From positions 930,001 to 994,000 of the forward strand of contig NZ_JAQSLN010000001.1 of NCBI RefSeq assembly GCF_028649655.1: 64,000 bases of DNA, written 5' to 3'. A program made the translations under genes and the position numbers. The notes beneath the pieces were generated by a model. The model ran no database searches, was not told where the DNA came from, and saw only the letters and a list, made by a program, of their open reading frames with translations. Below, piece by piece: positions 1 through 64,000 of this stretch; within the stretch, counting starts at the first letter, position 1, and every line of letters starts with the position of its first letter. The stretch is from Halobacteriovorax sp. GB3 (lineage in GTDB: Bacteria > Bdellovibrionota > Bacteriovoracia > Bacteriovoracales > Bacteriovoracaceae).

Positions 1-135
1 ACATCTGTGGTTAAGGAATTCCACGGTGGCGTGGCCATCGATGATCGTTCCAATGTGAGTTTTGTGACGACTCTCTTAGATAAAAACGAGACAGAGCTCC
101 TAGGTCATGGTCTCTTTGTGGCATCTGATCTTTAA
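1..135 (+). CDS. C-terminal fragment of an unidentified protein
   Basis: An open frame runs from the first base to a TAA at 133-135 and gives 44 residues ending LGHGLFVASDL. The start lies outside the window. The fragment has no motif that I recognise. It is followed after 171 bases by the oxidoreductase operon on the same strand, with a hairpin in between, so it is probably a separate transcription unit. Confidence 0.55.
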   Translation, partial: TSVVKEFHGGVAIDDRSNVSFVTTLLDKNETELLGHGLFVASDL

Positions 136-150
136 AACAAAAAAAATTAT

Positions 151-183
151 GGGACTTATGAGGCCTTTTGCGTAGTAAGTCCC
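151..183. terminator. Hairpin after the partial gene
   Basis: GGGACTTA (151-158) pairs perfectly with TAAGTCCC (176-183) around a 17-base loop. On the + strand no T-run follows. On the - strand the stem is followed within a few bases by a long T-run (the A-run at about 136-146), so the hairpin would work better as a terminator for leftward transcription. No leftward gene is visible next to it. Confidence 0.4.
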
Positions 184-306
184 TGAAAATAGATTACTTC
201 TTCTCTCTTCTTTCTTTCACAATTAAACTGTGCACTGCGAATACTTCTTTTATCTCAATAAAGGTAGAATTGCTGCGTAAAATTTTGAAATTAAAGGGCT
301 TTTCAA

Positions 307-1725
307 ATGCTTTATAAAAAGAAAGACGTCATTACAAAAAAGTATGACGTAGTTGTTATTGGTTCTGGACTTGCTGGTCTGACGGCAGCAAATAAATTGG
401 CAAAAAATGGAAGAAAGGTACTTCTTCTAGAATCTCATAATAAGCTCGGTGGGTTTGCAACTTGGTTTAAAAGAGCAAAGGGTGATCATATCTTTGATGT
501 TAGTCTTCATGGCTTTCCTGTTGGGATGATTAAAACCTGTAAGAAGTATTGGTCTCGTGAAATTGCTTCAAAAATTGTTCAAGTTAAATCTGTTCGCATG
601 ATCAATCCGCAATTTAATATCGAAACGGATTTTACTAAAGAAGACTACAAAAGAATTTTAAGAGAGAAGTTTGAGTTAGATGAGCAGCTTGTTAAAGGTT
701 TCTTTGAAGAACTCGCTAATATGAATTTCTATGATAACTCGCATATGACTAATAAAGAACTTTTTGAAAAGTTCTTTCCTGGGCGCAATGATGTTGTTCG
801 TTTTCTTTTAGAGCCAATTGTCTATGCTAACGGATCTACTCTTGAAGATCCTGCCATTACTTATGGAATCGTTTTTTCAAATTTCATGAATAAAGGTGTC
901 TACATCTTCAAAGGTGGAACAGATCAGTTAATTGGTATGATGAAAGATGAACTCATCGCTAATGGTGTTGATATCAAACTGCACTCATATGTAGATAAAA
1001 TTGTTGTTGAACAAGGCAAGGTTTGTGGTGTTGAAGTCAAAGGTCATCGCATAGAGGCCGACTCTGTTGTTTCTAATGCCAATTTATATAATACGATTTT
1101 TAAGATGGCCGGTGAATCAAACTTTTCAAGTGAATACATCAAAGATATGAAGAAAGTTCGCCTAAACACTTCGAGCTGTCAGGTTTTTATGGGAATTAAA
1201 GAAGGCGAGAGCATTCCAGATATTGGAGAGCTTATCTTTACTTCAGAAGATGAAGATTTTAATACGGATCTCATTCTTTCACCAAAAGTAGGATCACAAA
1301 CATTTTCAGTCTATTATCCAGAGATTCGCCCACAACGTCCTGAGCGCTATGCTGTTGTATCATCTTCAAATGCTCGCTATGAAGATTGGAAAGATCTCAG
1401 TGAAGAGGATTATAAAAAGCAAAAAGAGTACGTCACTCAAAGGGCGCTGGATGCTCTAGAGAAAATTGTTCCAGGAGTTAAAGATAAGATTGATTATGTT
1501 GATTGCTCAACTCCTTTAACTGTTGAGAAGTATACGCACCATCGTTTTGGTGCGAGTTTTGGGACAAAGTTTGAAGGGCTTGGAATTTCTCAAAATATGC
1601 ACAAAGAAGTTGAAGGTCTTTTTCACTCTGGCTCTGTTGGAATTATCATGTCTGGATGGCTTGGGGCCGCAAATTATGGTGTCATTCAATCCCATGAAGT
1701 AGAAAATTATTTATCTAAATTATAA
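307..1725 (+). CDS. CrtI-like NAD(P)/FAD-dependent oxidoreductase (first copy)
   Basis: This 472-residue protein has a Rossmann dinucleotide-binding start, GSGLAG at residues 19-24, followed by ESHNKLGG, the usual flavin-binding layout of the phytoene desaturase/retinol saturase (CrtI/RetSat) superfamily. A second typical block, FKGGTDQLIGMMKDEL, lies near residue 203. Such enzymes desaturate, saturate or isomerise polyene chains. No carotenoid gene is nearby; it leads an operon with fabG-, fabZ- and fabI-like genes, so a fatty-acyl or acyl-ACP substrate is more likely (inference). It is clearly paralogous to the protein at 16087-17466, sharing FDV.LH near the N-terminus and the GG block. AAAGGG eight bases before the ATG supports the start. 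The substrate is unknown. Confidence 0.85.
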   Translation: MLYKKKDVITKKYDVVVIGSGLAGLTAANKLAKNGRKVLLLESHNKLGGFATWFKRAKGDHIFDVSLHGFPVGMIKTCKKYWSREIASKIVQVKSVRMINPQFNIETDFTKEDYKRILREKFELDEQLVKGFFEELANMNFYDNSHMTNKELFEKFFPGRNDVVRFLLEPIVYANGSTLEDPAITYGIVFSNFMNKGVYIFKGGTDQLIGMMKDELIANGVDIKLHSYVDKIVVEQGKVCGVEVKGHRIEADSVVSNANLYNTIFKMAGESNFSSEYIKDMKKVRLNTSSCQVFMGIKEGESIPDIGELIFTSEDEDFNTDLILSPKVGSQTFSVYYPEIRPQRPERYAVVSSSNARYEDWKDLSEEDYKKQKEYVTQRALDALEKIVPGVKDKIDYVDCSTPLTVEKYTHHRFGASFGTKFEGLGISQNMHKEVEGLFHSGSVGIIMSGWLGAANYGVIQSHEVENYLSKL

Positions 1726-1736
1726 CGAGGAAAAAT

Positions 1737-2477
1737 ATGTTTAATTTTGAAAATCAAAAAGTGATTGTAACGGGTGGAACGAGAGGAATCGGTAAGGGAA
1801 TTACTGAGGCCTTCTTAAAAAGTGGTGCAACAGTGGTTGCGACTTATGCTTCAAATGATCAGGCGGCCAATGAGTTTAAAGAATCTCTAGGCGTTCTTTC
1901 AAAAAATCTCATTCTAAGTAAATTTGACGTATCAGATCCAAAGGCCGTTGAAGCCTTCTACCAAAACTTTGAAAAAGAATTTGGCGAACTTCACGTGCTG
2001 GTTAATAACTCTGGTATTCGTAAAGACAACCTCGCCATGATGATGAGCGATGAGGATTGGAATAAAGTCATTGATATCAACCTTTCAGGCTCATTTTATA
2101 TGGCCAAGCATGCTCTTAAATTAATGATGAGTGGCCGTTATGGAAGAATTATCAATATGAGTTCTGTCGGTGGAACAATTGGTCTTTCTGGTCAGTCTAA
2201 TTATGCGGCCTCAAAAGCGGCACAAGTGGCCATGAGTAAATCAATGGCAAAAGAAGTTGGTAAGAAGGGAATCACGGTAAATAACGTTTGTCCTGGTTTT
2301 ATTGAAACAGAATTAATCGCCGATCTTCCTGCTGAGCAAGTTAAAGAATATAAAAAACAAGTTCCTCTAAGACGTTTTGGTAAAGTTGAAGATGTCGCTC
2401 ATGCTGTACAATTTCTTGCTTCAAAAGAAGCATCTTACATCACTGGAACATCACTTGAAGTAACTGGTGGTCTTTAA
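1737..2477 (+). CDS. fabG: 3-oxoacyl-ACP reductase, FabG family
   Basis: A short-chain dehydrogenase of 246 residues, the normal FabG length. TGGTRGIG at 12-19 is the cofactor loop and Ser143, Tyr156 and Lys160 (NYAASK) form the catalytic set. It would reduce 3-oxoacyl-ACP with NADPH in the cytoplasm. It starts 11 bases after the FAD oxidoreductase, with a GAGGAAAAAT ribosome site, and its stop overlaps the fabZ start by one base, so the genes are translationally coupled. Given its neighbours it is probably a pathway-dedicated copy rather than the housekeeping fabG; other SDR substrates cannot be excluded. Confidence 0.88.
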   Translation: MFNFENQKVIVTGGTRGIGKGITEAFLKSGATVVATYASNDQAANEFKESLGVLSKNLILSKFDVSDPKAVEAFYQNFEKEFGELHVLVNNSGIRKDNLAMMMSDEDWNKVIDINLSGSFYMAKHALKLMMSGRYGRIINMSSVGGTIGLSGQSNYAASKAAQVAMSKSMAKEVGKKGITVNNVCPGFIETELIADLPAEQVKEYKKQVPLRRFGKVEDVAHAVQFLASKEASYITGTSLEVTGGL

Positions 2478-2899
2478 TGATTTTTTCAAAAGAAGAAGTA
2501 AAAAAGAGAATACCGCAAAGAGAGCCTTTTCTCTTTGTCGATAAAGTTATCGAATTAGAAAATAATAAAATTCAAACAGCACTCCAATTAACAGGTGATG
2601 AGGACTTTTTTAAAGGTCACTTTCCTGGTAATCCAATCATGCCAGGTGTTCTCATTCAAGAGGCCCTTTTTCAATCGGGAGCACTTCTTATGAGCTCTTC
2701 TGAAGGAGAGGGATTAGGTGTTGTCACAAAAGTTAGTAACGCTCGCTTTAAAACAATGGTTCGCCCTGGAGATGAACTTGTTATGGAAGTTGAGCTTGTT
2801 GATCAAATTGCCAATGCTTTCATGTTTAAAGGCAGAGCAAAGGTTGCTGGAAAAACGGCAGCAATGATTGAATTTACATGTGCGAAAGTTGAAGGATAG
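2477..2899 (+). CDS. fabZ: 3-hydroxyacyl-ACP dehydratase, FabZ type
   Basis: A 140-residue hotdog-fold protein with the dehydratase signature GHFPGNPIMPGVLIQEA. His48 and Glu62 correspond to the catalytic pair; Glu rather than Asp at the second position marks FabZ rather than the FabA isomerase type. It would convert 3-hydroxyacyl-ACP to trans-2-enoyl-ACP. Its ATG overlaps the fabG stop (TAATG). Within the operon it provides the dehydration step between the FabG-like and FabI-like enzymes. A pathway-specific role is inferred from context. Confidence 0.9.
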   Translation: MIFSKEEVKKRIPQREPFLFVDKVIELENNKIQTALQLTGDEDFFKGHFPGNPIMPGVLIQEALFQSGALLMSSSEGEGLGVVTKVSNARFKTMVRPGDELVMEVELVDQIANAFMFKGRAKVAGKTAAMIEFTCAKVEG

Positions 2900-2902
2900 A
2901 AA

Positions 2903-3697
2903 ATGGATTTTTTAAAAGTTAGTGGGAAGACATTTCTAATAACAGGTGTTTCAAATCGTAAGAGTGTTGCCTTTTTTAGTGCTAAAGTTCTTTCTGACTC
3001 AGGAGCGAAGTTAATTTTTACAGCGCAATCGGATGAACATTTCGCTCGCATTGAGAAGCTCTTTCCGGAGAGTGAAATTTTTATTCTCGATGTTGAAAAT
3101 AAAGATCAAATTGAATCTCTTGGAATTAAGTTAAAAGAAAAAGATGTTCAATTACAGGGGATGCTTCATTCTATTGCTTTTGCAAATTTCTCTGAAGGGC
3201 CGAAGCCTTTTCATGAAACTAAACTTGAAGACTTTCAACAAGCAACAAATATTTCAAGCTTCTCACTTGTTAGTCTTTCAAATGCTTTAAAAGATGTCTT
3301 TTCTCAAGATGCCTCAGTCGTTACGATCTCTATTTCTGATACAAGAGCAACAAGTTACGGTTATATGGGACCAATTAAGGCCATGCTAGATGCAACTGTC
3401 GCTTATTTATCGAAATCTTTTTCACAGTTCTCTGAGGTACGCTTTAATGCCGTCTGTTCGGGACCACTAAAAACTTCCGCCAGTGCAGGGATTCCTGGTT
3501 ATGTGAATAATTATCTCTTCGCTGAAAAGCTAACACTTAGAAAAAAAGCGCTGAAGACGACTGAAGTGGCCGATACTGTGGCCTTCTTATTAAGTGGTCG
3601 CTCAAGCGGTATCAATGCTACAGGAATTCTCGTTGATGCGGGAATGAGTTGTAACCATTTCGATCAGGATGTTGTTAATACGGTAGCGTCAAACTAA
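2903..3697 (+). CDS. Enoyl-ACP reductase-like SDR (FabI family, divergent)
   Basis: This 264-residue protein matches FabI in layout. The glycine-poor cofactor loop ITGVSNRKSVAF (13-24) resembles the GIANKRSIA loop of FabI. The catalytic Tyr152-x6-Lys159 spacing equals that of E. coli Tyr156/Lys163. It would reduce enoyl-ACP to acyl-ACP. The segment before Tyr152 is about two residues shorter than in E. coli FabI, and an Ile appears where Tyr146 would be expected, so it is divergent. It is the last gene of the operon, three bases after fabZ, and is followed by a clear terminator. A chain-specific rather than housekeeping reductase is plausible but inferred. Confidence 0.8.
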   Translation: MDFLKVSGKTFLITGVSNRKSVAFFSAKVLSDSGAKLIFTAQSDEHFARIEKLFPESEIFILDVENKDQIESLGIKLKEKDVQLQGMLHSIAFANFSEGPKPFHETKLEDFQQATNISSFSLVSLSNALKDVFSQDASVVTISISDTRATSYGYMGPIKAMLDATVAYLSKSFSQFSEVRFNAVCSGPLKTSASAGIPGYVNNYLFAEKLTLRKKALKTTEVADTVAFLLSGRSSGINATGILVDAGMSCNHFDQDVVNTVASN

Positions 3698-3719
3698 AGC
3701 AAAAAACTTCAATAATTGG

Positions 3720-3752
3720 CAGGATTTTGCCACGAAATCCTGTCGTTTTTTT
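3720..3752 (+). terminator. Rho-independent terminator of the FAD-fabG-fabZ-fabI operon
   Basis: CAGGATTT (3720-3727) pairs with AAATCCTG (3735-3742) across a seven-base loop, followed by TCGTTTTTTT. It lies 23 bases after the last stop and closes the four-gene operon. Confidence 0.85.
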
Positions 3753-3946
3753 CATCTTTCACCTTGTGTCCAAGATTCTTTTTATCTTAAATATCCTAAC
3801 TAAGTACCTTGAATTAAATAGATTTTATAATCATTAAGAATGATTAACAATTTCAAAACTTATCGATTGTTATGCTGTCTTAAGAAAATGAATCATTCAG
3901 ACGATAAGCCTGTGTCGATTAAGCTTATTGATAATAAGGTAACAGT

Positions 3947-6900
3947 ATGAAATTTAGATGGTCATTAGTTTTCATTCTCTTTTTAATTGCTTCGTGTTCC
4001 GGAAAAAAGGAAACATCAAAGACTGAATTCTCCGTACGTCTTGGTGCTTTGACGGGAACTGCTAGTACTCACGCCCAAGGGGGCGCCATGCTTTATGGAA
4101 CTTCTGCGAGTGGAAAGAAATTCGCTAGAAGGCTCGTTGCTGGCACTGAGCTTGTTATGGATCTCTCTATTGAGACATGGACCTTTAAAGGTGTCATGTG
4201 GGATGGTGCTGATTCAACAGGAACTAATGGGAATTTCTTAGGTAAGAGTCGCTGTGCTGTTAAAAGAGCTGACCTTGTAGAAGGGGAGCAAGAAGTTGTT
4301 CTAAACTTTAATGAATCGAATTGTCTGGCCAGTAGTTTTCAAGTTTCTGGAACGAGTACAATCTCAAAGCTTCCTGGTCTTAATGTCAACAGTTGTCGAA
4401 AATTAACAGATGTATCTGATGCTTTCTCGGTTTGTGACTCTAAAGAGAAAGGGTATTTTTCTTCTTTTCAAGTTCTTCTTATTCCATATCTCGATACTGA
4501 GGGAGTTCTTGTTGATAGACCTGAGAACGCTATTCGTTCTGGTTGTTATAGATTCTCTTCTAGAGATAACGGTCGTGCAGTTTTAGCTAATGCAAATACA
4601 AGCGCGAGTGGGTTAGCTGCTAGTTACCCAATGAATGGTGGAAATGTAGATTTTAGAACTATTGTTAGGGCCTATTATGGGAGTGAGGATTGTAATGATA
4701 CAACTACTCTTGGCTTTAAAGATTACCTTTTTGAAAAGGGACTTATGGGTAGTGCACTAGAATCAAAAAGTTTCTACGACACATCTGCTGAAAACCTAAG
4801 TCTTTACCTGACAACTTCAATGGCCGAAGTTTGCCAAGCTCCAAGAAATAGAACTAATAACTTTGCCTTTGGTTCTACAAATACTTACTGGCATGGGCTT
4901 TGTAATGCTTCTCAATTTAATTTAATTCAAAATGTTCACTTAGATAAGAATTTCCTTCTTCTAAGTAACCTCGATTTTAGAAATTCTATTAATATTCCAA
5001 ATCCAAAAGGACCTGTTCCAGCTTGTAGTGAATTAGGTGAGAGTATTATTCCAATTGGTGGTCTTTTATCTGATCATAGTGACTGTTCAAGTGCTCCGAT
5101 TCAATCAGAGTCTGAAGTCGCAGGAGGCTCTATTTATAATGGAGTTCTCGAAGGGAATAATTTCAAAATGATCTCTACAATGATTGAAAGAGAAGAATTT
5201 GCCAAGTTAGGGCTAGTTCGTGAACTTGGTACTGCTGGAGAAGTTGTCAATCTAACGATTGAAAAAGGAAACTTCAACGGTGGTCAATATCTTGGCGCTA
5301 TTGTTGGTAGAAACCATGGAACAGTTAAAAATGTTAAAGTCATTAAAACAAATGTAGAGTCTCGAAATAAGAATCAAAGTGGTACAGTCGTCGATTCTTA
5401 TGTTGGTGGTATTGTTGGTGAGAACCTTGGGACTTTAGAGCGAGTTCAATTTATTCGCGGTGAAGTTAGTGGTGAGAACTCTCGAATCGGTGGAATTACT
5501 GGTTCGAACTCCGGAACAATACTAAAGTCTGTTGCAGATACTTACGTTAATAACGACTATTTTCAAAACGCTGATACAACTCAACTTTATCTAGGTGGAG
5601 TTGTTGGTTTTAATTCTGGTTCCGTAACTGAGGTTGTAGGCCGTGGTTATGTGAGTGGAAGTGGTCCTTCTGTTGGAGGTATTGCTGGTAAAGTTCAATC
5701 TGGTGGAACACTTAGAGATGCTTATTCTCAGGCCGCTGTTCACATCTCATCGAATGGAGCAAACTTTTCTTCATATAATCTTGGAGGAATTGTTGGTTTT
5801 AATGAAGATGCTAATGTGAGTAATGTCTATTTTGCGGGATCTGTTATGCACAATTGCTCTGCCAATGATACTACATGTATGATTGGGGAGATCTCTGGAA
5901 ATAATCCTGCTAATAATGCAGCAAATGCTCACGCGATTTATCATTCTCTTGCTAATTTTGGTGGAAATAGAGGAACGGAAAAAACTGTTGCTGAAATGCG
6001 CGATACAAACAATATTCTTTCAACTGCCTTAGGCTTTGATGTTTCAACACCTATTTGGAGACACACCCTTGGTGACGTTCCAAGATTAAACTTTGAAGAT
6101 CAAAACATATGTGAAATTTCATTAAATACTTCATCTTTTTCTAATCAGTCGGTCTCTGGTCGTGGAAGTGCAGATTCTCCTTACATCATTTGTCGTGAAT
6201 CACAATTAGTGTCGATGAATACGATCACAGGGAATTTTAAATTAGGTGAGCATGTTGTTTTAAATGGAACTTATGGTGGATCAGTTATTGGACAGTTGAA
6301 TGGAACTCTTGATGGTAATGATTTTCTTCTTCATGGTGCTAAAATCAATGTTGCTTCTTCTGGAAACCCTGTCGGTGTGATCGGGCAAGTAAATGCAAAT
6401 GCAGTTCTAAAAAAGGTAAACTTCGCTAATAACTTAGTTAGTGCAACAACGGCTGATGCAACTGGAATTGTTGGACTTAATAGTGGTTCAATTGAAAGAG
6501 TCAATGTCGTTTCTTCTTTGGCCCAAGGTCAGAGTAATATTGGTCTTCTTGTGGGTCTCAATGATACTCAAGGGCGTATTACAAGAGTAAGAACTCATGG
6601 TCGTGTTTATGGTTTCAATGAAGTTGGCGGGGTTGTCGGTTTAAACCGTGGCCAAATGAGTCGAATTCGCTCTCATGCAGGATTTGTAAGTAACGCTTCT
6701 GAAACGAATACTTTTACAAACATTGGTGGAATTATTGGCCGAAATGATTCTGGATCATTAACTGAAGCCTCTTCTGAAATTCATTTCAATGTTAATACAC
6801 AAGGTACTGTTACAAATATTGGTGGTGTCGTTGGTCAAAACTTTGCTGATATCACAGATGTACACGTTGCTCATTGGGCCGACTTAAGAGTTGGTGGGAA

Positions 6901-7786
6901 TTCTGTAAATAGTTCTATTGGTGGTGTTGTCGGTAATCATGCTACAGGTGCTACGATGAATAGAGTTATTAGTTATATGAGTGTTGTTGAAAATCATGGT
7001 GATGCTAACCTTCCTGGTCCTGCAAGTGCGGGAGCAATAGTTGGGACATCTAACGGTACAATTAATAACGCTTACTTTACGAAACAAGCAAGCTCATCTA
7101 CAAATTATTTTGCCAATGTTATTTCAACTTCTGATGCTATTCCAGGAATGTCGTGTAACCTACAAACAAATGGTACTGATCCATTCTCTGTACCAAGAAG
7201 TAAAATCACGGTACAAGATGGTGATAGCTTAGTTTTTGATTACGCGATTACTGATGTCTTAGACTCTTCAACAATCGAAATTGCCTACTCTGGTCAGTGT
7301 AGTGATTTTGAAAATAAAAATTTAAATATTGCATCAGTCGGATTATCAATGAACCCTAACATCCAAATGCAAGGATCATGGGACGCTGCTTCTGCTATTG
7401 GCACTCCAAGTGTTCAGTGGAGTCGTCGAAATATTATTTCTGCTGGAAATTATGCTGTCGATGGACTTGCTCAGTGGAATTTGAACGATACATTAGTTCT
7501 CTTTGTTCATAGCGATGGGACGACGATTGAAGCTTCCAGATGGACGCCATTTATGCAAACTCAACTTTCTGGTTCCCTTGGTATTTTGGCTACTCCTTTG
7601 GATTTGGATCTTACTAATTTAGCAAGTCTTAGTTTTGATATCGTCGAAGATAGAGAGGGGGGATCAGGATTTAATCGTATTGTTGATGCTTATCTCTATG
7701 AGTTAGAAAATGGTGAATTCCCTGATAATGCTCCAAAGTGGAGAATAGATACAGATAGAGCTCCTGAGCTTCTTTTAAGCTGGTAA
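3947..7786 (+). CDS. Very large GLUG-repeat surface lipoprotein
   Basis: A 1279-residue protein with a lipoprotein signal: a hydrophobic N-terminus and lipobox IASC, with Cys17 as the predicted lipidated residue. Two repeat blocks, at about residues 445-620 and 835-1040, contain many copies of a GLUG-type motif, for example VGGIVGENLG, LGGVVGFNSG, IGGIIGRNDSG and IGGVVGQN. Tandem GLUG motifs usually build beta-helical rods in bacterial surface proteins and proteases. No catalytic motif is evident. It is probably an outer-membrane-anchored, surface-exposed structural or adhesive protein (inference). It is flanked by terminators on both sides and so appears monocistronic. The start is supported by AAGGTAACAGT before the ATG. 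Confidence 0.8.
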   Translation: MKFRWSLVFILFLIASCSGKKETSKTEFSVRLGALTGTASTHAQGGAMLYGTSASGKKFARRLVAGTELVMDLSIETWTFKGVMWDGADSTGTNGNFLGKSRCAVKRADLVEGEQEVVLNFNESNCLASSFQVSGTSTISKLPGLNVNSCRKLTDVSDAFSVCDSKEKGYFSSFQVLLIPYLDTEGVLVDRPENAIRSGCYRFSSRDNGRAVLANANTSASGLAASYPMNGGNVDFRTIVRAYYGSEDCNDTTTLGFKDYLFEKGLMGSALESKSFYDTSAENLSLYLTTSMAEVCQAPRNRTNNFAFGSTNTYWHGLCNASQFNLIQNVHLDKNFLLLSNLDFRNSINIPNPKGPVPACSELGESIIPIGGLLSDHSDCSSAPIQSESEVAGGSIYNGVLEGNNFKMISTMIEREEFAKLGLVRELGTAGEVVNLTIEKGNFNGGQYLGAIVGRNHGTVKNVKVIKTNVESRNKNQSGTVVDSYVGGIVGENLGTLERVQFIRGEVSGENSRIGGITGSNSGTILKSVADTYVNNDYFQNADTTQLYLGGVVGFNSGSVTEVVGRGYVSGSGPSVGGIAGKVQSGGTLRDAYSQAAVHISSNGANFSSYNLGGIVGFNEDANVSNVYFAGSVMHNCSANDTTCMIGEISGNNPANNAANAHAIYHSLANFGGNRGTEKTVAEMRDTNNILSTALGFDVSTPIWRHTLGDVPRLNFEDQNICEISLNTSSFSNQSVSGRGSADSPYIICRESQLVSMNTITGNFKLGEHVVLNGTYGGSVIGQLNGTLDGNDFLLHGAKINVASSGNPVGVIGQVNANAVLKKVNFANNLVSATTADATGIVGLNSGSIERVNVVSSLAQGQSNIGLLVGLNDTQGRITRVRTHGRVYGFNEVGGVVGLNRGQMSRIRSHAGFVSNASETNTFTNIGGIIGRNDSGSLTEASSEIHFNVNTQGTVTNIGGVVGQNFADITDVHVAHWADLRVGGNSVNSSIGGVVGNHATGATMNRVISYMSVVENHGDANLPGPASAGAIVGTSNGTINNAYFTKQASSSTNYFANVISTSDAIPGMSCNLQTNGTDPFSVPRSKITVQDGDSLVFDYAITDVLDSSTIEIAYSGQCSDFENKNLNIASVGLSMNPNIQMQGSWDAASAIGTPSVQWSRRNIISAGNYAVDGLAQWNLNDTLVLFVHSDGTTIEASRWTPFMQTQLSGSLGILATPLDLDLTNLASLSFDIVEDREGGSGFNRIVDAYLYELENGEFPDNAPKWRIDTDRAPELLLSW

Positions 7787-7791
7787 ATAAC

Positions 7792-7819
7792 AAGGCCCTC
7801 AATATGAGGGCCTTTTTTT
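7792..7819 (+). terminator. Terminator between convergent genes
   Basis: AAGGCCCTC (7792-7800), loop AATAT, GAGGGCCTT (7806-7814), then a T-run. It terminates the GLUG lipoprotein gene. The convergent redox gene ends inside the tail of the structure, and the reverse orientation has only a weak T-run. Confidence 0.9.
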
Positions 7820-8552
7820 ATTTCGCTAAGTACTTTTCTAATTTATCGGAACCACCAATAAGCTCTCCATCTATAAAGACTTGAGGAACTTTACTTTGGG
7901 CCGTGATTGAAAAAAGAGCACTATTACTCGTATCTTTTCCAAGGACAATTTCATTAAATTGAAGTCCATGGGCCTTAAGATCATCTTTTGCCTTGATACA
8001 ATACGGACACCCAGGTCTTGTAAAAATCGAAATGGCCTTTGGTGGTTTTGCTCTTGGATTGAGGTGATTAAGCATCGTATCAGCATCTGAAACTTCGAAT
8101 GGGTCACCTGGTTTATCTGGCTCGATAAACATCTTTGTGATCACACCATTTTCAACGAGCATCGAATAACGCCACGATCTTTTTCCAAAACCAATATCTG
8201 ACTTATCAACAAGCATGCCCATCTTTTCACTAAATTGCCCATTTCCATCAGAGAGCATCATGATATTTTCAGCTTCCTGATCCTTTCCCCAGGACTCCAT
8301 AACAAAGGGATCGTTAACAGAAAGGCAAATAATATGATCAACACCTTCTTTTTTAAAAGCGCTTGCTAACTCGTTATACCTTGGTAGGTGAGTCGAAGAG
8401 CACGTTGGTGTATAAGCACCAGGGAGTGCAAAGAGAACGACTTTTTTACCTTTAAAAAGATCAGTACTTGTTAGAGTTTTAAATTCACCACTTTCACGAA
8501 TAATAAAATGTACTTCAGGAACATTCTGTCCTTCTTTATTCTCTAAACTCAT
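7818..8552 (-). CDS. Peroxiredoxin 5-glutaredoxin fusion protein
   Basis: A 244-residue hybrid. The N-terminal Prx5-type domain carries the peroxidatic Cys51 in PGAYTPTCSSTHLP. The C-terminal glutaredoxin domain carries Cys182-Pro-Tyr-Cys185 in TRPGCPYC. Such fusions, known from Haemophilus and other Proteobacteria, reduce hydroperoxides using glutathione in the cytoplasm. I place the start at 8552 because AAAGGAGGAGAT directly precedes that ATG; the longer frame from 8582 would put the ribosome site inside the gene. It is monocistronic and convergent with the GLUG gene. Length and motif order are normal for the family. Confidence 0.93.
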   Translation of the reverse strand: MSLENKEGQNVPEVHFIIRESGEFKTLTSTDLFKGKKVVLFALPGAYTPTCSSTHLPRYNELASAFKKEGVDHIICLSVNDPFVMESWGKDQEAENIMMLSDGNGQFSEKMGMLVDKSDIGFGKRSWRYSMLVENGVITKMFIEPDKPGDPFEVSDADTMLNHLNPRAKPPKAISIFTRPGCPYCIKAKDDLKAHGLQFNEIVLGKDTSNSALFSITAQSKVPQVFIDGELIGGSDKLEKYLAK

Positions 8553-8678
8553 ATCTCCTCCTTTGAGTTTCAACTCATTCAATTTAACGAAGATTATCCT
8601 AAGGGGATAATCGAATTCTTCTATATTTTCATTGTTTTAAGTTATCGGATAAAAAAGATGAAAGAGTGAATAGCCCAA

Positions 8679-8707
8679 TTGGTCCAAAATGTTAAGAAAT
8701 CTATATA
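8679..8707 (+). promoter_or_regulatory. Candidate sigma-70 promoter of the 692-residue protein
   Basis: TTGGTC (8679-8684) and TATATA (8702-8707) are 17 bases apart. The predicted start near 8714 leaves a 5' leader of about 130 bases before the ATG at 8848. The leader includes TTCGAA-type inverted repeats. The -35 hexamer is the same as that of the RNA promoter at 62810. Confidence 0.5.
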
Positions 8708-8847
8708 TTTGATTATAGGTAGTAGTTGTTGAAAACGGTCAAGTTTTTCTTTAGAATTGTCGATTAGATCGTCATAGGCGGTCATTACACTTCGAAGCTT
8801 TCTGTTGCACGTCTCATTTCTAGTTTCGAAAGACCCTTGGAGAGTCC

Positions 8848-10926
8848 ATGAGAAATCTAATTTCGATTGCGGCCCTGGTCTTTTGGATTTTTAGTGTCAA
8901 GACCGTAGCAAGCGATTTAAAGCACATTAAAATTAATCAGGATTTCGATAACTCTATTGGCGGAGCGCCTTTTGGTGAACAGAATCTTCTGTTCCAAACA
9001 ATCCTTACAGAACTCTCTGGTAAGGAAGACGACATTGTTCAACGCCAAGCCGACGCCATGACTCAAAGCGGTCTCTTTGGTGGTCTAAACACAATTGGAT
9101 ATCGATATAATCACGATTTTGGAAGCTTTATCGTTCAGTACAGAAGAACACTTGCCCCTGATCTCTTTCACGATACACGATGGATTGTGACAGATGAAAT
9201 GGAAATTATCATTGAAGCTCAAAAACTCTTTAGAACACTGAGTGACTCAGGTCAAATATCCATCGACCAAAATGCACTTGGTGCTTTCGCTGGAATAAGT
9301 TTTAAAAGAAAATACCGTTATGTTCACTTTGCTCCTAGTTATAACGAAGGCCTAGTTATTGATGCAAAGAAGCTTCTTTTTCCCTTTCTCTTTTTTAGAA
9401 AGTCCAATTTTATGCTCTTAAAAGAATATGAAATTGTCACCAAGGAAGACTCTCTCTCGGCTCAGGCCATGGCCGTTGGAAGTGTTCCTGTGCAGCCCGG
9501 TCTTGGTCTTCAATTCGGTGGCCTTGTTAAGTACTCTAGAATTGCAAAGGTGGATGTGCAGGCCATTGGAAGTGAAGATGATCTCGGAGATACGAAACTT
9601 AAAATTAGTTATGAAAAAGAAAAGTCCGTCGTTGCGGGGGCATCAGCTGCTTTGATTGCCGAATTTTTCAGTTTCCTACGCCTCACTTTACTTTCTTATG
9701 ACTTTTCTTACGAGTTAAAGGAATCTTGGAGAACCTACCTCTCATTTAATAGAGAAGGTGTTTTTGAACTCTATAAAGAAGGAGGAGCTCTTTCTAATGA
9801 AGTAAAAAAGATTATGAGTTTCAAGTCATTTGATTCCGATATCGTTGCTCCTTATGCTATTTCTCATAAAACTGAAATCAGTGAAATTAAAAAAACAAAG
9901 TACTTTGCCCTTGTCTTTGGTGGGGTTCGCGATTCAAGAACATCTCATATTGAAGTCGTAAAAGAGGGTGTTAAAGAGAGTTTTTTTAGGCATCTCTATG
10001 AAAAAATCCGCTATCGTGAAAACTTCTTTTCTCGTTTAATGAGCTCTCTTTTTCAGGCAATCTTTCAGATGCCTACTTTTGTGAGTCGCGACTACAATGA
10101 ACTTAGAAAAGTTGAACTTGAATATAAATCAAAGCGCGATATCGTCGATTCCAAAAAAGATTATGATGTTGATTCTCTTGAAGGGGACCTTTCTCTTCAT
10201 TACAGTCTTGATTTTGATGCTCTTAAAACAACGGGGAGTATGAATAAGAAGATTAAAGGTTACGCCGTATCAAGTTTAAAAAATTATACGAATGCTGATA
10301 CAAAAGTTGTCCACTACTTGAATCAGGATCAATTAGTAGGACCGCTTGAAGTCAAATCGAATTTTCGTATTGCAAAACTTGGTGTTGAGTCGTTCTTAAA
10401 AAAGGACAAGAATCAAATCTTGAATCTTGTTAAGGATCAATGCAACATGAAATCAAAGAACTTCTTTAAGCGCATTAGAAGTCTTTTCTCTTCGTGCCGT
10501 TATAAATTGTATAATAGCTATCATCGTTTTATTAAAGAATGGTCACAAGAGAACTATTCTTACTCTCTTTATAATAAGTGTCGTACTGTAAAAAAGAGAT
10601 TTTTGCTTTGGCGAGTTCGTCGCTACTCTCATAAGAAGTGTATTGAAAAAGCAACGACTATCACGAGATCTTTGAATAAAGTGCCACTTTGGAGACTAAA
10701 AGATGTTTCTCGCGAGATTTTCTATCAGTCGCGTAATCGAGGTGATCTCGTCAAATACTATGGCAAAGATCACATTTTTATGAATGGTTCATTCAGTGCA
10801 ACTCAACAAAATGGTTTCGGTTTTAGAACACATTTTACTGATGGTGTCTTCAATGGCCTTGGTGTTGTTAAAACACATCTTCTTGAAAATCAGTTAAGAA
10901 CACCGGCCTCTGTTGATTTGGAATAA
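8848..10926 (+). CDS. Large exported protein of unknown function
   Basis: A 692-residue protein with a signal peptide ending near TVASD. I do not recognise a family. A Lys/Arg- and aromatic-rich region with spaced cysteines lies at about residues 530-610 (for example FFKRIRSLFSSCRY and SYSLYNKCRTVKKRF). It is followed by a segment that resembles the C-terminal end of the exported protein at 21008-24037, where spaced cysteines in a basic stretch precede a Y-G-F/I-rich segment. Distant homology between the two is my inference. GGAG lies seven bases before the ATG. Its stop abuts the stop of the convergent beta-barrel gene. Confidence 0.65.
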   Translation: MRNLISIAALVFWIFSVKTVASDLKHIKINQDFDNSIGGAPFGEQNLLFQTILTELSGKEDDIVQRQADAMTQSGLFGGLNTIGYRYNHDFGSFIVQYRRTLAPDLFHDTRWIVTDEMEIIIEAQKLFRTLSDSGQISIDQNALGAFAGISFKRKYRYVHFAPSYNEGLVIDAKKLLFPFLFFRKSNFMLLKEYEIVTKEDSLSAQAMAVGSVPVQPGLGLQFGGLVKYSRIAKVDVQAIGSEDDLGDTKLKISYEKEKSVVAGASAALIAEFFSFLRLTLLSYDFSYELKESWRTYLSFNREGVFELYKEGGALSNEVKKIMSFKSFDSDIVAPYAISHKTEISEIKKTKYFALVFGGVRDSRTSHIEVVKEGVKESFFRHLYEKIRYRENFFSRLMSSLFQAIFQMPTFVSRDYNELRKVELEYKSKRDIVDSKKDYDVDSLEGDLSLHYSLDFDALKTTGSMNKKIKGYAVSSLKNYTNADTKVVHYLNQDQLVGPLEVKSNFRIAKLGVESFLKKDKNQILNLVKDQCNMKSKNFFKRIRSLFSSCRYKLYNSYHRFIKEWSQENYSYSLYNKCRTVKKRFLLWRVRRYSHKKCIEKATTITRSLNKVPLWRLKDVSREIFYQSRNRGDLVKYYGKDHIFMNGSFSATQQNGFGFRTHFTDGVFNGLGVVKTHLLENQLRTPASVDLE

Positions 10927-11487
10927 TTAACGAAAATGAAGAGCAAGCTCTATCATTGGTAATATACTCGAATAGGTTTTAGAAACCTCTGTTGCTTGGC
11001 CATCAGAGGTTTTCTCCTCACTTATATTAAGCGCATGATAATTAAGACTGGCACCAAGGTGGAAGCCTCTTGAAACTCTTAGTTGATATCCAAGTCCTAC
11101 TTGGTAACTCCATCCTGAAATTTCTTTCGACTCCGCGCCAGTAGAGTCCCCTTGTGCATAAGGATTCCACGTGCTCTGAAAATAGACTGTCTTTGTATCA
11201 TTGAAATAATAAACCATTTTTGGGCCAATTTCTAAAACAGAGATCTCTGCTGAGTCTGTATCATCTTGGTTATCTGTTCTTGTGAATTGAGAGACGTTCT
11301 GTCCGAGGTAGAGTCTATCTTTTTTTCCAATGGACGCACCAATGAATAGGGAGCCATTAAGTCTTGTATACTCGAATGTTTTGTCGTTATCTGTATCACT
11401 TGTGTAATTGAGGGCCGTTTGCAATGTTAGTTTTGCTAGGGCGTTTATTGAAAAAAATAGTGTTATGATCAGGCATAGAGTTTTCAT
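10927..11487 (-). CDS. Small outer-membrane beta-barrel-like protein
   Basis: A 186-residue protein with a signal peptide (cleavage near NALAK) and alternating amphipathic strands such as SLFIGASIG, YQVGLGYQLRVS and FHLGASLNYHAL. The C-terminal stretch IELALHFR resembles a final strand of an outer-membrane barrel. It most resembles small eight-strand barrels in layout, but I cannot name a family. It lies 52 bases downstream of oleD on the same strand with no clear terminator, so it may be the last gene of the ole transcript; a role in olefin export or envelope placement would be speculative. Confidence 0.65.
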   Translation of the reverse strand: MKTLCLIITLFFSINALAKLTLQTALNYTSDTDNDKTFEYTRLNGSLFIGASIGKKDRLYLGQNVSQFTRTDNQDDTDSAEISVLEIGPKMVYYFNDTKTVYFQSTWNPYAQGDSTGAESKEISGWSYQVGLGYQLRVSRGFHLGASLNYHALNISEEKTSDGQATEVSKTYSSILPMIELALHFR

Positions 11488-11539
11488 ACATCTATTATGC
11501 CTTCTCTTTAAATACTGATCTAGGTTGAAAATATAGGCC

Positions 11540-12511
11540 CTAAATATCTTCTAGGGCCTGATCAATTGTGAGAATTGGTTCGTAATTAAAATGCTCTTTG
11601 GCCTTGTCGTGAGAGAAGTAGTGAGACGTTCCCATTTGTAGCGCCACAAAACGAGTCATCGGTGGATGAATATTATGTATTTTAAAGAGCTTAAGAAAAA
11701 GCTCAACAAAGGCCCCAAGATAGTAGGCAAGTTTTAGAGAAACTTTTCCCTCAACTTTGTTTGCACCTTTTTTTAAGAGAATCTGATCGATAAAGTCCCA
11801 GAGATTTACTGGCTTTTCCTGAGCAATAAAGTAGGCTTCTCCCGAAAGAGGAGAGTTAATTTCAAGTTTATCGAAAGCGAGAAGATGAGCGTGCACGGCA
11901 TTTTTCACATGGATAACATCGACAAGATTATCTCCGTTACCGATACGCTTTAATTTTCCCTTTGACCTCGATTCTACAAGTCTTGGGATTATATTCTTAT
12001 CGCGTTTTCCAAAAACTAGGTGTGGGCGTAGGGCGCACGTTGCAAGAGTTGAATCGCTTGATTCAAGAATATACTTCTCGGCCATGGCCTTACTCTTAGC
12101 ATACATACTAAGTGAGTCCGTTGGATAGGGAGTTGATTCATTTGCTCCAAGAAGTTCATGCTTATCGAAAACTACCGAAGGAGAGGATGTAAATACTAAT
12201 TTCTTTATCCCTCTCTCTTTTAAGGCCTTAATCATATTGTGAGCACCAGTAACATTAATGCGATAAAAATCTTCCCACTTACCCCACATCGCAACTTTTG
12301 CGGCAACATGGAATACGGCATCAATACCCTCAAGTGCTTGGTAGAGGTCGGGGTAGTGAGAGAGGTCACCTTTTCTCGTTTGAATGCCTTGCTCTTCAAG
12401 TTCTTCTGTGTGAGTTCTTGAGAAGTTATAGACAGTGTGGCCTTTTTCTTTAAGAGCTATCGCTATTTCAAAACCTAAAAAACCACTGGCACCTGTAACT
12501 AAGATATTCAT
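11540..12511 (-). CDS. oleD: OleD, 2-alkyl-3-ketoacyl (beta-keto acid) reductase
   Basis: A 323-residue extended SDR of the 3-beta-hydroxysteroid dehydrogenase type. TGASGFLGF (6-14) is the NADP-binding loop and Tyr137-x3-Lys141 (YAKSK) the catalytic pair. In the Ole pathway OleD reduces the 2-alkyl-3-ketoacid made by OleA to the 2-alkyl-3-hydroxyacid. The assignment rests on position: it follows oleA, oleB and oleC in order, and its ATG overlaps the oleC stop (ATGA). Taken alone the fold would also fit other sugar- or sterol-type reductases. Confidence 0.88.
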   Translation of the reverse strand: MNILVTGASGFLGFEIAIALKEKGHTVYNFSRTHTEELEEQGIQTRKGDLSHYPDLYQALEGIDAVFHVAAKVAMWGKWEDFYRINVTGAHNMIKALKERGIKKLVFTSSPSVVFDKHELLGANESTPYPTDSLSMYAKSKAMAEKYILESSDSTLATCALRPHLVFGKRDKNIIPRLVESRSKGKLKRIGNGDNLVDVIHVKNAVHAHLLAFDKLEINSPLSGEAYFIAQEKPVNLWDFIDQILLKKGANKVEGKVSLKLAYYLGAFVELFLKLFKIHNIHPPMTRFVALQMGTSHYFSHDKAKEHFNYEPILTIDQALEDI

Positions 12512-14148
12512 CTGATTTCCTTTAACTTACCGCTAATTGCTTGGTCTCTAAGCTTAAGTCGATCAATTTTTATATTGTGTCTAACATCAACCGGGAATTG
12601 ATCTGCTAAATAAAACGTTTCAATATCTTTTGTATGCTCGTAACTTTTAGAGAGTTCGATAAGATCTTTTTTAAATGAATCATCAATATTTTTTAAATTA
12701 GTTCTCTTATCTTTTCTCTCAATTACAAGGGCAGGTCTTTGTTCACCTTCATTTCCAATACCAATTAGAGCCGTTCTATGAATATCTTTATGGTTATTGT
12801 AAATAGATTCACATTGAATCGAGCTTTTCAATTCATCTTTGGTCGTTACACGATAGGATTTTCTACCACAAAACCAAAGGAGTCCTTCTTGATCGAGATA
12901 GCCAAGATCACCCATTCTGTGCCAAAGACTCTCTCCATCATAGACTTTTGCCTCGGCCGTTTTCTTAGGCATTTGATAGTATTCCTTAGTGACAACATCA
13001 CCTTTAACGATGATCTCACCAAGTTCATAGGGGCTTAGAATATTCGCCTGATCAATAGTCTCAATTACATTGTCAGTGATCGCTATAATTTTTACTTCAA
13101 TATTAGGAGCAACTTTTCCAACGCAAGTTCCAAGACCCTGATCTGTTTTATCGACAGTATTTTCAAGAAGAAAATGTCCTTCCACATTGGCCACAGGAAG
13201 AGATTCCGTCGCTCCATAGGGAGTGTAAGTCGTTCCATTAGGTAGGACTTTTTGAAATTTCTTATGGAGTTCTGGTGATACAGGTGCGCCAAACATAACA
13301 AGATATTTTACGCTTTGAAGTTTTAGATTATTGTCTACACAGTAGTTGGCCACGCGTTCCCATATAGCGGGAGATCCCGCTACAAAGGTACCTTGATGAT
13401 CGTTGATATTTTGAACGAGCTTTTTTGGATCACATTTTGCTGGTTTTGACGGGTCCATTTCTGGAATACAGCTTGTCATTCCCATGGCCATTGTAAAAAA
13501 GGCAAATAGAGGAAAACCTGGTATGTCGACTTCCTTTTCGCTAAGTGAAAAGAGCTCTTTTAAAGTATCTGTTTGGGTGTTGAATATCTTATGTGTGTAT
13601 ACAACCCCTTTAGGGATACCAGTTCCACCGGAAGTAAATAAAATGGCCGCCATATCCTGCTCATCAATATTTGAGAGGATGCGCTCACTTGTAAGATTTC
13701 TTTTCCAAGGCTTAATGGATTTCATTTTGCCATAAGTAAGGGAGCCCGTTGTGACAAAGTGTTTAATGCCTTTAAAGGGAGCTCTAAAAAAGAGTCTCGC
13801 AATATGAACTTCTGGAACAGCAATAAGGGCCTCTGGTTTTAAATTTGAGATCGCTCTGAAGAGATTCTCTCTTCCCATTCCTGGGTCGATAAAGACTGGA
13901 ACAACACCAAGGCGAAAGAGAGCGAAAGTGATTACAGGGAAATCAAGACCTGGTCTAACAAAGACAAGTGTCTTATCGCCTTTTTTTAACCCCATCTCTT
14001 TAAACTTAAAAGCAAAGTTGTGAGAGAGATCAACTAACTCTTTGAAGGTAAGGTGTTCATAATTACCATTTTTAGCACGAGCAACCACAGCTTTTTTTGC
14101 TGGATAGAGATTGGCCATCTCATCAATTCTCGCTGCAATATTTTTCAT
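12508..14148 (-). CDS. oleC: OleC, beta-lactone synthetase (AMP-ligase fold)
   Basis: A 546-residue member of the acyl/aryl-AMP ligase superfamily. The P-loop-like motif FTSGGTGIPKG is at 171-181; further blocks are YTPYGATES and MGDLGYLDQEGLLWFCGRK. In the Ole pathway OleC adenylates the 2-alkyl-3-hydroxyacid and closes it to a beta-lactone. Length and motifs suit OleC. It lies 20 bases after oleB and overlaps oleD by four bases. A generic acyl-CoA synthetase would look similar; the complete A-B-C-D order decides the call. Confidence 0.9.
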   Translation of the reverse strand: MKNIAARIDEMANLYPAKKAVVARAKNGNYEHLTFKELVDLSHNFAFKFKEMGLKKGDKTLVFVRPGLDFPVITFALFRLGVVPVFIDPGMGRENLFRAISNLKPEALIAVPEVHIARLFFRAPFKGIKHFVTTGSLTYGKMKSIKPWKRNLTSERILSNIDEQDMAAILFTSGGTGIPKGVVYTHKIFNTQTDTLKELFSLSEKEVDIPGFPLFAFFTMAMGMTSCIPEMDPSKPAKCDPKKLVQNINDHQGTFVAGSPAIWERVANYCVDNNLKLQSVKYLVMFGAPVSPELHKKFQKVLPNGTTYTPYGATESLPVANVEGHFLLENTVDKTDQGLGTCVGKVAPNIEVKIIAITDNVIETIDQANILSPYELGEIIVKGDVVTKEYYQMPKKTAEAKVYDGESLWHRMGDLGYLDQEGLLWFCGRKSYRVTTKDELKSSIQCESIYNNHKDIHRTALIGIGNEGEQRPALVIERKDKRTNLKNIDDSFKKDLIELSKSYEHTKDIETFYLADQFPVDVRHNIKIDRLKLRDQAISGKLKEIR

Positions 14149-14168
14149 TTTTCTACCTTTCAGTTTCT

Positions 14169-15050
14169 TTATGAAATTGTTGAAAAGAAAAGTTTAATAT
14201 CTTGTAGACTCTTTTCTTTCTCATCCTCAATCACATAGTGATCTGCCTTATCATAGATATTCACTTTGGCATTAGGGTAAATTTCTTGCCACTTTTTAAG
14301 AAAGTGCAGATTAAAGCAAAAGTCTTTCGCTCCCCAGATAAACATTTTTGGTACATCAAGGTCTTTTAGTTTTAATTCGATTTCTTTAAGTGTTCCATAA
14401 CTTCTATGCTTAGAAGAAAGTGGAATGTCCTGCACAAATTTAGCTGTTGCAATTCGTGTTTGATAATCGTTGTAAGGGAGAAGAAATCCTTTCTTAACTG
14501 TCTTTGAAAGACCTTTAGAAGTGGCCATAAATGTAGCAGGGTAGGCAAAGGCATTAAACTTTCTAACTATCCATTCCCCAAACGCTGGTATTTTACAAAC
14601 GGCGATTCTATAAGGAATTCTTTTTGAACGAAAGGCCGCAGTATTAAGGTAGACAATTCCTTTAATACGCTCAGGCATTCTCGTCGCGAGACCCATACCA
14701 ATGGCCCCGCCCCAGTCATGAACGACAAGACGTATATTATGAAGATCTAGTTTTTCAACGAGATCGACGACGTTTTGAATATGATTTTCTAATGTGTATT
14801 CGTAGTCTTCTGGCTTAGAAGAAAGACCACAACCAATGTGATCTGGAGCAATACAACGATAGTTGTCCTGAAGTCCCTTAATAAGGTTTCTATAATAGAA
14901 TGACCAAGTTGGATTTCCATGGAGAAAGAGAACAGGATCGCCTTTTCCTTCATCTACATAATGATATTTAAGTCCATTCTTTAAAAGAAAATTACTTTTA
15001 AATGGATATTCTTCTTTAAGGTCCTGTGGAATCGTTATTTCTCTCACCAT
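14169..15050 (-). CDS. oleB: OleB, beta-lactone decarboxylase (alpha/beta hydrolase)
   Basis: A 293-residue alpha/beta hydrolase of the haloalkane dehalogenase type. FLHGNPTWSF (42-51) is the oxyanion block and Asp112 in VVHDWGGAIG the nucleophile. His271 (KADHYV) and an acid near Asp243 complete a plausible triad. OleB decarboxylates the cis-beta-lactone to the cis-olefin. The gene overlaps the oleA stop by seven bases, so the two are translationally coupled. Other dehalogenase-like hydrolases share these motifs; operon context makes OleB the best reading. Confidence 0.9.
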   Translation of the reverse strand: MVREITIPQDLKEEYPFKSNFLLKNGLKYHYVDEGKGDPVLFLHGNPTWSFYYRNLIKGLQDNYRCIAPDHIGCGLSSKPEDYEYTLENHIQNVVDLVEKLDLHNIRLVVHDWGGAIGMGLATRMPERIKGIVYLNTAAFRSKRIPYRIAVCKIPAFGEWIVRKFNAFAYPATFMATSKGLSKTVKKGFLLPYNDYQTRIATAKFVQDIPLSSKHRSYGTLKEIELKLKDLDVPKMFIWGAKDFCFNLHFLKKWQEIYPNAKVNIYDKADHYVIEDEKEKSLQDIKLFFSTIS

Positions 15051-16075
15051 TTTACTCCAAGCATAATACTAGTAAGCCCTGATCCTATTCCTACCAGAGC
15101 TACATTTTGATTCTTTTTTAATTGTCCCGTTTCAAATAACTTAATCAATGTAATGGGAAGGGCCGCAGAGCCAGTGTTTCCTAAAAGATCGTAAGTAATA
15201 TGAGTAGGTCTATCTTTTAACTCTAAAGCGCGCATGACTTGCTCTTCATGGGCCGTACCAACTTGATGACCAATAACCCAATCTATTTCATCATGTTTCC
15301 AGTTAAGAACATCTTTTGTTTTAAGCCATGTTTTTCTTGCAAGCTTTATCCCATGTTCAAGAAGCTTTTCAGAATCAGTTTCCATCATCAAGCTTCCTGG
15401 GTCGCCATCTCCTTGGCAGAGCTTATTGGCGCTACTATCTGTCATGCAGGCACCTCCTAAAATTCTAGGAGCATCACTTGCTTGATCTTTGTGAGAAAGA
15501 ACAAAGGCAACTGCGGCCGATCCGATAGTGAGATTTGCAATATATTTTTTTATGGATTTTCTTGTGATCGACTCATCTGTATTTAGTTTTTTAATTGTCT
15601 CTTCAAGAAGTGGCCCGCCGTTTTCACCTGAAACAATAAGAGCATTTTTAATTTGCCCTAATTCGATCATATTGCACGCCATTACCATGGCATTGACAAC
15701 ACCAAGGCAAGCATTGGATAGATCAAAAATCATACAGTCTTCGCTTAGGCCGAGATTTCCATGAACAATACTGGCCGTTGAGGGCTCGAGGAAATCTCGA
15801 CAAACTGAAGCGTGAACAATCTTTTCAATTTCCTCTTTTTTGACATTGCCTTTATTAAAAAGGTTCTGTGTTGCCATTGTTGAGAGATCACTTGGAAGAG
15901 TCCCTGGACTCCATAGGCGTCTCTCTTTAATCCCTGTCATTAACTCAAGTCTACCTGCTGGAAGGCGGAGTCTTTTGTAAACAGGCTCAAGTCTTTTTTC
16001 AAGATCATCACTTGTCATGACATCTTCTGAAAGAGCATAGGCAAAGTCGCGAATAACGACATTGTTATATTTCAT
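15044..16075 (-). CDS. oleA: OleA, head-to-head fatty acyl condensing thiolase
   Basis: A 343-residue thiolase-fold protein of the KAS III branch. Cys123 lies in DLSNACLG, Glu97 in CRDFLEPSTA, His270 in VIGHQ and Asn300 in LLGNTGSA. The spacings (26 residues from Glu to Cys, 30 from His to Asn) equal those of Xanthomonas OleA (Glu117/Cys143, His285/Asn315). The glutamate is the feature that separates OleA from FabH. OleA performs a non-decarboxylative Claisen condensation of two fatty acyl-CoAs to a 2-alkyl-3-ketoacid. It sits 11 bases after the CrtI-like gene in the operon. Confidence 0.95.
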   Translation of the reverse strand: MKYNNVVIRDFAYALSEDVMTSDDLEKRLEPVYKRLRLPAGRLELMTGIKERRLWSPGTLPSDLSTMATQNLFNKGNVKKEEIEKIVHASVCRDFLEPSTASIVHGNLGLSEDCMIFDLSNACLGVVNAMVMACNMIELGQIKNALIVSGENGGPLLEETIKKLNTDESITRKSIKKYIANLTIGSAAVAFVLSHKDQASDAPRILGGACMTDSSANKLCQGDGDPGSLMMETDSEKLLEHGIKLARKTWLKTKDVLNWKHDEIDWVIGHQVGTAHEEQVMRALELKDRPTHITYDLLGNTGSAALPITLIKLFETGQLKKNQNVALVGIGSGLTSIMLGVKW

Positions 16076-16086
16076 TTTGGTCCTTT

Positions 16087-17466
16087 TTATTCCATGAGTC
16101 CATAGAGGTTTGCCATACTGATTCCACTTAGCATGGAACCTACAATACCAAGGAAACCTTGATCAGTACCAATGAGATAAAGTCCATCAATTGATGTTTT
16201 CCCATCTCTGGATTTGTCTGTACTTCCATAGACTGTTCCACCGAAGTGACCAGTGTATCGTTGAATGGTCGTTGGACTAAAGACATCCTTATAAAGAATA
16301 TTTGCATCAAAATTCGGTAAACAATTCTTTGTTATTTGAACCGAATCTTTAAAGACTTCTTCTTTCATTTGTCGATAAAGTGGTTTCTCAAGTTCTTTCC
16401 ACTTATCAAAGTTTGCCATATTAGTTACTCGAATCCACCCTTCATTATAATCATCAATTTCAAAATTATTTGGAAAGCAAATGACAGCACTTTTTTTATC
16501 ATAGAGTTCTTCAGGTGATCGATAGTGATACTTGTCTCTCTCATTATAGAAAATAATTGTCGTATCAAAATCCATATCAATTGGCTTTTTATCAAGAATC
16601 ATAATTGACTCTGTAAATGTCATTTTTCCTACGGCAGGATTTTCTTTTCCCTCTTTTTCAATTCTCGCCATCGTCTCTGGATAGCCCATACTTGAAAGAA
16701 CAACTGGGGCCTCTAGGATATCGCCTTTTTTAAGCTCAACACCTTGAATCTTACCGTCTTTGTGGATGAGCTTAGTGACTTCGTGACGAAAGAGGAGTTC
16801 TCCGCCAAGAGATTCAAATTTCTCAAGGAGAGTATCGATAACAGTTCTCACTCCACCTTTTGGACGGCAGAAGCCTTCCATGTAAATGGATTTGAACATG
16901 ATAACAAATTGAGAGAAATCCATATCATTTTCCCATGCCGATCCATAGATCAAGAGGGGACAAAAGATCATCTCTAAAAGTTGTTCATTGGAAATATATT
17001 GGGCCACAACATCTTTTGCCATTACGGTTTCGTTGTCTAGCGCCACTTCATTGAAGTTTTCTATTTTGACGAGAAGTTTTACGAATCCATCAATTTGATC
17101 AGGAAACTTTTCATGGACTTCTTGCTTTAGAACTTCAAGGTTATTTGTAAAAGTTAGTTCTTTATCAGGAAAGACAATCTTTGATTGCTTCTGTTCATTT
17201 AATTCAAAAGTTTCGTAGGGTATACGAAGTTGTTTAAGAAGTTTTGTGAGTGGCTTTCTTTTTGTTCCTTTTGGAACAAAGTTTGTCATTGCATGTAGGC
17301 CAACATCAAAATTGTGGCCTTGTCTTTTGTAGTAGGAGTTAAGTCCTCCACTAATCACGTGCTTTTCTAAGATGCAGACTTTCTTATCGAACATCGCTAG
17401 TCGAATACCGGCCGCAAGACCGCTCATTCCCGCTCCGATTACGATAGCATCATACTTTTTAGGCAT
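16087..17466 (-). CDS. CrtI-like NAD(P)/FAD-dependent oxidoreductase (second copy)
   Basis: A 459-residue flavoprotein. GAGMSG (11-16) and EKHVISGG form the dinucleotide-binding start, FDVGLHAM follows, and a conserved block RPKGGVRTVIDTLLEKF lies near residue 202. The superfamily (phytoene desaturases, retinol saturase) acts on polyene or allylic carbon chains. It is paralogous to the enzyme at 307-1725. It lies between the acyl carrier protein and oleA, so it probably changes the unsaturation of the carrier-bound or CoA-bound chain before condensation (inference). Known ole operons in Xanthomonas and Shewanella do not, to my knowledge, include such a gene. Confidence 0.85.
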   Translation of the reverse strand: MPKKYDAIVIGAGMSGLAAGIRLAMFDKKVCILEKHVISGGLNSYYKRQGHNFDVGLHAMTNFVPKGTKRKPLTKLLKQLRIPYETFELNEQKQSKIVFPDKELTFTNNLEVLKQEVHEKFPDQIDGFVKLLVKIENFNEVALDNETVMAKDVVAQYISNEQLLEMIFCPLLIYGSAWENDMDFSQFVIMFKSIYMEGFCRPKGGVRTVIDTLLEKFESLGGELLFRHEVTKLIHKDGKIQGVELKKGDILEAPVVLSSMGYPETMARIEKEGKENPAVGKMTFTESIMILDKKPIDMDFDTTIIFYNERDKYHYRSPEELYDKKSAVICFPNNFEIDDYNEGWIRVTNMANFDKWKELEKPLYRQMKEEVFKDSVQITKNCLPNFDANILYKDVFSPTTIQRYTGHFGGTVYGSTDKSRDGKTSIDGLYLIGTDQGFLGIVGSMLSGISMANLYGLME

Positions 17467-17485
17467 TGATCGAACCTTTTAAACG

Positions 17486-17510
17486 AAGGGCCTCTGTGAA
17501 AGAGACCCTT
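17486..17510 (-). other. Intra-operon hairpin between acpP-like and CrtI-like genes
   Basis: AAGGG.CTCT (17486-17495) pairs with AGAG.CCCTT (17501-17510), nine of ten pairs with one mismatch and a five-base loop. It fills the 51-base gap after the carrier protein gene. No T-run follows on the - strand. It may be an mRNA processing or stabilising element that sets a higher level of carrier protein than of the downstream enzymes. Confidence 0.45.
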
Positions 17511-17517
17511 TGAATTT

Positions 17518-17766
17518 TTACTGATTAAACTTTGGACCAAGATAATCAACACAGCTTTGCATTGTCGCAAGTTGTGGATAATCTTCTTGAGGAACTTCGA
17601 TCTTATGTCTTTTCTTAAGTTCCATAACAATATCAAGAAAGTCCATAGAATCTAGGTCTAGTTGCTCTCTAAGAGCTACTTCATCTTTAATTGTTGTAAC
17701 GTCGTCATCTAAAGCAATGTCAGCAATAATATCGACAACAGCTTGTCTTACTTGTTCGTTAGTCAT
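17518..17766 (-). CDS. Acyl carrier protein, pathway-dedicated
   Basis: An acidic helical protein of 82 residues with the phosphopantetheine site Ser40 in LDLDSMDF. It carries the growing acyl chain as a thioester. I place the start at 17766: GAAGGAG lies just upstream of that ATG, and the longer frame from 17823 would extend far into the ketosynthase gene. The start overlaps the ketosynthase stop by a few bases, so the two are coupled. DSM replaces the common DSL after the pantetheine serine, which is tolerated in carrier proteins of secondary pathways. It need not be the housekeeping AcpP. Confidence 0.9.
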   Translation of the reverse strand: MTNEQVRQAVVDIIADIALDDDVTTIKDEVALREQLDLDSMDFLDIVMELKKRHKIEVPQEDYPQLATMQSCVDYLGPKFNQ

Positions 17767-19000
17767 TTTTTTCTCCTTCAAATTTCTTAATGATAAGACT
17801 TGAGTTAATTCCAAGCATTCCAAATGAGTTATTTAAAATAATATTTACATCTTTCTTAACTGGCTCGCCGTTAACGAGACCGTCTAGGGCGCACTTTGGG
17901 TCGATATTATCAATTTTTTTGCACGGGTGAACTGTTCCATCTGTAAATGATGGTAGGTTCCCTGCAAGTTCAAGTGCTCCGGCCGCACCCATGGCATGAC
18001 CAATAAAGCCTTTTGTACAATTAACTTTAGTATTAGGGTATGAGTTGAAAACTGCTCCAACAGCGTCACACTCTTGAATATCTCCCATTACAGTACCTGT
18101 TGCGTGCATATTCACGATATCAACTTGTTCAGGAGTGATTCCTGCCTTAGCAATCGCCTTGTTCATACATTCAATTTGTCTTGTGGTATTTGGTAAAACA
18201 AAGTCACTCGCATCACTATTAGAGTGATATCCAATGACTTCTCCGTAGATCTTAGCTCCGCGTGAGAGTGCATCTTCTAATCTTTCAAGAGTATAAAGAC
18301 ATCCACCTTCTGAAATAACGATCCCGTTACGATCACTATCAAGTGGTTTTGTCGCTTGAGTAGGGTCTTCATGAGAACCGAGGGCGCCTTGTGAGTTGAA
18401 GGCCGCAAAGATTCCAAATGTTGAAGGTGATTCTGAAACTCCACCAGCAAGTGCGAGATCAACTTCACCAAGTTGAAGCATTTGCACGGCCTGAATAACC
18501 CCTAAGTTTCCAGCTGCACAAGCTGCACCAATCGTATAGTGGGGCCCAGTAATTTGGAGATTGAGCGTTACTTCTCCTGCTGGGTTATTGGCAACAGTTC
18601 TTGGGTTGTGGTGGTGAGACCAATAGTCTGTATTAAGGTTGTTCTGATAGAGATCGTGAATCTCATTTTCAGTTTCTACATTTCCATGTTCTGTAATTCC
18701 AACGTAAACACCAACGCGGTCTTTATCAAATTTTTCAAAATTAATTCCACTATCAACAATGGCCTCATTGGCACAGTAAATACCAATTGCGCCGGCCCTT
18801 GTTCCTCTTTTTCTCATTTTGCGAGATTGATATTTTGTCTCTTCGAAATCGCAAAGACCAGCTGGAAGTGTTCCCATATGGCGTACTTCAGTAAATTGAA
18901 TTCCTGATTTTCCCTCTAAAAGAGCGTTTCTAAATTCCCCTAAGTTGTTACCATTGGGAGCGGTAAGTCCAACTCCTGTGATGACGATTCTACTTTTCAT
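17759..19000 (-). CDS. Beta-ketoacyl-ACP synthase, FabF-like, dedicated
   Basis: A 413-residue ketosynthase with the complete Cys-His-His triad: Cys161 in GAACAAGN, His299 in NMHATGTVMGD and His335 in KGFIGHAMGAAG. It would catalyse decarboxylative condensation of malonyl-ACP with an acyl chain. I choose the ATG at 19000, which follows GGAGAACTATCGCT and gives the canonical MKSRIVITGVG start; the longer frame from 19027 is unlikely. It overlaps the regulator stop by 11 bases. Being coupled to a private carrier protein, it is probably a specialised elongation enzyme rather than FabF of primary metabolism. No chain-length-factor partner is visible. Confidence 0.9.
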   Translation of the reverse strand: MKSRIVITGVGLTAPNGNNLGEFRNALLEGKSGIQFTEVRHMGTLPAGLCDFEETKYQSRKMRKRGTRAGAIGIYCANEAIVDSGINFEKFDKDRVGVYVGITEHGNVETENEIHDLYQNNLNTDYWSHHHNPRTVANNPAGEVTLNLQITGPHYTIGAACAAGNLGVIQAVQMLQLGEVDLALAGGVSESPSTFGIFAAFNSQGALGSHEDPTQATKPLDSDRNGIVISEGGCLYTLERLEDALSRGAKIYGEVIGYHSNSDASDFVLPNTTRQIECMNKAIAKAGITPEQVDIVNMHATGTVMGDIQECDAVGAVFNSYPNTKVNCTKGFIGHAMGAAGALELAGNLPSFTDGTVHPCKKIDNIDPKCALDGLVNGEPVKKDVNIILNNSFGMLGINSSLIIKKFEGEKND

Positions 19001-19643
19001 AGCGATAGTTCTCCAAATTTTTCTCAATACGATCGAGACCGCCCATTAGTTTGGTCGCGAGAGATTTTGTCATATGTGTCGTTATTTTCTTTGCTGGATC
19101 AGTGCCAAGCTCAATGAAGCGCAAGGCCTCAGGGATCTTTTTAGCAAGAGCAAGTGATTCTCCAGGCAATTTGTCTCTTGTTATCTTTATAACAAAATTC
19201 ATAACCGCCTCGGCCGTCTCACAAGTTTGGATAATAGAATCCAGTCTTTTGGCCACTGTTTTTTGATCTTGAAGTTCTGAATTGTCTTTAAGTCTTTTGG
19301 CCATGGCCTTGAACTCATAGATATACTCTTGTTCTCTTTTTCTAAAGACGCTTGCTACTACAGAAAGGGCATCTTCTTTGGCGCTATGGAGCTTAACTCG
19401 TTTTTCCATAGGATCAATTGTCGATTCAATTGCACCGATAGATGAGAGGTTCTTTAAAGAGATACTCACTGCACTTTGTGAGAGGTTGAGCTTGTGTTCA
19501 ATTTCATCTGATCGAAGAGGAGTTTCACTTAAAACCAATAGGCCATAGACGGCTCCATCGATCCTTTTAAATCCCATCCTTGAAAAAAAGCTTTGAAAGT
19601 GAGCAAGCTCTCGATTTAGTATTTCATTCATCGTTATCAACAT
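18990..19643 (-). CDS. GbsR/MarR-type winged-helix regulator of the ole operon
   Basis: From the ATG at 19643 this gives 217 residues. The winged helix lies in the first third: YGLLVLSETPLRSDEIEHKL, then the recognition helix LSQSAVSISLKNL, followed by an IDPMEKRVKL wing. This pattern fits the GbsR branch of MarR-like regulators. The C-terminal half is helical and could hold a ligand site. It is the first gene of the operon and overlaps the ketosynthase, so it probably controls its own operon, perhaps in response to an acyl ligand (inference). CAGGGAC precedes the chosen start; the frame is open to 19757 but that extension runs through the promoter region. The second ATG at 19631 is an alternative. 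Confidence 0.78.
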   Translation of the reverse strand: MLITMNEILNRELAHFQSFFSRMGFKRIDGAVYGLLVLSETPLRSDEIEHKLNLSQSAVSISLKNLSSIGAIESTIDPMEKRVKLHSAKEDALSVVASVFRKREQEYIYEFKAMAKRLKDNSELQDQKTVAKRLDSIIQTCETAEAVMNFVIKITRDKLPGESLALAKKIPEALRFIELGTDPAKKITTHMTKSLATKLMGGLDRIEKNLENYRYEK

Positions 19644-19712
19644 GTCCCTGTTGTTATATTTTAAAAATGAAATATATAAAATATTTGCCTCAAGGCTAAT
19701 TTTTTTAGGTGC

Positions 19713-19747
19713 TTTCGTCAACGAAAACCGGTATTGCGCGACGCGCA
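19713..19747. promoter_or_regulatory. Candidate operator region of the ole operon (two inverted repeats)
   Basis: Two perfect inverted repeats lie 70-105 bases upstream of the regulator start: TTTCGT-CA-ACGAAA (19713-19726) and TGCGCG-A-CGCGCA (19735-19747). On the - strand the first contains TTGACG, a good -35 hexamer, although the -10 region 17 bases further on is poor. Their position suits autoregulation by the GbsR-like protein. The same half-site, AACGAAAA, recurs near 19906. Binding is inferred. Confidence 0.5.
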
Positions 19748-19776
19748 TCCGTTCCAAACAAAATTCAGGTATCGAT

Positions 19777-19836
19777 GTGACACCATGTTGCTGTGCGTGG
19801 TGCGATGCGCTTCTGTAAATAGTTCATAGTGACACC
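19777..19836. repeat. Two GTGACACC octamers 52 bases apart
   Basis: GTGACACC occurs at 19777-19784 and 19829-19836, with centres about five helical turns apart, upstream of a sigma-54-like element. The core GTGACAC is itself symmetric (GTG-N-CAC). The same octamer occurs at 55226-55233, upstream of the only other sigma-54-like element I found. An activator-binding site is a reasonable reading. Confidence 0.4.
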
Positions 19837-19873
19837 TAATTTAAATGAAATCATCTTACATCGCTCGATATTT

Positions 19874-19890
19874 TTGGCACGTTTATTGTA
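19874..19890 (+). promoter_or_regulatory. Sigma-54-like promoter element
   Basis: TTGGCACGTTTATTGTA matches the sigma-54 consensus except for GT instead of GC at the -12 position, with the required ten bases between the two dinucleotides. Transcription would start near 19900, about 90 bases before the lipoprotein ATG. The rest of the 344-base divergent gap (19644-19987) holds the inverted repeats and octamers listed separately; I see no gene in it. Confidence 0.4.
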
Positions 19891-19987
19891 TTGATGTTTT
19901 CAACAACGAAAAATCTAGGATGGATTTGTAAAAAAATTAGGAATGGCACTCCTAAAACTGGAGGGCCTAATCAATAGGGGAGAGACT

Positions 19988-20854
19988 ATGACAAAAAAAT
20001 CTATCTTAGCAACATTAGTTCTAGGTGCAACTTTAGCTAGCTGTGGTGGCGGTGGTGGTTCAGGAACTGGTGGAAACTACACAGGACCTTCTAAAACTTG
20101 GCAATCTTCTGCTTATATTTCAGCACAAGAATTTGTTGAAGCTCTAAATGACGTAGATGGTTCTACTCGTTATGCTTCACACATTGTAAAAGATCAGTAT
20201 GAAACTGAAAGAGGATCAGGAAACTGGTTCGTTATTTACGATGCAAAATATGATAAGAACGTATCAGTAAGTCTTAGTTACCTAAGAACTTTAGAGTACT
20301 ATGACTACTACTCTACAGATTATAATCTTGCTGATGAGTACCGTGATGTAAACTGGGACGATATGTACGATTCAGGTTACCTAGGTGATGGTTACGGTGA
20401 TGAGTATGAAGAAGTTGTTTATACTCACTCTGACTTCTGGGAAGATTACTACATCGGTCTAGATTCAGGAAAAACATACAATGATGAAACTGATACATAT
20501 GATGTATCTCTCATGGCCAGAGAAGCACAAGAGAACTCACTTCTTAAAAAAGCAGCTGACGTTTCTGCAACTTACGGTCTAGAGATGAAAGATTCACTTT
20601 CACTTGTATCTCTTGGTGTTAAAGCAACAAAAATGCTTTCACGTTCAAGCGATGAGATGCTTCTTCCAGAAGATGCACAAGCACTTAAAGCTGATATCGA
20701 GAGCTTCACTGGAGCAACTTTCGAAGAGTTCCAAAAAGCACAAGAAGATAACGCTTTCAAACAAGAGCTTATCGAAAGAGTTTCTAAAACAAGAAATATC
20801 AAAGCTGACAGCCTTGTTAATAGACTCCTTCCAGATCTTGGAATCGAGCTATAA
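19988..20854 (+). CDS. Gly-run lipoprotein of unknown function
   Basis: A 288-residue protein with a lipoprotein signal: lipobox TLASC with Cys19 predicted to be lipidated, followed by a GGGGGSGTGG linker. A strongly acidic, Tyr- and Asp-rich segment (about residues 85-165) suggests metal or carbohydrate binding, but no family is recognised. The C-terminal third is a helical Ala/Glu/Lys-rich region. I choose the ATG at 19988, preceded by GGGGAGAGACT; the upstream frame from 19943 has no signal sequence. A strong terminator follows, so the gene is monocistronic. The sigma-54-like element upstream suggests activated expression. Confidence 0.72.
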   Translation: MTKKSILATLVLGATLASCGGGGGSGTGGNYTGPSKTWQSSAYISAQEFVEALNDVDGSTRYASHIVKDQYETERGSGNWFVIYDAKYDKNVSVSLSYLRTLEYYDYYSTDYNLADEYRDVNWDDMYDSGYLGDGYGDEYEEVVYTHSDFWEDYYIGLDSGKTYNDETDTYDVSLMAREAQENSLLKKAADVSATYGLEMKDSLSLVSLGVKATKMLSRSSDEMLLPEDAQALKADIESFTGATFEEFQKAQEDNAFKQELIERVSKTRNIKADSLVNRLLPDLGIEL

Positions 20855-20882
20855 GACAAGTTAAATTGTCTCCACTCAAAGA

Positions 20883-20908
20883 GGGTCCCCATGGGACCCT
20901 TTTTTTTT
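20883..20908 (+). terminator. Rho-independent terminator
   Basis: GGGTCCC (20883-20889), loop CAT, GGGACCC (20893-20899), then nine Ts. It closes the lipoprotein gene. Confidence 0.93.
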
Positions 20909-21007
20909 GTTTTCCCCTCTAAATATTGCAAAAAGTTCATAGATAATTTTTGTTTTCTAGCGAAAATTTTTAAGCGTGCTATAAAGACAGTAACCTAGGT
21001 GTATATT

Positions 21008-24000
21008 ATGATATTTCAATTAGTTACTGTTCTATTATTCTCTCTTTTGAGCTTTCAAAGTACTGCTCAAGTGATTCAAGATATTCCGCTTTCTGGAAAA
21101 TTTTCTCCAGCAGGCGATCTCATTGGGCCTGATGGAGAGGTTCTAAACTCTGAAGAGGCGTTAGCTTTGGCCAGTGAAGTCGATTTAGCGAGTCTAAATC
21201 CAAAGGCATCACAGTTTTGGGACGGTAAAGATCGCTTTCAATTATTCTCGCCATTAATGCTCGATTCTAGTGAAGTTGTTCAATTTGATGGAAGTATCTC
21301 TTCAATCATTGGGCTTGGCCGATTTAATATTAGAGATTCTAGAGGGTCGCGTTTTGTCGTCAATATGGCAAAAGACCTACACACATACCTTCTAAGAAAA
21401 GCATTCCTCGATAAATTAGGTTATAAATCTCCAACCCTTCAGTACTTGAGATCAATCACTGTTGATTTTGATAGCGAAACGCAAAAGAAAAACTTTTTAG
21501 AAAAGGAAGTTTACCGTGCAACGGGAGCGGTTTCAAAGAGATGGGTCGTAAGTGAACAAGAGAATTCAGTAACTTTAAAAGATATCTTTATCTACTCTTA
21601 CGCTGAAGATGACTTTTACAATGCCGTCTATGGTGTGCCTCTTCAGTATAGCTATGCTCGCGAAGTTCGTGCTAGTGCTCTCATTTATGGCTTATTAGAT
21701 TTAAAAGAGAGTGCGAATAAATTCTCTTGGAAGATGGCCAATATTAATGAAGATCGCGTTATCTTCTCTCATTTTTTTCCTTCTAAAATTCCGGCCGACC
21801 GTTATGATGCGAGATGGATATTGAGACGTCTTGCAAAACTTGATCGATTAGATTTTGAGCAAATTGTAGAGAGTGCAAAGTTTCCTCATAGTGTGTCTAA
21901 GCTCGTTTTAGAAAAGCTTCTCTCTCGTAGAAACCAACTACTAAAAAGTTTCAATGTGAATTCTGATGACCTTCCTGTTAACTATGAAGTTTCAAATGGG
22001 CAAGAGCTTGTCGATGGAATTTTAAAGAAGGAAAAATACGAAGATTATGCTTCTTATTTTTCCCATGGAGAACCAGATAACCCTTTTAAAGATATTGAAT
22101 ATTATATTTACTCTGAATTAAGAGGTCAGGCCTTAACCGAACTTATGCAGAAAGTGAATGAGAAACTCTCTTATGATCGAATTCTGGAATCGAGACAAAA
22201 GTGGTTCCAAGAAGATTTTCAAGAGGGGCTAGATCATTATATTGAGACTGGAGAGTTTAAAGAGAAGAGCATTGGTACATGGTTTTCTCCAACCGCCTCA
22301 GGAAAAGTCATTCTCTCTCGAGATATGGTCATGGGGGTCTCTGGGCAAAACGATTTTAATCTAGTTCAGATTGCCGATACTTTCGGTGTTGCCGTCTCAC
22401 TTGGAGGCCATCTTGGTATTGAAGGTCTTGATAATGGATATGGCGCTTTCGTTAAAGGTGACATGAGTTATCTAAAAACGTTTACACACTTGAGACCTCT
22501 TGAAGACTTAAAAGAAGGCTTCAAAGAACCTTATAAGAAGATGCTTGTTAATCTTTCTAAGTATCTTCTACAAAAGAATTTAATGGCTCTAGCAGGAAGT
22601 TCTGATACGAATGAGAGAAATGAACTCATTTCTAAAATTGATGATCTCTTGGATGTTGGTGAGTCTTTAATTGTGACAACTCAAATCACGCCTAAGGTTC
22701 TAGGTAATTTAAATTATTCAACCCCATCTGGAGTGAATATTGGTCTGGCCACAAGTACTGATGCCGTTAATATTTCAAGGATTCATCTTTACCGTGAATC
22801 AAATGAGGCCCTTCAGGTTTATGTGGATAAGGGAATGGGCCATGGTTATGATATTGCCTTTAATGTGCGCTACTTTGCTCCGATTCTTCGACTTACTCAA
22901 AGTGGAGATAGGGGAAATTATGGTGTTCACTATTATCGTGTACCTTTAAAGAAAAAAGCTGAAGATAAAGATGATATCAGTGCTGCCTACGCCGTAAGTA
23001 AATTATTAAGCTCCGGTGAAACGTGGCCTCTTGATGAATTGAACTCAAAGGTTCTGGTTGTCGACAATAGCTATAGAGACTCAAGTTTAAAATTTTCACT
23101 TTTATGGTGGAAGTTTAAAAGATTAAAGAAAAATGGCGACTATGTTTTAAAGATAAGAGGAAAAAAGAAGGCCTATCTTTTAAGAGAGAGTATAGAAAGA
23201 CTTCGTGGTCGAAATTACCGCTCTTTTATTGAAGATGTATCCAATTTTTGGCTAGCAAAAAATGATAAAGACTTTCGTATTCGCTCGGCCACTTGGAAAA
23301 ACCCTGGTCACACTCCATTTGGTTCAGCCTTTCAAGATAGTGTCGTCTATGAGGCCAATCTGGATCGTGTTGAAGGACGTATTCTCAATGAGTTTATCAA
23401 AATCAAACAAGGTGAGTCTGGCTGGAAAAAAGATCGAAAGAAGTTGATTAAAAAGATTAATCAAATGAATAAGGACTTTGAAACAACACTTTTTGAAGTT
23501 GGTGATGTTTACGATGCAACAGATCTCAATCTCTACGATATTGTTGGACATATTAATATTTACGATGCCGGTGTAAAGAAATTTATCGAAAGTAGTTCGA
23601 GAGAAATTGAATTAGCTGAGAATCGCTATCAAAATTCTCGTACAATTTTCTGTAATGATAAGACCAAGACGATTGCTAAGAAATTACAATGTGGTGACTT
23701 CTCTTGGATAGAGGAATCAGTCAAGAGATGTCGTCGTTATCGTGATGAAGTACGTTTTAAAAAGTATTCGAAGTGTACCACGAAGATTCTCGATACCATT
23801 TATCGTTATCTACCAATGTCAGTTTTGATTGATTTGGTTAAAAGAGAAAATGTCTACATTTATGGAACGATTAACGGATTTAGAAAAGATTCGGAGTATA
23901 TCCATAGTGAGATTCGCTCTCATGCACAAGGAACAATTGGTTCTCGCATGAGTGAGGGGCCATTTTCTAAAGTCTTACGTGATACTAAAATGCAGGCAAG

Positions 24001-24037
24001 TGAATTGTTTGGATCTTGGATGAGGGAGAATTTATAA
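21008..24037 (+). CDS. Very large exported protein, partner of the downstream protease
   Basis: A 1009-residue protein with a signal peptide (cleavage near STAQV). I use the ATG at 21008 rather than the GTG at 20999. No known domain is recognised. A Gly-rich stretch near residues 480-500 (FGVAVSLGGHLGIEG) could contain beta-strands. The C-terminal 120 residues contain spaced cysteines in a basic stretch (CGDFSWIEESVKRCRRY, SKCTTKILDTIY), a layout shared with the exported protein at 8848-10926. Its stop overlaps the protease start by one base (TAATG), so the two are made together. It could be a substrate, inhibitor or membrane partner of that protease; this is inference only. Confidence 0.7.
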   Translation: MIFQLVTVLLFSLLSFQSTAQVIQDIPLSGKFSPAGDLIGPDGEVLNSEEALALASEVDLASLNPKASQFWDGKDRFQLFSPLMLDSSEVVQFDGSISSIIGLGRFNIRDSRGSRFVVNMAKDLHTYLLRKAFLDKLGYKSPTLQYLRSITVDFDSETQKKNFLEKEVYRATGAVSKRWVVSEQENSVTLKDIFIYSYAEDDFYNAVYGVPLQYSYAREVRASALIYGLLDLKESANKFSWKMANINEDRVIFSHFFPSKIPADRYDARWILRRLAKLDRLDFEQIVESAKFPHSVSKLVLEKLLSRRNQLLKSFNVNSDDLPVNYEVSNGQELVDGILKKEKYEDYASYFSHGEPDNPFKDIEYYIYSELRGQALTELMQKVNEKLSYDRILESRQKWFQEDFQEGLDHYIETGEFKEKSIGTWFSPTASGKVILSRDMVMGVSGQNDFNLVQIADTFGVAVSLGGHLGIEGLDNGYGAFVKGDMSYLKTFTHLRPLEDLKEGFKEPYKKMLVNLSKYLLQKNLMALAGSSDTNERNELISKIDDLLDVGESLIVTTQITPKVLGNLNYSTPSGVNIGLATSTDAVNISRIHLYRESNEALQVYVDKGMGHGYDIAFNVRYFAPILRLTQSGDRGNYGVHYYRVPLKKKAEDKDDISAAYAVSKLLSSGETWPLDELNSKVLVVDNSYRDSSLKFSLLWWKFKRLKKNGDYVLKIRGKKKAYLLRESIERLRGRNYRSFIEDVSNFWLAKNDKDFRIRSATWKNPGHTPFGSAFQDSVVYEANLDRVEGRILNEFIKIKQGESGWKKDRKKLIKKINQMNKDFETTLFEVGDVYDATDLNLYDIVGHINIYDAGVKKFIESSSREIELAENRYQNSRTIFCNDKTKTIAKKLQCGDFSWIEESVKRCRRYRDEVRFKKYSKCTTKILDTIYRYLPMSVLIDLVKRENVYIYGTINGFRKDSEYIHSEIRSHAQGTIGSRMSEGPFSKVLRDTKMQASELFGSWMRENL

Positions 24038-26796
24038 TGAAGGCCTATTCGCTAATGCTTTTACTTCCTCTGTTGATACAATCAGTGTTTGCAATTAATA
24101 CTGATCCTCTTTTTTCCTATCAATGGGGTCTAAAAAACTCAGGACAATTGATTGATAGAAAATCAGATGCCCTTAATAAAATAGATATTAAAGGAATCGA
24201 AGGCGCTGATATTCAGTGGCCAGGTTTACCAAAATTTAAAAAAGAAGTTATCGTCGCTGTCATCGATCAGGGAATTGATTTAGAGCACCCTGACTTAGTC
24301 GATAATATTTGGAAAAAAGAAGGGCCTTGTTTTGAAGGAGGAAGCGAGAAGGCATGCTATGGTTGGGACTTTCTTGTGGATATTAAAGATCCTGTCGATT
24401 TAGACGGTCATGGTACTCATGTTAGTGGGATTATTGGAGCAAGCTCAAATGATATTGGTATGACTGGTGTGGGAGCAAACTTTGTTAAGATTATGCCGTT
24501 AAAAGTTCTCTCACCGGAACTAAAGGGACTCCTTTTTAATAAAAAACCATATACGGCCTATATTGCTAAGGCGATTAATTTTGCAATTGATAATGGAGCA
24601 AAAGTTATCAATATGAGTGTGGGCTGGCCAAAAGTTATTCATGGCCAAGATATTGAATCAGCTCTTCAAAGAGCGAAAAAAGAAAATGTTGCCGTTGTCG
24701 TTGCCAGTGGAAATAATAATAAAAAATTCCCTGTTTATCCTTGCTCACACGAAAGTGTTATTTGTGTTGGTGCAATGGACAATCAATTTAAAAGAGCAAG
24801 CTTTTCTAATTACTCTCAAAAAGTTGATCTATATGCTCCTGGCGAGGGAATTCTAAGTACGTACCCAACTAAAGTTGAATCGAGAAAGTTTAGAAAGGCC
24901 GGTTATGAAATTAATAACGGTTCATCTCAAGCGGCACCTTTTGTAGCAGGGGCCATTGCTTATCTCATTCACGAATCTGATAAGGACCTAGCTTTAAGTG
25001 AGATAAAGGCCATTTTGTATCGAAACACACTTCAACTTGAAGATGCTTCAAAGTTTGGACTCGTCCAATTGAAATCAATGTTAGAAGATCGTAACGATAG
25101 ACCCTTCATTGATCTTTCTCTAAAGGCGATAGATGAGATTCGTGTACGTCCAACGGGAAGTTTCATCATTGATATTCCTCTAGAGGTTTTGGTCGCAGGA
25201 CAATCGAAGGGGAAAGTTGAGTTAGTTTTAAAAAGTGGTGCAGTTTCTCTTAAAGAGAGTGTTGTGGAATTTGATACGGATAAAGATGGAAGAGTGAGCT
25301 TTTATGGTAAAGTTCTCGATTATCAAAAAGATTCTCATATCGATTTTTCTTTGCAGATAACTTATGGACAAGAGAAACAACGTTATTCAGGTGAGATTGT
25401 CCTTGTCCGTGATATCTCACGTGAACTCAAAAAGAATGATGTTGTTTTAAAAAGCATACCATCGACTTTTATTGGTCATTTCAGTAGCACTCAAAAAGGC
25501 TCACGCTTAAAAAGAGTTTTTGACACGACTAAAAAAATCGCTAGTGAGCAGTATTTTTACTTTGATCTCAATCGACTGAAAGAACTTAGACCAAAGAATA
25601 AGACGCCACTTTCTGTTTTAAGATTAAGTGAATCAAATTATGAAACACTCGAACTCGTTATCCCAAGAGCTCTTGAAGTCTACGGAATCTTTGTCGTCGA
25701 TATTAATCGCAATGGTGAAGGGGATTATCTTGTTTATTATAAAGACAGAGAAGAGAAAAAACTCGTTTTTTCACTTTTTAATAGTAAAGGAGAACCTCTC
25801 TTTGGTGAGAGATCTCATTGGAAGATGGATGATATTGGTTTAGACCTCATTAAGGTAAAGAACAGAGAAGAGCAGATCCAGTTAATGAAAATTACCACAG
25901 AGCAATTCGGTACGATCAATGTTCCAGCATTTGCTCATTTATGGGGAGTTCCTAAAAAAGATAACTCTGATGACTTTTTCTTTTCACTGCCAAATATTCC
26001 AAAGACTAGGCTTTACTATATGAATCCTATTGTCGATGGGAATAAAGTCGAAATGGAACTTCGAACACTTGAAAATTTTGATTTTATTTCAAATCTTGAT
26101 CTAAGTCTTGATACAGAGTTTGATCTTATCTCTTTAAGACCACAAAGTTCTACGGATCAATCAAGAGGAAGTGTTAAAGCTCTTTATTTAAAAAAATCTT
26201 ATCGTAGTGATGAACTTGTTGAAGTGACTTTCTGTTCAAAGAGTGAATCTCAAATTAGAACTCTTTCTTTAGATCATTTTATTCTTCAAAATAATGCTGT
26301 TAGCTACACAAAAGATGTTGCTTATTTTTCAACTCTTTATAAAAGAAATAAGGTTCGTGTCTTCAATGAACAAGGGGAGTCTCTAGTTTTTCAAACAGAT
26401 ATGTGGAGTGATCCAATTGAAGCTCCATTCGATTTTATCAATGGCCAGGCACTTATTGAGAGTCGCTACTATGTTTGGAATATTAATGAATCTGGCAGCT
26501 CTTATCTTCCAATTAATAGAGAGTCATCATTTCCAGGGACAAGCTTTTCAGAAACTTTTGATCGCTATCAATCGACTGAAGGTGCGGCCCTTGTTGTTAA
26601 CTCTTCATACTTTGTTGGTGATCGAGTTTATGTTATGAAAATGGTTGACGGAAAGTTCATTAGACCAATCTCTCAAAGTGTCACGATACCTAGTGAATGT
26701 GCTGTTATGGAAGTTCACGAGTATGAAGGCAAAAAGTATAAAAGCTTCATGTGTAAAAGAGGACGATATATTAGTATTTCTAAATTAGAGCTATAA
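24037..26796 (+). CDS. Exported subtilisin-like serine protease (S8) with long C-terminal extension
   Basis: A 919-residue secreted protease. I place the start at 24037, preceded by GAGGGAGAA and opening directly into a signal peptide (MKAYSLMLLLPLLIQSVFA). The S8 catalytic triad is Asp77 (AVIDQGID), His125 (DGHGTHVSG) and Ser297 (GSSQAAP); Asn226 in ASGNNN is the oxyanion residue. Gln replaces the usual Thr/Ser after Asp77, and Ser the usual Thr before Ser297. The catalytic domain ends near residue 360, leaving about 550 residues of beta-rich sequence without a recognised family. It is coupled to the large exported protein upstream. Secretion beyond the outer membrane cannot be judged from sequence. 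Confidence 0.9.
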   Translation: MKAYSLMLLLPLLIQSVFAINTDPLFSYQWGLKNSGQLIDRKSDALNKIDIKGIEGADIQWPGLPKFKKEVIVAVIDQGIDLEHPDLVDNIWKKEGPCFEGGSEKACYGWDFLVDIKDPVDLDGHGTHVSGIIGASSNDIGMTGVGANFVKIMPLKVLSPELKGLLFNKKPYTAYIAKAINFAIDNGAKVINMSVGWPKVIHGQDIESALQRAKKENVAVVVASGNNNKKFPVYPCSHESVICVGAMDNQFKRASFSNYSQKVDLYAPGEGILSTYPTKVESRKFRKAGYEINNGSSQAAPFVAGAIAYLIHESDKDLALSEIKAILYRNTLQLEDASKFGLVQLKSMLEDRNDRPFIDLSLKAIDEIRVRPTGSFIIDIPLEVLVAGQSKGKVELVLKSGAVSLKESVVEFDTDKDGRVSFYGKVLDYQKDSHIDFSLQITYGQEKQRYSGEIVLVRDISRELKKNDVVLKSIPSTFIGHFSSTQKGSRLKRVFDTTKKIASEQYFYFDLNRLKELRPKNKTPLSVLRLSESNYETLELVIPRALEVYGIFVVDINRNGEGDYLVYYKDREEKKLVFSLFNSKGEPLFGERSHWKMDDIGLDLIKVKNREEQIQLMKITTEQFGTINVPAFAHLWGVPKKDNSDDFFFSLPNIPKTRLYYMNPIVDGNKVEMELRTLENFDFISNLDLSLDTEFDLISLRPQSSTDQSRGSVKALYLKKSYRSDELVEVTFCSKSESQIRTLSLDHFILQNNAVSYTKDVAYFSTLYKRNKVRVFNEQGESLVFQTDMWSDPIEAPFDFINGQALIESRYYVWNINESGSSYLPINRESSFPGTSFSETFDRYQSTEGAALVVNSSYFVGDRVYVMKMVDGKFIRPISQSVTIPSECAVMEVHEYEGKKYKSFMCKRGRYISISKLEL

Positions 26797-26797
26797 A

Positions 26798-26828
26798 AAA
26801 GGGCCCTTTTTTTGGGCCCTTTCTATTT
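26798..26828. terminator. Bidirectional terminator
   Basis: AAAGGGCCC (26798-26806), loop of seven Ts, GGGCCCTTT (26814-26822), with T-rich tails in both directions. It serves the protease gene on the + strand and the ParB-like gene on the - strand. Confidence 0.9.
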
Positions 26829-27848
26829 TTAGATTGTCGGTTGAAAATCACTTGATTCCGCCATTTGCGGTGGCATGAATTCTTCATCTGTGTCTTCTGA
26901 TTGTGAACCCATATCCATGTATTCATCATCTTGTTGAGATTCTAGATAAAGTGATTGCTCGAGATTGAAAAAAGACGTTTTAAGCTTTTCGATTTCTTTA
27001 AAAGCATCAGCTCTTTCTTCTCCATCAAAGCTTGGATCATCTTTGATGATCTTTTTAATCATCTTGTTCATTCTCTTTGCAGTATTTTTAAGTGCAATAT
27101 ATTCTTTTGTTACAGGAGCTCTATTAATTGTTTTCTCTATGGCCTTGTCAACACCCATCTCATTGATGTCTTTGATCATATCTTTAACAACTGAAGCGCT
27201 CTTTTCTCTAATATAAGGAAGGATTTGCTCTTGAGTCTCTTTTTCTAGCTTAATGAGTTCATTAACGTGGCTTGCACCAATTTCACCACTCATTCTAGCC
27301 GTTTTAACTTCATCACTAGCAGCTGAGTCTCTAAGAATTGCTTTTTTAATGGCCGTCTCAGATAGCCCTGTTTTATGAGCGATATCTTGAACGAATGTTT
27401 TCTTCTTAAGCTCGCCAAAGGCCTCATCTAGTTCTTCTTTTAACTCTTCTTCGTTGAGCTTTTTCTTTGGCGGTTTCGGCTTAATATCTTCAAGTGTGAT
27501 TTCTTCTTTTGTTTCAGGGTAAAGCTCTTCATAGATTTGCTTTCCGCGACATAGTGAGTGCTCTAATTCAAGATCTTCAAGGTTCTTTCTTACTAGGTTC
27601 TCATCAATTGAAATGAGCTCTTCTTTAAGCTTCCCTTCATCTACTTGGCGAACAGGAACTTCAGTCCATCCTAGCTCTTTTAGGGCCGTGTAACGACGCC
27701 CTCCGGCCAACAGAAGGTTATCTTTATTGATAATGAGTGGGTTAATAAGACCAACAGCTTCAATACTGTCTTTAAGCTTATCGACATTGACACCAACTCT
27801 TAAGTATTTGTTGTCAGTTTTGATTTGATCAATGGAAATCATATCCAT
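26829..27848 (-). CDS. ParB-like DNA-binding protein, orphan
   Basis: A 339-residue protein with a ParB N-terminal domain: GLINPLIINKDNLLLAGGRR contains the GxRR-type box near residue 50, followed by a helical segment with a possible helix-turn-helix around DIAHKTGLSETAIKKAILRD. The C-terminal third is highly charged and ends in an acidic, Gln-rich tail. No ParA gene is adjacent, so it may be a chromosomal ParB/KorB-type regulator rather than a partition protein with its own ATPase. It is preceded by GGAGAGATCCCTG and followed by a shared terminator, so it is monocistronic. The DNA target is unknown; I saw no obvious parS-like site. Confidence 0.75.
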   Translation of the reverse strand: MDMISIDQIKTDNKYLRVGVNVDKLKDSIEAVGLINPLIINKDNLLLAGGRRYTALKELGWTEVPVRQVDEGKLKEELISIDENLVRKNLEDLELEHSLCRGKQIYEELYPETKEEITLEDIKPKPPKKKLNEEELKEELDEAFGELKKKTFVQDIAHKTGLSETAIKKAILRDSAASDEVKTARMSGEIGASHVNELIKLEKETQEQILPYIREKSASVVKDMIKDINEMGVDKAIEKTINRAPVTKEYIALKNTAKRMNKMIKKIIKDDPSFDGEERADAFKEIEKLKTSFFNLEQSLYLESQQDDEYMDMGSQSEDTDEEFMPPQMAESSDFQPTI

Positions 27849-27969
27849 CAGGGATCTCTCCTTGTTTGCGTGTGTGTGGTCATCTATTTCAGCAAATCTT
27901 ACAGAGATGGTCTAGGGAATAGTTCTAATTCTCCCTTACAGACCTTGCGCGTAAAAATGTTTTTTGTTT

Positions 27970-28953
27970 TTATTTACAGGTGTTTAGGTATTTAGAAAGG
28001 CTTTCTTTAATGAACTGGACACTGAGTCCTCGAGAACGGTGGCAGCCTTGTTCAGGATTTTGGTACTGACACTTTCTAAGACGGTTACAATTGTTCTTTT
28101 CATCCTTCTTAAAAATGTTTTTAGCCCCTTGTGTATGAATGGCAATGAGCTTGTTTGTTTTCTTATTAAATATTGGTGAGCCAGAATTCCCCGGAAGAGT
28201 ATCAAGATAGTAGTAAAGTGTATTCTTCCTAACAGTGGAGCGATAGATTCCGTAATCAGTCGTGACCGTTTTTTGCATCCCAAATGGGTGTCCAATCATC
28301 TCAATTGGAGTCGATGGGTTAACAAGAGACATATCGTCTTCAAGTCTAATTGGACTTCTATCTAGAACTGGACGCTCTAATTGAACGAGGGCCATGTCTA
28401 TGCCTTTTTCTCTGTCAGTGTGATGATAGAGAACCTTCTTACAAGCATAGAGGTTTTCCTCTTTAATGGAGATTCCTTCTTCATTATCAAATGACCATGA
28501 GAAATCACGGCAATTTTGCTCGAGTGTGTAATCATCATATTTCATGCAATGACCGGCCGTTAGAATGATATTGGGAGTAACTAGAACCCCGCTACACGTT
28601 CCAACACTTTGAGCGTTTGCAAACTTCTCATCTTCGCATAAATTATATTTTTCTTTGATTCTTAATGAAAGGCCAGGCCTAAAAAAGAGTTCATCATCCA
28701 TTTTAGTCAACGAGCCATTGAAGATCATCTGGGCCGTTGCATTTTTATTAATTTCACTCTCTTTTTTAGTTCTCCATGATGGGTCGTTAACGAGCAAGCG
28801 ATCATCTCGATCCCAGATGATGCAACTACTGTGAAATTGTACTTTATTGATGCCCTCATCACTTTGGAGAAGCTCCTCATTGGTTTGGTCATTCTTACCA
28901 CAGCCAAGGAGTTGTAAAAGTAGAAGGCTCGATAAAAGAAAATTCTTTTTCAC
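27970..28953 (-). CDS. Trypsin-like serine protease lipoprotein
   Basis: A 327-residue protein with lipobox QLLGC (Cys18). The chymotrypsin/V8-type triad is present: His135 in LTAGHC, Asp186 in GIDMALV and Ser257 in PGNSGSP. Several cysteines (for example Cys120 and Cys137) suggest disulfides. It should be an envelope-anchored endopeptidase; substrates are unknown. It stands alone between the ParB-like gene and ccsA on the same strand. Residues 20-110 upstream of the protease fold could be a propeptide. Confidence 0.88.
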   Translation of the reverse strand: MKKNFLLSSLLLLQLLGCGKNDQTNEELLQSDEGINKVQFHSSCIIWDRDDRLLVNDPSWRTKKESEINKNATAQMIFNGSLTKMDDELFFRPGLSLRIKEKYNLCEDEKFANAQSVGTCSGVLVTPNIILTAGHCMKYDDYTLEQNCRDFSWSFDNEEGISIKEENLYACKKVLYHHTDREKGIDMALVQLERPVLDRSPIRLEDDMSLVNPSTPIEMIGHPFGMQKTVTTDYGIYRSTVRKNTLYYYLDTLPGNSGSPIFNKKTNKLIAIHTQGAKNIFKKDEKNNCNRLRKCQYQNPEQGCHRSRGLSVQFIKESLSKYLNTCK

Positions 28954-29023
28954 GGTTTTTCCTCGTTATTAAAACAAGGCTAATTTATCTGATAAAAGGG
29001 AAATTAGGGTGATGATTGAAAGG

Positions 29024-29058
29024 ATTACAGGGATCGTCTAAAAAATGATCCCTGTAAT
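29024..29058 (-). terminator. Hairpin after the ccsA-like gene
   Basis: ATTACAGGGATC (29024-29035) pairs perfectly with GATCCCTGTAAT (29047-29058), a 12-base stem with an 11-base loop. It starts ten bases after the ccsA stop. There is no good T-run, so it is either a weak terminator or a 3' stabilising hairpin of the resB-ccsA message. Confidence 0.6.
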
Positions 29059-29067
29059 AATAGGTGC

Positions 29068-30624
29068 TTATGCTGTTTTTTCTGAATTAAAGTCAATCCC
29101 TGTCACGATCAGAACGGCCGTTTGAATAGCAAAGAAAGTTCCAAGGAAAATAGCTCCACCTTCTGAGAATCCGTACGAGTGAAGCCCCGATGCGAGAATA
29201 TAGTTAACTCCAAACCATGCCATCATGACACTCATGAAACTAGCTGTTGTCAGAGGAATAAACCTTCTCTCTGGAATCCAATTTGTATACTTTCCATGAA
29301 GAATGGCCATGTAGAGACACAGGACAATGAGCGACCAAGTCTCTTTCGGGTCCCAACCCCAAAAGCGCCCCCAAGAATAATCGGCCCAAACACCACCGAG
29401 AATGATTCCTGCAGCAAGTAATACTGTTCCATACTTAAGAGTCGTATAAATTAAGTCTGAGTAATACTTTGATTCTTCTTTAGAAAGTCCCATAAATCTC
29501 TTTTTAATGAGAACTGTATTTCCTAGAATCCAGCTTAGTGCGAGTGCTCCATAAGAGAGAATAATTGTTGTAACGTGTGTCGATAGCCAAAAGTTGTCTC
29601 TTAGTACCGGAACAAGGGGAGAGATACTCTCACTTAGCATTCCATCGGCAAAATTGAGCATAAACAGTGTACAAACATTATAGGCAAGACCCATGTAAAC
29701 GAATGTCTTCTCTTTTCTGTAGTGACCGATGATCAATGAGAGAACTAGAGCACCGTATCCAGAAAAGAGAACGGTCTCATACATATTTGTAATAGGGGCC
29801 CTTCCTGAAATCATAACTCTAAAAGTAATCAGTGCTGTTTGAGCAAGGACTGTAATAACACTTAGTCCAAGAGCAACATTGAAGTTTTTAAATAGCGTTA
29901 AGGCAGCAAGCCCTAGTAGACTAAGTAAGAGTGAAACATAAGAGAGGTGTAAATTTGAGAAGGTAAATTCGATTAAGAAGTTATCGTCTTTAGCTTTAAT
30001 ATATTCTTTCTTTGCTTCAATTAAAACGTGAACAAAAGGTGTAGAAGAGACACTTTTTGCTGCAATAACTTTATCTTCTTTTAGAAAGCTTGAAAGGGGA
30101 ATCCAGTTAACATCTTTTTCAGGTGTGATTTCTGGCATCAACCAATTTTGTCCATCACGAAGTTCGGCGTAAAGATTGATTCGACTTAGAAGCTTGTTAA
30201 GATCTTTTTTATAGCTACTTTCTTCTTTGATTTTTTGCCAAGTCGCACGAATTCTAGGGAACTCAGAAACAAGCTTAGAGAGAGACTCTCTTTTATGATC
30301 CTCAGAGAGACCTAAAAGTTTTCTCGTTTCTACGTGCTCGATAGGAGCTTTGGGATCGAGTGTGTTTTTAAGTCCGAGACCCTGTAGAGAGATTAGGCAA
30401 TAAGCTGTAAGAGAATTAAGCCCATCGACGCTTGATTTTCCCGTTAGGTGTTTAATCGTCTCTTTTGCATGGACTTTTAGTGGTTTTACTCGTCCTCCCT
30501 GTTGTACAGGAAGTTTTCCAAGTGTTTTGTTTGAACAAAAATAAGTATCACCTGTGTAGTCTGCTTGAGCATTAAAAGCAAAGCTTAGTGCGACAAGGAC
30601 GATGATTGAACTTAGTCTTTTCAT
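29068..30624 (-). CDS. ccsA: System II cytochrome c assembly protein CcsA/ResC
   Basis: A 518-residue membrane protein. The heme-handling WWD motif is present as WGRFWGWDPKETW in the C-terminal half, within a set of hydrophobic helices. The N-terminus has a signal sequence and a long periplasmic segment beginning near LPVQQGGRVKPL, which is also found in CcsA proteins of epsilonproteobacteria and relatives. Together with ResB it exports heme and attaches it to apocytochromes c. GAGGAG before the ATG at 30624 supports that start; the frame continues to 30672 but would overlap resB. It lies 13 bases after resB. A client, the c-type cytochrome at 37638, is also in the window. Confidence 0.92.
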   Translation of the reverse strand: MKRLSSIIVLVALSFAFNAQADYTGDTYFCSNKTLGKLPVQQGGRVKPLKVHAKETIKHLTGKSSVDGLNSLTAYCLISLQGLGLKNTLDPKAPIEHVETRKLLGLSEDHKRESLSKLVSEFPRIRATWQKIKEESSYKKDLNKLLSRINLYAELRDGQNWLMPEITPEKDVNWIPLSSFLKEDKVIAAKSVSSTPFVHVLIEAKKEYIKAKDDNFLIEFTFSNLHLSYVSLLLSLLGLAALTLFKNFNVALGLSVITVLAQTALITFRVMISGRAPITNMYETVLFSGYGALVLSLIIGHYRKEKTFVYMGLAYNVCTLFMLNFADGMLSESISPLVPVLRDNFWLSTHVTTIILSYGALALSWILGNTVLIKKRFMGLSKEESKYYSDLIYTTLKYGTVLLAAGIILGGVWADYSWGRFWGWDPKETWSLIVLCLYMAILHGKYTNWIPERRFIPLTTASFMSVMMAWFGVNYILASGLHSYGFSEGGAIFLGTFFAIQTAVLIVTGIDFNSEKTA

Positions 30625-30637
30625 TTGTAGGACTCCT

Positions 30638-32287
30638 CTAGGCCTGTTGCGCTTCAAAGAGCGCCTTTGCATTTTTCAACTTAACTCTTCTTCTTGTGAT
30701 CATGTAATGCCAAGTGGCCCCTAAGACCAGAAGAAGTGAACCCAAGTACTTTAAGAAACGTCCTTGATCAACATTCACACTAAGTGTTGAACTGTATTGA
30801 CCTGTTTCTGGGTTTTGAGAGTAGGAGGCTTGATAAAATGTGAAGCCAGCATACTTAAGTGGGTTATTCATATAGATATGGCTTTTTACTGGGCCATCTT
30901 TTGTAAAGAGACTAACAAAGGATTCGTAACTGGCAGGATTATTTGTCCCTGGGTCCTTATCCATTTTAAATTTTGTAAGAACCAATTCAAACGGTAAGCG
31001 AAGAGTTTCTTTTTGAACAGTAAATAACGTGTCCTTGCCATCGATTAAAAGGCGAAGAGGTCTCTCACTTGTAACCCAGTAGTCTGTTCCTCTTACATTG
31101 ATTTTAAGAGCGCGAAGATCTCCTTTGATCATCTGATTGCTTTTTTGAATAGGAAGAGTTTTTTCAGGAAGATAAACCGGAACCAGTTCATCATCGTGCT
31201 TAACAAGCTCCAATGTAAAATCCATCCAAGGCAGCTTGATTGATTTATTCGAACCAAATTCCTGCATTACCCAGCCTGGAGTATCTAAGTATTTGTCAAA
31301 GTAAGCGGCCTTTGTTCCAAAGAGAAAGAGGTGGGCCTTATCTTCAAAGAGTTTTTTAGAAAAGACGCGATACTGAGCATTTTTCATCGGCTTGATTTGC
31401 TCATCAAAGGCCCATGGCGACATGTCTGGAAAGAATGAAATCACTCTTCCGGCCGTGTTTTTAAAAGCAAAAAAGCGAACGTCATTGTCAGTTTTTTGAA
31501 TTTCAATATTTTTTTGTTCAGGTGTAAAACACTGTCTGTCTTTAGCATCCCACACGATCAACTTTGATTTTGATTCTAGAGGGAAACACTTTGCAAGTGG
31601 TGCTGGTAGGTAGTGAATATTCATAAGACCCATACTCATCGTCGCTTCGAAGTCCTGAGCTTCTGGGTGAAGAGAGAGAATGAAGTCTTGAGAGACATTT
31701 TCGTTGTAGAGAAAATAACTTGAAGAGTGGCGAATTTCACTTTTGTATTTATTCTTTTCTTTCTCCCAAGAGAGCTTTCTATCGGCAAAAGGAACATATT
31801 CTTTTAGTGTGATTCCTTTGTATTGCTCATTAATATTAGTGGCAAAAGCCGTGTAGGGAAGTTTATAAGTGACTTGTTTTCCCTCGTCTTGGTAGTGAAT
31901 TTTAAAAACGTCTTCTTGTAAAAAGACATGGCGAGCAGGTGAGTTTGGATCTAGAGAAATTGTTCCATCGATTCCAGCATACCAAGTGATAAAAGAACCA
32001 CAGCCTATAATGACAAGTCCTGTGTGGATCACATAAAAACCGTAGAGTCTTTTCTTGATAGGTAAACGAATGAAAGCAGCACATATAATACTTAGAAACA
32101 TGAAGAACTGAAGAAGCATAAATGGTGTGCTTTTATAAATAACACGTCCAGCAAAGTCAGTACCGTAGTAACTTTCAAGAAATGTACCAATAATCATTCC
32201 AATAGTGAAAAGAACAATGACAACAACAGCAAACTTCATGCTTCCAAATGTTCTTTCGAGCTTTTGATAGAGCTTTTCAAACTTCAT
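30638..32287 (-). CDS. resB: System II cytochrome c assembly protein ResB
   Basis: A 549-residue membrane protein of the ResB/Ccs1 family. Three hydrophobic helices lie in the first 110 residues (MKFAVVVIVLFTIGMIIG, then FMLLQFFMFLSIICAAF and GFYVIHTGLVIIGCGSF). A large periplasmic domain follows, and a last helix near the C-terminus (YLGSLLLVLGATWHYMI). It works with CcsA in heme delivery. The start is set at the ATG at 32287, giving the usual short cytoplasmic N-terminus, with TAAGG eight bases before it; the upstream extension to 32329 is not typical. It is the first gene of the pair. Confidence 0.9.
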   Translation of the reverse strand: MKFEKLYQKLERTFGSMKFAVVVIVLFTIGMIIGTFLESYYGTDFAGRVIYKSTPFMLLQFFMFLSIICAAFIRLPIKKRLYGFYVIHTGLVIIGCGSFITWYAGIDGTISLDPNSPARHVFLQEDVFKIHYQDEGKQVTYKLPYTAFATNINEQYKGITLKEYVPFADRKLSWEKEKNKYKSEIRHSSSYFLYNENVSQDFILSLHPEAQDFEATMSMGLMNIHYLPAPLAKCFPLESKSKLIVWDAKDRQCFTPEQKNIEIQKTDNDVRFFAFKNTAGRVISFFPDMSPWAFDEQIKPMKNAQYRVFSKKLFEDKAHLFLFGTKAAYFDKYLDTPGWVMQEFGSNKSIKLPWMDFTLELVKHDDELVPVYLPEKTLPIQKSNQMIKGDLRALKINVRGTDYWVTSERPLRLLIDGKDTLFTVQKETLRLPFELVLTKFKMDKDPGTNNPASYESFVSLFTKDGPVKSHIYMNNPLKYAGFTFYQASYSQNPETGQYSSTLSVNVDQGRFLKYLGSLLLVLGATWHYMITRRRVKLKNAKALFEAQQA

Positions 32288-32402
32288 ATAAACCTTAGCG
32301 ATAATAATGGGATAACAACCTTCTATCACGACTGACTAAGGCCTTCAACTCGCTTTGAGATGATTTCCATCAAGGGGGCAAGAGTTTACAAAAAATTGAC
32401 CT

Positions 32403-33095
32403 TTAGCTTTTAGAAATTAAATAAAATCCGTAGATTGCCCCGTACATAATTGGTTGATGCAGGACGTAAATAGCCAAGGAGTGGGCCCCCATAAAGCGAA
32501 TCACTTTATGTTGAGAAAAATTTGGAGAGAACTTCATATGCCAATTTTGATGAAAGGCATAAATTCCCATAAGTACCCAACCAAACCACGGGAAAAAGGG
32601 AATGTAGTCCATTGACTTGTGCTCCATGATAAACCAAGGGAACGAGTATCCAAAAAACGAAGGGACGAGCAAAATAAGTCCTAGCGCAAGCGAGAGCTTA
32701 GGTTTATTGACAAAGAAAAGGCCCGCAAGTGAGCTTATGGCAATACAGTGGAGAGTTCCAAAGTAGATCCAGTTTCTTGGAAACATAAAATAAGTCATAG
32801 CACTAATGGCCACAGCGAAACCAGAGATTTGAAAGAATCTAGGCCAAAACTTCGAAGGCTGAAACCCCTTGTGATGAACAATGGCCAAGGAAACTCCAAC
32901 GGCCGTTAAAAAGAGAAAAACAATGATTCTAGGAAGAAACCACCAAAATAGGTCTCTTTCAAAATCTATTTGAACATATTGAAAGACATCGAGATCAAAG
33001 AAGAAGTGAAAGAATACCATGAGGAAAATGGCCACGGACCGCCATAAATCTAAGAGCGTTGATCGTGTTTGTTGTTGAGGCCTTGTTTTTGTCAT
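32403..33095 (-). CDS. DUF1624-type membrane protein
   Basis: A 230-residue polytopic protein with about seven hydrophobic helices. The opening LLDLWRSVAIFLMVFFHFFFDL, with its Asp-x2-Arg and a histidine in the first helix, matches the DUF1624/heparan-alpha-glucosaminide acetyltransferase superfamily, related to acyltransferase-3 proteins. It may move an acyl group across the inner membrane to an envelope glycan, but the substrate is unknown. It is separated from resB by about 115 bases and divergent from the penicillin-acylase gene. Confidence 0.75.
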   Translation of the reverse strand: MTKTRPQQQTRSTLLDLWRSVAIFLMVFFHFFFDLDVFQYVQIDFERDLFWWFLPRIIVFLFLTAVGVSLAIVHHKGFQPSKFWPRFFQISGFAVAISAMTYFMFPRNWIYFGTLHCIAISSLAGLFFVNKPKLSLALGLILLVPSFFGYSFPWFIMEHKSMDYIPFFPWFGWVLMGIYAFHQNWHMKFSPNFSQHKVIRFMGAHSLAIYVLHQPIMYGAIYGFYLISKS

Positions 33096-33148
33096 GAGAC
33101 TATATTAAAAGTTATCGCAAATAAATAAAAGATATAATTGGAAAATTC

Positions 33149-35524
33149 ATGAAATACTTTAAGTATATAGGTGCGCTCTTTTTTATTTTTTTCATCTCTC
33201 TCATCTCTTGGAAGTATTACCAAGGAGTCTATGCTTCTAGGCCAGATTATGACGGCGTAGTGGTTTCAAAGGTCTTAAATTTTCCAACGCGTGTTGTTCG
33301 CGACAGCGAGGGGATCCCCCATATCTACGCAAAGAGTAATCACGATCTCTACTTTGCTCTAGGGCAGACAGTCGCTTCTGATCGCCTTTTTCAAATGGAC
33401 ATCGTTAGACGCGTTGGAGCAGGTCGATTAAGCGAAATATTGGGTAAAAAGACATTAAAGGTTGATAAGCTTTTTAGAACTCTTGGCTCAAGATATTTCT
33501 TTGAAGAAAAATTGAAAGCACAGAAACTGAATCCTGAAATGGTCGAGGCCATGAAGTCTTTTTTTGAAGGGGTCAATCAGTTTATTAAAGAAGATAAGTT
33601 GCCACTTGAGTTTCAAATTCTTGGCTATAAACCACAACCATTTTCTGTCGCTGATGCCTATGGATTTGTTGGTTATATGGCCTATGGGTTCTCTGTTGCT
33701 TTTCAACAAGATCCACTTTTTACGAAATGGGAAAAGACTCTTGGTAAAGAGATTGTTGATCAGCTTCGCGTTGAGCCAAGTAAAAGTGAGAAGATTGTTA
33801 GTTTAAATTTAGATTCAAAGGTCTATGAAAAAGTAGCGACGATTATTGAGGATTACTTTGCTCCCTTTGAAGGAAGTAATGCATGGGTGCTTGGACCAAG
33901 GAAGACAAAATTTAATAATGCCATCCTAGCAAGTGATCCCCATATAAGTTTTTCAAACCCTGGTATTTGGTATGAGGCCCACCTGGTTTTAGAAAGTCAT
34001 AATAAAGATGAGTCGCCTCTTTATGAAATGTATGGCCACTTCTTACCGCTTCTTCCTTTCCCTGCTCTTGGGCATAATCATCATTATGGATGGGGTCTTA
34101 CAATGTCATATATTGATGATATGGACTTGTACAAAGAAGAAATAAAAGATAATCGATATCTTTATGATGGAAAATGGTTCGATTTAAAATCTCGGGAGGA
34201 GCTCATTCGCGTGCGTGCGGGCAAAGATGTCGTTCTTTCAGTGAAGGAAACGAGAAATGGACCGCTTTTAAACGAGGTCTTGGGTGAGAATCTTTCTTTG
34301 AAATGGCTATTTTTAAATGATGTAAATCGCCCTGTAGAAGCTTTTTATCGCATGAATCATGCTAAGAATATGGAAGAGTTTCAAAAGGCAACAGACTTTG
34401 GAGCAAGCCCTGGGCTCAATGTTCTTTATGGTGATTCCTTTGGAAATATTGCACACTTTCTCTTTGGACAAATCCCACTTAGAAAAAAGAACTTACAAAA
34501 TGATTTCGTTTTTGATGGCACGAGTTCCCAAGATGATTATATTGGTCTTTTAGATTTTGATCAAAAGCCTTTTACAATCAATCCTAAATCGGGAGTCATT
34601 GTTTCTGCTAATAATCGAATTGCTAATACTGATCGTGAAAGAATTCGCGGATGGTGGCAAGTTAATAATCGACACGATACGATCTCTCATCTTCTCGATC
34701 AACGTGATGATTGGACAATCGAATCTCTAAGACAAGTTCAAACATCAACCTTTGATCTTCTCAGCCTTAAAGATCGTGATGAGCTTATAGAGGCGCTCTC
34801 TGTTTTTAAGTTTCAAGAAAACGAAGGGCTTGCTTTAAAACTATTGAAAAAGTGGGATGGAAAAAGTGAGGTTGACTCTGTTGGTGCAACGATCTTTCAT
34901 CAATTTGCTATGGATATCAATGAGATGATTTTAGATGAAGTTTCTAAAGAAGATTACATCACTTATTGTAAAACTCAGGCCCAGTGGCATTTCTTTCAGC
35001 GAGTGATCCGAAATGAGAAGTTTCCACTATGGGACTTTAAAGATACAAAAGAAGTTGAAACGAGGACATTTGCACTTAAGAGAATTTTCAAAAAGTCGAT
35101 TTCTAAGCTAGAAAGAGAGTTGGGCAGAGATGTTAGCTCTTGGCATTGGGGTCAGTTACACAAGCTTACTTATCCACATCCTCTTGGTGTTATTGGGCCA
35201 CTTAAATATCTTTTTAATATTGGTCCCGTGGCCATTAATGGTGGCATGAACTCGATTAATCACAACAGAAGGGTTGGTTGTAAAACTGAGCATAACCCTA
35301 CAAGTGGACCTTCTACAAGGCGATTGATTGATTTTTCCAACTCCAATAAATCTTTTGGCATCTTACCTCTTGGTGTTTCTGGTCATCCTAAATCACCATA
35401 TTATGAAAACCAAAAAGATCGCTTCATCGAGGGCTCTTATCGTTTTCAATTGCTTTCAAAAGAACTTATTGAAAAGAACAAGGCCCACGAGAAAATGTAT
35501 CTACCTGCACAGGCCCTTGATTAA
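33149..35524 (+). CDS. Penicillin-acylase family Ntn hydrolase
   Basis: A 791-residue protein with an N-terminal hydrophobic signal or anchor. The family's autoprocessing site is EGSNAWVLG: Ser243 after Gly242 would become the N-terminal nucleophile of the beta subunit. Upstream, RVVRDSEGIPHIYAKS and GQTVASDRLFQMD are typical alpha-subunit motifs. Substrates of relatives include beta-lactams, N-acyl-homoserine lactones and N-acyl peptides; the sequence does not tell which applies. It should act in the periplasm. Its stop overlaps the stop of the convergent lipoprotein by three bases. Confidence 0.92.
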   Translation: MKYFKYIGALFFIFFISLISWKYYQGVYASRPDYDGVVVSKVLNFPTRVVRDSEGIPHIYAKSNHDLYFALGQTVASDRLFQMDIVRRVGAGRLSEILGKKTLKVDKLFRTLGSRYFFEEKLKAQKLNPEMVEAMKSFFEGVNQFIKEDKLPLEFQILGYKPQPFSVADAYGFVGYMAYGFSVAFQQDPLFTKWEKTLGKEIVDQLRVEPSKSEKIVSLNLDSKVYEKVATIIEDYFAPFEGSNAWVLGPRKTKFNNAILASDPHISFSNPGIWYEAHLVLESHNKDESPLYEMYGHFLPLLPFPALGHNHHYGWGLTMSYIDDMDLYKEEIKDNRYLYDGKWFDLKSREELIRVRAGKDVVLSVKETRNGPLLNEVLGENLSLKWLFLNDVNRPVEAFYRMNHAKNMEEFQKATDFGASPGLNVLYGDSFGNIAHFLFGQIPLRKKNLQNDFVFDGTSSQDDYIGLLDFDQKPFTINPKSGVIVSANNRIANTDRERIRGWWQVNNRHDTISHLLDQRDDWTIESLRQVQTSTFDLLSLKDRDELIEALSVFKFQENEGLALKLLKKWDGKSEVDSVGATIFHQFAMDINEMILDEVSKEDYITYCKTQAQWHFFQRVIRNEKFPLWDFKDTKEVETRTFALKRIFKKSISKLERELGRDVSSWHWGQLHKLTYPHPLGVIGPLKYLFNIGPVAINGGMNSINHNRRVGCKTEHNPTSGPSTRRLIDFSNSNKSFGILPLGVSGHPKSPYYENQKDRFIEGSYRFQLLSKELIEKNKAHEKMYLPAQALD

Positions 35525-36207
35525 AGGGCCTTAAGTAGCTGCTCTTCTTCTTTATTTGCTTTTTCAGGTAAGACCCTAAAGTAAGTCGAAAGTATTTCTG
35601 ATCTTTCGATCACTTTGTACTTCTTAAAAGATTCTTCGAAAAGAACAGGACCCTCTTCAACGGAAAATGGAAATTTTCCTTTTAAAAGGCCAATCCAATT
35701 CAGATCAACGTTATATCCTCGAATATATCTTGTAATACGATAAACATTCAATGAGCTATTGTTTTTATTGATGGCCTTTCCTTCGTAGACACGATTATCT
35801 TTTACGATAAGAAAGTGATCTTTTTTATCAATGAGAATGTGTACTTTATTCTTTGATAATTTTGAAAGAAGCTCATCTTTAGATGAAGTGAAGAGATCGA
35901 ATCCAAAATCAGGTGTTGAGATATAGATTTTCTTTTTGTAATAAAAACCATCTCTAAAGGCTTCAACTGTCTTTTCTTCATATTTAGAAGGCATAGAGTT
36001 GGATGAAACCATAACGAGCTTCCCATCCATGTTAAATGAATTGTCAGAGAGCTTTGTTACGAGTTTTGATTTGAGATCTTCGATTTTTAATGGCATACCA
36101 TTGGTCATGAGATCGTTAACCATTTGGTCGTGGACTTTTGATTTATCTAATAACGAACAAGAACTGAAGAGAGTAAGAGCTACTAAGAGCACTGGCCATG
36201 TTTTCAT
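35521..36207 (-). CDS. Lipoprotein of unknown function
   Basis: A 228-residue protein with lipobox FSSC (Cys17). The body alternates short strands, as in LolA/LolB-like or DUF4292 proteins (DGKLVMVSSNS, GFYYKKKIYISTPDFGFDLF), but I cannot assign a family with certainty. It follows the thiamine-pyrophosphokinase-like gene by 71 bases on the same strand and may be co-transcribed with it. The LolB-like reading, if right, would imply lipoprotein insertion in the outer membrane. Confidence 0.6.
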   Translation of the reverse strand: MKTWPVLLVALTLFSSCSLLDKSKVHDQMVNDLMTNGMPLKIEDLKSKLVTKLSDNSFNMDGKLVMVSSNSMPSKYEEKTVEAFRDGFYYKKKIYISTPDFGFDLFTSSKDELLSKLSKNKVHILIDKKDHFLIVKDNRVYEGKAINKNNSSLNVYRITRYIRGYNVDLNWIGLLKGKFPFSVEEGPVLFEESFKKYKVIERSEILSTYFRVLPEKANKEEEQLLKAL

Positions 36208-36278
36208 TTTTCTTCCTTAATAAAATTAATGTTAAAGTTGAATTTTAGACAACCCCTAAACCCTTTTTCAATACAAAA

Positions 36279-36896
36279 TTAGGAGTCCTGTAGATAAATA
36301 AAAAGTGGTTTTTGCGATTGAATATGAATAGAGCCGCTGGCCTGGTTTGAAAGAGGGCGTGAGGAGAGTTTTCTTATAAGTGTAGGGGACTCTAGTTTGT
36401 ATTTACAGTCACCTTCAAGAGTAATTTCTTGGTCATCGAATGTGATCAGCGAAAAAAGGCCGTGATGCTCAAGGATAAAATCTCCTGGCGAATGCGCAAT
36501 AAATTCATCATCGATAAAAACAAGGCAGGGTTCGTCTCTTTTTTCTAGAAAATTGTAAATGGCCCCAAAATTTAGAAATTCATGATCCTTTCTCCCTCCT
36601 ATAAATCCTAAAAGGGTGACGATTTCTATATTAAAAGGAATTAAATCAAGAGCGTAGCTAAGGTCAGAGAAGTCTTTGTCTCTCTCTAGGAGAATATCAA
36701 GCTTTTGATCTGTAATATTGGAATCATTATCACCAAGGCTAAGGTGAGGGTGAGAATCATCAATTCTGTGATTGAGACCGCCATCCACATAAATGATGGG
36801 CTCATCTCTCTCAATGGCCTCACTGAAGGGCATTGGGCCTACGAGAGTAATTTCGCTATAGTCTTTTATCAGTTGTAAAAACGTTTCTTTTTCCAT
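36279..36896 (-). CDS. Thiamine pyrophosphokinase-like protein
   Basis: A 205-residue protein with the ordered motifs of thiamine pyrophosphokinase: VDGGLNH, LSLGDNDSN, RDKDFSDLSYAL and LLGFIGGRKDHE. The family transfers pyrophosphate from ATP to thiamine. The first acidic motif reads GDNDS where GDfDS is usual, and the C-terminal thiamine-binding part is weakly conserved, so another substrate is possible. No other thiamine gene is nearby. Confidence 0.72.
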   Translation of the reverse strand: MEKETFLQLIKDYSEITLVGPMPFSEAIERDEPIIYVDGGLNHRIDDSHPHLSLGDNDSNITDQKLDILLERDKDFSDLSYALDLIPFNIEIVTLLGFIGGRKDHEFLNFGAIYNFLEKRDEPCLVFIDDEFIAHSPGDFILEHHGLFSLITFDDQEITLEGDCKYKLESPTLIRKLSSRPLSNQASGSIHIQSQKPLFIYLQDS

Positions 36897-36946
36897 AACT
36901 TGCCCTTAGAGTTAAGTTAATTATAACAAAAAAATAAGGTATATAT

Positions 36947-37567
36947 ATGAAGATTTCTTCAAAAAAAGCACTGGATTTAATCAATAAAGACTTGGATGTC
37001 GCCCATGAAAGTGATGCGTTATGCTGGAATGAAGACGACTTCTCTTTTCAATGTTTTTGGAAAGAGGGTGCATTTCAATGTATATCGATCTATCGCTCAG
37101 AAGATAAAATCAAAAAGCTTTTTGCTCTAAGCCTCGCTCAGATCATGGAGAATCATAGTTTTCAGAGATTATCGCAAATATCCTTGAGAGAACTTGAGAG
37201 TTTCTTGCGTGATACAAATATCGAGGTGGCCTTCGATATGAATGAGGCCCAAGACTATCTTGAATGGTTTGACTATCTCAAAGACCGCTTTATGGCCGAT
37301 ATCTTTTTATCTGATCTATCCAGGATTCAAAGATTCGATGATTTGCGTCTCGCGGACAAAGTAAAAATTATTGATGCCTGGATTGGTGAATTTAACAAGT
37401 TTAAAGGAGAACTTTACTTTGAATTGGTTGCTTTTCACGATGACCAAGTGGCCCTTGAGGTTTGCCAAGAACAAGCTGAGCAGTGGCTATCTCCATTTTG
37501 TGCTGCTATGCAGAGATTAATTTTTCAAACAAGTTCGCGGCAAAAGTTAAATTGGGTTGCTCAATAG
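36947..37567 (+). CDS. Hypothetical cytoplasmic protein
   Basis: A 206-residue acidic protein without signal peptide or membrane segment. Segments such as ISLRELESFLRDTN and DYLEWFDYLKDRFMAD are clearly helical. I do not recognise a family. The gene is divergent from the thiamine-pyrophosphokinase-like gene with a 50-base gap and is followed 70 bases later by a cytochrome c gene on the same strand. Confidence 0.6.
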   Translation: MKISSKKALDLINKDLDVAHESDALCWNEDDFSFQCFWKEGAFQCISIYRSEDKIKKLFALSLAQIMENHSFQRLSQISLRELESFLRDTNIEVAFDMNEAQDYLEWFDYLKDRFMADIFLSDLSRIQRFDDLRLADKVKIIDAWIGEFNKFKGELYFELVAFHDDQVALEVCQEQAEQWLSPFCAAMQRLIFQTSSRQKLNWVAQ

Positions 37568-37637
37568 TGTAATTTTTTGATAGTATTATAGTAATTAAAT
37601 CCAATATTTATAGTTTTTCTTTTTTTGAGGTTCAACA

Positions 37638-37928
37638 ATGAAAACTCTTGTTTTAATGATATCGCTTCTAAGTTCTGTTACTTTTGCTGCTGATGCGACA
37701 AATGGACAAAAACTCTATAAAGCTTGTATTTCTTGTCACGGTCAAAGCGGTGAAGGAAATCCTGCAATGAAAGCTCCACGTATTGGTGGACAGCACGATT
37801 GGTATCTTTTAACTCAACTAAACATGTTCAAATCTAAAGAGAGAAAGAACCCAGCAATGTTCCCTTTCATTAAAAACTTAAGTGAAAGTGATTTTGCCGA
37901 CCTTTCTGCCTACATTTCTACACTGTAG
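37638..37928 (+). CDS. Small periplasmic class I cytochrome c
   Basis: A 96-residue protein with a signal peptide (cleavage near TFAAD), a single heme site Cys30-Ile-Ser-Cys33-His34 and a likely axial Met74 in NPAMFPF. Length and layout suit a soluble c5/c553-like electron carrier in the periplasm. It would need the ResB/CcsA system encoded at 29068-32287. GAGGTTCAACA precedes the start. Confidence 0.93.
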   Translation: MKTLVLMISLLSSVTFAADATNGQKLYKACISCHGQSGEGNPAMKAPRIGGQHDWYLLTQLNMFKSKERKNPAMFPFIKNLSESDFADLSAYISTL

Positions 37929-37980
37929 TTTTTAAGAAAATCGGCTATAATATTGTTTAAAACCCTAGCGAAGGATTGCT

Positions 37981-38421
37981 ATGAAACTCGCTTTTGTTAA
38001 AGCTAAAAACGAACAAGATTATAAAAAAATCTATGATTATAATACGGATGCTTTCTCTGATAGCCCAGACTTTCACTGGAACTTAGATGAGATCAAGGCA
38101 GAAGTAAAAGATGGCTGGGAACTCTATTCGGCCAATATCGATCATGAAGTTGTCGCAGCTCTTTTTGTAAAAAAAGACGGAGTAAAGATGCTCACAAAGC
38201 ACACTTCTATCAAAATTGATCATCAGGGAAGTGGATTCTCTCATAAGATCAAAGACTTTATTGAAGGACTTGCTAAAGAAAAAGGTGCTAGTAGCATCTA
38301 TAACTACTGTCGTATCGACAACTTTCGTCAGTACTCTCTCAATGAAAGCCACGGTTACCACAAGACTGACAAACGCCTAGGTGAGCAAGGTCTTGTTGTT
38401 GAGTGGAAAAAAGAACTCTAA
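37981..38421 (+). CDS. GNAT-family acetyltransferase-like protein
   Basis: A 146-residue protein with a GNAT layout: strand HEVVAALFVKKDG, then the acetyl-CoA loop region KIDHQGSGFSHKIKDFI in the position of the R/Q-x-x-G-x-G/A motif, and a final segment RIDNFRQYSLNESHGYHK. It should transfer an acetyl group to an amine; the substrate is unknown. It lies 52 bases after the cytochrome gene and abuts the stop of the convergent gene. Confidence 0.8.
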   Translation: MKLAFVKAKNEQDYKKIYDYNTDAFSDSPDFHWNLDEIKAEVKDGWELYSANIDHEVVAALFVKKDGVKMLTKHTSIKIDHQGSGFSHKIKDFIEGLAKEKGASSIYNYCRIDNFRQYSLNESHGYHKTDKRLGEQGLVVEWKKEL

Positions 38422-39594
38422 TTATTTTTTAATCGATGAATATCGCATTTGCAGACCTTGTTCAACCCAAGGTCTGTTCTTTGCTATATCAAATAGCTCT
38501 GGGCATTCTACTGTCGGGTTTCCTGTCGGATAACTTCCAATCCCATTTAGAAAATTGAGACACGTTCTTGCAAAGTGATCTGTGTACTCTGGAAAATTCT
38601 TAGTTAAATGAGTGAGAATAATTGCAACCCTTTCTTTGTCTGGCCCTTGAAATAATTTACCAGGAAGAGGGTCGAGCTCCTTTAGAGCTGTTAGAAGGCT
38701 CATTCTTCGATCATAATCAGAGCCAATCTTATTGATCATATTCCACGCTTGATTAAAGATGTCACCGTTAACGGGACCATCGAGAACGAATTTCATCAAA
38801 AAGAGATCAGAGGTATTTTTGGAAAGACTCTTTTTAGCACTTAGGATCTGATAGCTAAAAATACTAAGCGAGCGCGTATGTGTTGTTAAAAGAGGAACAA
38901 GAGATTGTTTCACTTTACTAAAGCATTGCTCATTCATAGTCGAATCGACAATTTTTTTTACGCTATCAGGTTTGGTCGTCATTTTAATCTGACTGCGAAG
39001 AGTTTGAATCAGCTGATGGCCGATGAAGTCTTTATCACAGTAGAACTCTGAGACTTTTGAGTGAGCGATGACTTGGACATATTCATTGAGATCAGCTTCT
39101 GGCTCAAAAAGAAGAACTTGTTTTGCCAGTTTAAATGCAAGTTCCGCATCTTGGTTTGATCTTGCCCAAATGAGTTTTGCTCTCTTAAGACAGGCCGTCT
39201 TTGATTCTTTAGAGTTTAAATTATCAATCTGACAATTCTTAAGAAAATTGAGTCCGTATTTAATTCTTCTCTCACGAAAGAAGACATCATCTTTGAGTGT
39301 TGGCCATGTGGCCAGGTGAAAGAGCTTGTCGAAAGTCTCTTTTGTATAGATTCCCTTTTTGATAGAATCAAGGGCCATTTCATTTGCCATGTTCGTGAGC
39401 ATTTCACGCCATGCTTTATCTCTTTTACTAGGGCGTATATCTTTTGCGTGTTGAATGAATTCTTTGTAGTTCTTTTGATCGGCTAAAATCTTAAGATCTT
39501 CGATTGTGTAGAGCTGTGAATAAACTCCAGATTGAGCTAAGCTTAGTGATGAGAAACAAAGAAATGCAAAAAGCATAAGGCATAGGGACTTCAC
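38422..39594 (-). CDS. Exported helical protein coupled to a response regulator
   Basis: A 390-residue protein with a signal peptide (cleavage near LSLAQS) and a largely helical body with regularly spaced aromatic and Lys residues, possibly TPR/HEAT-like, but no family is recognised. The start codon is GTG at 39594. It overlaps the TAG of the response regulator (TAGTG), with GAGGAG upstream inside the regulator gene, so translation is coupled. The next in-frame ATG would cut into the signal peptide, which supports the GTG start. Confidence 0.7.
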   Translation of the reverse strand: MKSLCLMLFAFLCFSSLSLAQSGVYSQLYTIEDLKILADQKNYKEFIQHAKDIRPSKRDKAWREMLTNMANEMALDSIKKGIYTKETFDKLFHLATWPTLKDDVFFRERRIKYGLNFLKNCQIDNLNSKESKTACLKRAKLIWARSNQDAELAFKLAKQVLLFEPEADLNEYVQVIAHSKVSEFYCDKDFIGHQLIQTLRSQIKMTTKPDSVKKIVDSTMNEQCFSKVKQSLVPLLTTHTRSLSIFSYQILSAKKSLSKNTSDLFLMKFVLDGPVNGDIFNQAWNMINKIGSDYDRRMSLLTALKELDPLPGKLFQGPDKERVAIILTHLTKNFPEYTDHFARTCLNFLNGIGSYPTGNPTVECPELFDIAKNRPWVEQGLQMRYSSIKK

Positions 39595-39956
39595 TAGCTA
39601 AGAATCTCCTCAATGATTTGGGTTAGGGTTTTTGATCGAAAAGGCTTTCTTATAATGCGACGTGTTCTACTCTCTTCGATCTCAATATCACAATCACCTG
39701 TAGCAATGATAATCGGCGTTTTGATGTTTTCATTGTCGATGAGTTCAATCATCTCGCGCGCGGTTGCATCACTGAGGTAATAGTCGCAGATAATTACATT
39801 GTACGTATTTTGCTGCAGAAGGTCTACTCCTTCTTTTAAGCTTTGCACGAGAGTGCAATCGAAGGAAAGTCTTTCGAGAATTGATTTTGTTAAATCACCA
39901 ATCGATAAGTCGTCTTCTATCAGTAAAATGTGTCCCTTTCTATGATCCACAATCAA
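39594..39956 (-). CDS. Single-domain response regulator (CheY-like)
   Basis: A 120-residue receiver domain without an output domain. Asp15-Asp16 bind metal, Asp58 in IICDYYLSD is the phosphorylation site, Thr86 in IIATGD and Lys104 in IRKPF complete the switch residues. It should receive phosphate from a histidine kinase not encoded in the window and act by protein contact. It forms a two-gene unit with the exported protein at 38422. Confidence 0.92.
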   Translation of the reverse strand: MIVDHRKGHILLIEDDLSIGDLTKSILERLSFDCTLVQSLKEGVDLLQQNTYNVIICDYYLSDATAREMIELIDNENIKTPIIIATGDCDIEIEESRTRRIIRKPFRSKTLTQIIEEILS

Positions 39957-40072
39957 TTCCAGTGTTGAGTAAGAGTTCTTTTATTTTAGGGGGTAAGACG
40001 TTTTTTTTCAAAAGTTTTCTGGTCGTAATTCTCTATTTGGGGTAGAAATTAGTTCTTATTTTTTATCGAACT

Positions 40073-40089
40073 CACGTTTATAAAACGTG
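40073..40089. promoter_or_regulatory. Inverted repeat in the putA leader
   Basis: CACGTTT (40073-40079), spacer ATA, AAACGTG (40083-40089), perfect. It lies 25 bases before the putA ATG, where it could be an operator or an mRNA hairpin. The PutA protein here lacks its own DNA-binding domain, so a separate regulator may use this site. Confidence 0.4.
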
Positions 40090-40114
40090 GGATTAAGGGG
40101 AAGGGAACCGCAAT

Positions 40115-43100
40115 ATGAATTCGGTAGGAATGAAGTTAAATACTTTCAAACTTGATCAAACGAATTGGGAAGTCATTGTTAATGAAAACTTCTCACCACT
40201 TTTAGCTGAAAATGACCAATTAAAGTCACTAGCTAGTGACAAATTAAAACAATATATTAACAGTGAATTTAGCGACTTTCGAGTTCAACTAAATTTTTAT
40301 GGTGTGAGTTTACTTTGTGCCTATTTCTTTGAAGAAAAGGTTATAAGAGTTGCCTCATCTCGCCTTAATAGTGAAATGTTTCTTATTCAAGGAAAGCAAA
40401 CGCTAAGCTCTTTCGAAGGTGACCTCTCAAATGATGAGATCTTTCGTGAATATAAAAAACACGCAGAAAAAATCGCAAGCTTAAGCCTAAAAGATTTTCC
40501 AAGTGTTTATGAGCAAGTAACTCATGTCGAAGGACTTGTCGATCTGCTTGATTCTAAGGCAACATCCGAGCTAGGTTTAGCTAAAGTTGAGTCGAAGGCA
40601 GGCGGGCTTATTGAAGCTCTTTTAGTTAAAGTTAATAGTTATTCTCCGAGTCTTTTTGAGAAAATTTCTGATTTTGGTTTAAACTTAACGGCCAATTATG
40701 CACTTCTTCGAGTTCACATGCTGAAGTTCTTGGCGATTCTTCCATCACTTGATCACGATACTCAGGGAGTAGAAGTCAAAAGAATTCTTCTTGAATCTCT
40801 TCGCCGCTTAATCAAAGACTCTAAAAAAGCGAAAAGACTTAAAAAGAAAGGTCAGGAAAAGGCACTACCTTCAAGCTATATTATCGCCGTATATTTTAAG
40901 TTTATTTTCTTTAAATTAATTCCTTCAAAACCACTCGCGCAGTTTGTTCGCTTTTCTGTTCGTTTAATGGCCAAGCGTTTTATTGCTGGAGAAACAATTG
41001 AGACGGCCGAGAAGTCCATTAAGGAACTCGCTTTAACTGGAAGAGATGTTACACTCGATCAGCTAGGGGAGCTTGTTGTCTCTGAGAAAGAAGCTGATCA
41101 CTATTGCAATGAAGTGATTAAACTTATTAAAGGCTTCTCTTTACATGTTAAAAAAGGTGATAAGAACTCTGCTGGAGTCAATCGCGCTCACGTGTCAATT
41201 AAAGTAAGCGCACTTTGTTCTGATTTTAAACCACAGAGTTTTGATTATACTTATAAGCTAGTCGCACCAAGACTTAAAAAAATTCTACTTTGTGCTAAAG
41301 ATGAAGATGTCTTTATCAATATCGATGCTGAACATTATGATTATCGTGATATCGTTTTTAAAGTTTATAAAAAGGTCCTACTTGAGACACCAGAACTTTC
41401 TGATTATAAGGCAACAGGTATTGTTATTCAGGCCTACCTTCGCGATGGACACACTCATTTAAAAGAGATCGTTGAGCTGGCCAAAGAACGTGGTCACACA
41501 ATGCCGATTCGTCTTGTTAAAGGTGCTTACTGGGATGCTGAAACTGTTGAAGCAGACGCTCACAATTTTAATGCTCCAGAGTTTTTAAATAAAGAAGAGA
41601 CAGATCTTCATTTTAGACAAATGATTTTTGAGATCTTCAAGTCATCTCCTCATATTCAACTATGTATTGCTTCTCATAACTTTAGTGACCACTGCTTTAG
41701 TGAGGCCTTAAGAAGTGAGCTATACCCAGATGCTCTTCCGATTGAGCACCAATGTTTACACATGACTTATGAGGCGCTTTCTACTGCTATGGCAAAAATG
41801 GGATGGCCTGTAAGAAATTATGTTCCAATTGGATCGCTTCTTGTTGGAATGGCCTACCTTGTAAGACGTATAATGGAAAATTCATCACAAGTGGGTGTTC
41901 TTACTATTATGCGTTCTCATAAAAAGAATATCTCTCTTCAGTCACCAGAGCAAGTGCACAGCGAGAACAAGAAAAATGGAACACTCACGCACGATCAAAC
42001 GGTTAGTGGGTTAACGTCTCAATTTTTTAACGTCACACCACTGCGCTCGTATTTAGATGATCAACGAGTTTGGCTAGAAAATTCTCTGTCAGATTTTAAA
42101 GCTCAACTCGATCAATTCTATTCTAATGATTTTAAAGTATCAGGTGAAGAAGTCTCAATCCTATCGAGTTCCGATCCATCACTTAGTGTAGGTAAAATTC
42201 AGTTTGCTACAAAAGAAGATGCAAATAAAGCTGTAGAGATCGTTGATCAATCTTATAATAGCGGAGAATGGGCAAAGACGAGCTGGATTCATAGAGCGAG
42301 CACTCTTGTTCGCGCCAGTGAAATCATGCTTTCTAGACGTAATGAACTTAGTGCTCTGATTTCATATGAGGCCGGTAAGGCCCTTGATGAATCTCTTGCC
42401 GATGTCGATGAAGCTATCGATTTTTTAAACTTCTACGCTAGAGAAGAGGGGCGTTATCATAAGCATTCAAAAGAAGTTCTTTCTCGTGGAGCCACGGCCG
42501 TTATCGCGCCATGGAACTTCCCTTTGGCAATTCCTTGTGGAATGGCCGTTTCTTCTCTTGTTGCCGGTAATACGGTTATTTTAAAATCAGCAGAACAAAC
42601 TCCGCTGATCGCTCAAGAGCTTGTTAATATTCTCCATCTTGCTGGGGTACCAAAGAATGTATTAATCCACCTTCCTGGACTTGGTGAGATCGTTGGTAAT
42701 GAACTCATTCACCATGAAAGAATTAGCTCTATTGTTTTCACTGGGTCAAAGGCCGTCGGGAAAATTATTGAAAAAGCGGCAAGAGCGAGAGTCTATGAAA
42801 ACAAACTTCATCAACTTTCATATCCTGTGTCTATTATTACTGAAATGGGTGGAAAGAATGCGACAATCGTTACGGCCAACGCTGAATTGGATGAAACGGT
42901 TTCTGGAATTCTCTATTCCGCTTTCGCTCATGCTGGACAGAAGTGTTCGGCCTGTTCAAGAGTGATTGTAGACAATTCTGTTAAAGATAAGCTTATTGCT
43001 CGTTTAAAAGAAGCAGCGAGCGACATTGAAGTTGGTGTAGCATGGAATTATTCAACTTCAATAAACCCTCTCATCACTAAAGAAGATAAAGAGCGCGTTC

Positions 43101-44293
43101 AAAGGCAAGTTATTGAGGCCACAGAAGAAGTTACTAAACTTGGTGGTAAAGTTGTCATTGATCGTACTCAAGAAGACCTTCCTGGTTATTGTGTTGGACC
43201 TGCAATTTTTGAGGTTCCTTTTACAAGAGCTCTAGCAAAGGATAGTTTTTCTCAAATTGAACTTTTCGCTCCAGTGGTTCATATCGTTGGAGTTGATGGA
43301 CTTGATCAAGCACTGCAGGTTTATAACTCCACAGAGTACGCCCTGACGGGGGGAGTTTTCTCTCAATCACAAGATGATATCGACTATCTTTGTGCTAAGA
43401 TGGAAAATGGAAATATCTATGTCAATAGAACTATTACAGGTGCCCGTGTTGGAATTGAGCCATTTGGTGGGTTTAAACTCTCTGGAACGGGGCCAAAGGC
43501 CGGCGGAAAGGGTTATCTTCCAAGCTTTCACGTTTCAAGGCCTTCACTTGGACTCTCAGTTGAGCAAGAGATAGAAGGGGACTCTAATTATAATTTTGAT
43601 CTTTCAAGGCAAAGTAAGTTGGCCCTCGATAGTCGTTTTAATCGTTTTCTAAGCGCTATTGTTGAAATTGAAAGTAATTTCGAGTCTATTTTTATGGGAA
43701 TTTACGGCCAAGAAAAAGATGTCGTGAAGTCTTTTCATAAGTGGCTAAGAAATAATGGGCAAGAGTTCATTACTAAGCATCATCAGAATAAGAAGATACC
43801 TGGGCAGCTTTCTTACAATGACTTTACGATGACTCAAGAAGGTGCTGTTCTCGTTTCCTATAATGATAGGCCAGAACTTCTAACATTCATTGATGCTCTT
43901 ACTGCAATAGCTTTAGGTGTTGGACTGACAGTTGTTTCAAGAAACCATAAATCATACGCTTGGTGGAAGGGGATTCAGGATATCTGTCTCGCAAGCGGTC
44001 TTTCTCGTCACAATTTTGATGTATTTCTTAGTGATAAAGAAAACCTTGAACGTGCTATTCAAAATGAAAATATAGAAACGATTATTGTTGATGGTTCACT
44101 TGCCCGTGTACAAGAAGTTAATGATCTTCTCGCTCACTCAAAACTACATTCTAAGCATATGAAGAAGGTGCACAGTCATTTTGATGGACCAGCGGTTGAT
44201 GATTTCAAACGAATTGCCTCTCGTTATATTTGCGTTCGCTCATTTGCAGTCAATGTTATGCGCCATGGAGCTCCATTAGAACTAGATATATAA
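40115..44293 (+). CDS. putA: Bifunctional proline dehydrogenase / P5C dehydrogenase
   Basis: A 1392-residue PutA. A helical N-terminal region is followed by the FAD-dependent proline dehydrogenase barrel (about 340-600; HVSIKVSALC, NIDAEHYDYRD, IRLVKGAYWDAET). The aldehyde dehydrogenase domain spans about 690-1190 (APWNFPLAIPCG, FTGSKAVGK, EMGGKN and catalytic Cys944 in GQKCSACSR). A C-terminal domain of about 200 residues follows, as in long PutA types. There is no ribbon-helix-helix DNA-binding domain at the N-terminus, so it should not repress its own gene. It oxidises proline to glutamate and feeds electrons to the respiratory chain. proC follows 39 bases later on the same strand. Confidence 0.95.
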   Translation: MNSVGMKLNTFKLDQTNWEVIVNENFSPLLAENDQLKSLASDKLKQYINSEFSDFRVQLNFYGVSLLCAYFFEEKVIRVASSRLNSEMFLIQGKQTLSSFEGDLSNDEIFREYKKHAEKIASLSLKDFPSVYEQVTHVEGLVDLLDSKATSELGLAKVESKAGGLIEALLVKVNSYSPSLFEKISDFGLNLTANYALLRVHMLKFLAILPSLDHDTQGVEVKRILLESLRRLIKDSKKAKRLKKKGQEKALPSSYIIAVYFKFIFFKLIPSKPLAQFVRFSVRLMAKRFIAGETIETAEKSIKELALTGRDVTLDQLGELVVSEKEADHYCNEVIKLIKGFSLHVKKGDKNSAGVNRAHVSIKVSALCSDFKPQSFDYTYKLVAPRLKKILLCAKDEDVFINIDAEHYDYRDIVFKVYKKVLLETPELSDYKATGIVIQAYLRDGHTHLKEIVELAKERGHTMPIRLVKGAYWDAETVEADAHNFNAPEFLNKEETDLHFRQMIFEIFKSSPHIQLCIASHNFSDHCFSEALRSELYPDALPIEHQCLHMTYEALSTAMAKMGWPVRNYVPIGSLLVGMAYLVRRIMENSSQVGVLTIMRSHKKNISLQSPEQVHSENKKNGTLTHDQTVSGLTSQFFNVTPLRSYLDDQRVWLENSLSDFKAQLDQFYSNDFKVSGEEVSILSSSDPSLSVGKIQFATKEDANKAVEIVDQSYNSGEWAKTSWIHRASTLVRASEIMLSRRNELSALISYEAGKALDESLADVDEAIDFLNFYAREEGRYHKHSKEVLSRGATAVIAPWNFPLAIPCGMAVSSLVAGNTVILKSAEQTPLIAQELVNILHLAGVPKNVLIHLPGLGEIVGNELIHHERISSIVFTGSKAVGKIIEKAARARVYENKLHQLSYPVSIITEMGGKNATIVTANAELDETVSGILYSAFAHAGQKCSACSRVIVDNSVKDKLIARLKEAASDIEVGVAWNYSTSINPLITKEDKERVQRQVIEATEEVTKLGGKVVIDRTQEDLPGYCVGPAIFEVPFTRALAKDSFSQIELFAPVVHIVGVDGLDQALQVYNSTEYALTGGVFSQSQDDIDYLCAKMENGNIYVNRTITGARVGIEPFGGFKLSGTGPKAGGKGYLPSFHVSRPSLGLSVEQEIEGDSNYNFDLSRQSKLALDSRFNRFLSAIVEIESNFESIFMGIYGQEKDVVKSFHKWLRNNGQEFITKHHQNKKIPGQLSYNDFTMTQEGAVLVSYNDRPELLTFIDALTAIALGVGLTVVSRNHKSYAWWKGIQDICLASGLSRHNFDVFLSDKENLERAIQNENIETIIVDGSLARVQEVNDLLAHSKLHSKHMKKVHSHFDGPAVDDFKRIASRYICVRSFAVNVMRHGAPLELDI

Positions 44294-44332
44294 AAGACGA
44301 ATTTTGAAAATTAGTAGAAAGAGGAGAGTGTA

Positions 44333-45133
44333 GTGAAAGAATATAAAGTGGCCCTTTTGGGCTGTGGAAAAATGGTAAGTGCCCTTACTTTGGGTTGGAA
44401 AGATCATGTTCCTTTTCATCACTATACTTTTACTCCTTCAAAAACGAGGGCCAAGGATTTAGCGCAAAAACTAGAGGGTACTTTCGTTGAGACGTTGGAA
44501 CAATTACCACCATGCGATATCTACCTTCTTGGTTGCAAGCCGCAAAACGTCCAAGAACTCGCAACAGATTTAAAAGATAAAATCTCAAAAGATGCCATTA
44601 TTATTTCAGTTTTAGCGGGAGTTGAAACTAAGAGGCTACAAGAGCTCTTTGGTCCATCAAAAGTATTGAGAGTTATGCCTAATACACCAGTTCTTGTTGG
44701 TGCAGGTGTTAATGCACTCTATTTTTCTGAGTCTTTTAGTACTGATGAAAAGACATTTTTCCAAAAGTCTTTTGAAAGCTTTTCTATGGCCAAGGTCTTT
44801 GATCAAGAAGAAATGATTGATGTCATCACAGGAGTGAGTGGCTCTGGCCCTGCTTATATTTTTGAATTTGCAAGAATACTCAGTGAGAAACTCGTGTCTA
44901 TGGGGCTTGAGAGAGAGACTGCTCTGGATATGGTTATCGAGACGTTCTATGGCGCTTCAAAACTAATGAAAGAAAGTAACGATTCTCCACTAGAGCTTCG
45001 AAATAATGTGACTTCTAAGAAAGGCGTAACCCATGAGGCCTTGGAAGTATTTAAAGAAAATCAATTTGAATCGATCGTTTCTAAGGCCATTGATGCCGCT
45101 TTTAAAAGATCGGTTGAGCTCTCTAAGTCTTAG
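44333..45133 (+). CDS. proC: Pyrroline-5-carboxylate reductase
   Basis: A 266-residue protein of normal ProC length. The N-terminal NADP-binding loop LLGCGKM (9-15), the motif RVMPNTPVLVGAG and the C-terminal ITGVSGSGPAYIFEF helix are diagnostic. It reduces pyrroline-5-carboxylate to proline. The start is GTG with GAGGAGAGTGTA upstream. It is adjacent to putA, which runs the opposite direction of the pathway; co-transcription would create a proline/P5C cycle unless activity is controlled. Confidence 0.94.
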   Translation: MKEYKVALLGCGKMVSALTLGWKDHVPFHHYTFTPSKTRAKDLAQKLEGTFVETLEQLPPCDIYLLGCKPQNVQELATDLKDKISKDAIIISVLAGVETKRLQELFGPSKVLRVMPNTPVLVGAGVNALYFSESFSTDEKTFFQKSFESFSMAKVFDQEEMIDVITGVSGSGPAYIFEFARILSEKLVSMGLERETALDMVIETFYGASKLMKESNDSPLELRNNVTSKKGVTHEALEVFKENQFESIVSKAIDAAFKRSVELSKS

Positions 45134-45173
45134 GTTATAATAGATCAAACTGTTAATTAAACCGGAGTTTTCT

Positions 45174-45680
45174 TTGAAAGATATCGTCAATACTGTTTTA
45201 GACAAGGTTCCAGCTAAATATAGAGATACTGCACTCATCCGTCTTTTTGGATTAACAAAAGTTCCTCTTTTATTTTGGTTAAGGCCCAAGGTTATTGAAT
45301 TAAGCGACAAGCGTTGCTCTATTCTCATTCCACTAAATAGAAGAACAAAGAACCATTTAAACTCAATGTACTTTGGTGTTCTGGCCTGTGGGGCAGATGC
45401 CGCCGGTGGGCTTTCGGCCATGAAGCACATTATGCAAAGTGGAAAGAAGGTCTCTTTGGCCTTCAAAGAATTTAATGCAAAGTTTTTAAAGCGCGCCGAA
45501 GGGGATGTTCTTTTTAATTGTGAGCAAGGTGAAGAAATCTCAGCTTTCGTTGAAAAAGTACTCGCAAGTGATGAACGTCAGAATATGCCCGTTAAGATCA
45601 TTGCAACTTGCCCATCTATTGATGAGCATGAGCCAGTTGCAGAATTTGAATTAGTTCTCTCTTTGAAGAAAAAATCTTAG
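45174..45680 (+). CDS. DUF4442 hotdog-fold protein
   Basis: A 168-residue protein matching the DUF4442 thioesterase-like family: an amphipathic N-terminal helix followed by RRTKNHLNSMYFGVLACGAD, where the NH-x-N-S-x-Y pattern is the family core. Relatives are putative acyl-CoA thioesterases. The start codon is TTG at 45174 with CCGGAG seven bases upstream. It is the third + strand gene after putA and proC, 40 bases from proC. Confidence 0.8.
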   Translation: MKDIVNTVLDKVPAKYRDTALIRLFGLTKVPLLFWLRPKVIELSDKRCSILIPLNRRTKNHLNSMYFGVLACGADAAGGLSAMKHIMQSGKKVSLAFKEFNAKFLKRAEGDVLFNCEQGEEISAFVEKVLASDERQNMPVKIIATCPSIDEHEPVAEFELVLSLKKKS

Positions 45681-45684
45681 AATC

Positions 45685-46449
45685 TTAGGCCGGGTTGTTG
45701 TGCTCAATAAAAAAGCACTCAAGTTCACTAAACTCGGCCTGAATATAGCTCATTAAATTTTTTATCCCAAGTTCTTCTGTTGCATTATGACCGCCGGCAA
45801 ACATATGAACACCGGACTCTGCACTCTCATGCCAATCGTGTTCACTCATCTCTCCCGTTAAGTAACTATCAAGGCCTTCATAAGCAGCATCTTGCCAGCC
45901 ACTATTGGCACCGCCCGTAATGATTCCCATGGATTCAATTTCGTTTTGATCACTTACTGCGTGAAGGACATTGTGATTGAGAATTTTCTCAAGCTTCGTT
46001 TTCACATCACTTGCTTTTATTTTCGATTTGAAAACGCCCTTTACACCTGTAGGTGATCCTTTGTGGTCTCCAAAGGGAGCAAGGTTAGTAAGACCTAATT
46101 CTTTGGCGATCGTGGCCGCATTACCCATCTCAATTTGAGCATCAAGAGGTAAGTGGTAGCCAAAGAGATTGATCTCATTTCGAACCAGTGGTAGAACTCT
46201 TTTTGCAAAGGGCCCGGTGAGAGTTCTCACTCCGTGGAAATTCCAAAAAAGGCCGTGATGGCAAATAAGGGTGTCGGCATTTTCTTTGACGGCACAAGCG
46301 ACAGAGTGGCGAGTGGCCGATAAGGAGAAAGCTATTTTTTTGATTTCTTGCTTCCCTTCGATTTGTAGCCCATTTGGACCATAATCATTGAAAAGTTCTG
46401 GTTGTAAGAGAGTATTGAGATACTTTTCAAGTTCAGCTCTTTGAATCAC
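45685..46449 (-). CDS. NIF3-like dinuclear metal-centre protein
   Basis: A 254-residue protein of the NIF3/YbgI family. Metal-binding residues are visible in LICHHGLFW (His64, His65), HLPLDAQ and GGHNATE near the C-terminus. The family forms toroidal hexamers with two metal ions per subunit and has been linked to GTP cyclohydrolase-like or other hydrolase activity, with no firm general function. The start is GTG at 46449 with AAAGGA upstream, 13 bases after the TPR gene. Confidence 0.93.
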   Translation of the reverse strand: MIQRAELEKYLNTLLQPELFNDYGPNGLQIEGKQEIKKIAFSLSATRHSVACAVKENADTLICHHGLFWNFHGVRTLTGPFAKRVLPLVRNEINLFGYHLPLDAQIEMGNAATIAKELGLTNLAPFGDHKGSPTGVKGVFKSKIKASDVKTKLEKILNHNVLHAVSDQNEIESMGIITGGANSGWQDAAYEGLDSYLTGEMSEHDWHESAESGVHMFAGGHNATEELGIKNLMSYIQAEFSELECFFIEHNNPA

Positions 46450-46462
46450 TTTCTATCCTTTT

Positions 46463-47698
46463 CTATGTATGTGAGTCATCATCTTCAAGAAGGCGAGAGA
46501 GGCTCTCATCTTCTTTATCACCAGTCATCTCTTTTTCTAGATAACTCTGTTTGACTCGTTCAATTGTTGCTTTAAGATCCTCGTTAAAAGGAGCAAGCTT
46601 AATTGCTTTTTCAAACTCAGTGATGGCGAGATCCATATTCTTTGTCATCATATGGGCCCTACCCGCATTTATATAAGGGTATTCTCTATTTTGATATTTA
46701 GGAGCTTTCTTTGCAAGCTCAAACCATTTTAAACTTTCTTTAATGTGACCCTCGTTAAGAAGAAGAGAGCCGAGGTCATTGTATGGAGGCCCATAGTCAG
46801 GGTCTTTTTTTATGGCCTTTAGGCAGTGGCTTTTAGCTAATTCATTTTTACCTTGAAGAGTGTAGACCCAGGCAATTAAAGTATAAATTTCACCGGTTTC
46901 TTGAACTTCGGCTGCCTGATAGAAATTATAGAGAGCGTTTTCGTAATCTTTTCCAAAAACGGCTTTATGACCTAATTGAACAAAATCTTCGTACTTTTCT
47001 TCTTTCTTCTCTCCAAGTCCAAGAACTTTAGATTTATTCTTAGAATTCAAAAAGACTTCTTCTTCACTTAATTGATAGAGGGGAACTTTCGTTGGAATAA
47101 AATCACCCTCTTCATAATCATCCTCATCAAACTCGATATACTCTTCTTCGCCTCTTTCAAATTCATCATCTGAATGCACAAGTGTGAGGTGACCGAGAGA
47201 AAAAGGCGTGAATTCTTCTTTTTCAACAACTTCTTTTTCTAATTTCTCTTTTGGAAGATCTTCAATATTGATCGCACTGGCAAGAGCTGGTCTTGGAAGT
47301 GCAATATCGACATATGCAAGTTCCTGGCAAATGAGATGGAATGTTCTTGCGTATGCGTAGATTGTATTTATGTAATTTGTGATTTCTTTTGCTGTGGCCT
47401 TATCATCTTTTTTAATTTGAATAAGGGCATTCATAAACTCGTAATTGGCCTTAAGTTCTTGTGTGATCTCTTTAGAGCTAAGTTCCAGTGAGAGCTTATC
47501 AATAAATTGATCCTTAAGAACGTTTGATTCAATAATCTCATTGAGGTCAAAATGGAGTTTGTTTAATTCGCGAAGGACCTCATCGTTTGTTCCAAAATCT
47601 TTGAAACTAATGAGTGCGTGAAGAACTCTTTCCAAGTAAGCATTCGCTGAAAAAAGCTCACTTGTTAAAATATTTTTTAGCGTTTCATTTCTTCTCAT
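46463..47698 (-). CDS. TPR-repeat cytoplasmic protein
   Basis: A 411-residue protein without signal peptide. The N-terminal half is helical and ends in a very acidic segment. At least three tetratricopeptide repeats follow in the C-terminal third (ALYNFYQAAEVQETGEIYTL, AKSHCLKAIKKDPDYGPPYN, AITEFEKAIKLAPFNEDLKA). It is probably a scaffold for protein contacts; the partner is unknown. It is co-transcribed with the NIF3-like gene. AGGACTTAGTAT precedes the ATG. Confidence 0.82.
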   Translation of the reverse strand: MRRNETLKNILTSELFSANAYLERVLHALISFKDFGTNDEVLRELNKLHFDLNEIIESNVLKDQFIDKLSLELSSKEITQELKANYEFMNALIQIKKDDKATAKEITNYINTIYAYARTFHLICQELAYVDIALPRPALASAINIEDLPKEKLEKEVVEKEEFTPFSLGHLTLVHSDDEFERGEEEYIEFDEDDYEEGDFIPTKVPLYQLSEEEVFLNSKNKSKVLGLGEKKEEKYEDFVQLGHKAVFGKDYENALYNFYQAAEVQETGEIYTLIAWVYTLQGKNELAKSHCLKAIKKDPDYGPPYNDLGSLLLNEGHIKESLKWFELAKKAPKYQNREYPYINAGRAHMMTKNMDLAITEFEKAIKLAPFNEDLKATIERVKQSYLEKEMTGDKEDESLSRLLEDDDSHT

Positions 47699-47811
47699 AT
47701 ACTAAGTCCTAAGGCCTTTATTTTTCGCTTATTTTACACACACATCTTACGATTATCTGAGTGTTAGTTCTATACACGCTGCGCTCATTTGAGCTGCTTT
47801 TTTTCATAAAT

Positions 47812-47868
47812 GGGGGATGACCAAAGATCCTCTGGTCAGATGATTGAGACTAAACACGACTTTCCCCC
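47812..47868. other. Structured intergenic segment upstream of the TPR gene
   Basis: In the 272-base gap 47699-47970, GGGGGA (47812-47817) pairs with TCCCCC (47863-47868), enclosing a perfect inner stem TGACCA/TGGTCA (47818-47823/47833-47838). A CCCC/GGGG pairing follows at about 47867-47885. It could be the leader of the TPR message on the - strand or a small RNA. I see no ORF in this gap. Confidence 0.35.
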
Positions 47869-47929
47869 CGGAACTCATGTCTGGGGCTTACAATAGCGAA
47901 TGTTATTTTTTTGTGTAAGAAGACTTGTA

Positions 47930-47957
47930 AAAAAGAAACCCCGTCTAAGACGGGGTA
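47930..47957 (-). terminator. Rho-independent terminator of the Ser/Gly-rich protein gene
   Basis: CCCCGTC (47939-47945), loop TAA, GACGGGG (47949-47955). Read on the - strand it is followed by TTTCTTTTTT and lies 15 bases after the stop at 47971. Confidence 0.92.
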
Positions 47958-47970
47958 ATTATTGATTTTT

Positions 47971-50034
47971 TTATTTTACTTGTTCATATTCTAAAAGGCG
48001 GCCTTTCTCTTGAACACTTCCGTATCGAGTTGATACACGAGTGAAGATACTTCCATTCTTTCCACCAATTCCTTCACTGGCAAGTCCTCTAAAATTCATG
48101 ACGTCATTTCCATTGGCCTTCTTCTTATTAAAGAGCTTATCAAATGGATTTGATGAAGAAGAGCTCTTTTTTGATTTCGCTCTCGATCCACCACCGCTGT
48201 AAGCAAGGCTCCCACCAGAGCTTCCTCCATAATTTGCCTTTGACGCTTTTCCAACAAAAGCTGCCTTTTGTTGAGCTCCGGCCGTCTTTGCTGGAGGAGG
48301 AGCCTGAACAGAACCGACACCACCGCCGCCTCCGCCACCACCTTGAGCTGTATCTCCCGACTTAACAGTCGCGGCAGCACTTGGAGATGTTTCAAAGTCT
48401 CCACCTTTATCAGTATTACTAATGGCCGATCCTAATTGGAAATCAGTTGAAGCATAATCTTTTGATGATGACGTAGGATCATCTAGGGCCATGTCTGAAT
48501 CATTATCTCCTGATCCGTTTGAAATCGTCGCACTTCCTCCACCTGTGATCGTAAGACCTGTATCAGTATAGTTAGACGTTCTACCAAGAGAGGTTGCCGT
48601 ACAACCCTCACGCTCAGGATTTGCCTGACACTCTGTTGCTGTGAGCTCTCCTGTTGGAGGAGTCCAATCAACGGGCTCAAAAGCATCAACCTTTTTAATG
48701 GCCGTATCAATATTGTCTGCTTGGCTATTTAAGATTGCAGATTGAGCGACCTGCTCAACGGCCTTTACTCCCATCTCAATCATCGCTTGCTTAGCTGCAT
48801 CGTGACCATATTGACTGTTTTGTAAAAGCTCTTGAGCTTGTTGAGTGAGAAATTGATGACATTTTGCATCTGAGGTATTTTCCTCGCTTGCTGAAAATTT
48901 GATTCCAGAATAGTTTTGTTGTTGACCATTATTGAATTGAGTTGAATCAGCTAGTTCTGTGTCAGGAATTGCTTGGTTATAACTGAAGAAAAATCGTGCT
49001 TTTTCGTTATTATTACTATCTTTAAAAATGATACCTTTATTTAAATTGAAAGTTGCTGTGATCTTTTCACCTTCATAGTCAAATTCTGATTTACTTCCAT
49101 CATCTCCAAGCTCGAAACCTGATTTAAAAACTCTATTGAAGATCATCCTAGAAATATGTTTTGATATATTTTCAAAATTACCATTCAGATCATGATCTTT
49201 ACAAAGGTTAACGATTGTTTCGGTATTAGGCATATCTCTTAAAAAGGCAAACATTGTTGTCGCAAAACCTGCGCTCACTGCCGCCCTTTGTCCGGCCATA
49301 TCTGCCTGCATTTTTACATTATCTTTTTGAAGCTCTAAGCCTTTTGTAAAATTAAGGTCTGATTGCTGGGCCATTTCGGCCTGAGCTTCTTGTGCTTTTC
49401 CTTGTGCGACAACTCCTTGAACTGCTGCTGTAACTTGACTTCCGGCAATTGCCGCATTGTATGTTTGTACGAGCTTCTTACAAGCTGGATAGTCTTGTGT
49501 TTCAGCACCATTGCTTCTACATTTAATTTTTTGATCAGCTGTTTGGACAAATTCAGTATCGAGGGCCTCTTCTGGGTTAGAGTAATTGACGTAGCCACCA
49601 CTGATACTTGCGAAGTAGAGTTCACAATTGGAGACGACTTCAATTGTTTGATAAAGCGCTCGGTAGTAACTCTGTTGATAGCTCTTTTTTTGAAAGTTTT
49701 CATACATAGATTTCATTCTACTATCGTCGCTTCCACCTAGACTTAATTCTAGCTCACCATCATATGATTTGAACTGTTCTAGAAAATAAGATGCTAATAA
49801 ACCACCTGATCTTGATGAATAATCAGCGATACCTTCGTATTTATCCATGCTTTCTCTGTCTTTTTTTCGAACGGGATCAACTAGATTTAAAAAGTTCTTT
49901 TCACCTACAAGGGCCTGACAAATTTTAAAGTTCTTACTTCCACTAAACTTCACCTGAAGTCTATCCGTGTTAAGTGCAAAACTAGGCGCTTGGCAAAGAG
50001 AAATAATTGAGAGTATGGCGATTTTCTTTTTCAT
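47971..50034 (-). CDS. Large exported Gly/Ser-rich protein
   Basis: A 687-residue protein with a signal peptide (cleavage near SFALN). The middle region is helical and Gln/Ala-rich. Residues from about 470 on are low-complexity: Thr/Ser/Asp-rich, a GGGGGGGGVG run, a Pro-Ala stretch and KSKKSSSSS. The last 65 residues share a pattern with the end of the protein at 51393-53174: a serine run, N-x-D-V/I, then SI-F/W-x3-S-x-RY and R-L. No enzyme motif is seen. It is probably a lineage-specific envelope or surface protein. It has its own terminator. Confidence 0.65.
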   Translation of the reverse strand: MKKKIAILSIISLCQAPSFALNTDRLQVKFSGSKNFKICQALVGEKNFLNLVDPVRKKDRESMDKYEGIADYSSRSGGLLASYFLEQFKSYDGELELSLGGSDDSRMKSMYENFQKKSYQQSYYRALYQTIEVVSNCELYFASISGGYVNYSNPEEALDTEFVQTADQKIKCRSNGAETQDYPACKKLVQTYNAAIAGSQVTAAVQGVVAQGKAQEAQAEMAQQSDLNFTKGLELQKDNVKMQADMAGQRAAVSAGFATTMFAFLRDMPNTETIVNLCKDHDLNGNFENISKHISRMIFNRVFKSGFELGDDGSKSEFDYEGEKITATFNLNKGIIFKDSNNNEKARFFFSYNQAIPDTELADSTQFNNGQQQNYSGIKFSASEENTSDAKCHQFLTQQAQELLQNSQYGHDAAKQAMIEMGVKAVEQVAQSAILNSQADNIDTAIKKVDAFEPVDWTPPTGELTATECQANPEREGCTATSLGRTSNYTDTGLTITGGGSATISNGSGDNDSDMALDDPTSSSKDYASTDFQLGSAISNTDKGGDFETSPSAAATVKSGDTAQGGGGGGGGVGSVQAPPPAKTAGAQQKAAFVGKASKANYGGSSGGSLAYSGGGSRAKSKKSSSSSNPFDKLFNKKKANGNDVMNFRGLASEGIGGKNGSIFTRVSTRYGSVQEKGRLLEYEQVK

Positions 50035-50253
50035 AATGAGTCACTTATTCCAGTTGGTCTTGTGTTAAACCTATTATACGGTTACTCATCGGTTGTGGGG
50101 CGCAAATACTTGAGTTTAGAGGTCGCGTAAAGGGGGAGATGAACTCTAAGTCATTAAAAATATTTACTTTTACACTTTGTGAAAAATACCTCACACTAGC
50201 ATAAAATCGATAAAAGACCTGCCTAAGAAGGTTGGCAAAACAAGGAAGAGACA

Positions 50254-50679
50254 ATGTTATCAGAGCTACACGAGTATGAGTTAACGATCTTAGAAAAGCA
50301 TCTGGATACTTTTGGTCACGTCAATAATGCGACTTATTTAGAGCTCTATGAAGAGGCCAGATGGGATCTTATTTCAAATAGAAACTTTGGACTTAGAGAT
50401 ATTCAGAAAGCAAAGATTGGACCTGTCATTTTAAGAATTGATATCGCTTATAAGGCCGAACTTCGAAATCGTGAAAAGATAAAAATCGTCACGCAGACAA
50501 AAGAATATAAGAATAAACTTGTGATGGTTCTTGAGCAAAAAATGGTAAAAGAAGATGGAACTGTCGCTTCAAGTGCAATGCTTGAAATTGGACTTTTTGA
50601 TCTTAAAGAAAGACGCTTGATTGTCCCAACAGTAGAGTGGTTAAAGGCCATTGGTGTTAGTGAGCAACCGCCTCAGTAA
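50254..50679 (+). CDS. YbgC/FadM-type acyl-CoA thioesterase
   Basis: A 141-residue hotdog protein with the 4-hydroxybenzoyl-CoA thioesterase signature LDTFGHVNNATYLELYEEAR, where Asp18 is the expected catalytic residue. It should hydrolyse acyl-CoA or acyl-ACP thioesters in the cytoplasm. GGAAGAGACA precedes the ATG. Its end overlaps the end of the convergent peptidase gene by seven bases. Chain specificity cannot be read from sequence. Confidence 0.88.
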   Translation: MLSELHEYELTILEKHLDTFGHVNNATYLELYEEARWDLISNRNFGLRDIQKAKIGPVILRIDIAYKAELRNREKIKIVTQTKEYKNKLVMVLEQKMVKEDGTVASSAMLEIGLFDLKERRLIVPTVEWLKAIGVSEQPPQ

Positions 50680-51353
50680 GTATTATCAATGAAACGGTGA
50701 TAAATATCGCTGGCCTTCTCTTTAACTAGATCAAGGAGCATAATCTCTTTTGAATCGAGAGCATCTAAATGATCAACAAAAAAGGGAAGGTCATATTGTT
50801 TTTGAAACTCTTTGGCCTTCGCGTGAAAACTTAAGTGCCACGGCTCTCTTGCCACTCCTCCTAAGTCTTTTTCATAAGGGCGATAAAAAGGAGTTGATTC
50901 GAGATGCTCTTCTAAAAATAAACCAAGTCTTTCAAATATCCCTCCTTTTTCATACTCGCTAGGAATTAGCTGAACGTGATAATTTGGATCTTTCAAAAGA
51001 GCTCTTTTGTCGATGATATCAAAATCTGTTCCCCAGTGGTGGCGAGAAGCTCCAGGAAAGGCGGACCATCTTAAAATAGAATAAAGAATTTCTTCTTTAG
51101 AAAGTTCATCGTAGGGAAGTGGATTTGAATGTGAATCTAAAAGAGGACTTTCTCCCCTGGCCTTACGATTCCAAATGAGAACTTGCCTGTTGAAGTCTCT
51201 AAAACTACTTGCAAGCTGAATTTCGAGTCCAAAGTCATTGGCACTTTCTTTCAAGGTGAGGTAATGATCCAGAACATCTCTATGAAGAAAATGAGTCTTT
51301 TCTATCTCGATTAAATGCTCTGTTGTTTGTCCCTTTAATATTAAATCATTCAT
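50673..51353 (-). CDS. M15B (VanY/LAS) D,D-carboxypeptidase-like protein
   Basis: A 226-residue protein with the zinc-peptidase motifs of family M15B: ASSFRDFNRQ (substrate loop), SRHHWGTDFD with zinc ligands His105 and Asp112, and EPWHLSF with His173. Relatives remove the terminal D-Ala from peptidoglycan stem peptides. No signal peptide is apparent at this start, which is unusual for a wall enzyme; it might act inside the cell or be exported by another route. It lies 40 bases after the Ser-rich exported protein gene on the same strand. Confidence 0.87.
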   Translation of the reverse strand: MNDLILKGQTTEHLIEIEKTHFLHRDVLDHYLTLKESANDFGLEIQLASSFRDFNRQVLIWNRKARGESPLLDSHSNPLPYDELSKEEILYSILRWSAFPGASRHHWGTDFDIIDKRALLKDPNYHVQLIPSEYEKGGIFERLGLFLEEHLESTPFYRPYEKDLGGVAREPWHLSFHAKAKEFQKQYDLPFFVDHLDALDSKEIMLLDLVKEKASDIYHRFIDNTY

Positions 51354-51392
51354 CTTTAAAATTTATCATCAATTCTATGAACAAACAAAAGA

Positions 51393-53174
51393 CTAATATT
51401 GATCATCAGGAAAAAGGCGTTTTAGGCCTGTTTGCATATAACGATTCGAAATAACCTTCCATATTGAAACGTCTTTTCTCATGTGAATATCGTTATTTTT
51501 ATAATCGTATTTTTTACCAGCTTCCTCTTTAAAACCACCTAAATTACTAGAGCTACTTGATGAGTCGTCAAAGCTAAAAAATTGGTTCTTCGCTTTTTTC
51601 GTGGCCTTTTTTGAGTCTTGCTTCGCTGAGTATTTTGGCTGAAGACCTGTTTTCTTTTTTGCTTCGCTAATTGCTTTAGAGAGAACGGGGTTATTTCTAA
51701 TGGCCCCTTTGGTGCTGATATCTGCTCCAGAAAAAGGACTACTGTTTCCTGCTTGCACAAGTGAGTCTTTAAGGTCTTTAACTGCTTTACTCTCAAAATT
51801 TAACGGCTTTTGATTTGCGAGTTTTCTCTTGTTGTTAAACTCTTGAATGGCCTTTGTTTTTATTTTGTTAGCAATGGCCGCCTTAGCCGCTAGATCGGCC
51901 GTACTAAGATCAGCAAGAGTTGTATTTCCCTGAAAAAGATCATTTAGATCAGACTCATAATCTGAAACTGAAAGGTTTGGAAGAGAGAAGTTTGAGGCCG
52001 TCGTTGCAACTTTTGATTTTAGACAAGCATTGTCACCGGCCTCATTCTTATACTTTTTACATTTACAGTTTTGATCGAATTTTCCATCGACACTAATGCA
52101 GCCTGGTTTAGTTGAAGGTCCTGTTGCAACTTTGCCTGAAGTTGCTTTGTAGAGGAAGTTATCATCACTGGCCCAAAGAGATTGGCAAGTCTCAGAGTTT
52201 GAGTGGTCTGTGTTTTTTGAATTATCTGAGAGATAGCAATAGCATCTAGAATTTTGAATATCATCGTGGCCTTCTGGGCAAAAACCAGAGAGGTTGGTCA
52301 TAAGTTTCTTCTTAATTTTTTCAACTTCTTTTGCATTGTTATCAGCGTCGTCTTTTTGGCTACCCGCTGCATTAGCAAGAGTTAAGCTGTAACCTGTACC
52401 AATTCCCCCTAAGATGGCTACACCTCCTGGTGATGCCATAAATTTAGTAAAGGGATTTATATCGCCTCCAGCTGTGGCACTACATTTATGATTTTGACTT
52501 GCAAGATCGTAGACGGCCATGGCCGTAGCTATTCCGTAACCAATCGTTAAAAGCAGATAGGCCTTATTTCTCATATCTGCAATTTCAGAAACTGTTTCCT
52601 GCTCTTTTTTCAAATAATCAAAGGCCAGAATTTGTGTTGAGTAAGGGTCTTGTTCTTGATCACTTTTAAAACTCTTCTCAAGGTCTTTCATTTTATCACT
52701 TGCATACTTTTTAAAATAATTTTCAGCGACAAAACCTGCAGCAGCCGTGGCCCCTAAAATTTTTGCTGAAGTACAAAGAGAGTCGAGTCCATTTTTTTGG
52801 GCCGACCAGTTGAGAACAGTTAATCCTGTGATCGCGGCGTGTGGAATACTTTTTCCAAAACCACCTTTTTCAGCTTTTTCAAAATCAATATTTGATGTCT
52901 CACTCTTTGCAAGGGCCTCCATACAAGATTTTCTTTCCGCTTCATCTTCTTTGGCCGCACATTCATCATATTGCTTTCGTGATTCAAAACTTTTTTCATT
53001 ATCTTGCATGACACAGAGATTTCTCGTTGAATCCCAGGTTTTAAATTCTTGTTCTTCACAGGCCGCTTTTTCACTTTCCATCGAATTAGTCACTTGCATA
53101 TTTTGAGCAAGAGAATGAAAAGATAGCGTTAGCGAAATCACAATTGTTAAAAAGTTATTGATTGTCTTTTTCAT
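51393..53174 (-). CDS. Large exported Cys-containing protein, relative of the 47971 gene product
   Basis: A 593-residue protein with a signal peptide (cleavage near SLAQN). Cysteine-rich parts (residues about 30-85 and 295-390) flank hydrophobic, Gly-rich segments (AYLLLTIGYGIATAMAVYDL, GGVAILGGIGTGYSL) that could be transmembrane. The C-terminus has a serine run and the tail NNDIHMRKDVSIWKVISNRY, matching the pattern of the protein at 47971-50034. No known domain. Both are probably envelope proteins with a common sorting or interaction tail (inference). Confidence 0.65.
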   Translation of the reverse strand: MKKTINNFLTIVISLTLSFHSLAQNMQVTNSMESEKAACEEQEFKTWDSTRNLCVMQDNEKSFESRKQYDECAAKEDEAERKSCMEALAKSETSNIDFEKAEKGGFGKSIPHAAITGLTVLNWSAQKNGLDSLCTSAKILGATAAAGFVAENYFKKYASDKMKDLEKSFKSDQEQDPYSTQILAFDYLKKEQETVSEIADMRNKAYLLLTIGYGIATAMAVYDLASQNHKCSATAGGDINPFTKFMASPGGVAILGGIGTGYSLTLANAAGSQKDDADNNAKEVEKIKKKLMTNLSGFCPEGHDDIQNSRCYCYLSDNSKNTDHSNSETCQSLWASDDNFLYKATSGKVATGPSTKPGCISVDGKFDQNCKCKKYKNEAGDNACLKSKVATTASNFSLPNLSVSDYESDLNDLFQGNTTLADLSTADLAAKAAIANKIKTKAIQEFNNKRKLANQKPLNFESKAVKDLKDSLVQAGNSSPFSGADISTKGAIRNNPVLSKAISEAKKKTGLQPKYSAKQDSKKATKKAKNQFFSFDDSSSSSSNLGGFKEEAGKKYDYKNNDIHMRKDVSIWKVISNRYMQTGLKRLFPDDQY

Positions 53175-53319
53175 GGGTCATCCAAGTCTTTATATATTAC
53201 AACTACTTAAAATTAGTATACTCACAAGCGGCATTAAAGAGAAGCGGTCGGTCTTGCCGAATTGGGCGAGATGACGATATAAGGCAATGAAATTACACCA
53301 ATAAAGACGTTAAATTTTA

Positions 53320-53991
53320 ATGGATATAACCACCATGATTAAACCAATACTACGCCTCATTTTAGGGGCACTTATCTTTATGATTCCTTTTAACCTCTTC
53401 GCTTTTGAGATTAAAAGTGGAGATGTTATTTTACTTCCCCTCAATTGCCGCTCTTGCGATGTGATTGCTTCGGAAACTGAAGGAAACTTTTCACACTCGG
53501 GAGTTGTTCTTAGGCATGAGGGAGAGTTCGTTGTTTTGGAGGCATTAAGTAAAGTGAGAATGGTTCCTCTCGATAAGTTCTTACGTCGAACGGCCCATTC
53601 CAAAGAGGCCGTTATCATGCGTTCAAAGGAATTTGAACTTTGGAATCAAGAAGAATTGAATGCTGCTCTTTATTTTGAATTTTCAAAAATTGAAGGAAAT
53701 GGATTCGACTATGCTTATCGTTGGGATAATTATGATGAGCAGGGGAGAGAGCTCTTCTACTGTTCTGAATTTGTCGCTAAGATTTTTAACCCGCTCTTAA
53801 AAAATGGTCTTGAAACTTATCCTATGGACTTCTCAAAGAACTGGGAATATTGGTATCGCGCATTTGGTGGGAACGTTCCTCAGGGGCTTCCTGGGAATTC
53901 TCCAAATGAATTGTATCGTGATCATTCAAGGTTAAAAGTTGTTGCAAAAATTCTTCACCAATCGGGAAAACTCATTGTCAGAACAAAGTAA
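53320..53991 (+). CDS. YiiX/NlpC-P60-like permuted papain-fold hydrolase
   Basis: A 223-residue protein with a signal-like N-terminus (cleavage near LFAFE). The permuted order, with His59 in GNFSHSGVV before Cys148 in LFYCSEFVAKI, is typical of YiiX/C92-type amidases, which act on cell-wall peptides or lipid-linked substrates. The ATG at 53335 is an equally possible start; neither has a strong ribosome site. The 3' end overlaps the methyltransferase gene, so the two are probably co-expressed. Confidence 0.8.
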   Translation: MDITTMIKPILRLILGALIFMIPFNLFAFEIKSGDVILLPLNCRSCDVIASETEGNFSHSGVVLRHEGEFVVLEALSKVRMVPLDKFLRRTAHSKEAVIMRSKEFELWNQEELNAALYFEFSKIEGNGFDYAYRWDNYDEQGRELFYCSEFVAKIFNPLLKNGLETYPMDFSKNWEYWYRAFGGNVPQGLPGNSPNELYRDHSRLKVVAKILHQSGKLIVRTK

Positions 53992-54682
53992 AAAGGATCA
54001 ATTTGATCTGGCCTTTAAAAATAAACAATCACCTTATGAGGCCGCAAAAAGCTTAACGAAACTCCTCTGTGGAGAGGTCTTTGAAAGATTGTCTTCAACC
54101 ATCAAAGATCATCCTCGTGTTTTAGAAATTGGCTGTGGTGATGGCGCTGTCATAAAGGACATTCCAAATAAGCTTTTTAAGAACTGTGATTATTTAGGAA
54201 TTGATCTTTCAACAAATGCCATTGGGCTTGCAATTAAAAATAATCCATCTTTCAACTTTCAAAATGTAGATATACTCAACTTCGAGTCTTCTCGCCAATT
54301 TGATATTATTATTGATTCGCACTGTCTGCACTTTTTAACGGAGGCCCTTGAGCGAAAGCGCTACTTTTCTAAAGTGAGTGATCTGTTAAAAGATGAGGGT
54401 CTTTATGTCGTAGAGACGATGCTCTTACCTAAAAAGGCCGGTGATGTTGAGTTGATGAGTTTTGATTTTCAGTCAAATTGCTTCGTTAAAGATGGTCGTA
54501 AAGTGATTTTCTTAGATGAGGCGAGACATTTTGAAGAGATTTTTTCTGAATATGATTTAGAGATACAATACTTTTATTGTCCACTAGGTGCGAAATTTAT
54601 TTGTGAATCTCACCGTAGTGAAAGCTTAATTTCTGATCCTGATGTTCTACGAGCAATAGTTAAAAAGAAAAGTGGGACTTAA
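53975..54682 (+). CDS. Class I SAM-dependent methyltransferase
   Basis: Motif I, VLEIGCGDG, is followed by YLGIDLS (motif II) and FDIIIDSHCLHFL (post-motif), the usual layout of class I methyltransferases. From the TTG at 53975 the protein has 235 residues; a TTG at 53939 would extend it by 12 residues but overlap the hydrolase gene by 53 bases, and no ATG is available near the start. GGGAAA lies just upstream of the chosen TTG. The substrate is unknown. The start is uncertain. Confidence 0.82.
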   Translation: MSEQSKKDQFDLAFKNKQSPYEAAKSLTKLLCGEVFERLSSTIKDHPRVLEIGCGDGAVIKDIPNKLFKNCDYLGIDLSTNAIGLAIKNNPSFNFQNVDILNFESSRQFDIIIDSHCLHFLTEALERKRYFSKVSDLLKDEGLYVVETMLLPKKAGDVELMSFDFQSNCFVKDGRKVIFLDEARHFEEIFSEYDLEIQYFYCPLGAKFICESHRSESLISDPDVLRAIVKKKSGT

Positions 54683-54696
54683 GTTAAGACCCACTA
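54661..54696 (-). terminator. Terminator of the 124-residue protein gene
   Basis: AGTGGG-A-CTTAA and TTAAG-A-CCCACT (54672-54696) form a stem with a single A/A mismatch. Read on the - strand the tail is TTTTCTTTTT. It lies directly after the stop of the leftward gene and overlaps the 3' end of the convergent methyltransferase gene. Confidence 0.85.
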
Positions 54697-55071
54697 TTAT
54701 TCATCATCCTTTGGTGCTCTTTGAACTGTAATCATTTTATTTACAATATTCGTACTACCTAGGGCCTTCGATTTCATCTTAGCGTAAAAGTAGTTGATGT
54801 GAGATGGGCGAATTGAATCACCTGTTTTTAGCTCAATGACTTGCGATTTCATGAGATCCCAAGCATTTCCTCTTTTGTTCATTTTCGTTGTTATCATATC
54901 CATAGGGATGAAATCACCTGTGTTGGTTTCAATGGCCATGGCCTCCGTGGTTGGAGTTACCAAATCAACTTCGATCTTTCTTAAAACAGTCTTAGCATTT
55001 GCTTCTGCAACAATCATTGTTGAGAGAACAATCGTCATAAGTGTTAAGGCGATTAGTTTCATTGTTTGCAT
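54697..55071 (-). CDS. Small exported protein of unknown function
   Basis: A 124-residue protein with a signal peptide (cleavage near ANAKT). The mature part is about 95 residues, Met/Lys-rich, with likely beta-strands such as EVDLVTPTTEAMAIET. No family is recognised. The start is fixed by AGGAGG six bases before the ATG at 55071. The gene has its own terminator and a sigma-54-like promoter element, suggesting high or regulated expression as a monocistronic message. Confidence 0.68.
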   Translation of the reverse strand: MQTMKLIALTLMTIVLSTMIVAEANAKTVLRKIEVDLVTPTTEAMAIETNTGDFIPMDMITTKMNKRGNAWDLMKSQVIELKTGDSIRPSHINYFYAKMKSKALGSTNIVNKMITVQRAPKDDE

Positions 55072-55115
55072 AGAGACCTCCTAGTCTAGCTATGCCCTCC
55101 GTGGCTCCTCCTATG

Positions 55116-55132
55116 GTCAAACTCCTTTTGAC
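55116..55132 (-). promoter_or_regulatory. 5' leader hairpin with an AGGAG loop
   Basis: GTCAAA (55116-55121) and TTTGAC (55127-55132) pair perfectly around a five-base loop that reads AGGAG on the transcript. It would form at the very 5' end of the message from the promoter at 55151-55167 and could stabilise it or compete for ribosomes. Confidence 0.4.
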
Positions 55133-55150
55133 TCTGTTGTGCTCTACTAA

Positions 55151-55167
55151 TACAAACCTTGTGCCAA
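55151..55167 (-). promoter_or_regulatory. Sigma-54-like promoter element
   Basis: On the - strand the sequence TTGGCACAAGGTTTGTA matches the -24/-12 pattern with GT in place of GC, and agrees at 12 of 17 positions with the element at 19874-19890. The predicted start near 55140 is about 70 bases before the ATG. The octamer GTGACACC lies about 60 bases upstream (55226-55233), inside the palindrome GTGAC-ACCGC-GTCAC (55226-55240). Confidence 0.4.
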
Positions 55168-55240
55168 AAATAACTACCTGATTTTACATGAAATGCTTGA
55201 GGCAAGGTGGCCCCAAGTGGTCATTGTGACACCGCGTCAC

Positions 55241-56155
55241 TTAGGCTTCGAAGATATCTAGGCAAAAGTGACCCTTATTTTGAAGAAGCTCGCCAAGTTC
55301 AGCAGCTGTCTTGGAATCAAAGACTGTTTGAATTTCTTTGTAGACATTACCACTTTCATCAAAGGCGTTAAGCTCCTTAGGCAGGGAGAGTGTTTCTAGA
55401 AAAGTTTGCCAAAAATGAGGTTCAATACTTCCAAGAGCAACGTATTTGCCACATTTTAAAGAATAAATATTGTAGCAAGGAAATTTGCCATTATGGAGCG
55501 CTAACGAATCTATATTGGATGGGGCCTTGAGTGGCCCTAGAGTTCTTTGAACTGCTTGTTCAAGTCCACTTTTAACGATGAGATTCCCTTTGTGTTTTTG
55601 CTTTTTTAAAAGGGCGGCCATAACGTCTGAGACGATTTGAGTTGAAAAAACAATGCCACCAAAAGGAAGTAAAGGTAGATGTTTATTCTCTTTCTTTTTA
55701 AGGTTTAAAAATTTTAAAAGGCCTTGTTGAGCAAGGACATTGAGATCGTGTAAATATTTTTTCTCATCCTCACTGGCAACTATCTCTAAAATGACCTTAT
55801 CTTTCCAGTGTTCATTTTGATCGAGTAAATAATAGAGTTTCTCACGTTGCTTGGGACCAAGAGCGATGATTAAAACATCAGCTTGAGCTAGGAGAGCTCT
55901 GACTTGTGGCTCCTGTAGTTGCTCTACATTAGTTAGAGAGATGAGGTCTTTTTGCTCATTAATGACATCATACCATGATTGAAAGAGGGGGTTTCTCTTT
56001 GAAAGTTCAGAGTTGTTAAAAGGGTCTTCTCTAAGAAGGTCAATCTTTGTGACCTTCGCTCCATAGTCACTAAAAAGGTGCCCGGCCAAAGGACCGGGCA
56101 AGCGAGAAGTGAATTCTACTATTTGAATATCTTCTAAAAAGTCTTTTCTATTCAG
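55241..56155 (-). CDS. CaiB/BaiF-type (family III) CoA-transferase-like protein, short
   Basis: The sequence [20 protein letters not shown] is a typical family III opening, and [15 protein letters not shown] corresponds to the block with the catalytic Asp. At about 300 residues it is 60-100 shorter than most members and the central part is divergent. The first plausible ATG/GTG/TTG is the TTG at 56101, but this cuts the conserved first strand IQIVEFTSR. The frame continues to a CTG at 56155 preceded by AAGGA at a seven-base distance, so I suggest a CTG start overlapping the DUF255 stop by eight bases. The substrate is unknown. Decay into a shortened protein is an alternative. Confidence 0.65.
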
Positions 56156-58217
56156 CTTCTTGTCCTTGATCGTTTTTTGGAACTAGAGTGTTGATAAATT
56201 CATCAACACCAATTCCTGTTAACTCACAGGCCTCATGATTGCAAAGTTCAAAGCGATCTTCTTCACCTTCGTAATAATCAAGTACAAAGCGCGATAGAAA
56301 GTAAGGGAGGAAGTTTACAAATTTATCATTCTGTAACCAGTTCTTTGGAACCTTAATCGTTCTATATGCTTCTTTAGGATAAGTTAGGGCACGAAGGGCT
56401 TCACCTGAGCCAAGAGGGTTTTTAAGTACCTCGTGAGTCATGGCCTCCATATGCGCTTCTACTTGATCTGTGAAATCTCTATCTTTAAATAGAATGGCGG
56501 CTCTTCTTAAAAGAATAACAAACGTCGATGCCGGTGATTTAAATCCTGTATCAAAATTTGTAACATTTTGATTTGGATAGAGGTGGTGTTCGTTCATAGA
56601 GAGTGATCTTGTTTTAAAATTCGACTCATCTTTGAATTCTTTTAGAAGAAAGTTGATTGTGTCTTTAAAATTTTCTTTGAAAACAGGATTACCTGTCACT
56701 TCATAAACTCTGAGCATCGCTTCAGCAAAGAAAACGTAATCTTCGAAGTAGAGCATGCCGACATCTTTTGTTGTCGAGTGGCGGATCTTCATTCCTTGAC
56801 CGTCTTTAGCGATAAGGAAGTTATTGTAAAGACCTTCAATGAGCGTGTTAAATAATTCTGTGGCCTGATTTTTAAGTGCATCAATCTTACAGTATTGAAT
56901 AACATCAACAAGGGCAGAAAGAAGCATGAAGTTCCAGCTGGCAATTCCTTTATTATCTGTTGCAGGCGGGATACGACCTTTTCTATCTTTTAAAATCGCA
57001 TCTCTTACTTTTCTAACAGTATCCCAACCTTCCTGTGTGTAGATTTCTTGAAGAAGGTCTTTATTAAGAGTGATGACATTTAGACCTCTGTCAAAATTTC
57101 CTTTCTCAGTGACATTAAACCACTTTAAAATATTGTCTCTATTTTTAGAAAGAAGTTCACTTTCATCATCAAAGTTATTTAGGGCATCTTCAAACTCTTC
57201 GAGCGTGTAAGTGAAGTAGAGTCCTTCGACACCTTCACTATCAGCATCTTGAGCACTAAAGAAGAACTTCTCTTCTCCAAGCATTTCTGTTTTCAAGTAT
57301 TCAAGCGTTTTAAAGATGGCATCATAGACAAGAGGTGAACCATAAATGAGGCTTAGTTTTGAAAGAACTTTTAAAAAGCCCGCTTGATCATAGAGCATTT
57401 TCTCAAAGTGTGGAACAGTCCATGTCTCATCAATACTATAGCGGTGAATTCCACCTCTTGGATGATCACAAATACCACCAAGAAGCATTCTTTCAAGCGA
57501 TTTAATAATATGATCACCATGCTCTTTTGTAATCATTCCTTCGAGCATTTGCTCTAGCGCCCACTCATAAAAACTAAATTGTGGAAATTTCGGAGCACTT
57601 CCAAAACCACCATTCTCTTCGTCTTTAAAATCCTTTACGGCCTCTAAAATGGCCATTGGAGCAGGGAAGTGTCCTTGGAATTCAACTTTATCTTTTGGTG
57701 TAAGGCCTTCTTCGATTGTTGTCGTAACTTTTTCGGCATTCTCTAGAACCTTATCATGATCTTCGTTAAAAGCTCTTTTGAGTTCATTAGCAAGGCCTAA
57801 AAATGTTGTCTCATTATCTTTACTTGTTAACGGGTAGTACGTTCCTACAAAGAAAGGTCTCATGTCTGGAAGTAAAAACGCTGATAGAGGCCATCCACCT
57901 TGTTGAGTGAATAATTGTGCAGCCGTTTGGTAGTAGTGATCGAGATCTGGAAACTCTTCTCTATCAACTTTGATATTGATAAAGTTCTCATTCATATATT
58001 CAGCGACTTCATTATTTGAAAACGATTCGTGTGCCATAACATGACACCAATGGCATGAAGAATATCCGATTGATAAAAAGATAGGCTTATTTTCATCCTT
58101 GGCCCTTTGAATGGCCTCTGGCCCATATGGCCACCAATGAATTGGATTGTCTTTATGTTGTAAAAGGTAGCTCGACTTCTCGTCGGCCAGTCTATTGAAT
58201 GATCTTTGTTCGCTCAT
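56148..58217 (-). CDS. DUF255 thioredoxin-domain protein (YyaL/SPATA20-like)
   Basis: A 689-residue protein opening with [18 protein letters not shown] and a thioredoxin-like site Cys55-His-Trp-Cys58 ([14 protein letters not shown]), which identify the DUF255 family. An (alpha/alpha)6-type helical domain resembling glycosidases or epimerases fills the rest. The function is unproven; relatives are conserved from bacteria to mammals. No signal peptide. It probably heads a two-gene unit with the CaiB-like gene. Confidence 0.93.
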
Positions 58218-58435
58218 GGAAACTCCAGTTTTGAAAAAAAGTTACGAATATTCTCACCCGAGAAAATCTATATTAAAAGTCTCACCTCGTTATTATTGGA
58301 AACAACTGACTAATTTTATTGAACTTTATTGGCCATCGTTAACTTATCGTCACTTTTTCTTTTGACTTTTAGCGTTATAAATTCTTCAAACCACCCTTTA
58401 CAAGAGTCCCAAATTAAGGATAGAAGCGCCTAGCA

Positions 58436-59392
58436 ATGAAGTTAATTCAAAGTCAAATACATTTATTTAGCTCGTCATTAAGCGAGTTTGTGAATCTTTC
58501 GCGCATGAAAGTTTGGCTTTCTCACGTTCTTGTTTTTGGTCTTTTTTTCTACACAATGACCAACGTATCAGATTATATGAATGTGAGTGTTCTCTCTTAT
58601 CATCCTCATTCAAAGTCTGAACTCAAGTCCATGACATCTTCACCTGTTGCGACTTCATTTACACAGGGAAGTTTCAACTTTCAAAATACTAAGTCCTTTA
58701 AAAAGACAGACCTCTCTAGAATTAGTGAACTCTCAAAAAGAGAATTTCGCTCCATGATTCTGCGCTCTCTTCCAAAGAAAATGAGAAGAAGAGTGATTCC
58801 CTATTTAAATGAAACTTTAAATATGGCCGCCCAATTCAATATCGATCCTTTTTGGGCCCTTGCTATCATGTGGACAGAAAGCCACTTTAATCCAAATGCC
58901 GAAAGCTATGTTCGAGCACAGGGACTGATGCAAATTATGCCTGGAACAGGACGCTATATTGGTCATAAATTAAATATGGCGGTTCCCCGTAAAGGTGTCG
59001 TTAAGTTTCTTAGAAATCCTAAAAACAATATAAAGATGGGAACTTTCTATTTAAACTATCTCTCTAAAAAGTTTTATGGAAATATTAAACTTGCAACTGT
59101 CGCCTATAATATGGGTCCTGGCTTTGTAAGAATGCGCCTTAGAACAAATCGTCCTGTTGGAGTTAAAAACCTCTATCTTAACAAGGTAACAAAACACTAC
59201 AAAAAGCTCGTTAAGGTTTATAATGAAGAAATGCGATCAGTTCCAAGGCCTTATGAGCTTACATATGTTGCTAAGCATCCAAAGTTGACCTCTCTAGGTG
59301 ATCTGGTTAATCTTCTTCCTAAAAAGAGCGAAACTAAACAAAAAACTCTTCTTTTGGCCTTTTCCGGCAAAAAAAATCCATTATTTTTTTAA
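58436..59392 (+). CDS. Membrane-anchored lytic transglycosylase (SLT domain)
   Basis: A 318-residue protein with an N-terminal hydrophobic anchor (about residues 26-43) and an SLT domain at about 125-270. Catalytic Glu148 lies in AIMWTESHFNP, followed by AQGLMQIMPGTG and VAYNMGPGFV, the standard motif order. It cleaves peptidoglycan glycan strands with formation of 1,6-anhydromuramic acid, in the periplasm. The 218-base gap upstream contains no gene I can see. Confidence 0.92.
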   Translation: MKLIQSQIHLFSSSLSEFVNLSRMKVWLSHVLVFGLFFYTMTNVSDYMNVSVLSYHPHSKSELKSMTSSPVATSFTQGSFNFQNTKSFKKTDLSRISELSKREFRSMILRSLPKKMRRRVIPYLNETLNMAAQFNIDPFWALAIMWTESHFNPNAESYVRAQGLMQIMPGTGRYIGHKLNMAVPRKGVVKFLRNPKNNIKMGTFYLNYLSKKFYGNIKLATVAYNMGPGFVRMRLRTNRPVGVKNLYLNKVTKHYKKLVKVYNEEMRSVPRPYELTYVAKHPKLTSLGDLVNLLPKKSETKQKTLLLAFSGKKNPLFF

Positions 59393-59473
59393 GTCAAAGC
59401 ACGGGGCGTCTAGTTTTAGTGTGTGCTCTTTGATAGATTTCTATGTCGAGTCTTAATTTAATCAGGTCGAAAT

Positions 59474-60169
59474 ATGGAATATTCAAAAGTTATCGCCATT
59501 GATGGTCCGAGTGGCAGTGGGAAATCTACAATTGCTAAGAAATTAGCAAGGTCTTTAAACCTTCTTTATATTGATACAGGTGCAATGTTTCGCGCGATTG
59601 CTTATCAAGTCAATGAAGAGGGAATAGAGCTCAACTGGTCTATGGGACTAGGGGATTTTATCTCATCAATGGATATGCAATACGGTCTTTCTGATGAATG
59701 TCTCATAAGTATTAATGGGCACAATCTTACAGATAAGATTCGTGAGCATCACGTTTCTAAACTAGCTTCTATTATTTCTCAGATTCCTGAAATTAGGTCA
59801 TATCTTCTCGATTATCAAAGAAACCTCGCTAAGAATGATGTCTGTGTCATGGAAGGGCGAGATATTGGAACTGTTGTTTTTCCAAATGCCTTTTGTAAGT
59901 TCTTTGTGACAGCTTCAGTTGAAGTACGCTCAAAGAGAAGACTTGAGCAACTTGTAGAAAGTGGCGATGAGAATGTCACACTTTCTCAAGTGATGAAAGA
60001 TGTGGAAAAGAGGGACAAAAGTGACATGAGTCGAGATGTTGCTCCACTGAAGCAAGCGAGTGATGCAAAACTCGTCGATACGAGCTCTATGAATATAGAA
60101 TCAGTTCTTGAAGAATTGAAACTTGGAGCTTTGAACAAGGCACAGGAAGTCGGAATCACAATTCAATAA
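59474..60169 (+). CDS. cmk: Cytidylate kinase
   Basis: A 231-residue P-loop kinase: Walker A GPSGSGKST (11-19), YIDTGAMFRA as CMP-binding element, and EGRDIGTVVFP characteristic of bacterial Cmk. It phosphorylates CMP and dCMP. It lies ten bases before a glycosyltransferase gene rather than rpsA, its common neighbour in proteobacteria; here it leads an LPS-related operon. Confidence 0.95.
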   Translation: MEYSKVIAIDGPSGSGKSTIAKKLARSLNLLYIDTGAMFRAIAYQVNEEGIELNWSMGLGDFISSMDMQYGLSDECLISINGHNLTDKIREHHVSKLASIISQIPEIRSYLLDYQRNLAKNDVCVMEGRDIGTVVFPNAFCKFFVTASVEVRSKRRLEQLVESGDENVTLSQVMKDVEKRDKSDMSRDVAPLKQASDAKLVDTSSMNIESVLEELKLGALNKAQEVGITIQ

Positions 60170-60179
60170 AGGTGTATTC

Positions 60180-61250
60180 TTGAGAGTACTTATCAATAGA
60201 ACTGATGCCATTGGGGATAATTTACTAACAATGCCCCTTGCTAGAGCAATTAAAGAACATTTTCCTGAATGTCAGATTGGCATTATTACTTCACCACGCT
60301 GTGAAGATATCTACAAAGCTCATAAAGATATTGATAAAGTCTTTCTTTATGACAAAGGCGCAAGCTTTTTAAAGAATTTAAAACGTTCATTTTCTATTTT
60401 TAATTCATTTAAGCCCGATACATATTTCTTTGTTGGAGGCTCACATATTCCTTCACTTGTCGCTTTTTTGAAAAAGACGAATTTTCGTGGAGGTTTGAAA
60501 TCGAAGTGGCAAACCTTTCTCTTTCTATCTAAGGGCGTTAGACAAAAAAGGTCCATCGTCTCAATGCATGAAAGTGAATACAATTTAGAACTTCTAAGGC
60601 CATTGATTCAACATATTCAGGAAGCACCTTTTTATCCACCTTCAATTCACTTGGAAGCTAATGAAGTGGAGGAGAGTCTCGATTTATTTTGGGATGACAG
60701 TCAAAAAGATGCGAATAAAGAGCTTTTTTTCATTCACCCTGGAATGACTGGGCACACACTCAATTGGTCCTCAAGAAATTATGGCCGATTGATTACAAGA
60801 CTTGAAAAACGCTATCCCGAGCGTTTCCTCTACGTCATCTCACATACTCCCTCTGATGAGCGATTTCTTACGGGACTTAGAGAGCAAATACAATCTTTTG
60901 ATGAGAATAAAGTTTACTTCTTTGATGGCTCTAAACGCGGTCTTCGCCACTACATGGCCGTTCTTTCAACGGCGAAACTTTTTCTTGGTCCCTCGACGGG
61001 AACAACTCACATCGCTAATATCTTAGGGGTTAAGACTGTTGGGATTTATTCGCCTATCAAGGTTCAATCTTCAATGAGATGGAGACCATTTTTTAATAGT
61101 CGAGACTCTTTAAGAGTCGTCACTCCCGATGTTGTGTGTGGAGAGCAATTTAAGTGCGCCGGAGAGTCTTGCCCTTATTTTGAGTGCATGGCCAAAATTG
61201 AAGTAGACGATATAATAAAACAAATAAATGAATTACTGGAGCATTCATAG
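60180..61250 (+). CDS. GT9-family heptosyltransferase-like protein
   Basis: A 356-residue glycosyltransferase of family 9. Motifs are NRTDAIGDNLLTMPLARAIK at the N-terminus, the sugar-nucleotide region HPGMTGHTLNWS, and GPSTGTTHIANILGVKTVGI near residue 276. Relatives WaaC/WaaF add ADP-heptose to the LPS inner core on the cytoplasmic face. The following gene makes a heptose precursor, which supports this role. A cluster of four Cys near the C-terminus (CGEQFKCAGESCPYFEC) resembles those of other GT9 proteins. The start is TTG with AAAGGTG upstream; the stop overlaps the next start. Confidence 0.88.
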   Translation: MRVLINRTDAIGDNLLTMPLARAIKEHFPECQIGIITSPRCEDIYKAHKDIDKVFLYDKGASFLKNLKRSFSIFNSFKPDTYFFVGGSHIPSLVAFLKKTNFRGGLKSKWQTFLFLSKGVRQKRSIVSMHESEYNLELLRPLIQHIQEAPFYPPSIHLEANEVEESLDLFWDDSQKDANKELFFIHPGMTGHTLNWSSRNYGRLITRLEKRYPERFLYVISHTPSDERFLTGLREQIQSFDENKVYFFDGSKRGLRHYMAVLSTAKLFLGPSTGTTHIANILGVKTVGIYSPIKVQSSMRWRPFFNSRDSLRVVTPDVVCGEQFKCAGESCPYFECMAKIEVDDIIKQINELLEHS

Positions 61251-62269
61251 TGAAATCACTAATCCAAAAAGACCGATTTGATGAAATCGTTTCTAAATTT
61301 AAAGACATTAAGCCCATTCTCGTTGTTGGTGATGTGGGTATTGATAAATATACTTATGGTGAAGTTAAAAGAATTTCTCCAGAAGCACCTGTTCCTGTTT
61401 TAGAAGTTACAAAAGAATGGCTTAAGTTAGGTCTTTCTGCCAATATTAGTGACAACCTTAAAGCTTTAGAAGTGAATTCTACATTGTGTGCTGTTGTTGG
61501 TGATGACCAAAATGCTAATGTCTTCGAAACGCTTTTAGAAGATTCTGATCTTTCTACTTGGGGGATTGTTCGTTGTGATCAAAGACCAACAGTTTTCAAA
61601 GAAAGAGTTATGACAACTAATCAACAGATCTGTCGTATCGACTATGAAAATTTAGATTATATTTCTGGTGATGTAGAAAATAAGATTTTTGCTAGAATCC
61701 AGGATCTCTCTAGTGGTCACGATTCTTTAATCTTAGAGGACTACGCCAAAGGTATGCTAACTGAGGGACTTATTCAAAAGTTAGTAAAGCTTTATAAAGA
61801 ACAAAAGAAACTCGTTGCTTGTGATCCTTCAAGAACAACACCTCCTCTTTTTTATAAGGGAATTACACTTTTAAAGCCAAATAGAATTGAAGCAGAACTT
61901 ATGGTTCAGTCTCTTGGTTATAAAGAAAAAAATATTGATAAAATTGCCAGTATTCTTATCGATAAATTAGAACTCGAAAAAATTGTTATTACTTTAGGAT
62001 CTGAAGGGATGGCCCTTATTGATACTAAAGATGATGGTAAACTTAAAATTATTCCAACTGTGGCCAATGAAGTATTTGATGTTTCAGGTGCTGGTGATAC
62101 TGCTATCTCACTGCTTGTTGCCTCTCTAAATGCTGGAGCAACTCTTGAAGAGGCTGCTTGGATAGGAAACTGTGGTGCAGGTGTTGTTGTTGCTAAAAAG
62201 GGAACGGCGACAGTTAATCAAAAAGAACTTGCTGATTTTCATCAAAAGCTTCTTCAATCTGTTAAATAA
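61250..62269 (+). CDS. hldA: D-glycero-beta-D-manno-heptose-7-phosphate kinase (RfaE/HldE kinase domain)
   Basis: A 339-residue PfkB-family kinase. VVGDVGIDKYTYGEVKRISP near the N-terminus and catalytic Asp283 in VSGAGDT are typical of the RfaE domain I. It phosphorylates heptose-7-phosphate at C1 toward ADP-heptose. It lacks the nucleotidyltransferase domain of bifunctional HldE, so a separate HldC-like enzyme is expected elsewhere. In the usual RfaE position SPEAPVPV is followed by GGAxNVAxN; here the loop reads LGLSANISDN, a somewhat divergent substrate loop. The start is GTG, overlapping the upstream stop. Confidence 0.87.
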   Translation: MKSLIQKDRFDEIVSKFKDIKPILVVGDVGIDKYTYGEVKRISPEAPVPVLEVTKEWLKLGLSANISDNLKALEVNSTLCAVVGDDQNANVFETLLEDSDLSTWGIVRCDQRPTVFKERVMTTNQQICRIDYENLDYISGDVENKIFARIQDLSSGHDSLILEDYAKGMLTEGLIQKLVKLYKEQKKLVACDPSRTTPPLFYKGITLLKPNRIEAELMVQSLGYKEKNIDKIASILIDKLELEKIVITLGSEGMALIDTKDDGKLKIIPTVANEVFDVSGAGDTAISLLVASLNAGATLEEAAWIGNCGAGVVVAKKGTATVNQKELADFHQKLLQSVK

Positions 62270-62799
62270 TGAGTGATCTCAAACAAGCTTCCAAGGGTCT
62301 TTTTCTTGGAAGCTTTCTTTTTCATAATCAATACATCACAAAACAAGAATTGATCTCTTTTTGGGAGAGTGAATTTGGTGAATCGATCTATTTTCAGACC
62401 GATCACTGTCCCATGAAAGAGTATTATTCAAAAGAGATGGGAGACGTCGAAAAGTTGGAACGCTTCTTTCTCGTGAGTAGAGTTCCAATGGAAAGAGAAA
62501 GTCTTGTTTCACTTAAAGTTTGGGCCGATCAGCTCGAAAAATCGTATTTTCAAGACGATAAGAGAGTCTTTAATCTCGACATCGGCCTTTTGACTCTAGA
62601 GAATTTTAGCCTTGCTACCGGAAAGAGTTATGCTCATCGCATATATTTGGGGCAGGGTGTTTATAGCGATCTTAATCACACTTTTTCTAATAAATCTTTC
62701 GAGCCTCTACCTTGGACATATCCCGATTATAAAACCTCTGAATTTATTGATTATTTAAATTACTTAAGAGGAATTCTTTTTCTTTCATTAAAAAAATAA
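62269..62799 (+). CDS. DUF4416 family protein
   Basis: A 176-residue protein with the DUF4416 pattern: FNLDIGLLTLENFSLATGKS, then AHRIYLGQGVYSDL and PLPWTYPDYKT. The family is conserved in deltaproteobacteria-like groups and has no assigned function. Its ATG overlaps the hldA stop (TAATG), so it is the last gene of the cmk-GT9-hldA operon and may be linked to LPS or sugar metabolism by context. Confidence 0.85.
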   Translation: MSDLKQASKGLFLGSFLFHNQYITKQELISFWESEFGESIYFQTDHCPMKEYYSKEMGDVEKLERFFLVSRVPMERESLVSLKVWADQLEKSYFQDDKRVFNLDIGLLTLENFSLATGKSYAHRIYLGQGVYSDLNHTFSNKSFEPLPWTYPDYKTSEFIDYLNYLRGILFLSLKK

Positions 62800-62809
62800 C
62801 GAGAACTCT

Positions 62810-62837
62810 TTGGTCATTTTTAGACTCGAGATATAAT
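62810..62837 (+). promoter_or_regulatory. Strong sigma-70 promoter of the unidentified RNA
   Basis: TTGGTC (62810-62815), a 16-base spacer and a perfect TATAAT (62832-62837). It is the best -10 match noted in the window. The predicted start is the A at about 62845. No coding frame of convincing length follows before the terminator. Confidence 0.8.
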
Positions 62838-62844
62838 TGATCTC

Positions 62845-63269
62845 AACTAAAAACCCGTCGAAAGGGCGAGATGTAGCGAAAGCTTATTCGAGCAACGTTT
62901 TTATCCTAAGGGGTGATACCTAGAGCGGATTAAAAACTACCGAAACGGTAAAAGCAGCTTTCTTTACAATTGGAGATCATGGTGATTTTCAGTTGAAAGA
63001 CATGCGGGTCATAGAGGTGTGGTGAGCACTTCTTTGAAAGAAAGTTTTGTTTTTGGGGGTGATGATTGGGACCATAGCTTATTGGTGACATTCACGAGAC
63101 ATTCACCGAGTTCGTTTCTAAGGATTAATTCCTCTTAAAGTTTTGTGAGGAAATCTGCTTACCGGGAGCACTGGAAACGTCCTCAGAGTAGACTCTGTCG
63201 AGAGTTCTCTACTTACAAGCATGAGATTAATTTAAGATGGCCAGGTGAAATCCCTGGCCTTAGTTTTTT
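62845..63269 (+). ncRNA. Unidentified long structured non-coding RNA (about 425 nt)
   Basis: The stretch has a perfect promoter, no credible ORF and a rho-independent terminator. Local pairings are dense: AGC-GAAA-GCT (62875-62884, a GNRA loop), GTTTTTATCC with GGATTAAAAAC (62897-62906/62927-62937), TACCG-AAA-CGGTA (62938-62950), GGTGA with TCACC (63084-63088/63103-63107), TTCCTC with GAGGAA (63129-63134/63147-63152), and GTAGA-CTCT-GTCG-AGAG..TCTAC (63188-63212). I could not match it to tmRNA (no tag frame or TPsiC-like box), RNase P RNA (no GAGGAAAGTCC box), 6S, SRP or c-di-GMP riboswitch signatures. It may be a lineage-specific abundant RNA. Secondary structure was judged by eye. Confidence 0.7.
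63239..63269 (+). terminator. Terminator of the unidentified RNA
   Basis: GGCCAGG (63239-63245), seven-base loop, CCTGGCC (63253-63259), then TTAGTTTTTT. It overlaps the stop codon of the convergent small gene by two bases. Confidence 0.9.
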
Positions 63270-63609
63270 AGTCGCACTTTATTTTATTCATCTTTATTTT
63301 TCTTACTTTTTCTGGAACGTATTGAAACCCATCTTCTCCTGTTGAAAGAGCGTGTATTTCTATTTGATTATTCGTTAAGTAGAAAAGGCCTCCATCATCA
63401 TCACCGCTACAGCGAAGTGACTGGTCCTCATTCCAACAATCAAAAATAAGTTCATGAGCTTTAACTTTTTCTTTTATAAAAAGATGTGCCTTCGTTTTAT
63501 CTATTCTGATTTTAAGCTCCAGGTCAGCATCTAGCATTGTGCTCAAACAGCTTGCATAGACAGAGCTTGAAAAGAAAAAGAAAAGAATAATTCTATTCAC
63601 TACATTCAT
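63268..63609 (-). CDS. Small exported protein of unknown function
   Basis: A 113-residue protein with a signal peptide (cleavage near VYASC) and several cysteines (CLSTM, FDCWN, LRCSGDDD, and near the C-terminus). The mature part of about 94 residues appears beta-rich. No family is recognised. Its start overlaps the end of the YkuD_2-like gene by 17 bases, so the two are probably translated together, suggesting a periplasmic partner. Confidence 0.65.
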   Translation of the reverse strand: MNVVNRIILFFFFSSSVYASCLSTMLDADLELKIRIDKTKAHLFIKEKVKAHELIFDCWNEDQSLRCSGDDDGGLFYLTNNQIEIHALSTGEDGFQYVPEKVRKIKMNKIKCD

Positions 63610-64000
63610 TGATATCCTCGATGAGAGATTTTTTATAATTTAAAACAAGAGAGGGGCCTTTCTTTGCGAGATCATCAATCATTGGCCAATTGTCTTTATC
63701 AATAGAAGGGCAACCCGCACTTGATTGGTAGGGTGAGACGTGCATATGCTTGGCATCTGTTGCGGAACGATCATTGCTTTTATTCAGTCCAAAAAGAGCA
63801 ATGCCGTGAGCGATTCCCTTTGGGTTTTTCTTTCGAATGGGACCGTAGTGCTTCCTGTCTTTCGCTGGATTTGTTGCAGCGTAATTAAAGACTTTAGATC
63901 CTGTAAAGAAAGCACCAACAAGTGTTGTCCCAAGTCCTGGTTTGTTTTTGTAGCCATTTTTTTTCTTACAAGTACCGTAACCAAGATTTGCAGTTTCAAT
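63593..64000 (-). CDS. YkuD_2-type murein L,D-transpeptidase-like protein, 5' end missing
   Basis: The frame is open from the window edge to a TAG at 63593-63595 and gives 135 residues of C-terminal sequence. KGIAHGIALFGLNKSNDRS and MHVSPYQSSAGCPSID match the catalytic block of the L,D-transpeptidase-like family PF13645 (a conserved His followed by S-x-GCP). Such proteins are exported and probably act on peptidoglycan cross-links. The signal peptide and start lie beyond the window. It overlaps the small exported protein gene downstream. Confidence 0.8.
   Translation of the reverse strand: METANLGYGTCKKKNGYKNKPGLGTTLVGAFFTGSKVFNYAATNPAKDRKHYGPIRKKNPKGIAHGIALFGLNKSNDRSATDAKHMHVSPYQSSAGCPSIDKDNWPMIDDLAKKGPSLVLNYKKSLIEDINECSE

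Follow-up and report, generated by a model that had tools for sequence, protein, structure and literature searches.

The interval 62810–63269 of the window, by which we mean the whole 64,000-nt stretch analysed here (Halobacteriovorax sp. GB3, GCF_028649655.1, contig NZ_JAQSLN010000001.1, positions 930,001–994,000 of the forward strand), very probably encodes an independent non-coding RNA with an aptamer derived from GEMM-I, the c-di-GMP-I riboswitch class. Farther downstream it carries a Shine–Dalgarno-like sequence and a three-codon mini-ORF, which in syntenic relatives varies in phase with its codons. The best explanation of these features is a stand-alone RNA of roughly 430 nt with a predicted regulatory role, of the type of merRNA from Bdellovibrio. 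A preliminary description of this DNA had proposed an independent, structured, lineage-specific non-coding transcript, and the RNA's own promoter, the lack of an ordinary ORF, the terminator, covariation and syntenic relatives all bear this out. It had seen no GEMM signature and no known class, which does not hold for the 5′ third, a divergent GEMM-I aptamer, and it overlooked the ribosome-binding sequence and mini-ORF at 63055–63077. The features are collected in the table.

Table. Features of the RNA locus in window coordinates.
Feature	Position	Strand	Details and basis
Promoter TTGGTC-N16-TATAAT	62810–62837	+	−35 box 62810–62815, −10 box 62832–62837; from sequence
Closing helix, 5′ strand ATCTCA	62840–62845	+	Pairs with TGAGAT 63222–63227; predicted by folding
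Divergent c-di-GMP-I (GEMM-I) aptamer	62848–62956	+	Model R1, covarying helices, relatives above the RF01051 cut-off
P1, CCGT with ACGG	62855–62948	+	62855–62858 with 62945–62948; pairing in 94.5% of cells (32 sequences)
Ligand-site G (Vc2 G20 equivalent) and P2 bases G21/C22	62865; 62866–62867	+	G invariant in 33/33 aligned sequences
P2 hairpin	62868–62891	+	GAAA tetraloop 62878–62881; flanks GA 62868–62869 and GA 62890–62891
Ligand-site A (A47 equivalent)	62894	+	Invariant in 33/33
P3 stem-loop, base GTTTTT/AAAAAC	62897–62938	+	Includes CCTAAG (tetraloop receptor, 5′ half)
Ligand-site C (C92 equivalent)	62940	+	Invariant in 33/33
Long-range helix P4	62956–63046	+	AGCTTTCTTT 62956–62965 with AAAGAAAGTT 63037–63046; partner-swap test
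GCGGGT	63004–63009	+	Complementary to ACCCGT 62853–62858 (overlaps P1); complementarity conserved in relatives
Hairpin P6	63013–63034	+	Conserved GUGGUGAGC apex; partner-swap test
Extended Shine–Dalgarno-like GGGGGTGAT	63055–63063	+	Position kept in relatives (GGGAGG/AGGAGG)
Mini-ORF TTG GGA CCA TAG (start-Gly-Pro-stop)	63066–63077	+	Codon pattern of relatives
ACATTCA, two copies	63088–63105	+	Sequence comparison; often found 3′ of the mini-ORF in relatives
Stretch 80% identical to RNA of Bacteriovorax sp. BSW11_IV	63172–63257	+	blastn
Intrinsic terminator	63239–63269	+	Stem 63239–63259, 7 pairs (6 G-C), then TTAGTTTTTT

The −10 box matches the consensus fully and would place the transcription start at about 62842–62845. 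The −35 box is weak, with 3 of 6 consensus positions, and the pair of boxes is absent from the list returned by a promoter scan of the window; the earlier term "perfect promoter" is therefore overstated and fits the TATAAT element only. No credible ORF had been noted in the unit, and indeed the two overlapping ORFs of 53 and 66 aa are unsupported by the relatives. The GNRA hairpin of the preliminary description is C(GAAA)G at 62877–62882. The + strand folds with a z-score of −3.6 and the − strand with −2.8, and none of 100 shuffled sequences folded equally well. The rho-independent terminator is likewise as described. The same layout of promoter, RNA and terminator is common to the syntenic relatives, most of which have a sigma70-like promoter, often TTGAYT/TTGACA-N17-TA...T, at a distance of 5–95 nt before the aptamer, as well as a terminator 270–500 nt past the aptamer start. 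Because these relatives keep the layout and the helices covary, we regard the unit as real rather than a chance arrangement. The ATCTCA/TGAGAT ends recur in the sister species Bacteriovorax sp. BSW11_IV, whose RNA has no aptamer.

An Rfam scan of the region at gathering and relaxed thresholds, up to E = 10, returned chance matches alone and thus assigned no known class to the window sequence itself; the GEMM-I model RF01051 was not listed up to that E value, and its gathering cut-off was not reached. RNase P RNA, tmRNA and 6S RNA, which the preliminary description had set aside, can be rejected as identities: the genome has its RNase P RNA and tmRNA elsewhere (C4:280225 and C1:168199, respectively), and the 6S model RF00013 has no match in window or genome at E ≤ 1. 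For SRP RNA, likewise set aside there, no Rfam model gave a match to this part of the window at E values up to 10. When the RNA was compared by blastn with 59 relatives, just one short match was obtained, at the 3′ end, in the sole sampled congener, BSW11_IV.

Relatives were found by synteny. The upstream gene, which we take to encode a DUF4416-like protein, was used to fetch the region from 115 family genomes, many of which contain a related RNA of 400–600 nt at the same place before a gene that we presume from its sequence to be pheS; the name hldE used below is our assignment on the same basis. At the start of one fetched locus (L026, genome G064, positions 1–199, − strand) lies a tmRNA gene (54.1 bits). 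Two of the relatives exceed the RF01051 cut-off of 35 bits (G132 with 38.5 and G007 with 36.5 bits), and further ones match it less strongly. A covariance model, R1, built from ten relatives with the window excluded, matches the window at 62848–62956 with 61.9 bits (E = 3.2e-13). R1 has a second match in the window, at 42758–42856 (E = 0.002), which we regard as chance because it falls within a gene coding for 1392 aa. R1 is positive in 44 of 129 family genomes, about a third, with one copy each except for two in G106, and in 48 of 369 genomes across the phylum.

The alignment supports the GEMM junction of P1, P2 and P3. With the structure drawn by hand onto 32 distinct sequences, 96.5% of cells are paired, and pairing falls to 31–41% when the structure is slid along the alignment; two-sided changes occur in 111 cells, versus 29.5 ± 5.0 in shuffles. 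Covariation is seen in P2, including its pair 62867–62892 (C-G/U-A/U-G), and in P3 (97% paired, two-sided changes in 4 of 5 pairs); P1 varies little and shows no two-sided changes among the 32 sequences. The bases equivalent to G20, A47 and C92, which contact c-di-GMP in Vc2 (PMC4744006), are retained, and with them the P1/P2/P3 layout and the GAAA loop that the RNA shares with RF01051 and the variant RF03167 (c-di-GMP-I-GGC). In other respects it departs from GEMM-I: the P2 internal loop CAAA/GGGAC is replaced in the family by YGA/GAR, whose GA flanks likely form a tandem G-A element in its stead; among 33 sequences the 5′ GA never varies and the 3′ one hardly does. Lost as well is the C44–G83 clamp, an interhelical pair named as a GEMM-I feature (PMC4744006, PMC3764141) and as universal by one of these papers (PMC4744006), since the aligned sequences have no base between GA and R45. 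The family thus adds a GEMM-I variant without this supposedly universal pair, and such RNAs are mostly missed by Rfam. Unlike GEMM-I members, moreover, the window aptamer lies below Rfam detection and is not upstream of any gene to control.

Because the contact bases are conserved, the aptamer most likely binds c-di-GMP. A G at position 20 favours c-di-GMP over cGAMP, as known from GEMM-Ib, and the genome encodes two GGDEF proteins. Binding may nevertheless be weak or lost, given the missing clamp and the altered 3′ half of the receptor, where UAUGG is replaced by UAGAGCGG in the window; GAAA and CCUAAG are both there. A window aptamer that has decayed into a relic without binding, leaving the 3′ domain to work alone in this genus, would agree with an R1 score among the lowest, a weakened P2, the altered receptor and the aptamer-less RNA of the congener. 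We consider such decay fairly unlikely, as the contact bases, P1, P3, P4 and P6 are all intact despite strong sequence divergence.

Two helices downstream of the aptamer were evaluated by swapping pairing partners between sequences. Native P4 pairing scored 18.7 versus 14.4 ± 0.5 for swapped partners in 35 sequences, and P6 scored 15.4 versus 8.9 ± 0.45; for either helix, 0 of 20000 permutations equalled the native value, with kinship ignored. The complementarity of ACCCGT and GCGGGT possibly marks a pseudoknot or a switch, although its covariation is no better than chance (14.03 native versus 14.10 permuted). The ACATTCA motif is also found in aptamer-less RNAs.

The mini-ORF lies after P4, beginning 3–8 nt past the GGAGG element (GGGGGTGAT in the window). 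An exact start-X-Y-stop frame at a spacing of 4–9 nt is present at 32 of 44 loci, whereas 3.3% would be expected from shuffles. Among these 32, 27 read start-[Gly/Asp/Glu]-Pro-stop and the others start-Gly-[Ile/Lys/Asn]-stop; two further loci (L025 and L068) have mini-ORFs at a spacing of 3, for a total of 34, and the remaining 10 have none. The start is UUG or AUG and the stop UAA, UAG or UGA; the second codon reads GGN or GAY/GAA, the third mostly CCN, and third positions vary freely, in phase with the codons. Judging by genus labels, roughly 12 of 22 genera have the Pro form. When whole genomes were searched, the pattern gave 22 matches in 20 of 129 genomes, versus 2 for the reversed pattern, and all but two of the 22 lie at or beside the RNA locus; those two, in G016 (at the start of a coding frame) and on contig C107 of G092, were set aside as coincidental. 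Conservation as codons, which the preliminary description had held to speak against a structured RNA, is found for the 12 nt of the mini-ORF alone; the RNA as a whole is not conserved in this way.

From this pattern of substitutions we consider translation of the mini-ORF probable within the family. An untranslated element, with GGAGG...UUGGGNCCNUAR serving as a structural or protein-binding motif, could account for a start that is nearly always UUG and for the loci at which GGAGG stands without an ORF. The variation, however, sits at the three wobble positions, changes of GGN to GAY/GAA break the GGNCC palindrome, the three stops interchange and AUG replaces UUG, which together make such a motif very unlikely. 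Folding is uninformative on the accessibility of the Shine–Dalgarno region, for which the predicted unpaired probability is not raised (0.33 versus 0.39 overall); in the window its core reads GGGGG, not GGAGG.

Aptamer and mini-ORF do not always occur together. In G101 and G020 a Shine–Dalgarno sequence and mini-ORF stand between hldE and pheS with no detectable aptamer, so that in Bacteriovoracaceae/Halobacteriovoraceae the minigene, conserved as codons, persists in some genomes that no longer have the aptamer; the congener BSW11_IV has lost both elements and kept the 3′ end. In G003 and G071 (L019 and L023) the interval from hldE-DUF4416 to pheS holds a shorter stretch that resembles the RNA and includes TTTTAAGGAGG as well as a hairpin like that of a terminator, but it has neither aptamer nor mini-ORF. 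Two RNAs of family f24 (L092 and L093) share the layout downstream of the aptamer, with P4 and a UGGUGA hairpin, although their GEMM loop is canonical, and L092 additionally has AAAGGAG...ATG GAG TAG; they may stand midway between ordinary GEMM-I RNAs and the family of the window RNA.

The RNA normally lies between hldE(-DUF4416) and pheS: of the 44 loci, 41 come after hldE and 32 are followed by pheS, which then begins about 300–650 nt past the aptamer start. This arrangement would suit a cis-acting leader of pheST, a riboswitch or attenuator that has become detached from pheS in the window. A terminator, however, usually separates the RNA from pheS, and the mini-ORF contains no Phe codons. 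Furthermore, pheS is not downstream in the window or in several relatives with enough sequence, and at L087 it is upstream on the other strand. Since the window and these relatives lack a downstream pheS, its control is unlikely as a general function, and we regard the leader reading as quite improbable. In one family genome (G059, L146), the sole one with a strong RF01051 match (45 bits), the locus has no hldE, DUF4416 or pheS, and the short form found there has the look of a common leader riboswitch with an ORF behind it.

The preliminary description had pointed to a massively expressed attack-phase RNA of Bdellovibrio, which proved a good lead. That RNA, merRNA of B. bacteriovorus HD100, is 445 nt long, likewise contains a c-di-GMP riboswitch and is 5000-fold higher in attack phase (PMC3627812). 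Karunker et al. 2013 reported it not to be conserved outside Bdellovibrio and proposed that it acts as a c-di-GMP reservoir (PMC3627812). A search of the phylum with RF01051 gave matches in 140 of 369 genomes, which belong to many families and, with few exceptions, have a single copy, so GEMM-I RNAs occur phylum-wide; the match at C1:1073868–1073951 (− strand) of G154, which was taken as HD100, falls within the published merRNA interval. Like merRNA, the window RNA is a stand-alone RNA (about 430–445 nt) of a related predator, with one GEMM-I aptamer, a terminator and no controlled ORF. In contrast, the merRNA aptamer is internal (from about nt 235 of 445) and that of the window RNA is at the 5′ end; merRNA is flanked by an ilvE-like aminotransferase gene and mrp, unlike the window locus, and has a 12-codon micro-ORF upstream of its aptamer in place of a start-Gly-Pro-stop ORF. 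A blastn comparison of HD100 merRNA with the window RNA detected no similarity, leaving just the aptamer type in common. Because the two cannot be aligned by blastn and differ in neighbours and in aptamer placement, we call the window RNA merRNA-like, not merRNA.

A reservoir, in which the RNA mainly binds and stores c-di-GMP and the remainder is scaffold, would fit a stand-alone aptamer RNA that is usually single-copy per genome across the phylum, and the idea was put forward for an RNA that is hugely expressed in attack phase (PMC3627812). The downstream domain and mini-ORF are, however, conserved and outlast the loss of the aptamer, which argues that the aptamer is not the sole function, and we hold a reservoir to be unlikely. 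A literature search found no function of merRNA backed by a test; in light of the window RNA the question becomes specific, namely whether such RNAs combine ribosome docking with a response to c-di-GMP in predators.

The analysis shows a unit that stands by itself, the family to which its aptamer belongs, helices that covary and a mini-ORF that varies in phase with its codons. On this basis we tentatively propose, at somewhat less than even chances, that the RNA senses a ligand and holds ribosomes on its minigene. Four points of this scheme are inferred: that the ligand binds, that the mini-ORF is translated, which way the RNA switches and how abundant it is. The divergent GEMM-I domain at the 5′ end would sense c-di-GMP and lead, via P4 and the P6 hairpin, to the Shine–Dalgarno sequence and the three-codon minigene ending in Pro-stop. 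A ribosome would initiate there and then terminate or drop off slowly, a C-terminal proline being a feature that slows termination. Ligand binding could set the site open or closed through P1 and P4, perhaps with the overlapping CCCGU/CGGG pairing, and the parked ribosome would protect the RNA. If the RNA were abundant, initiating ribosomes and c-di-GMP would be tied up in the non-growing predatory phase.

Slow termination or drop-off is suggested by the codon pattern together with the published behaviour of minigenes, on which ribosomes are held, stalling at the stop codon or dropping off there, and which protect their RNA or inhibit translation (PMC8708949). Lambda bar and mg2 of the txe leader share the strong Shine–Dalgarno sequence, the ORF of 2–3 codons and the slow termination or drop-off (PMC8708949), but they are mRNA leaders or phage elements, whereas that of the window belongs to a structured stand-alone RNA and has a ligand aptamer next to it. 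A stronger version, in which an abundant non-coding RNA acts as a c-di-GMP-gated ribosome trap, its Shine–Dalgarno/Pro-stop minigene sequestering ribosomes in attack phase, with the minigene as the family's ancestral core and the aptamer as a controller that can be lost, is speculative and has, in our judgement, a rather low chance of being right.

Elsewhere in the phylum, in two or three other families (L139–L141, L143 and L144), a single GEMM-I RNA lies just 5′ of a queE-like (radical SAM) frame, with a terminator-like hairpin between the two; cis control and a stand-alone RNA are both possible there. In Bdellovibrio, merRNA contains a conserved micro-ORF of 12–14 codons, usually with a near-perfect Shine–Dalgarno sequence. 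It is located 5′ of the aptamer; the 2013 paper had found no conserved ORF downstream of the riboswitch (PMC3627812). Its pattern is ...[HYF][DENS]H[HRN]D[EDKG].[PL]K-TGA, with MRTHEHHDDELK as the HD100 version, and it was found at 19 of 24 Bdellovibrionaceae loci (L129, which is HD100 merRNA, L130, L131, L171–L183, L185, L186 and L189), with an invariant His and Asp encoded by synonymous codons.
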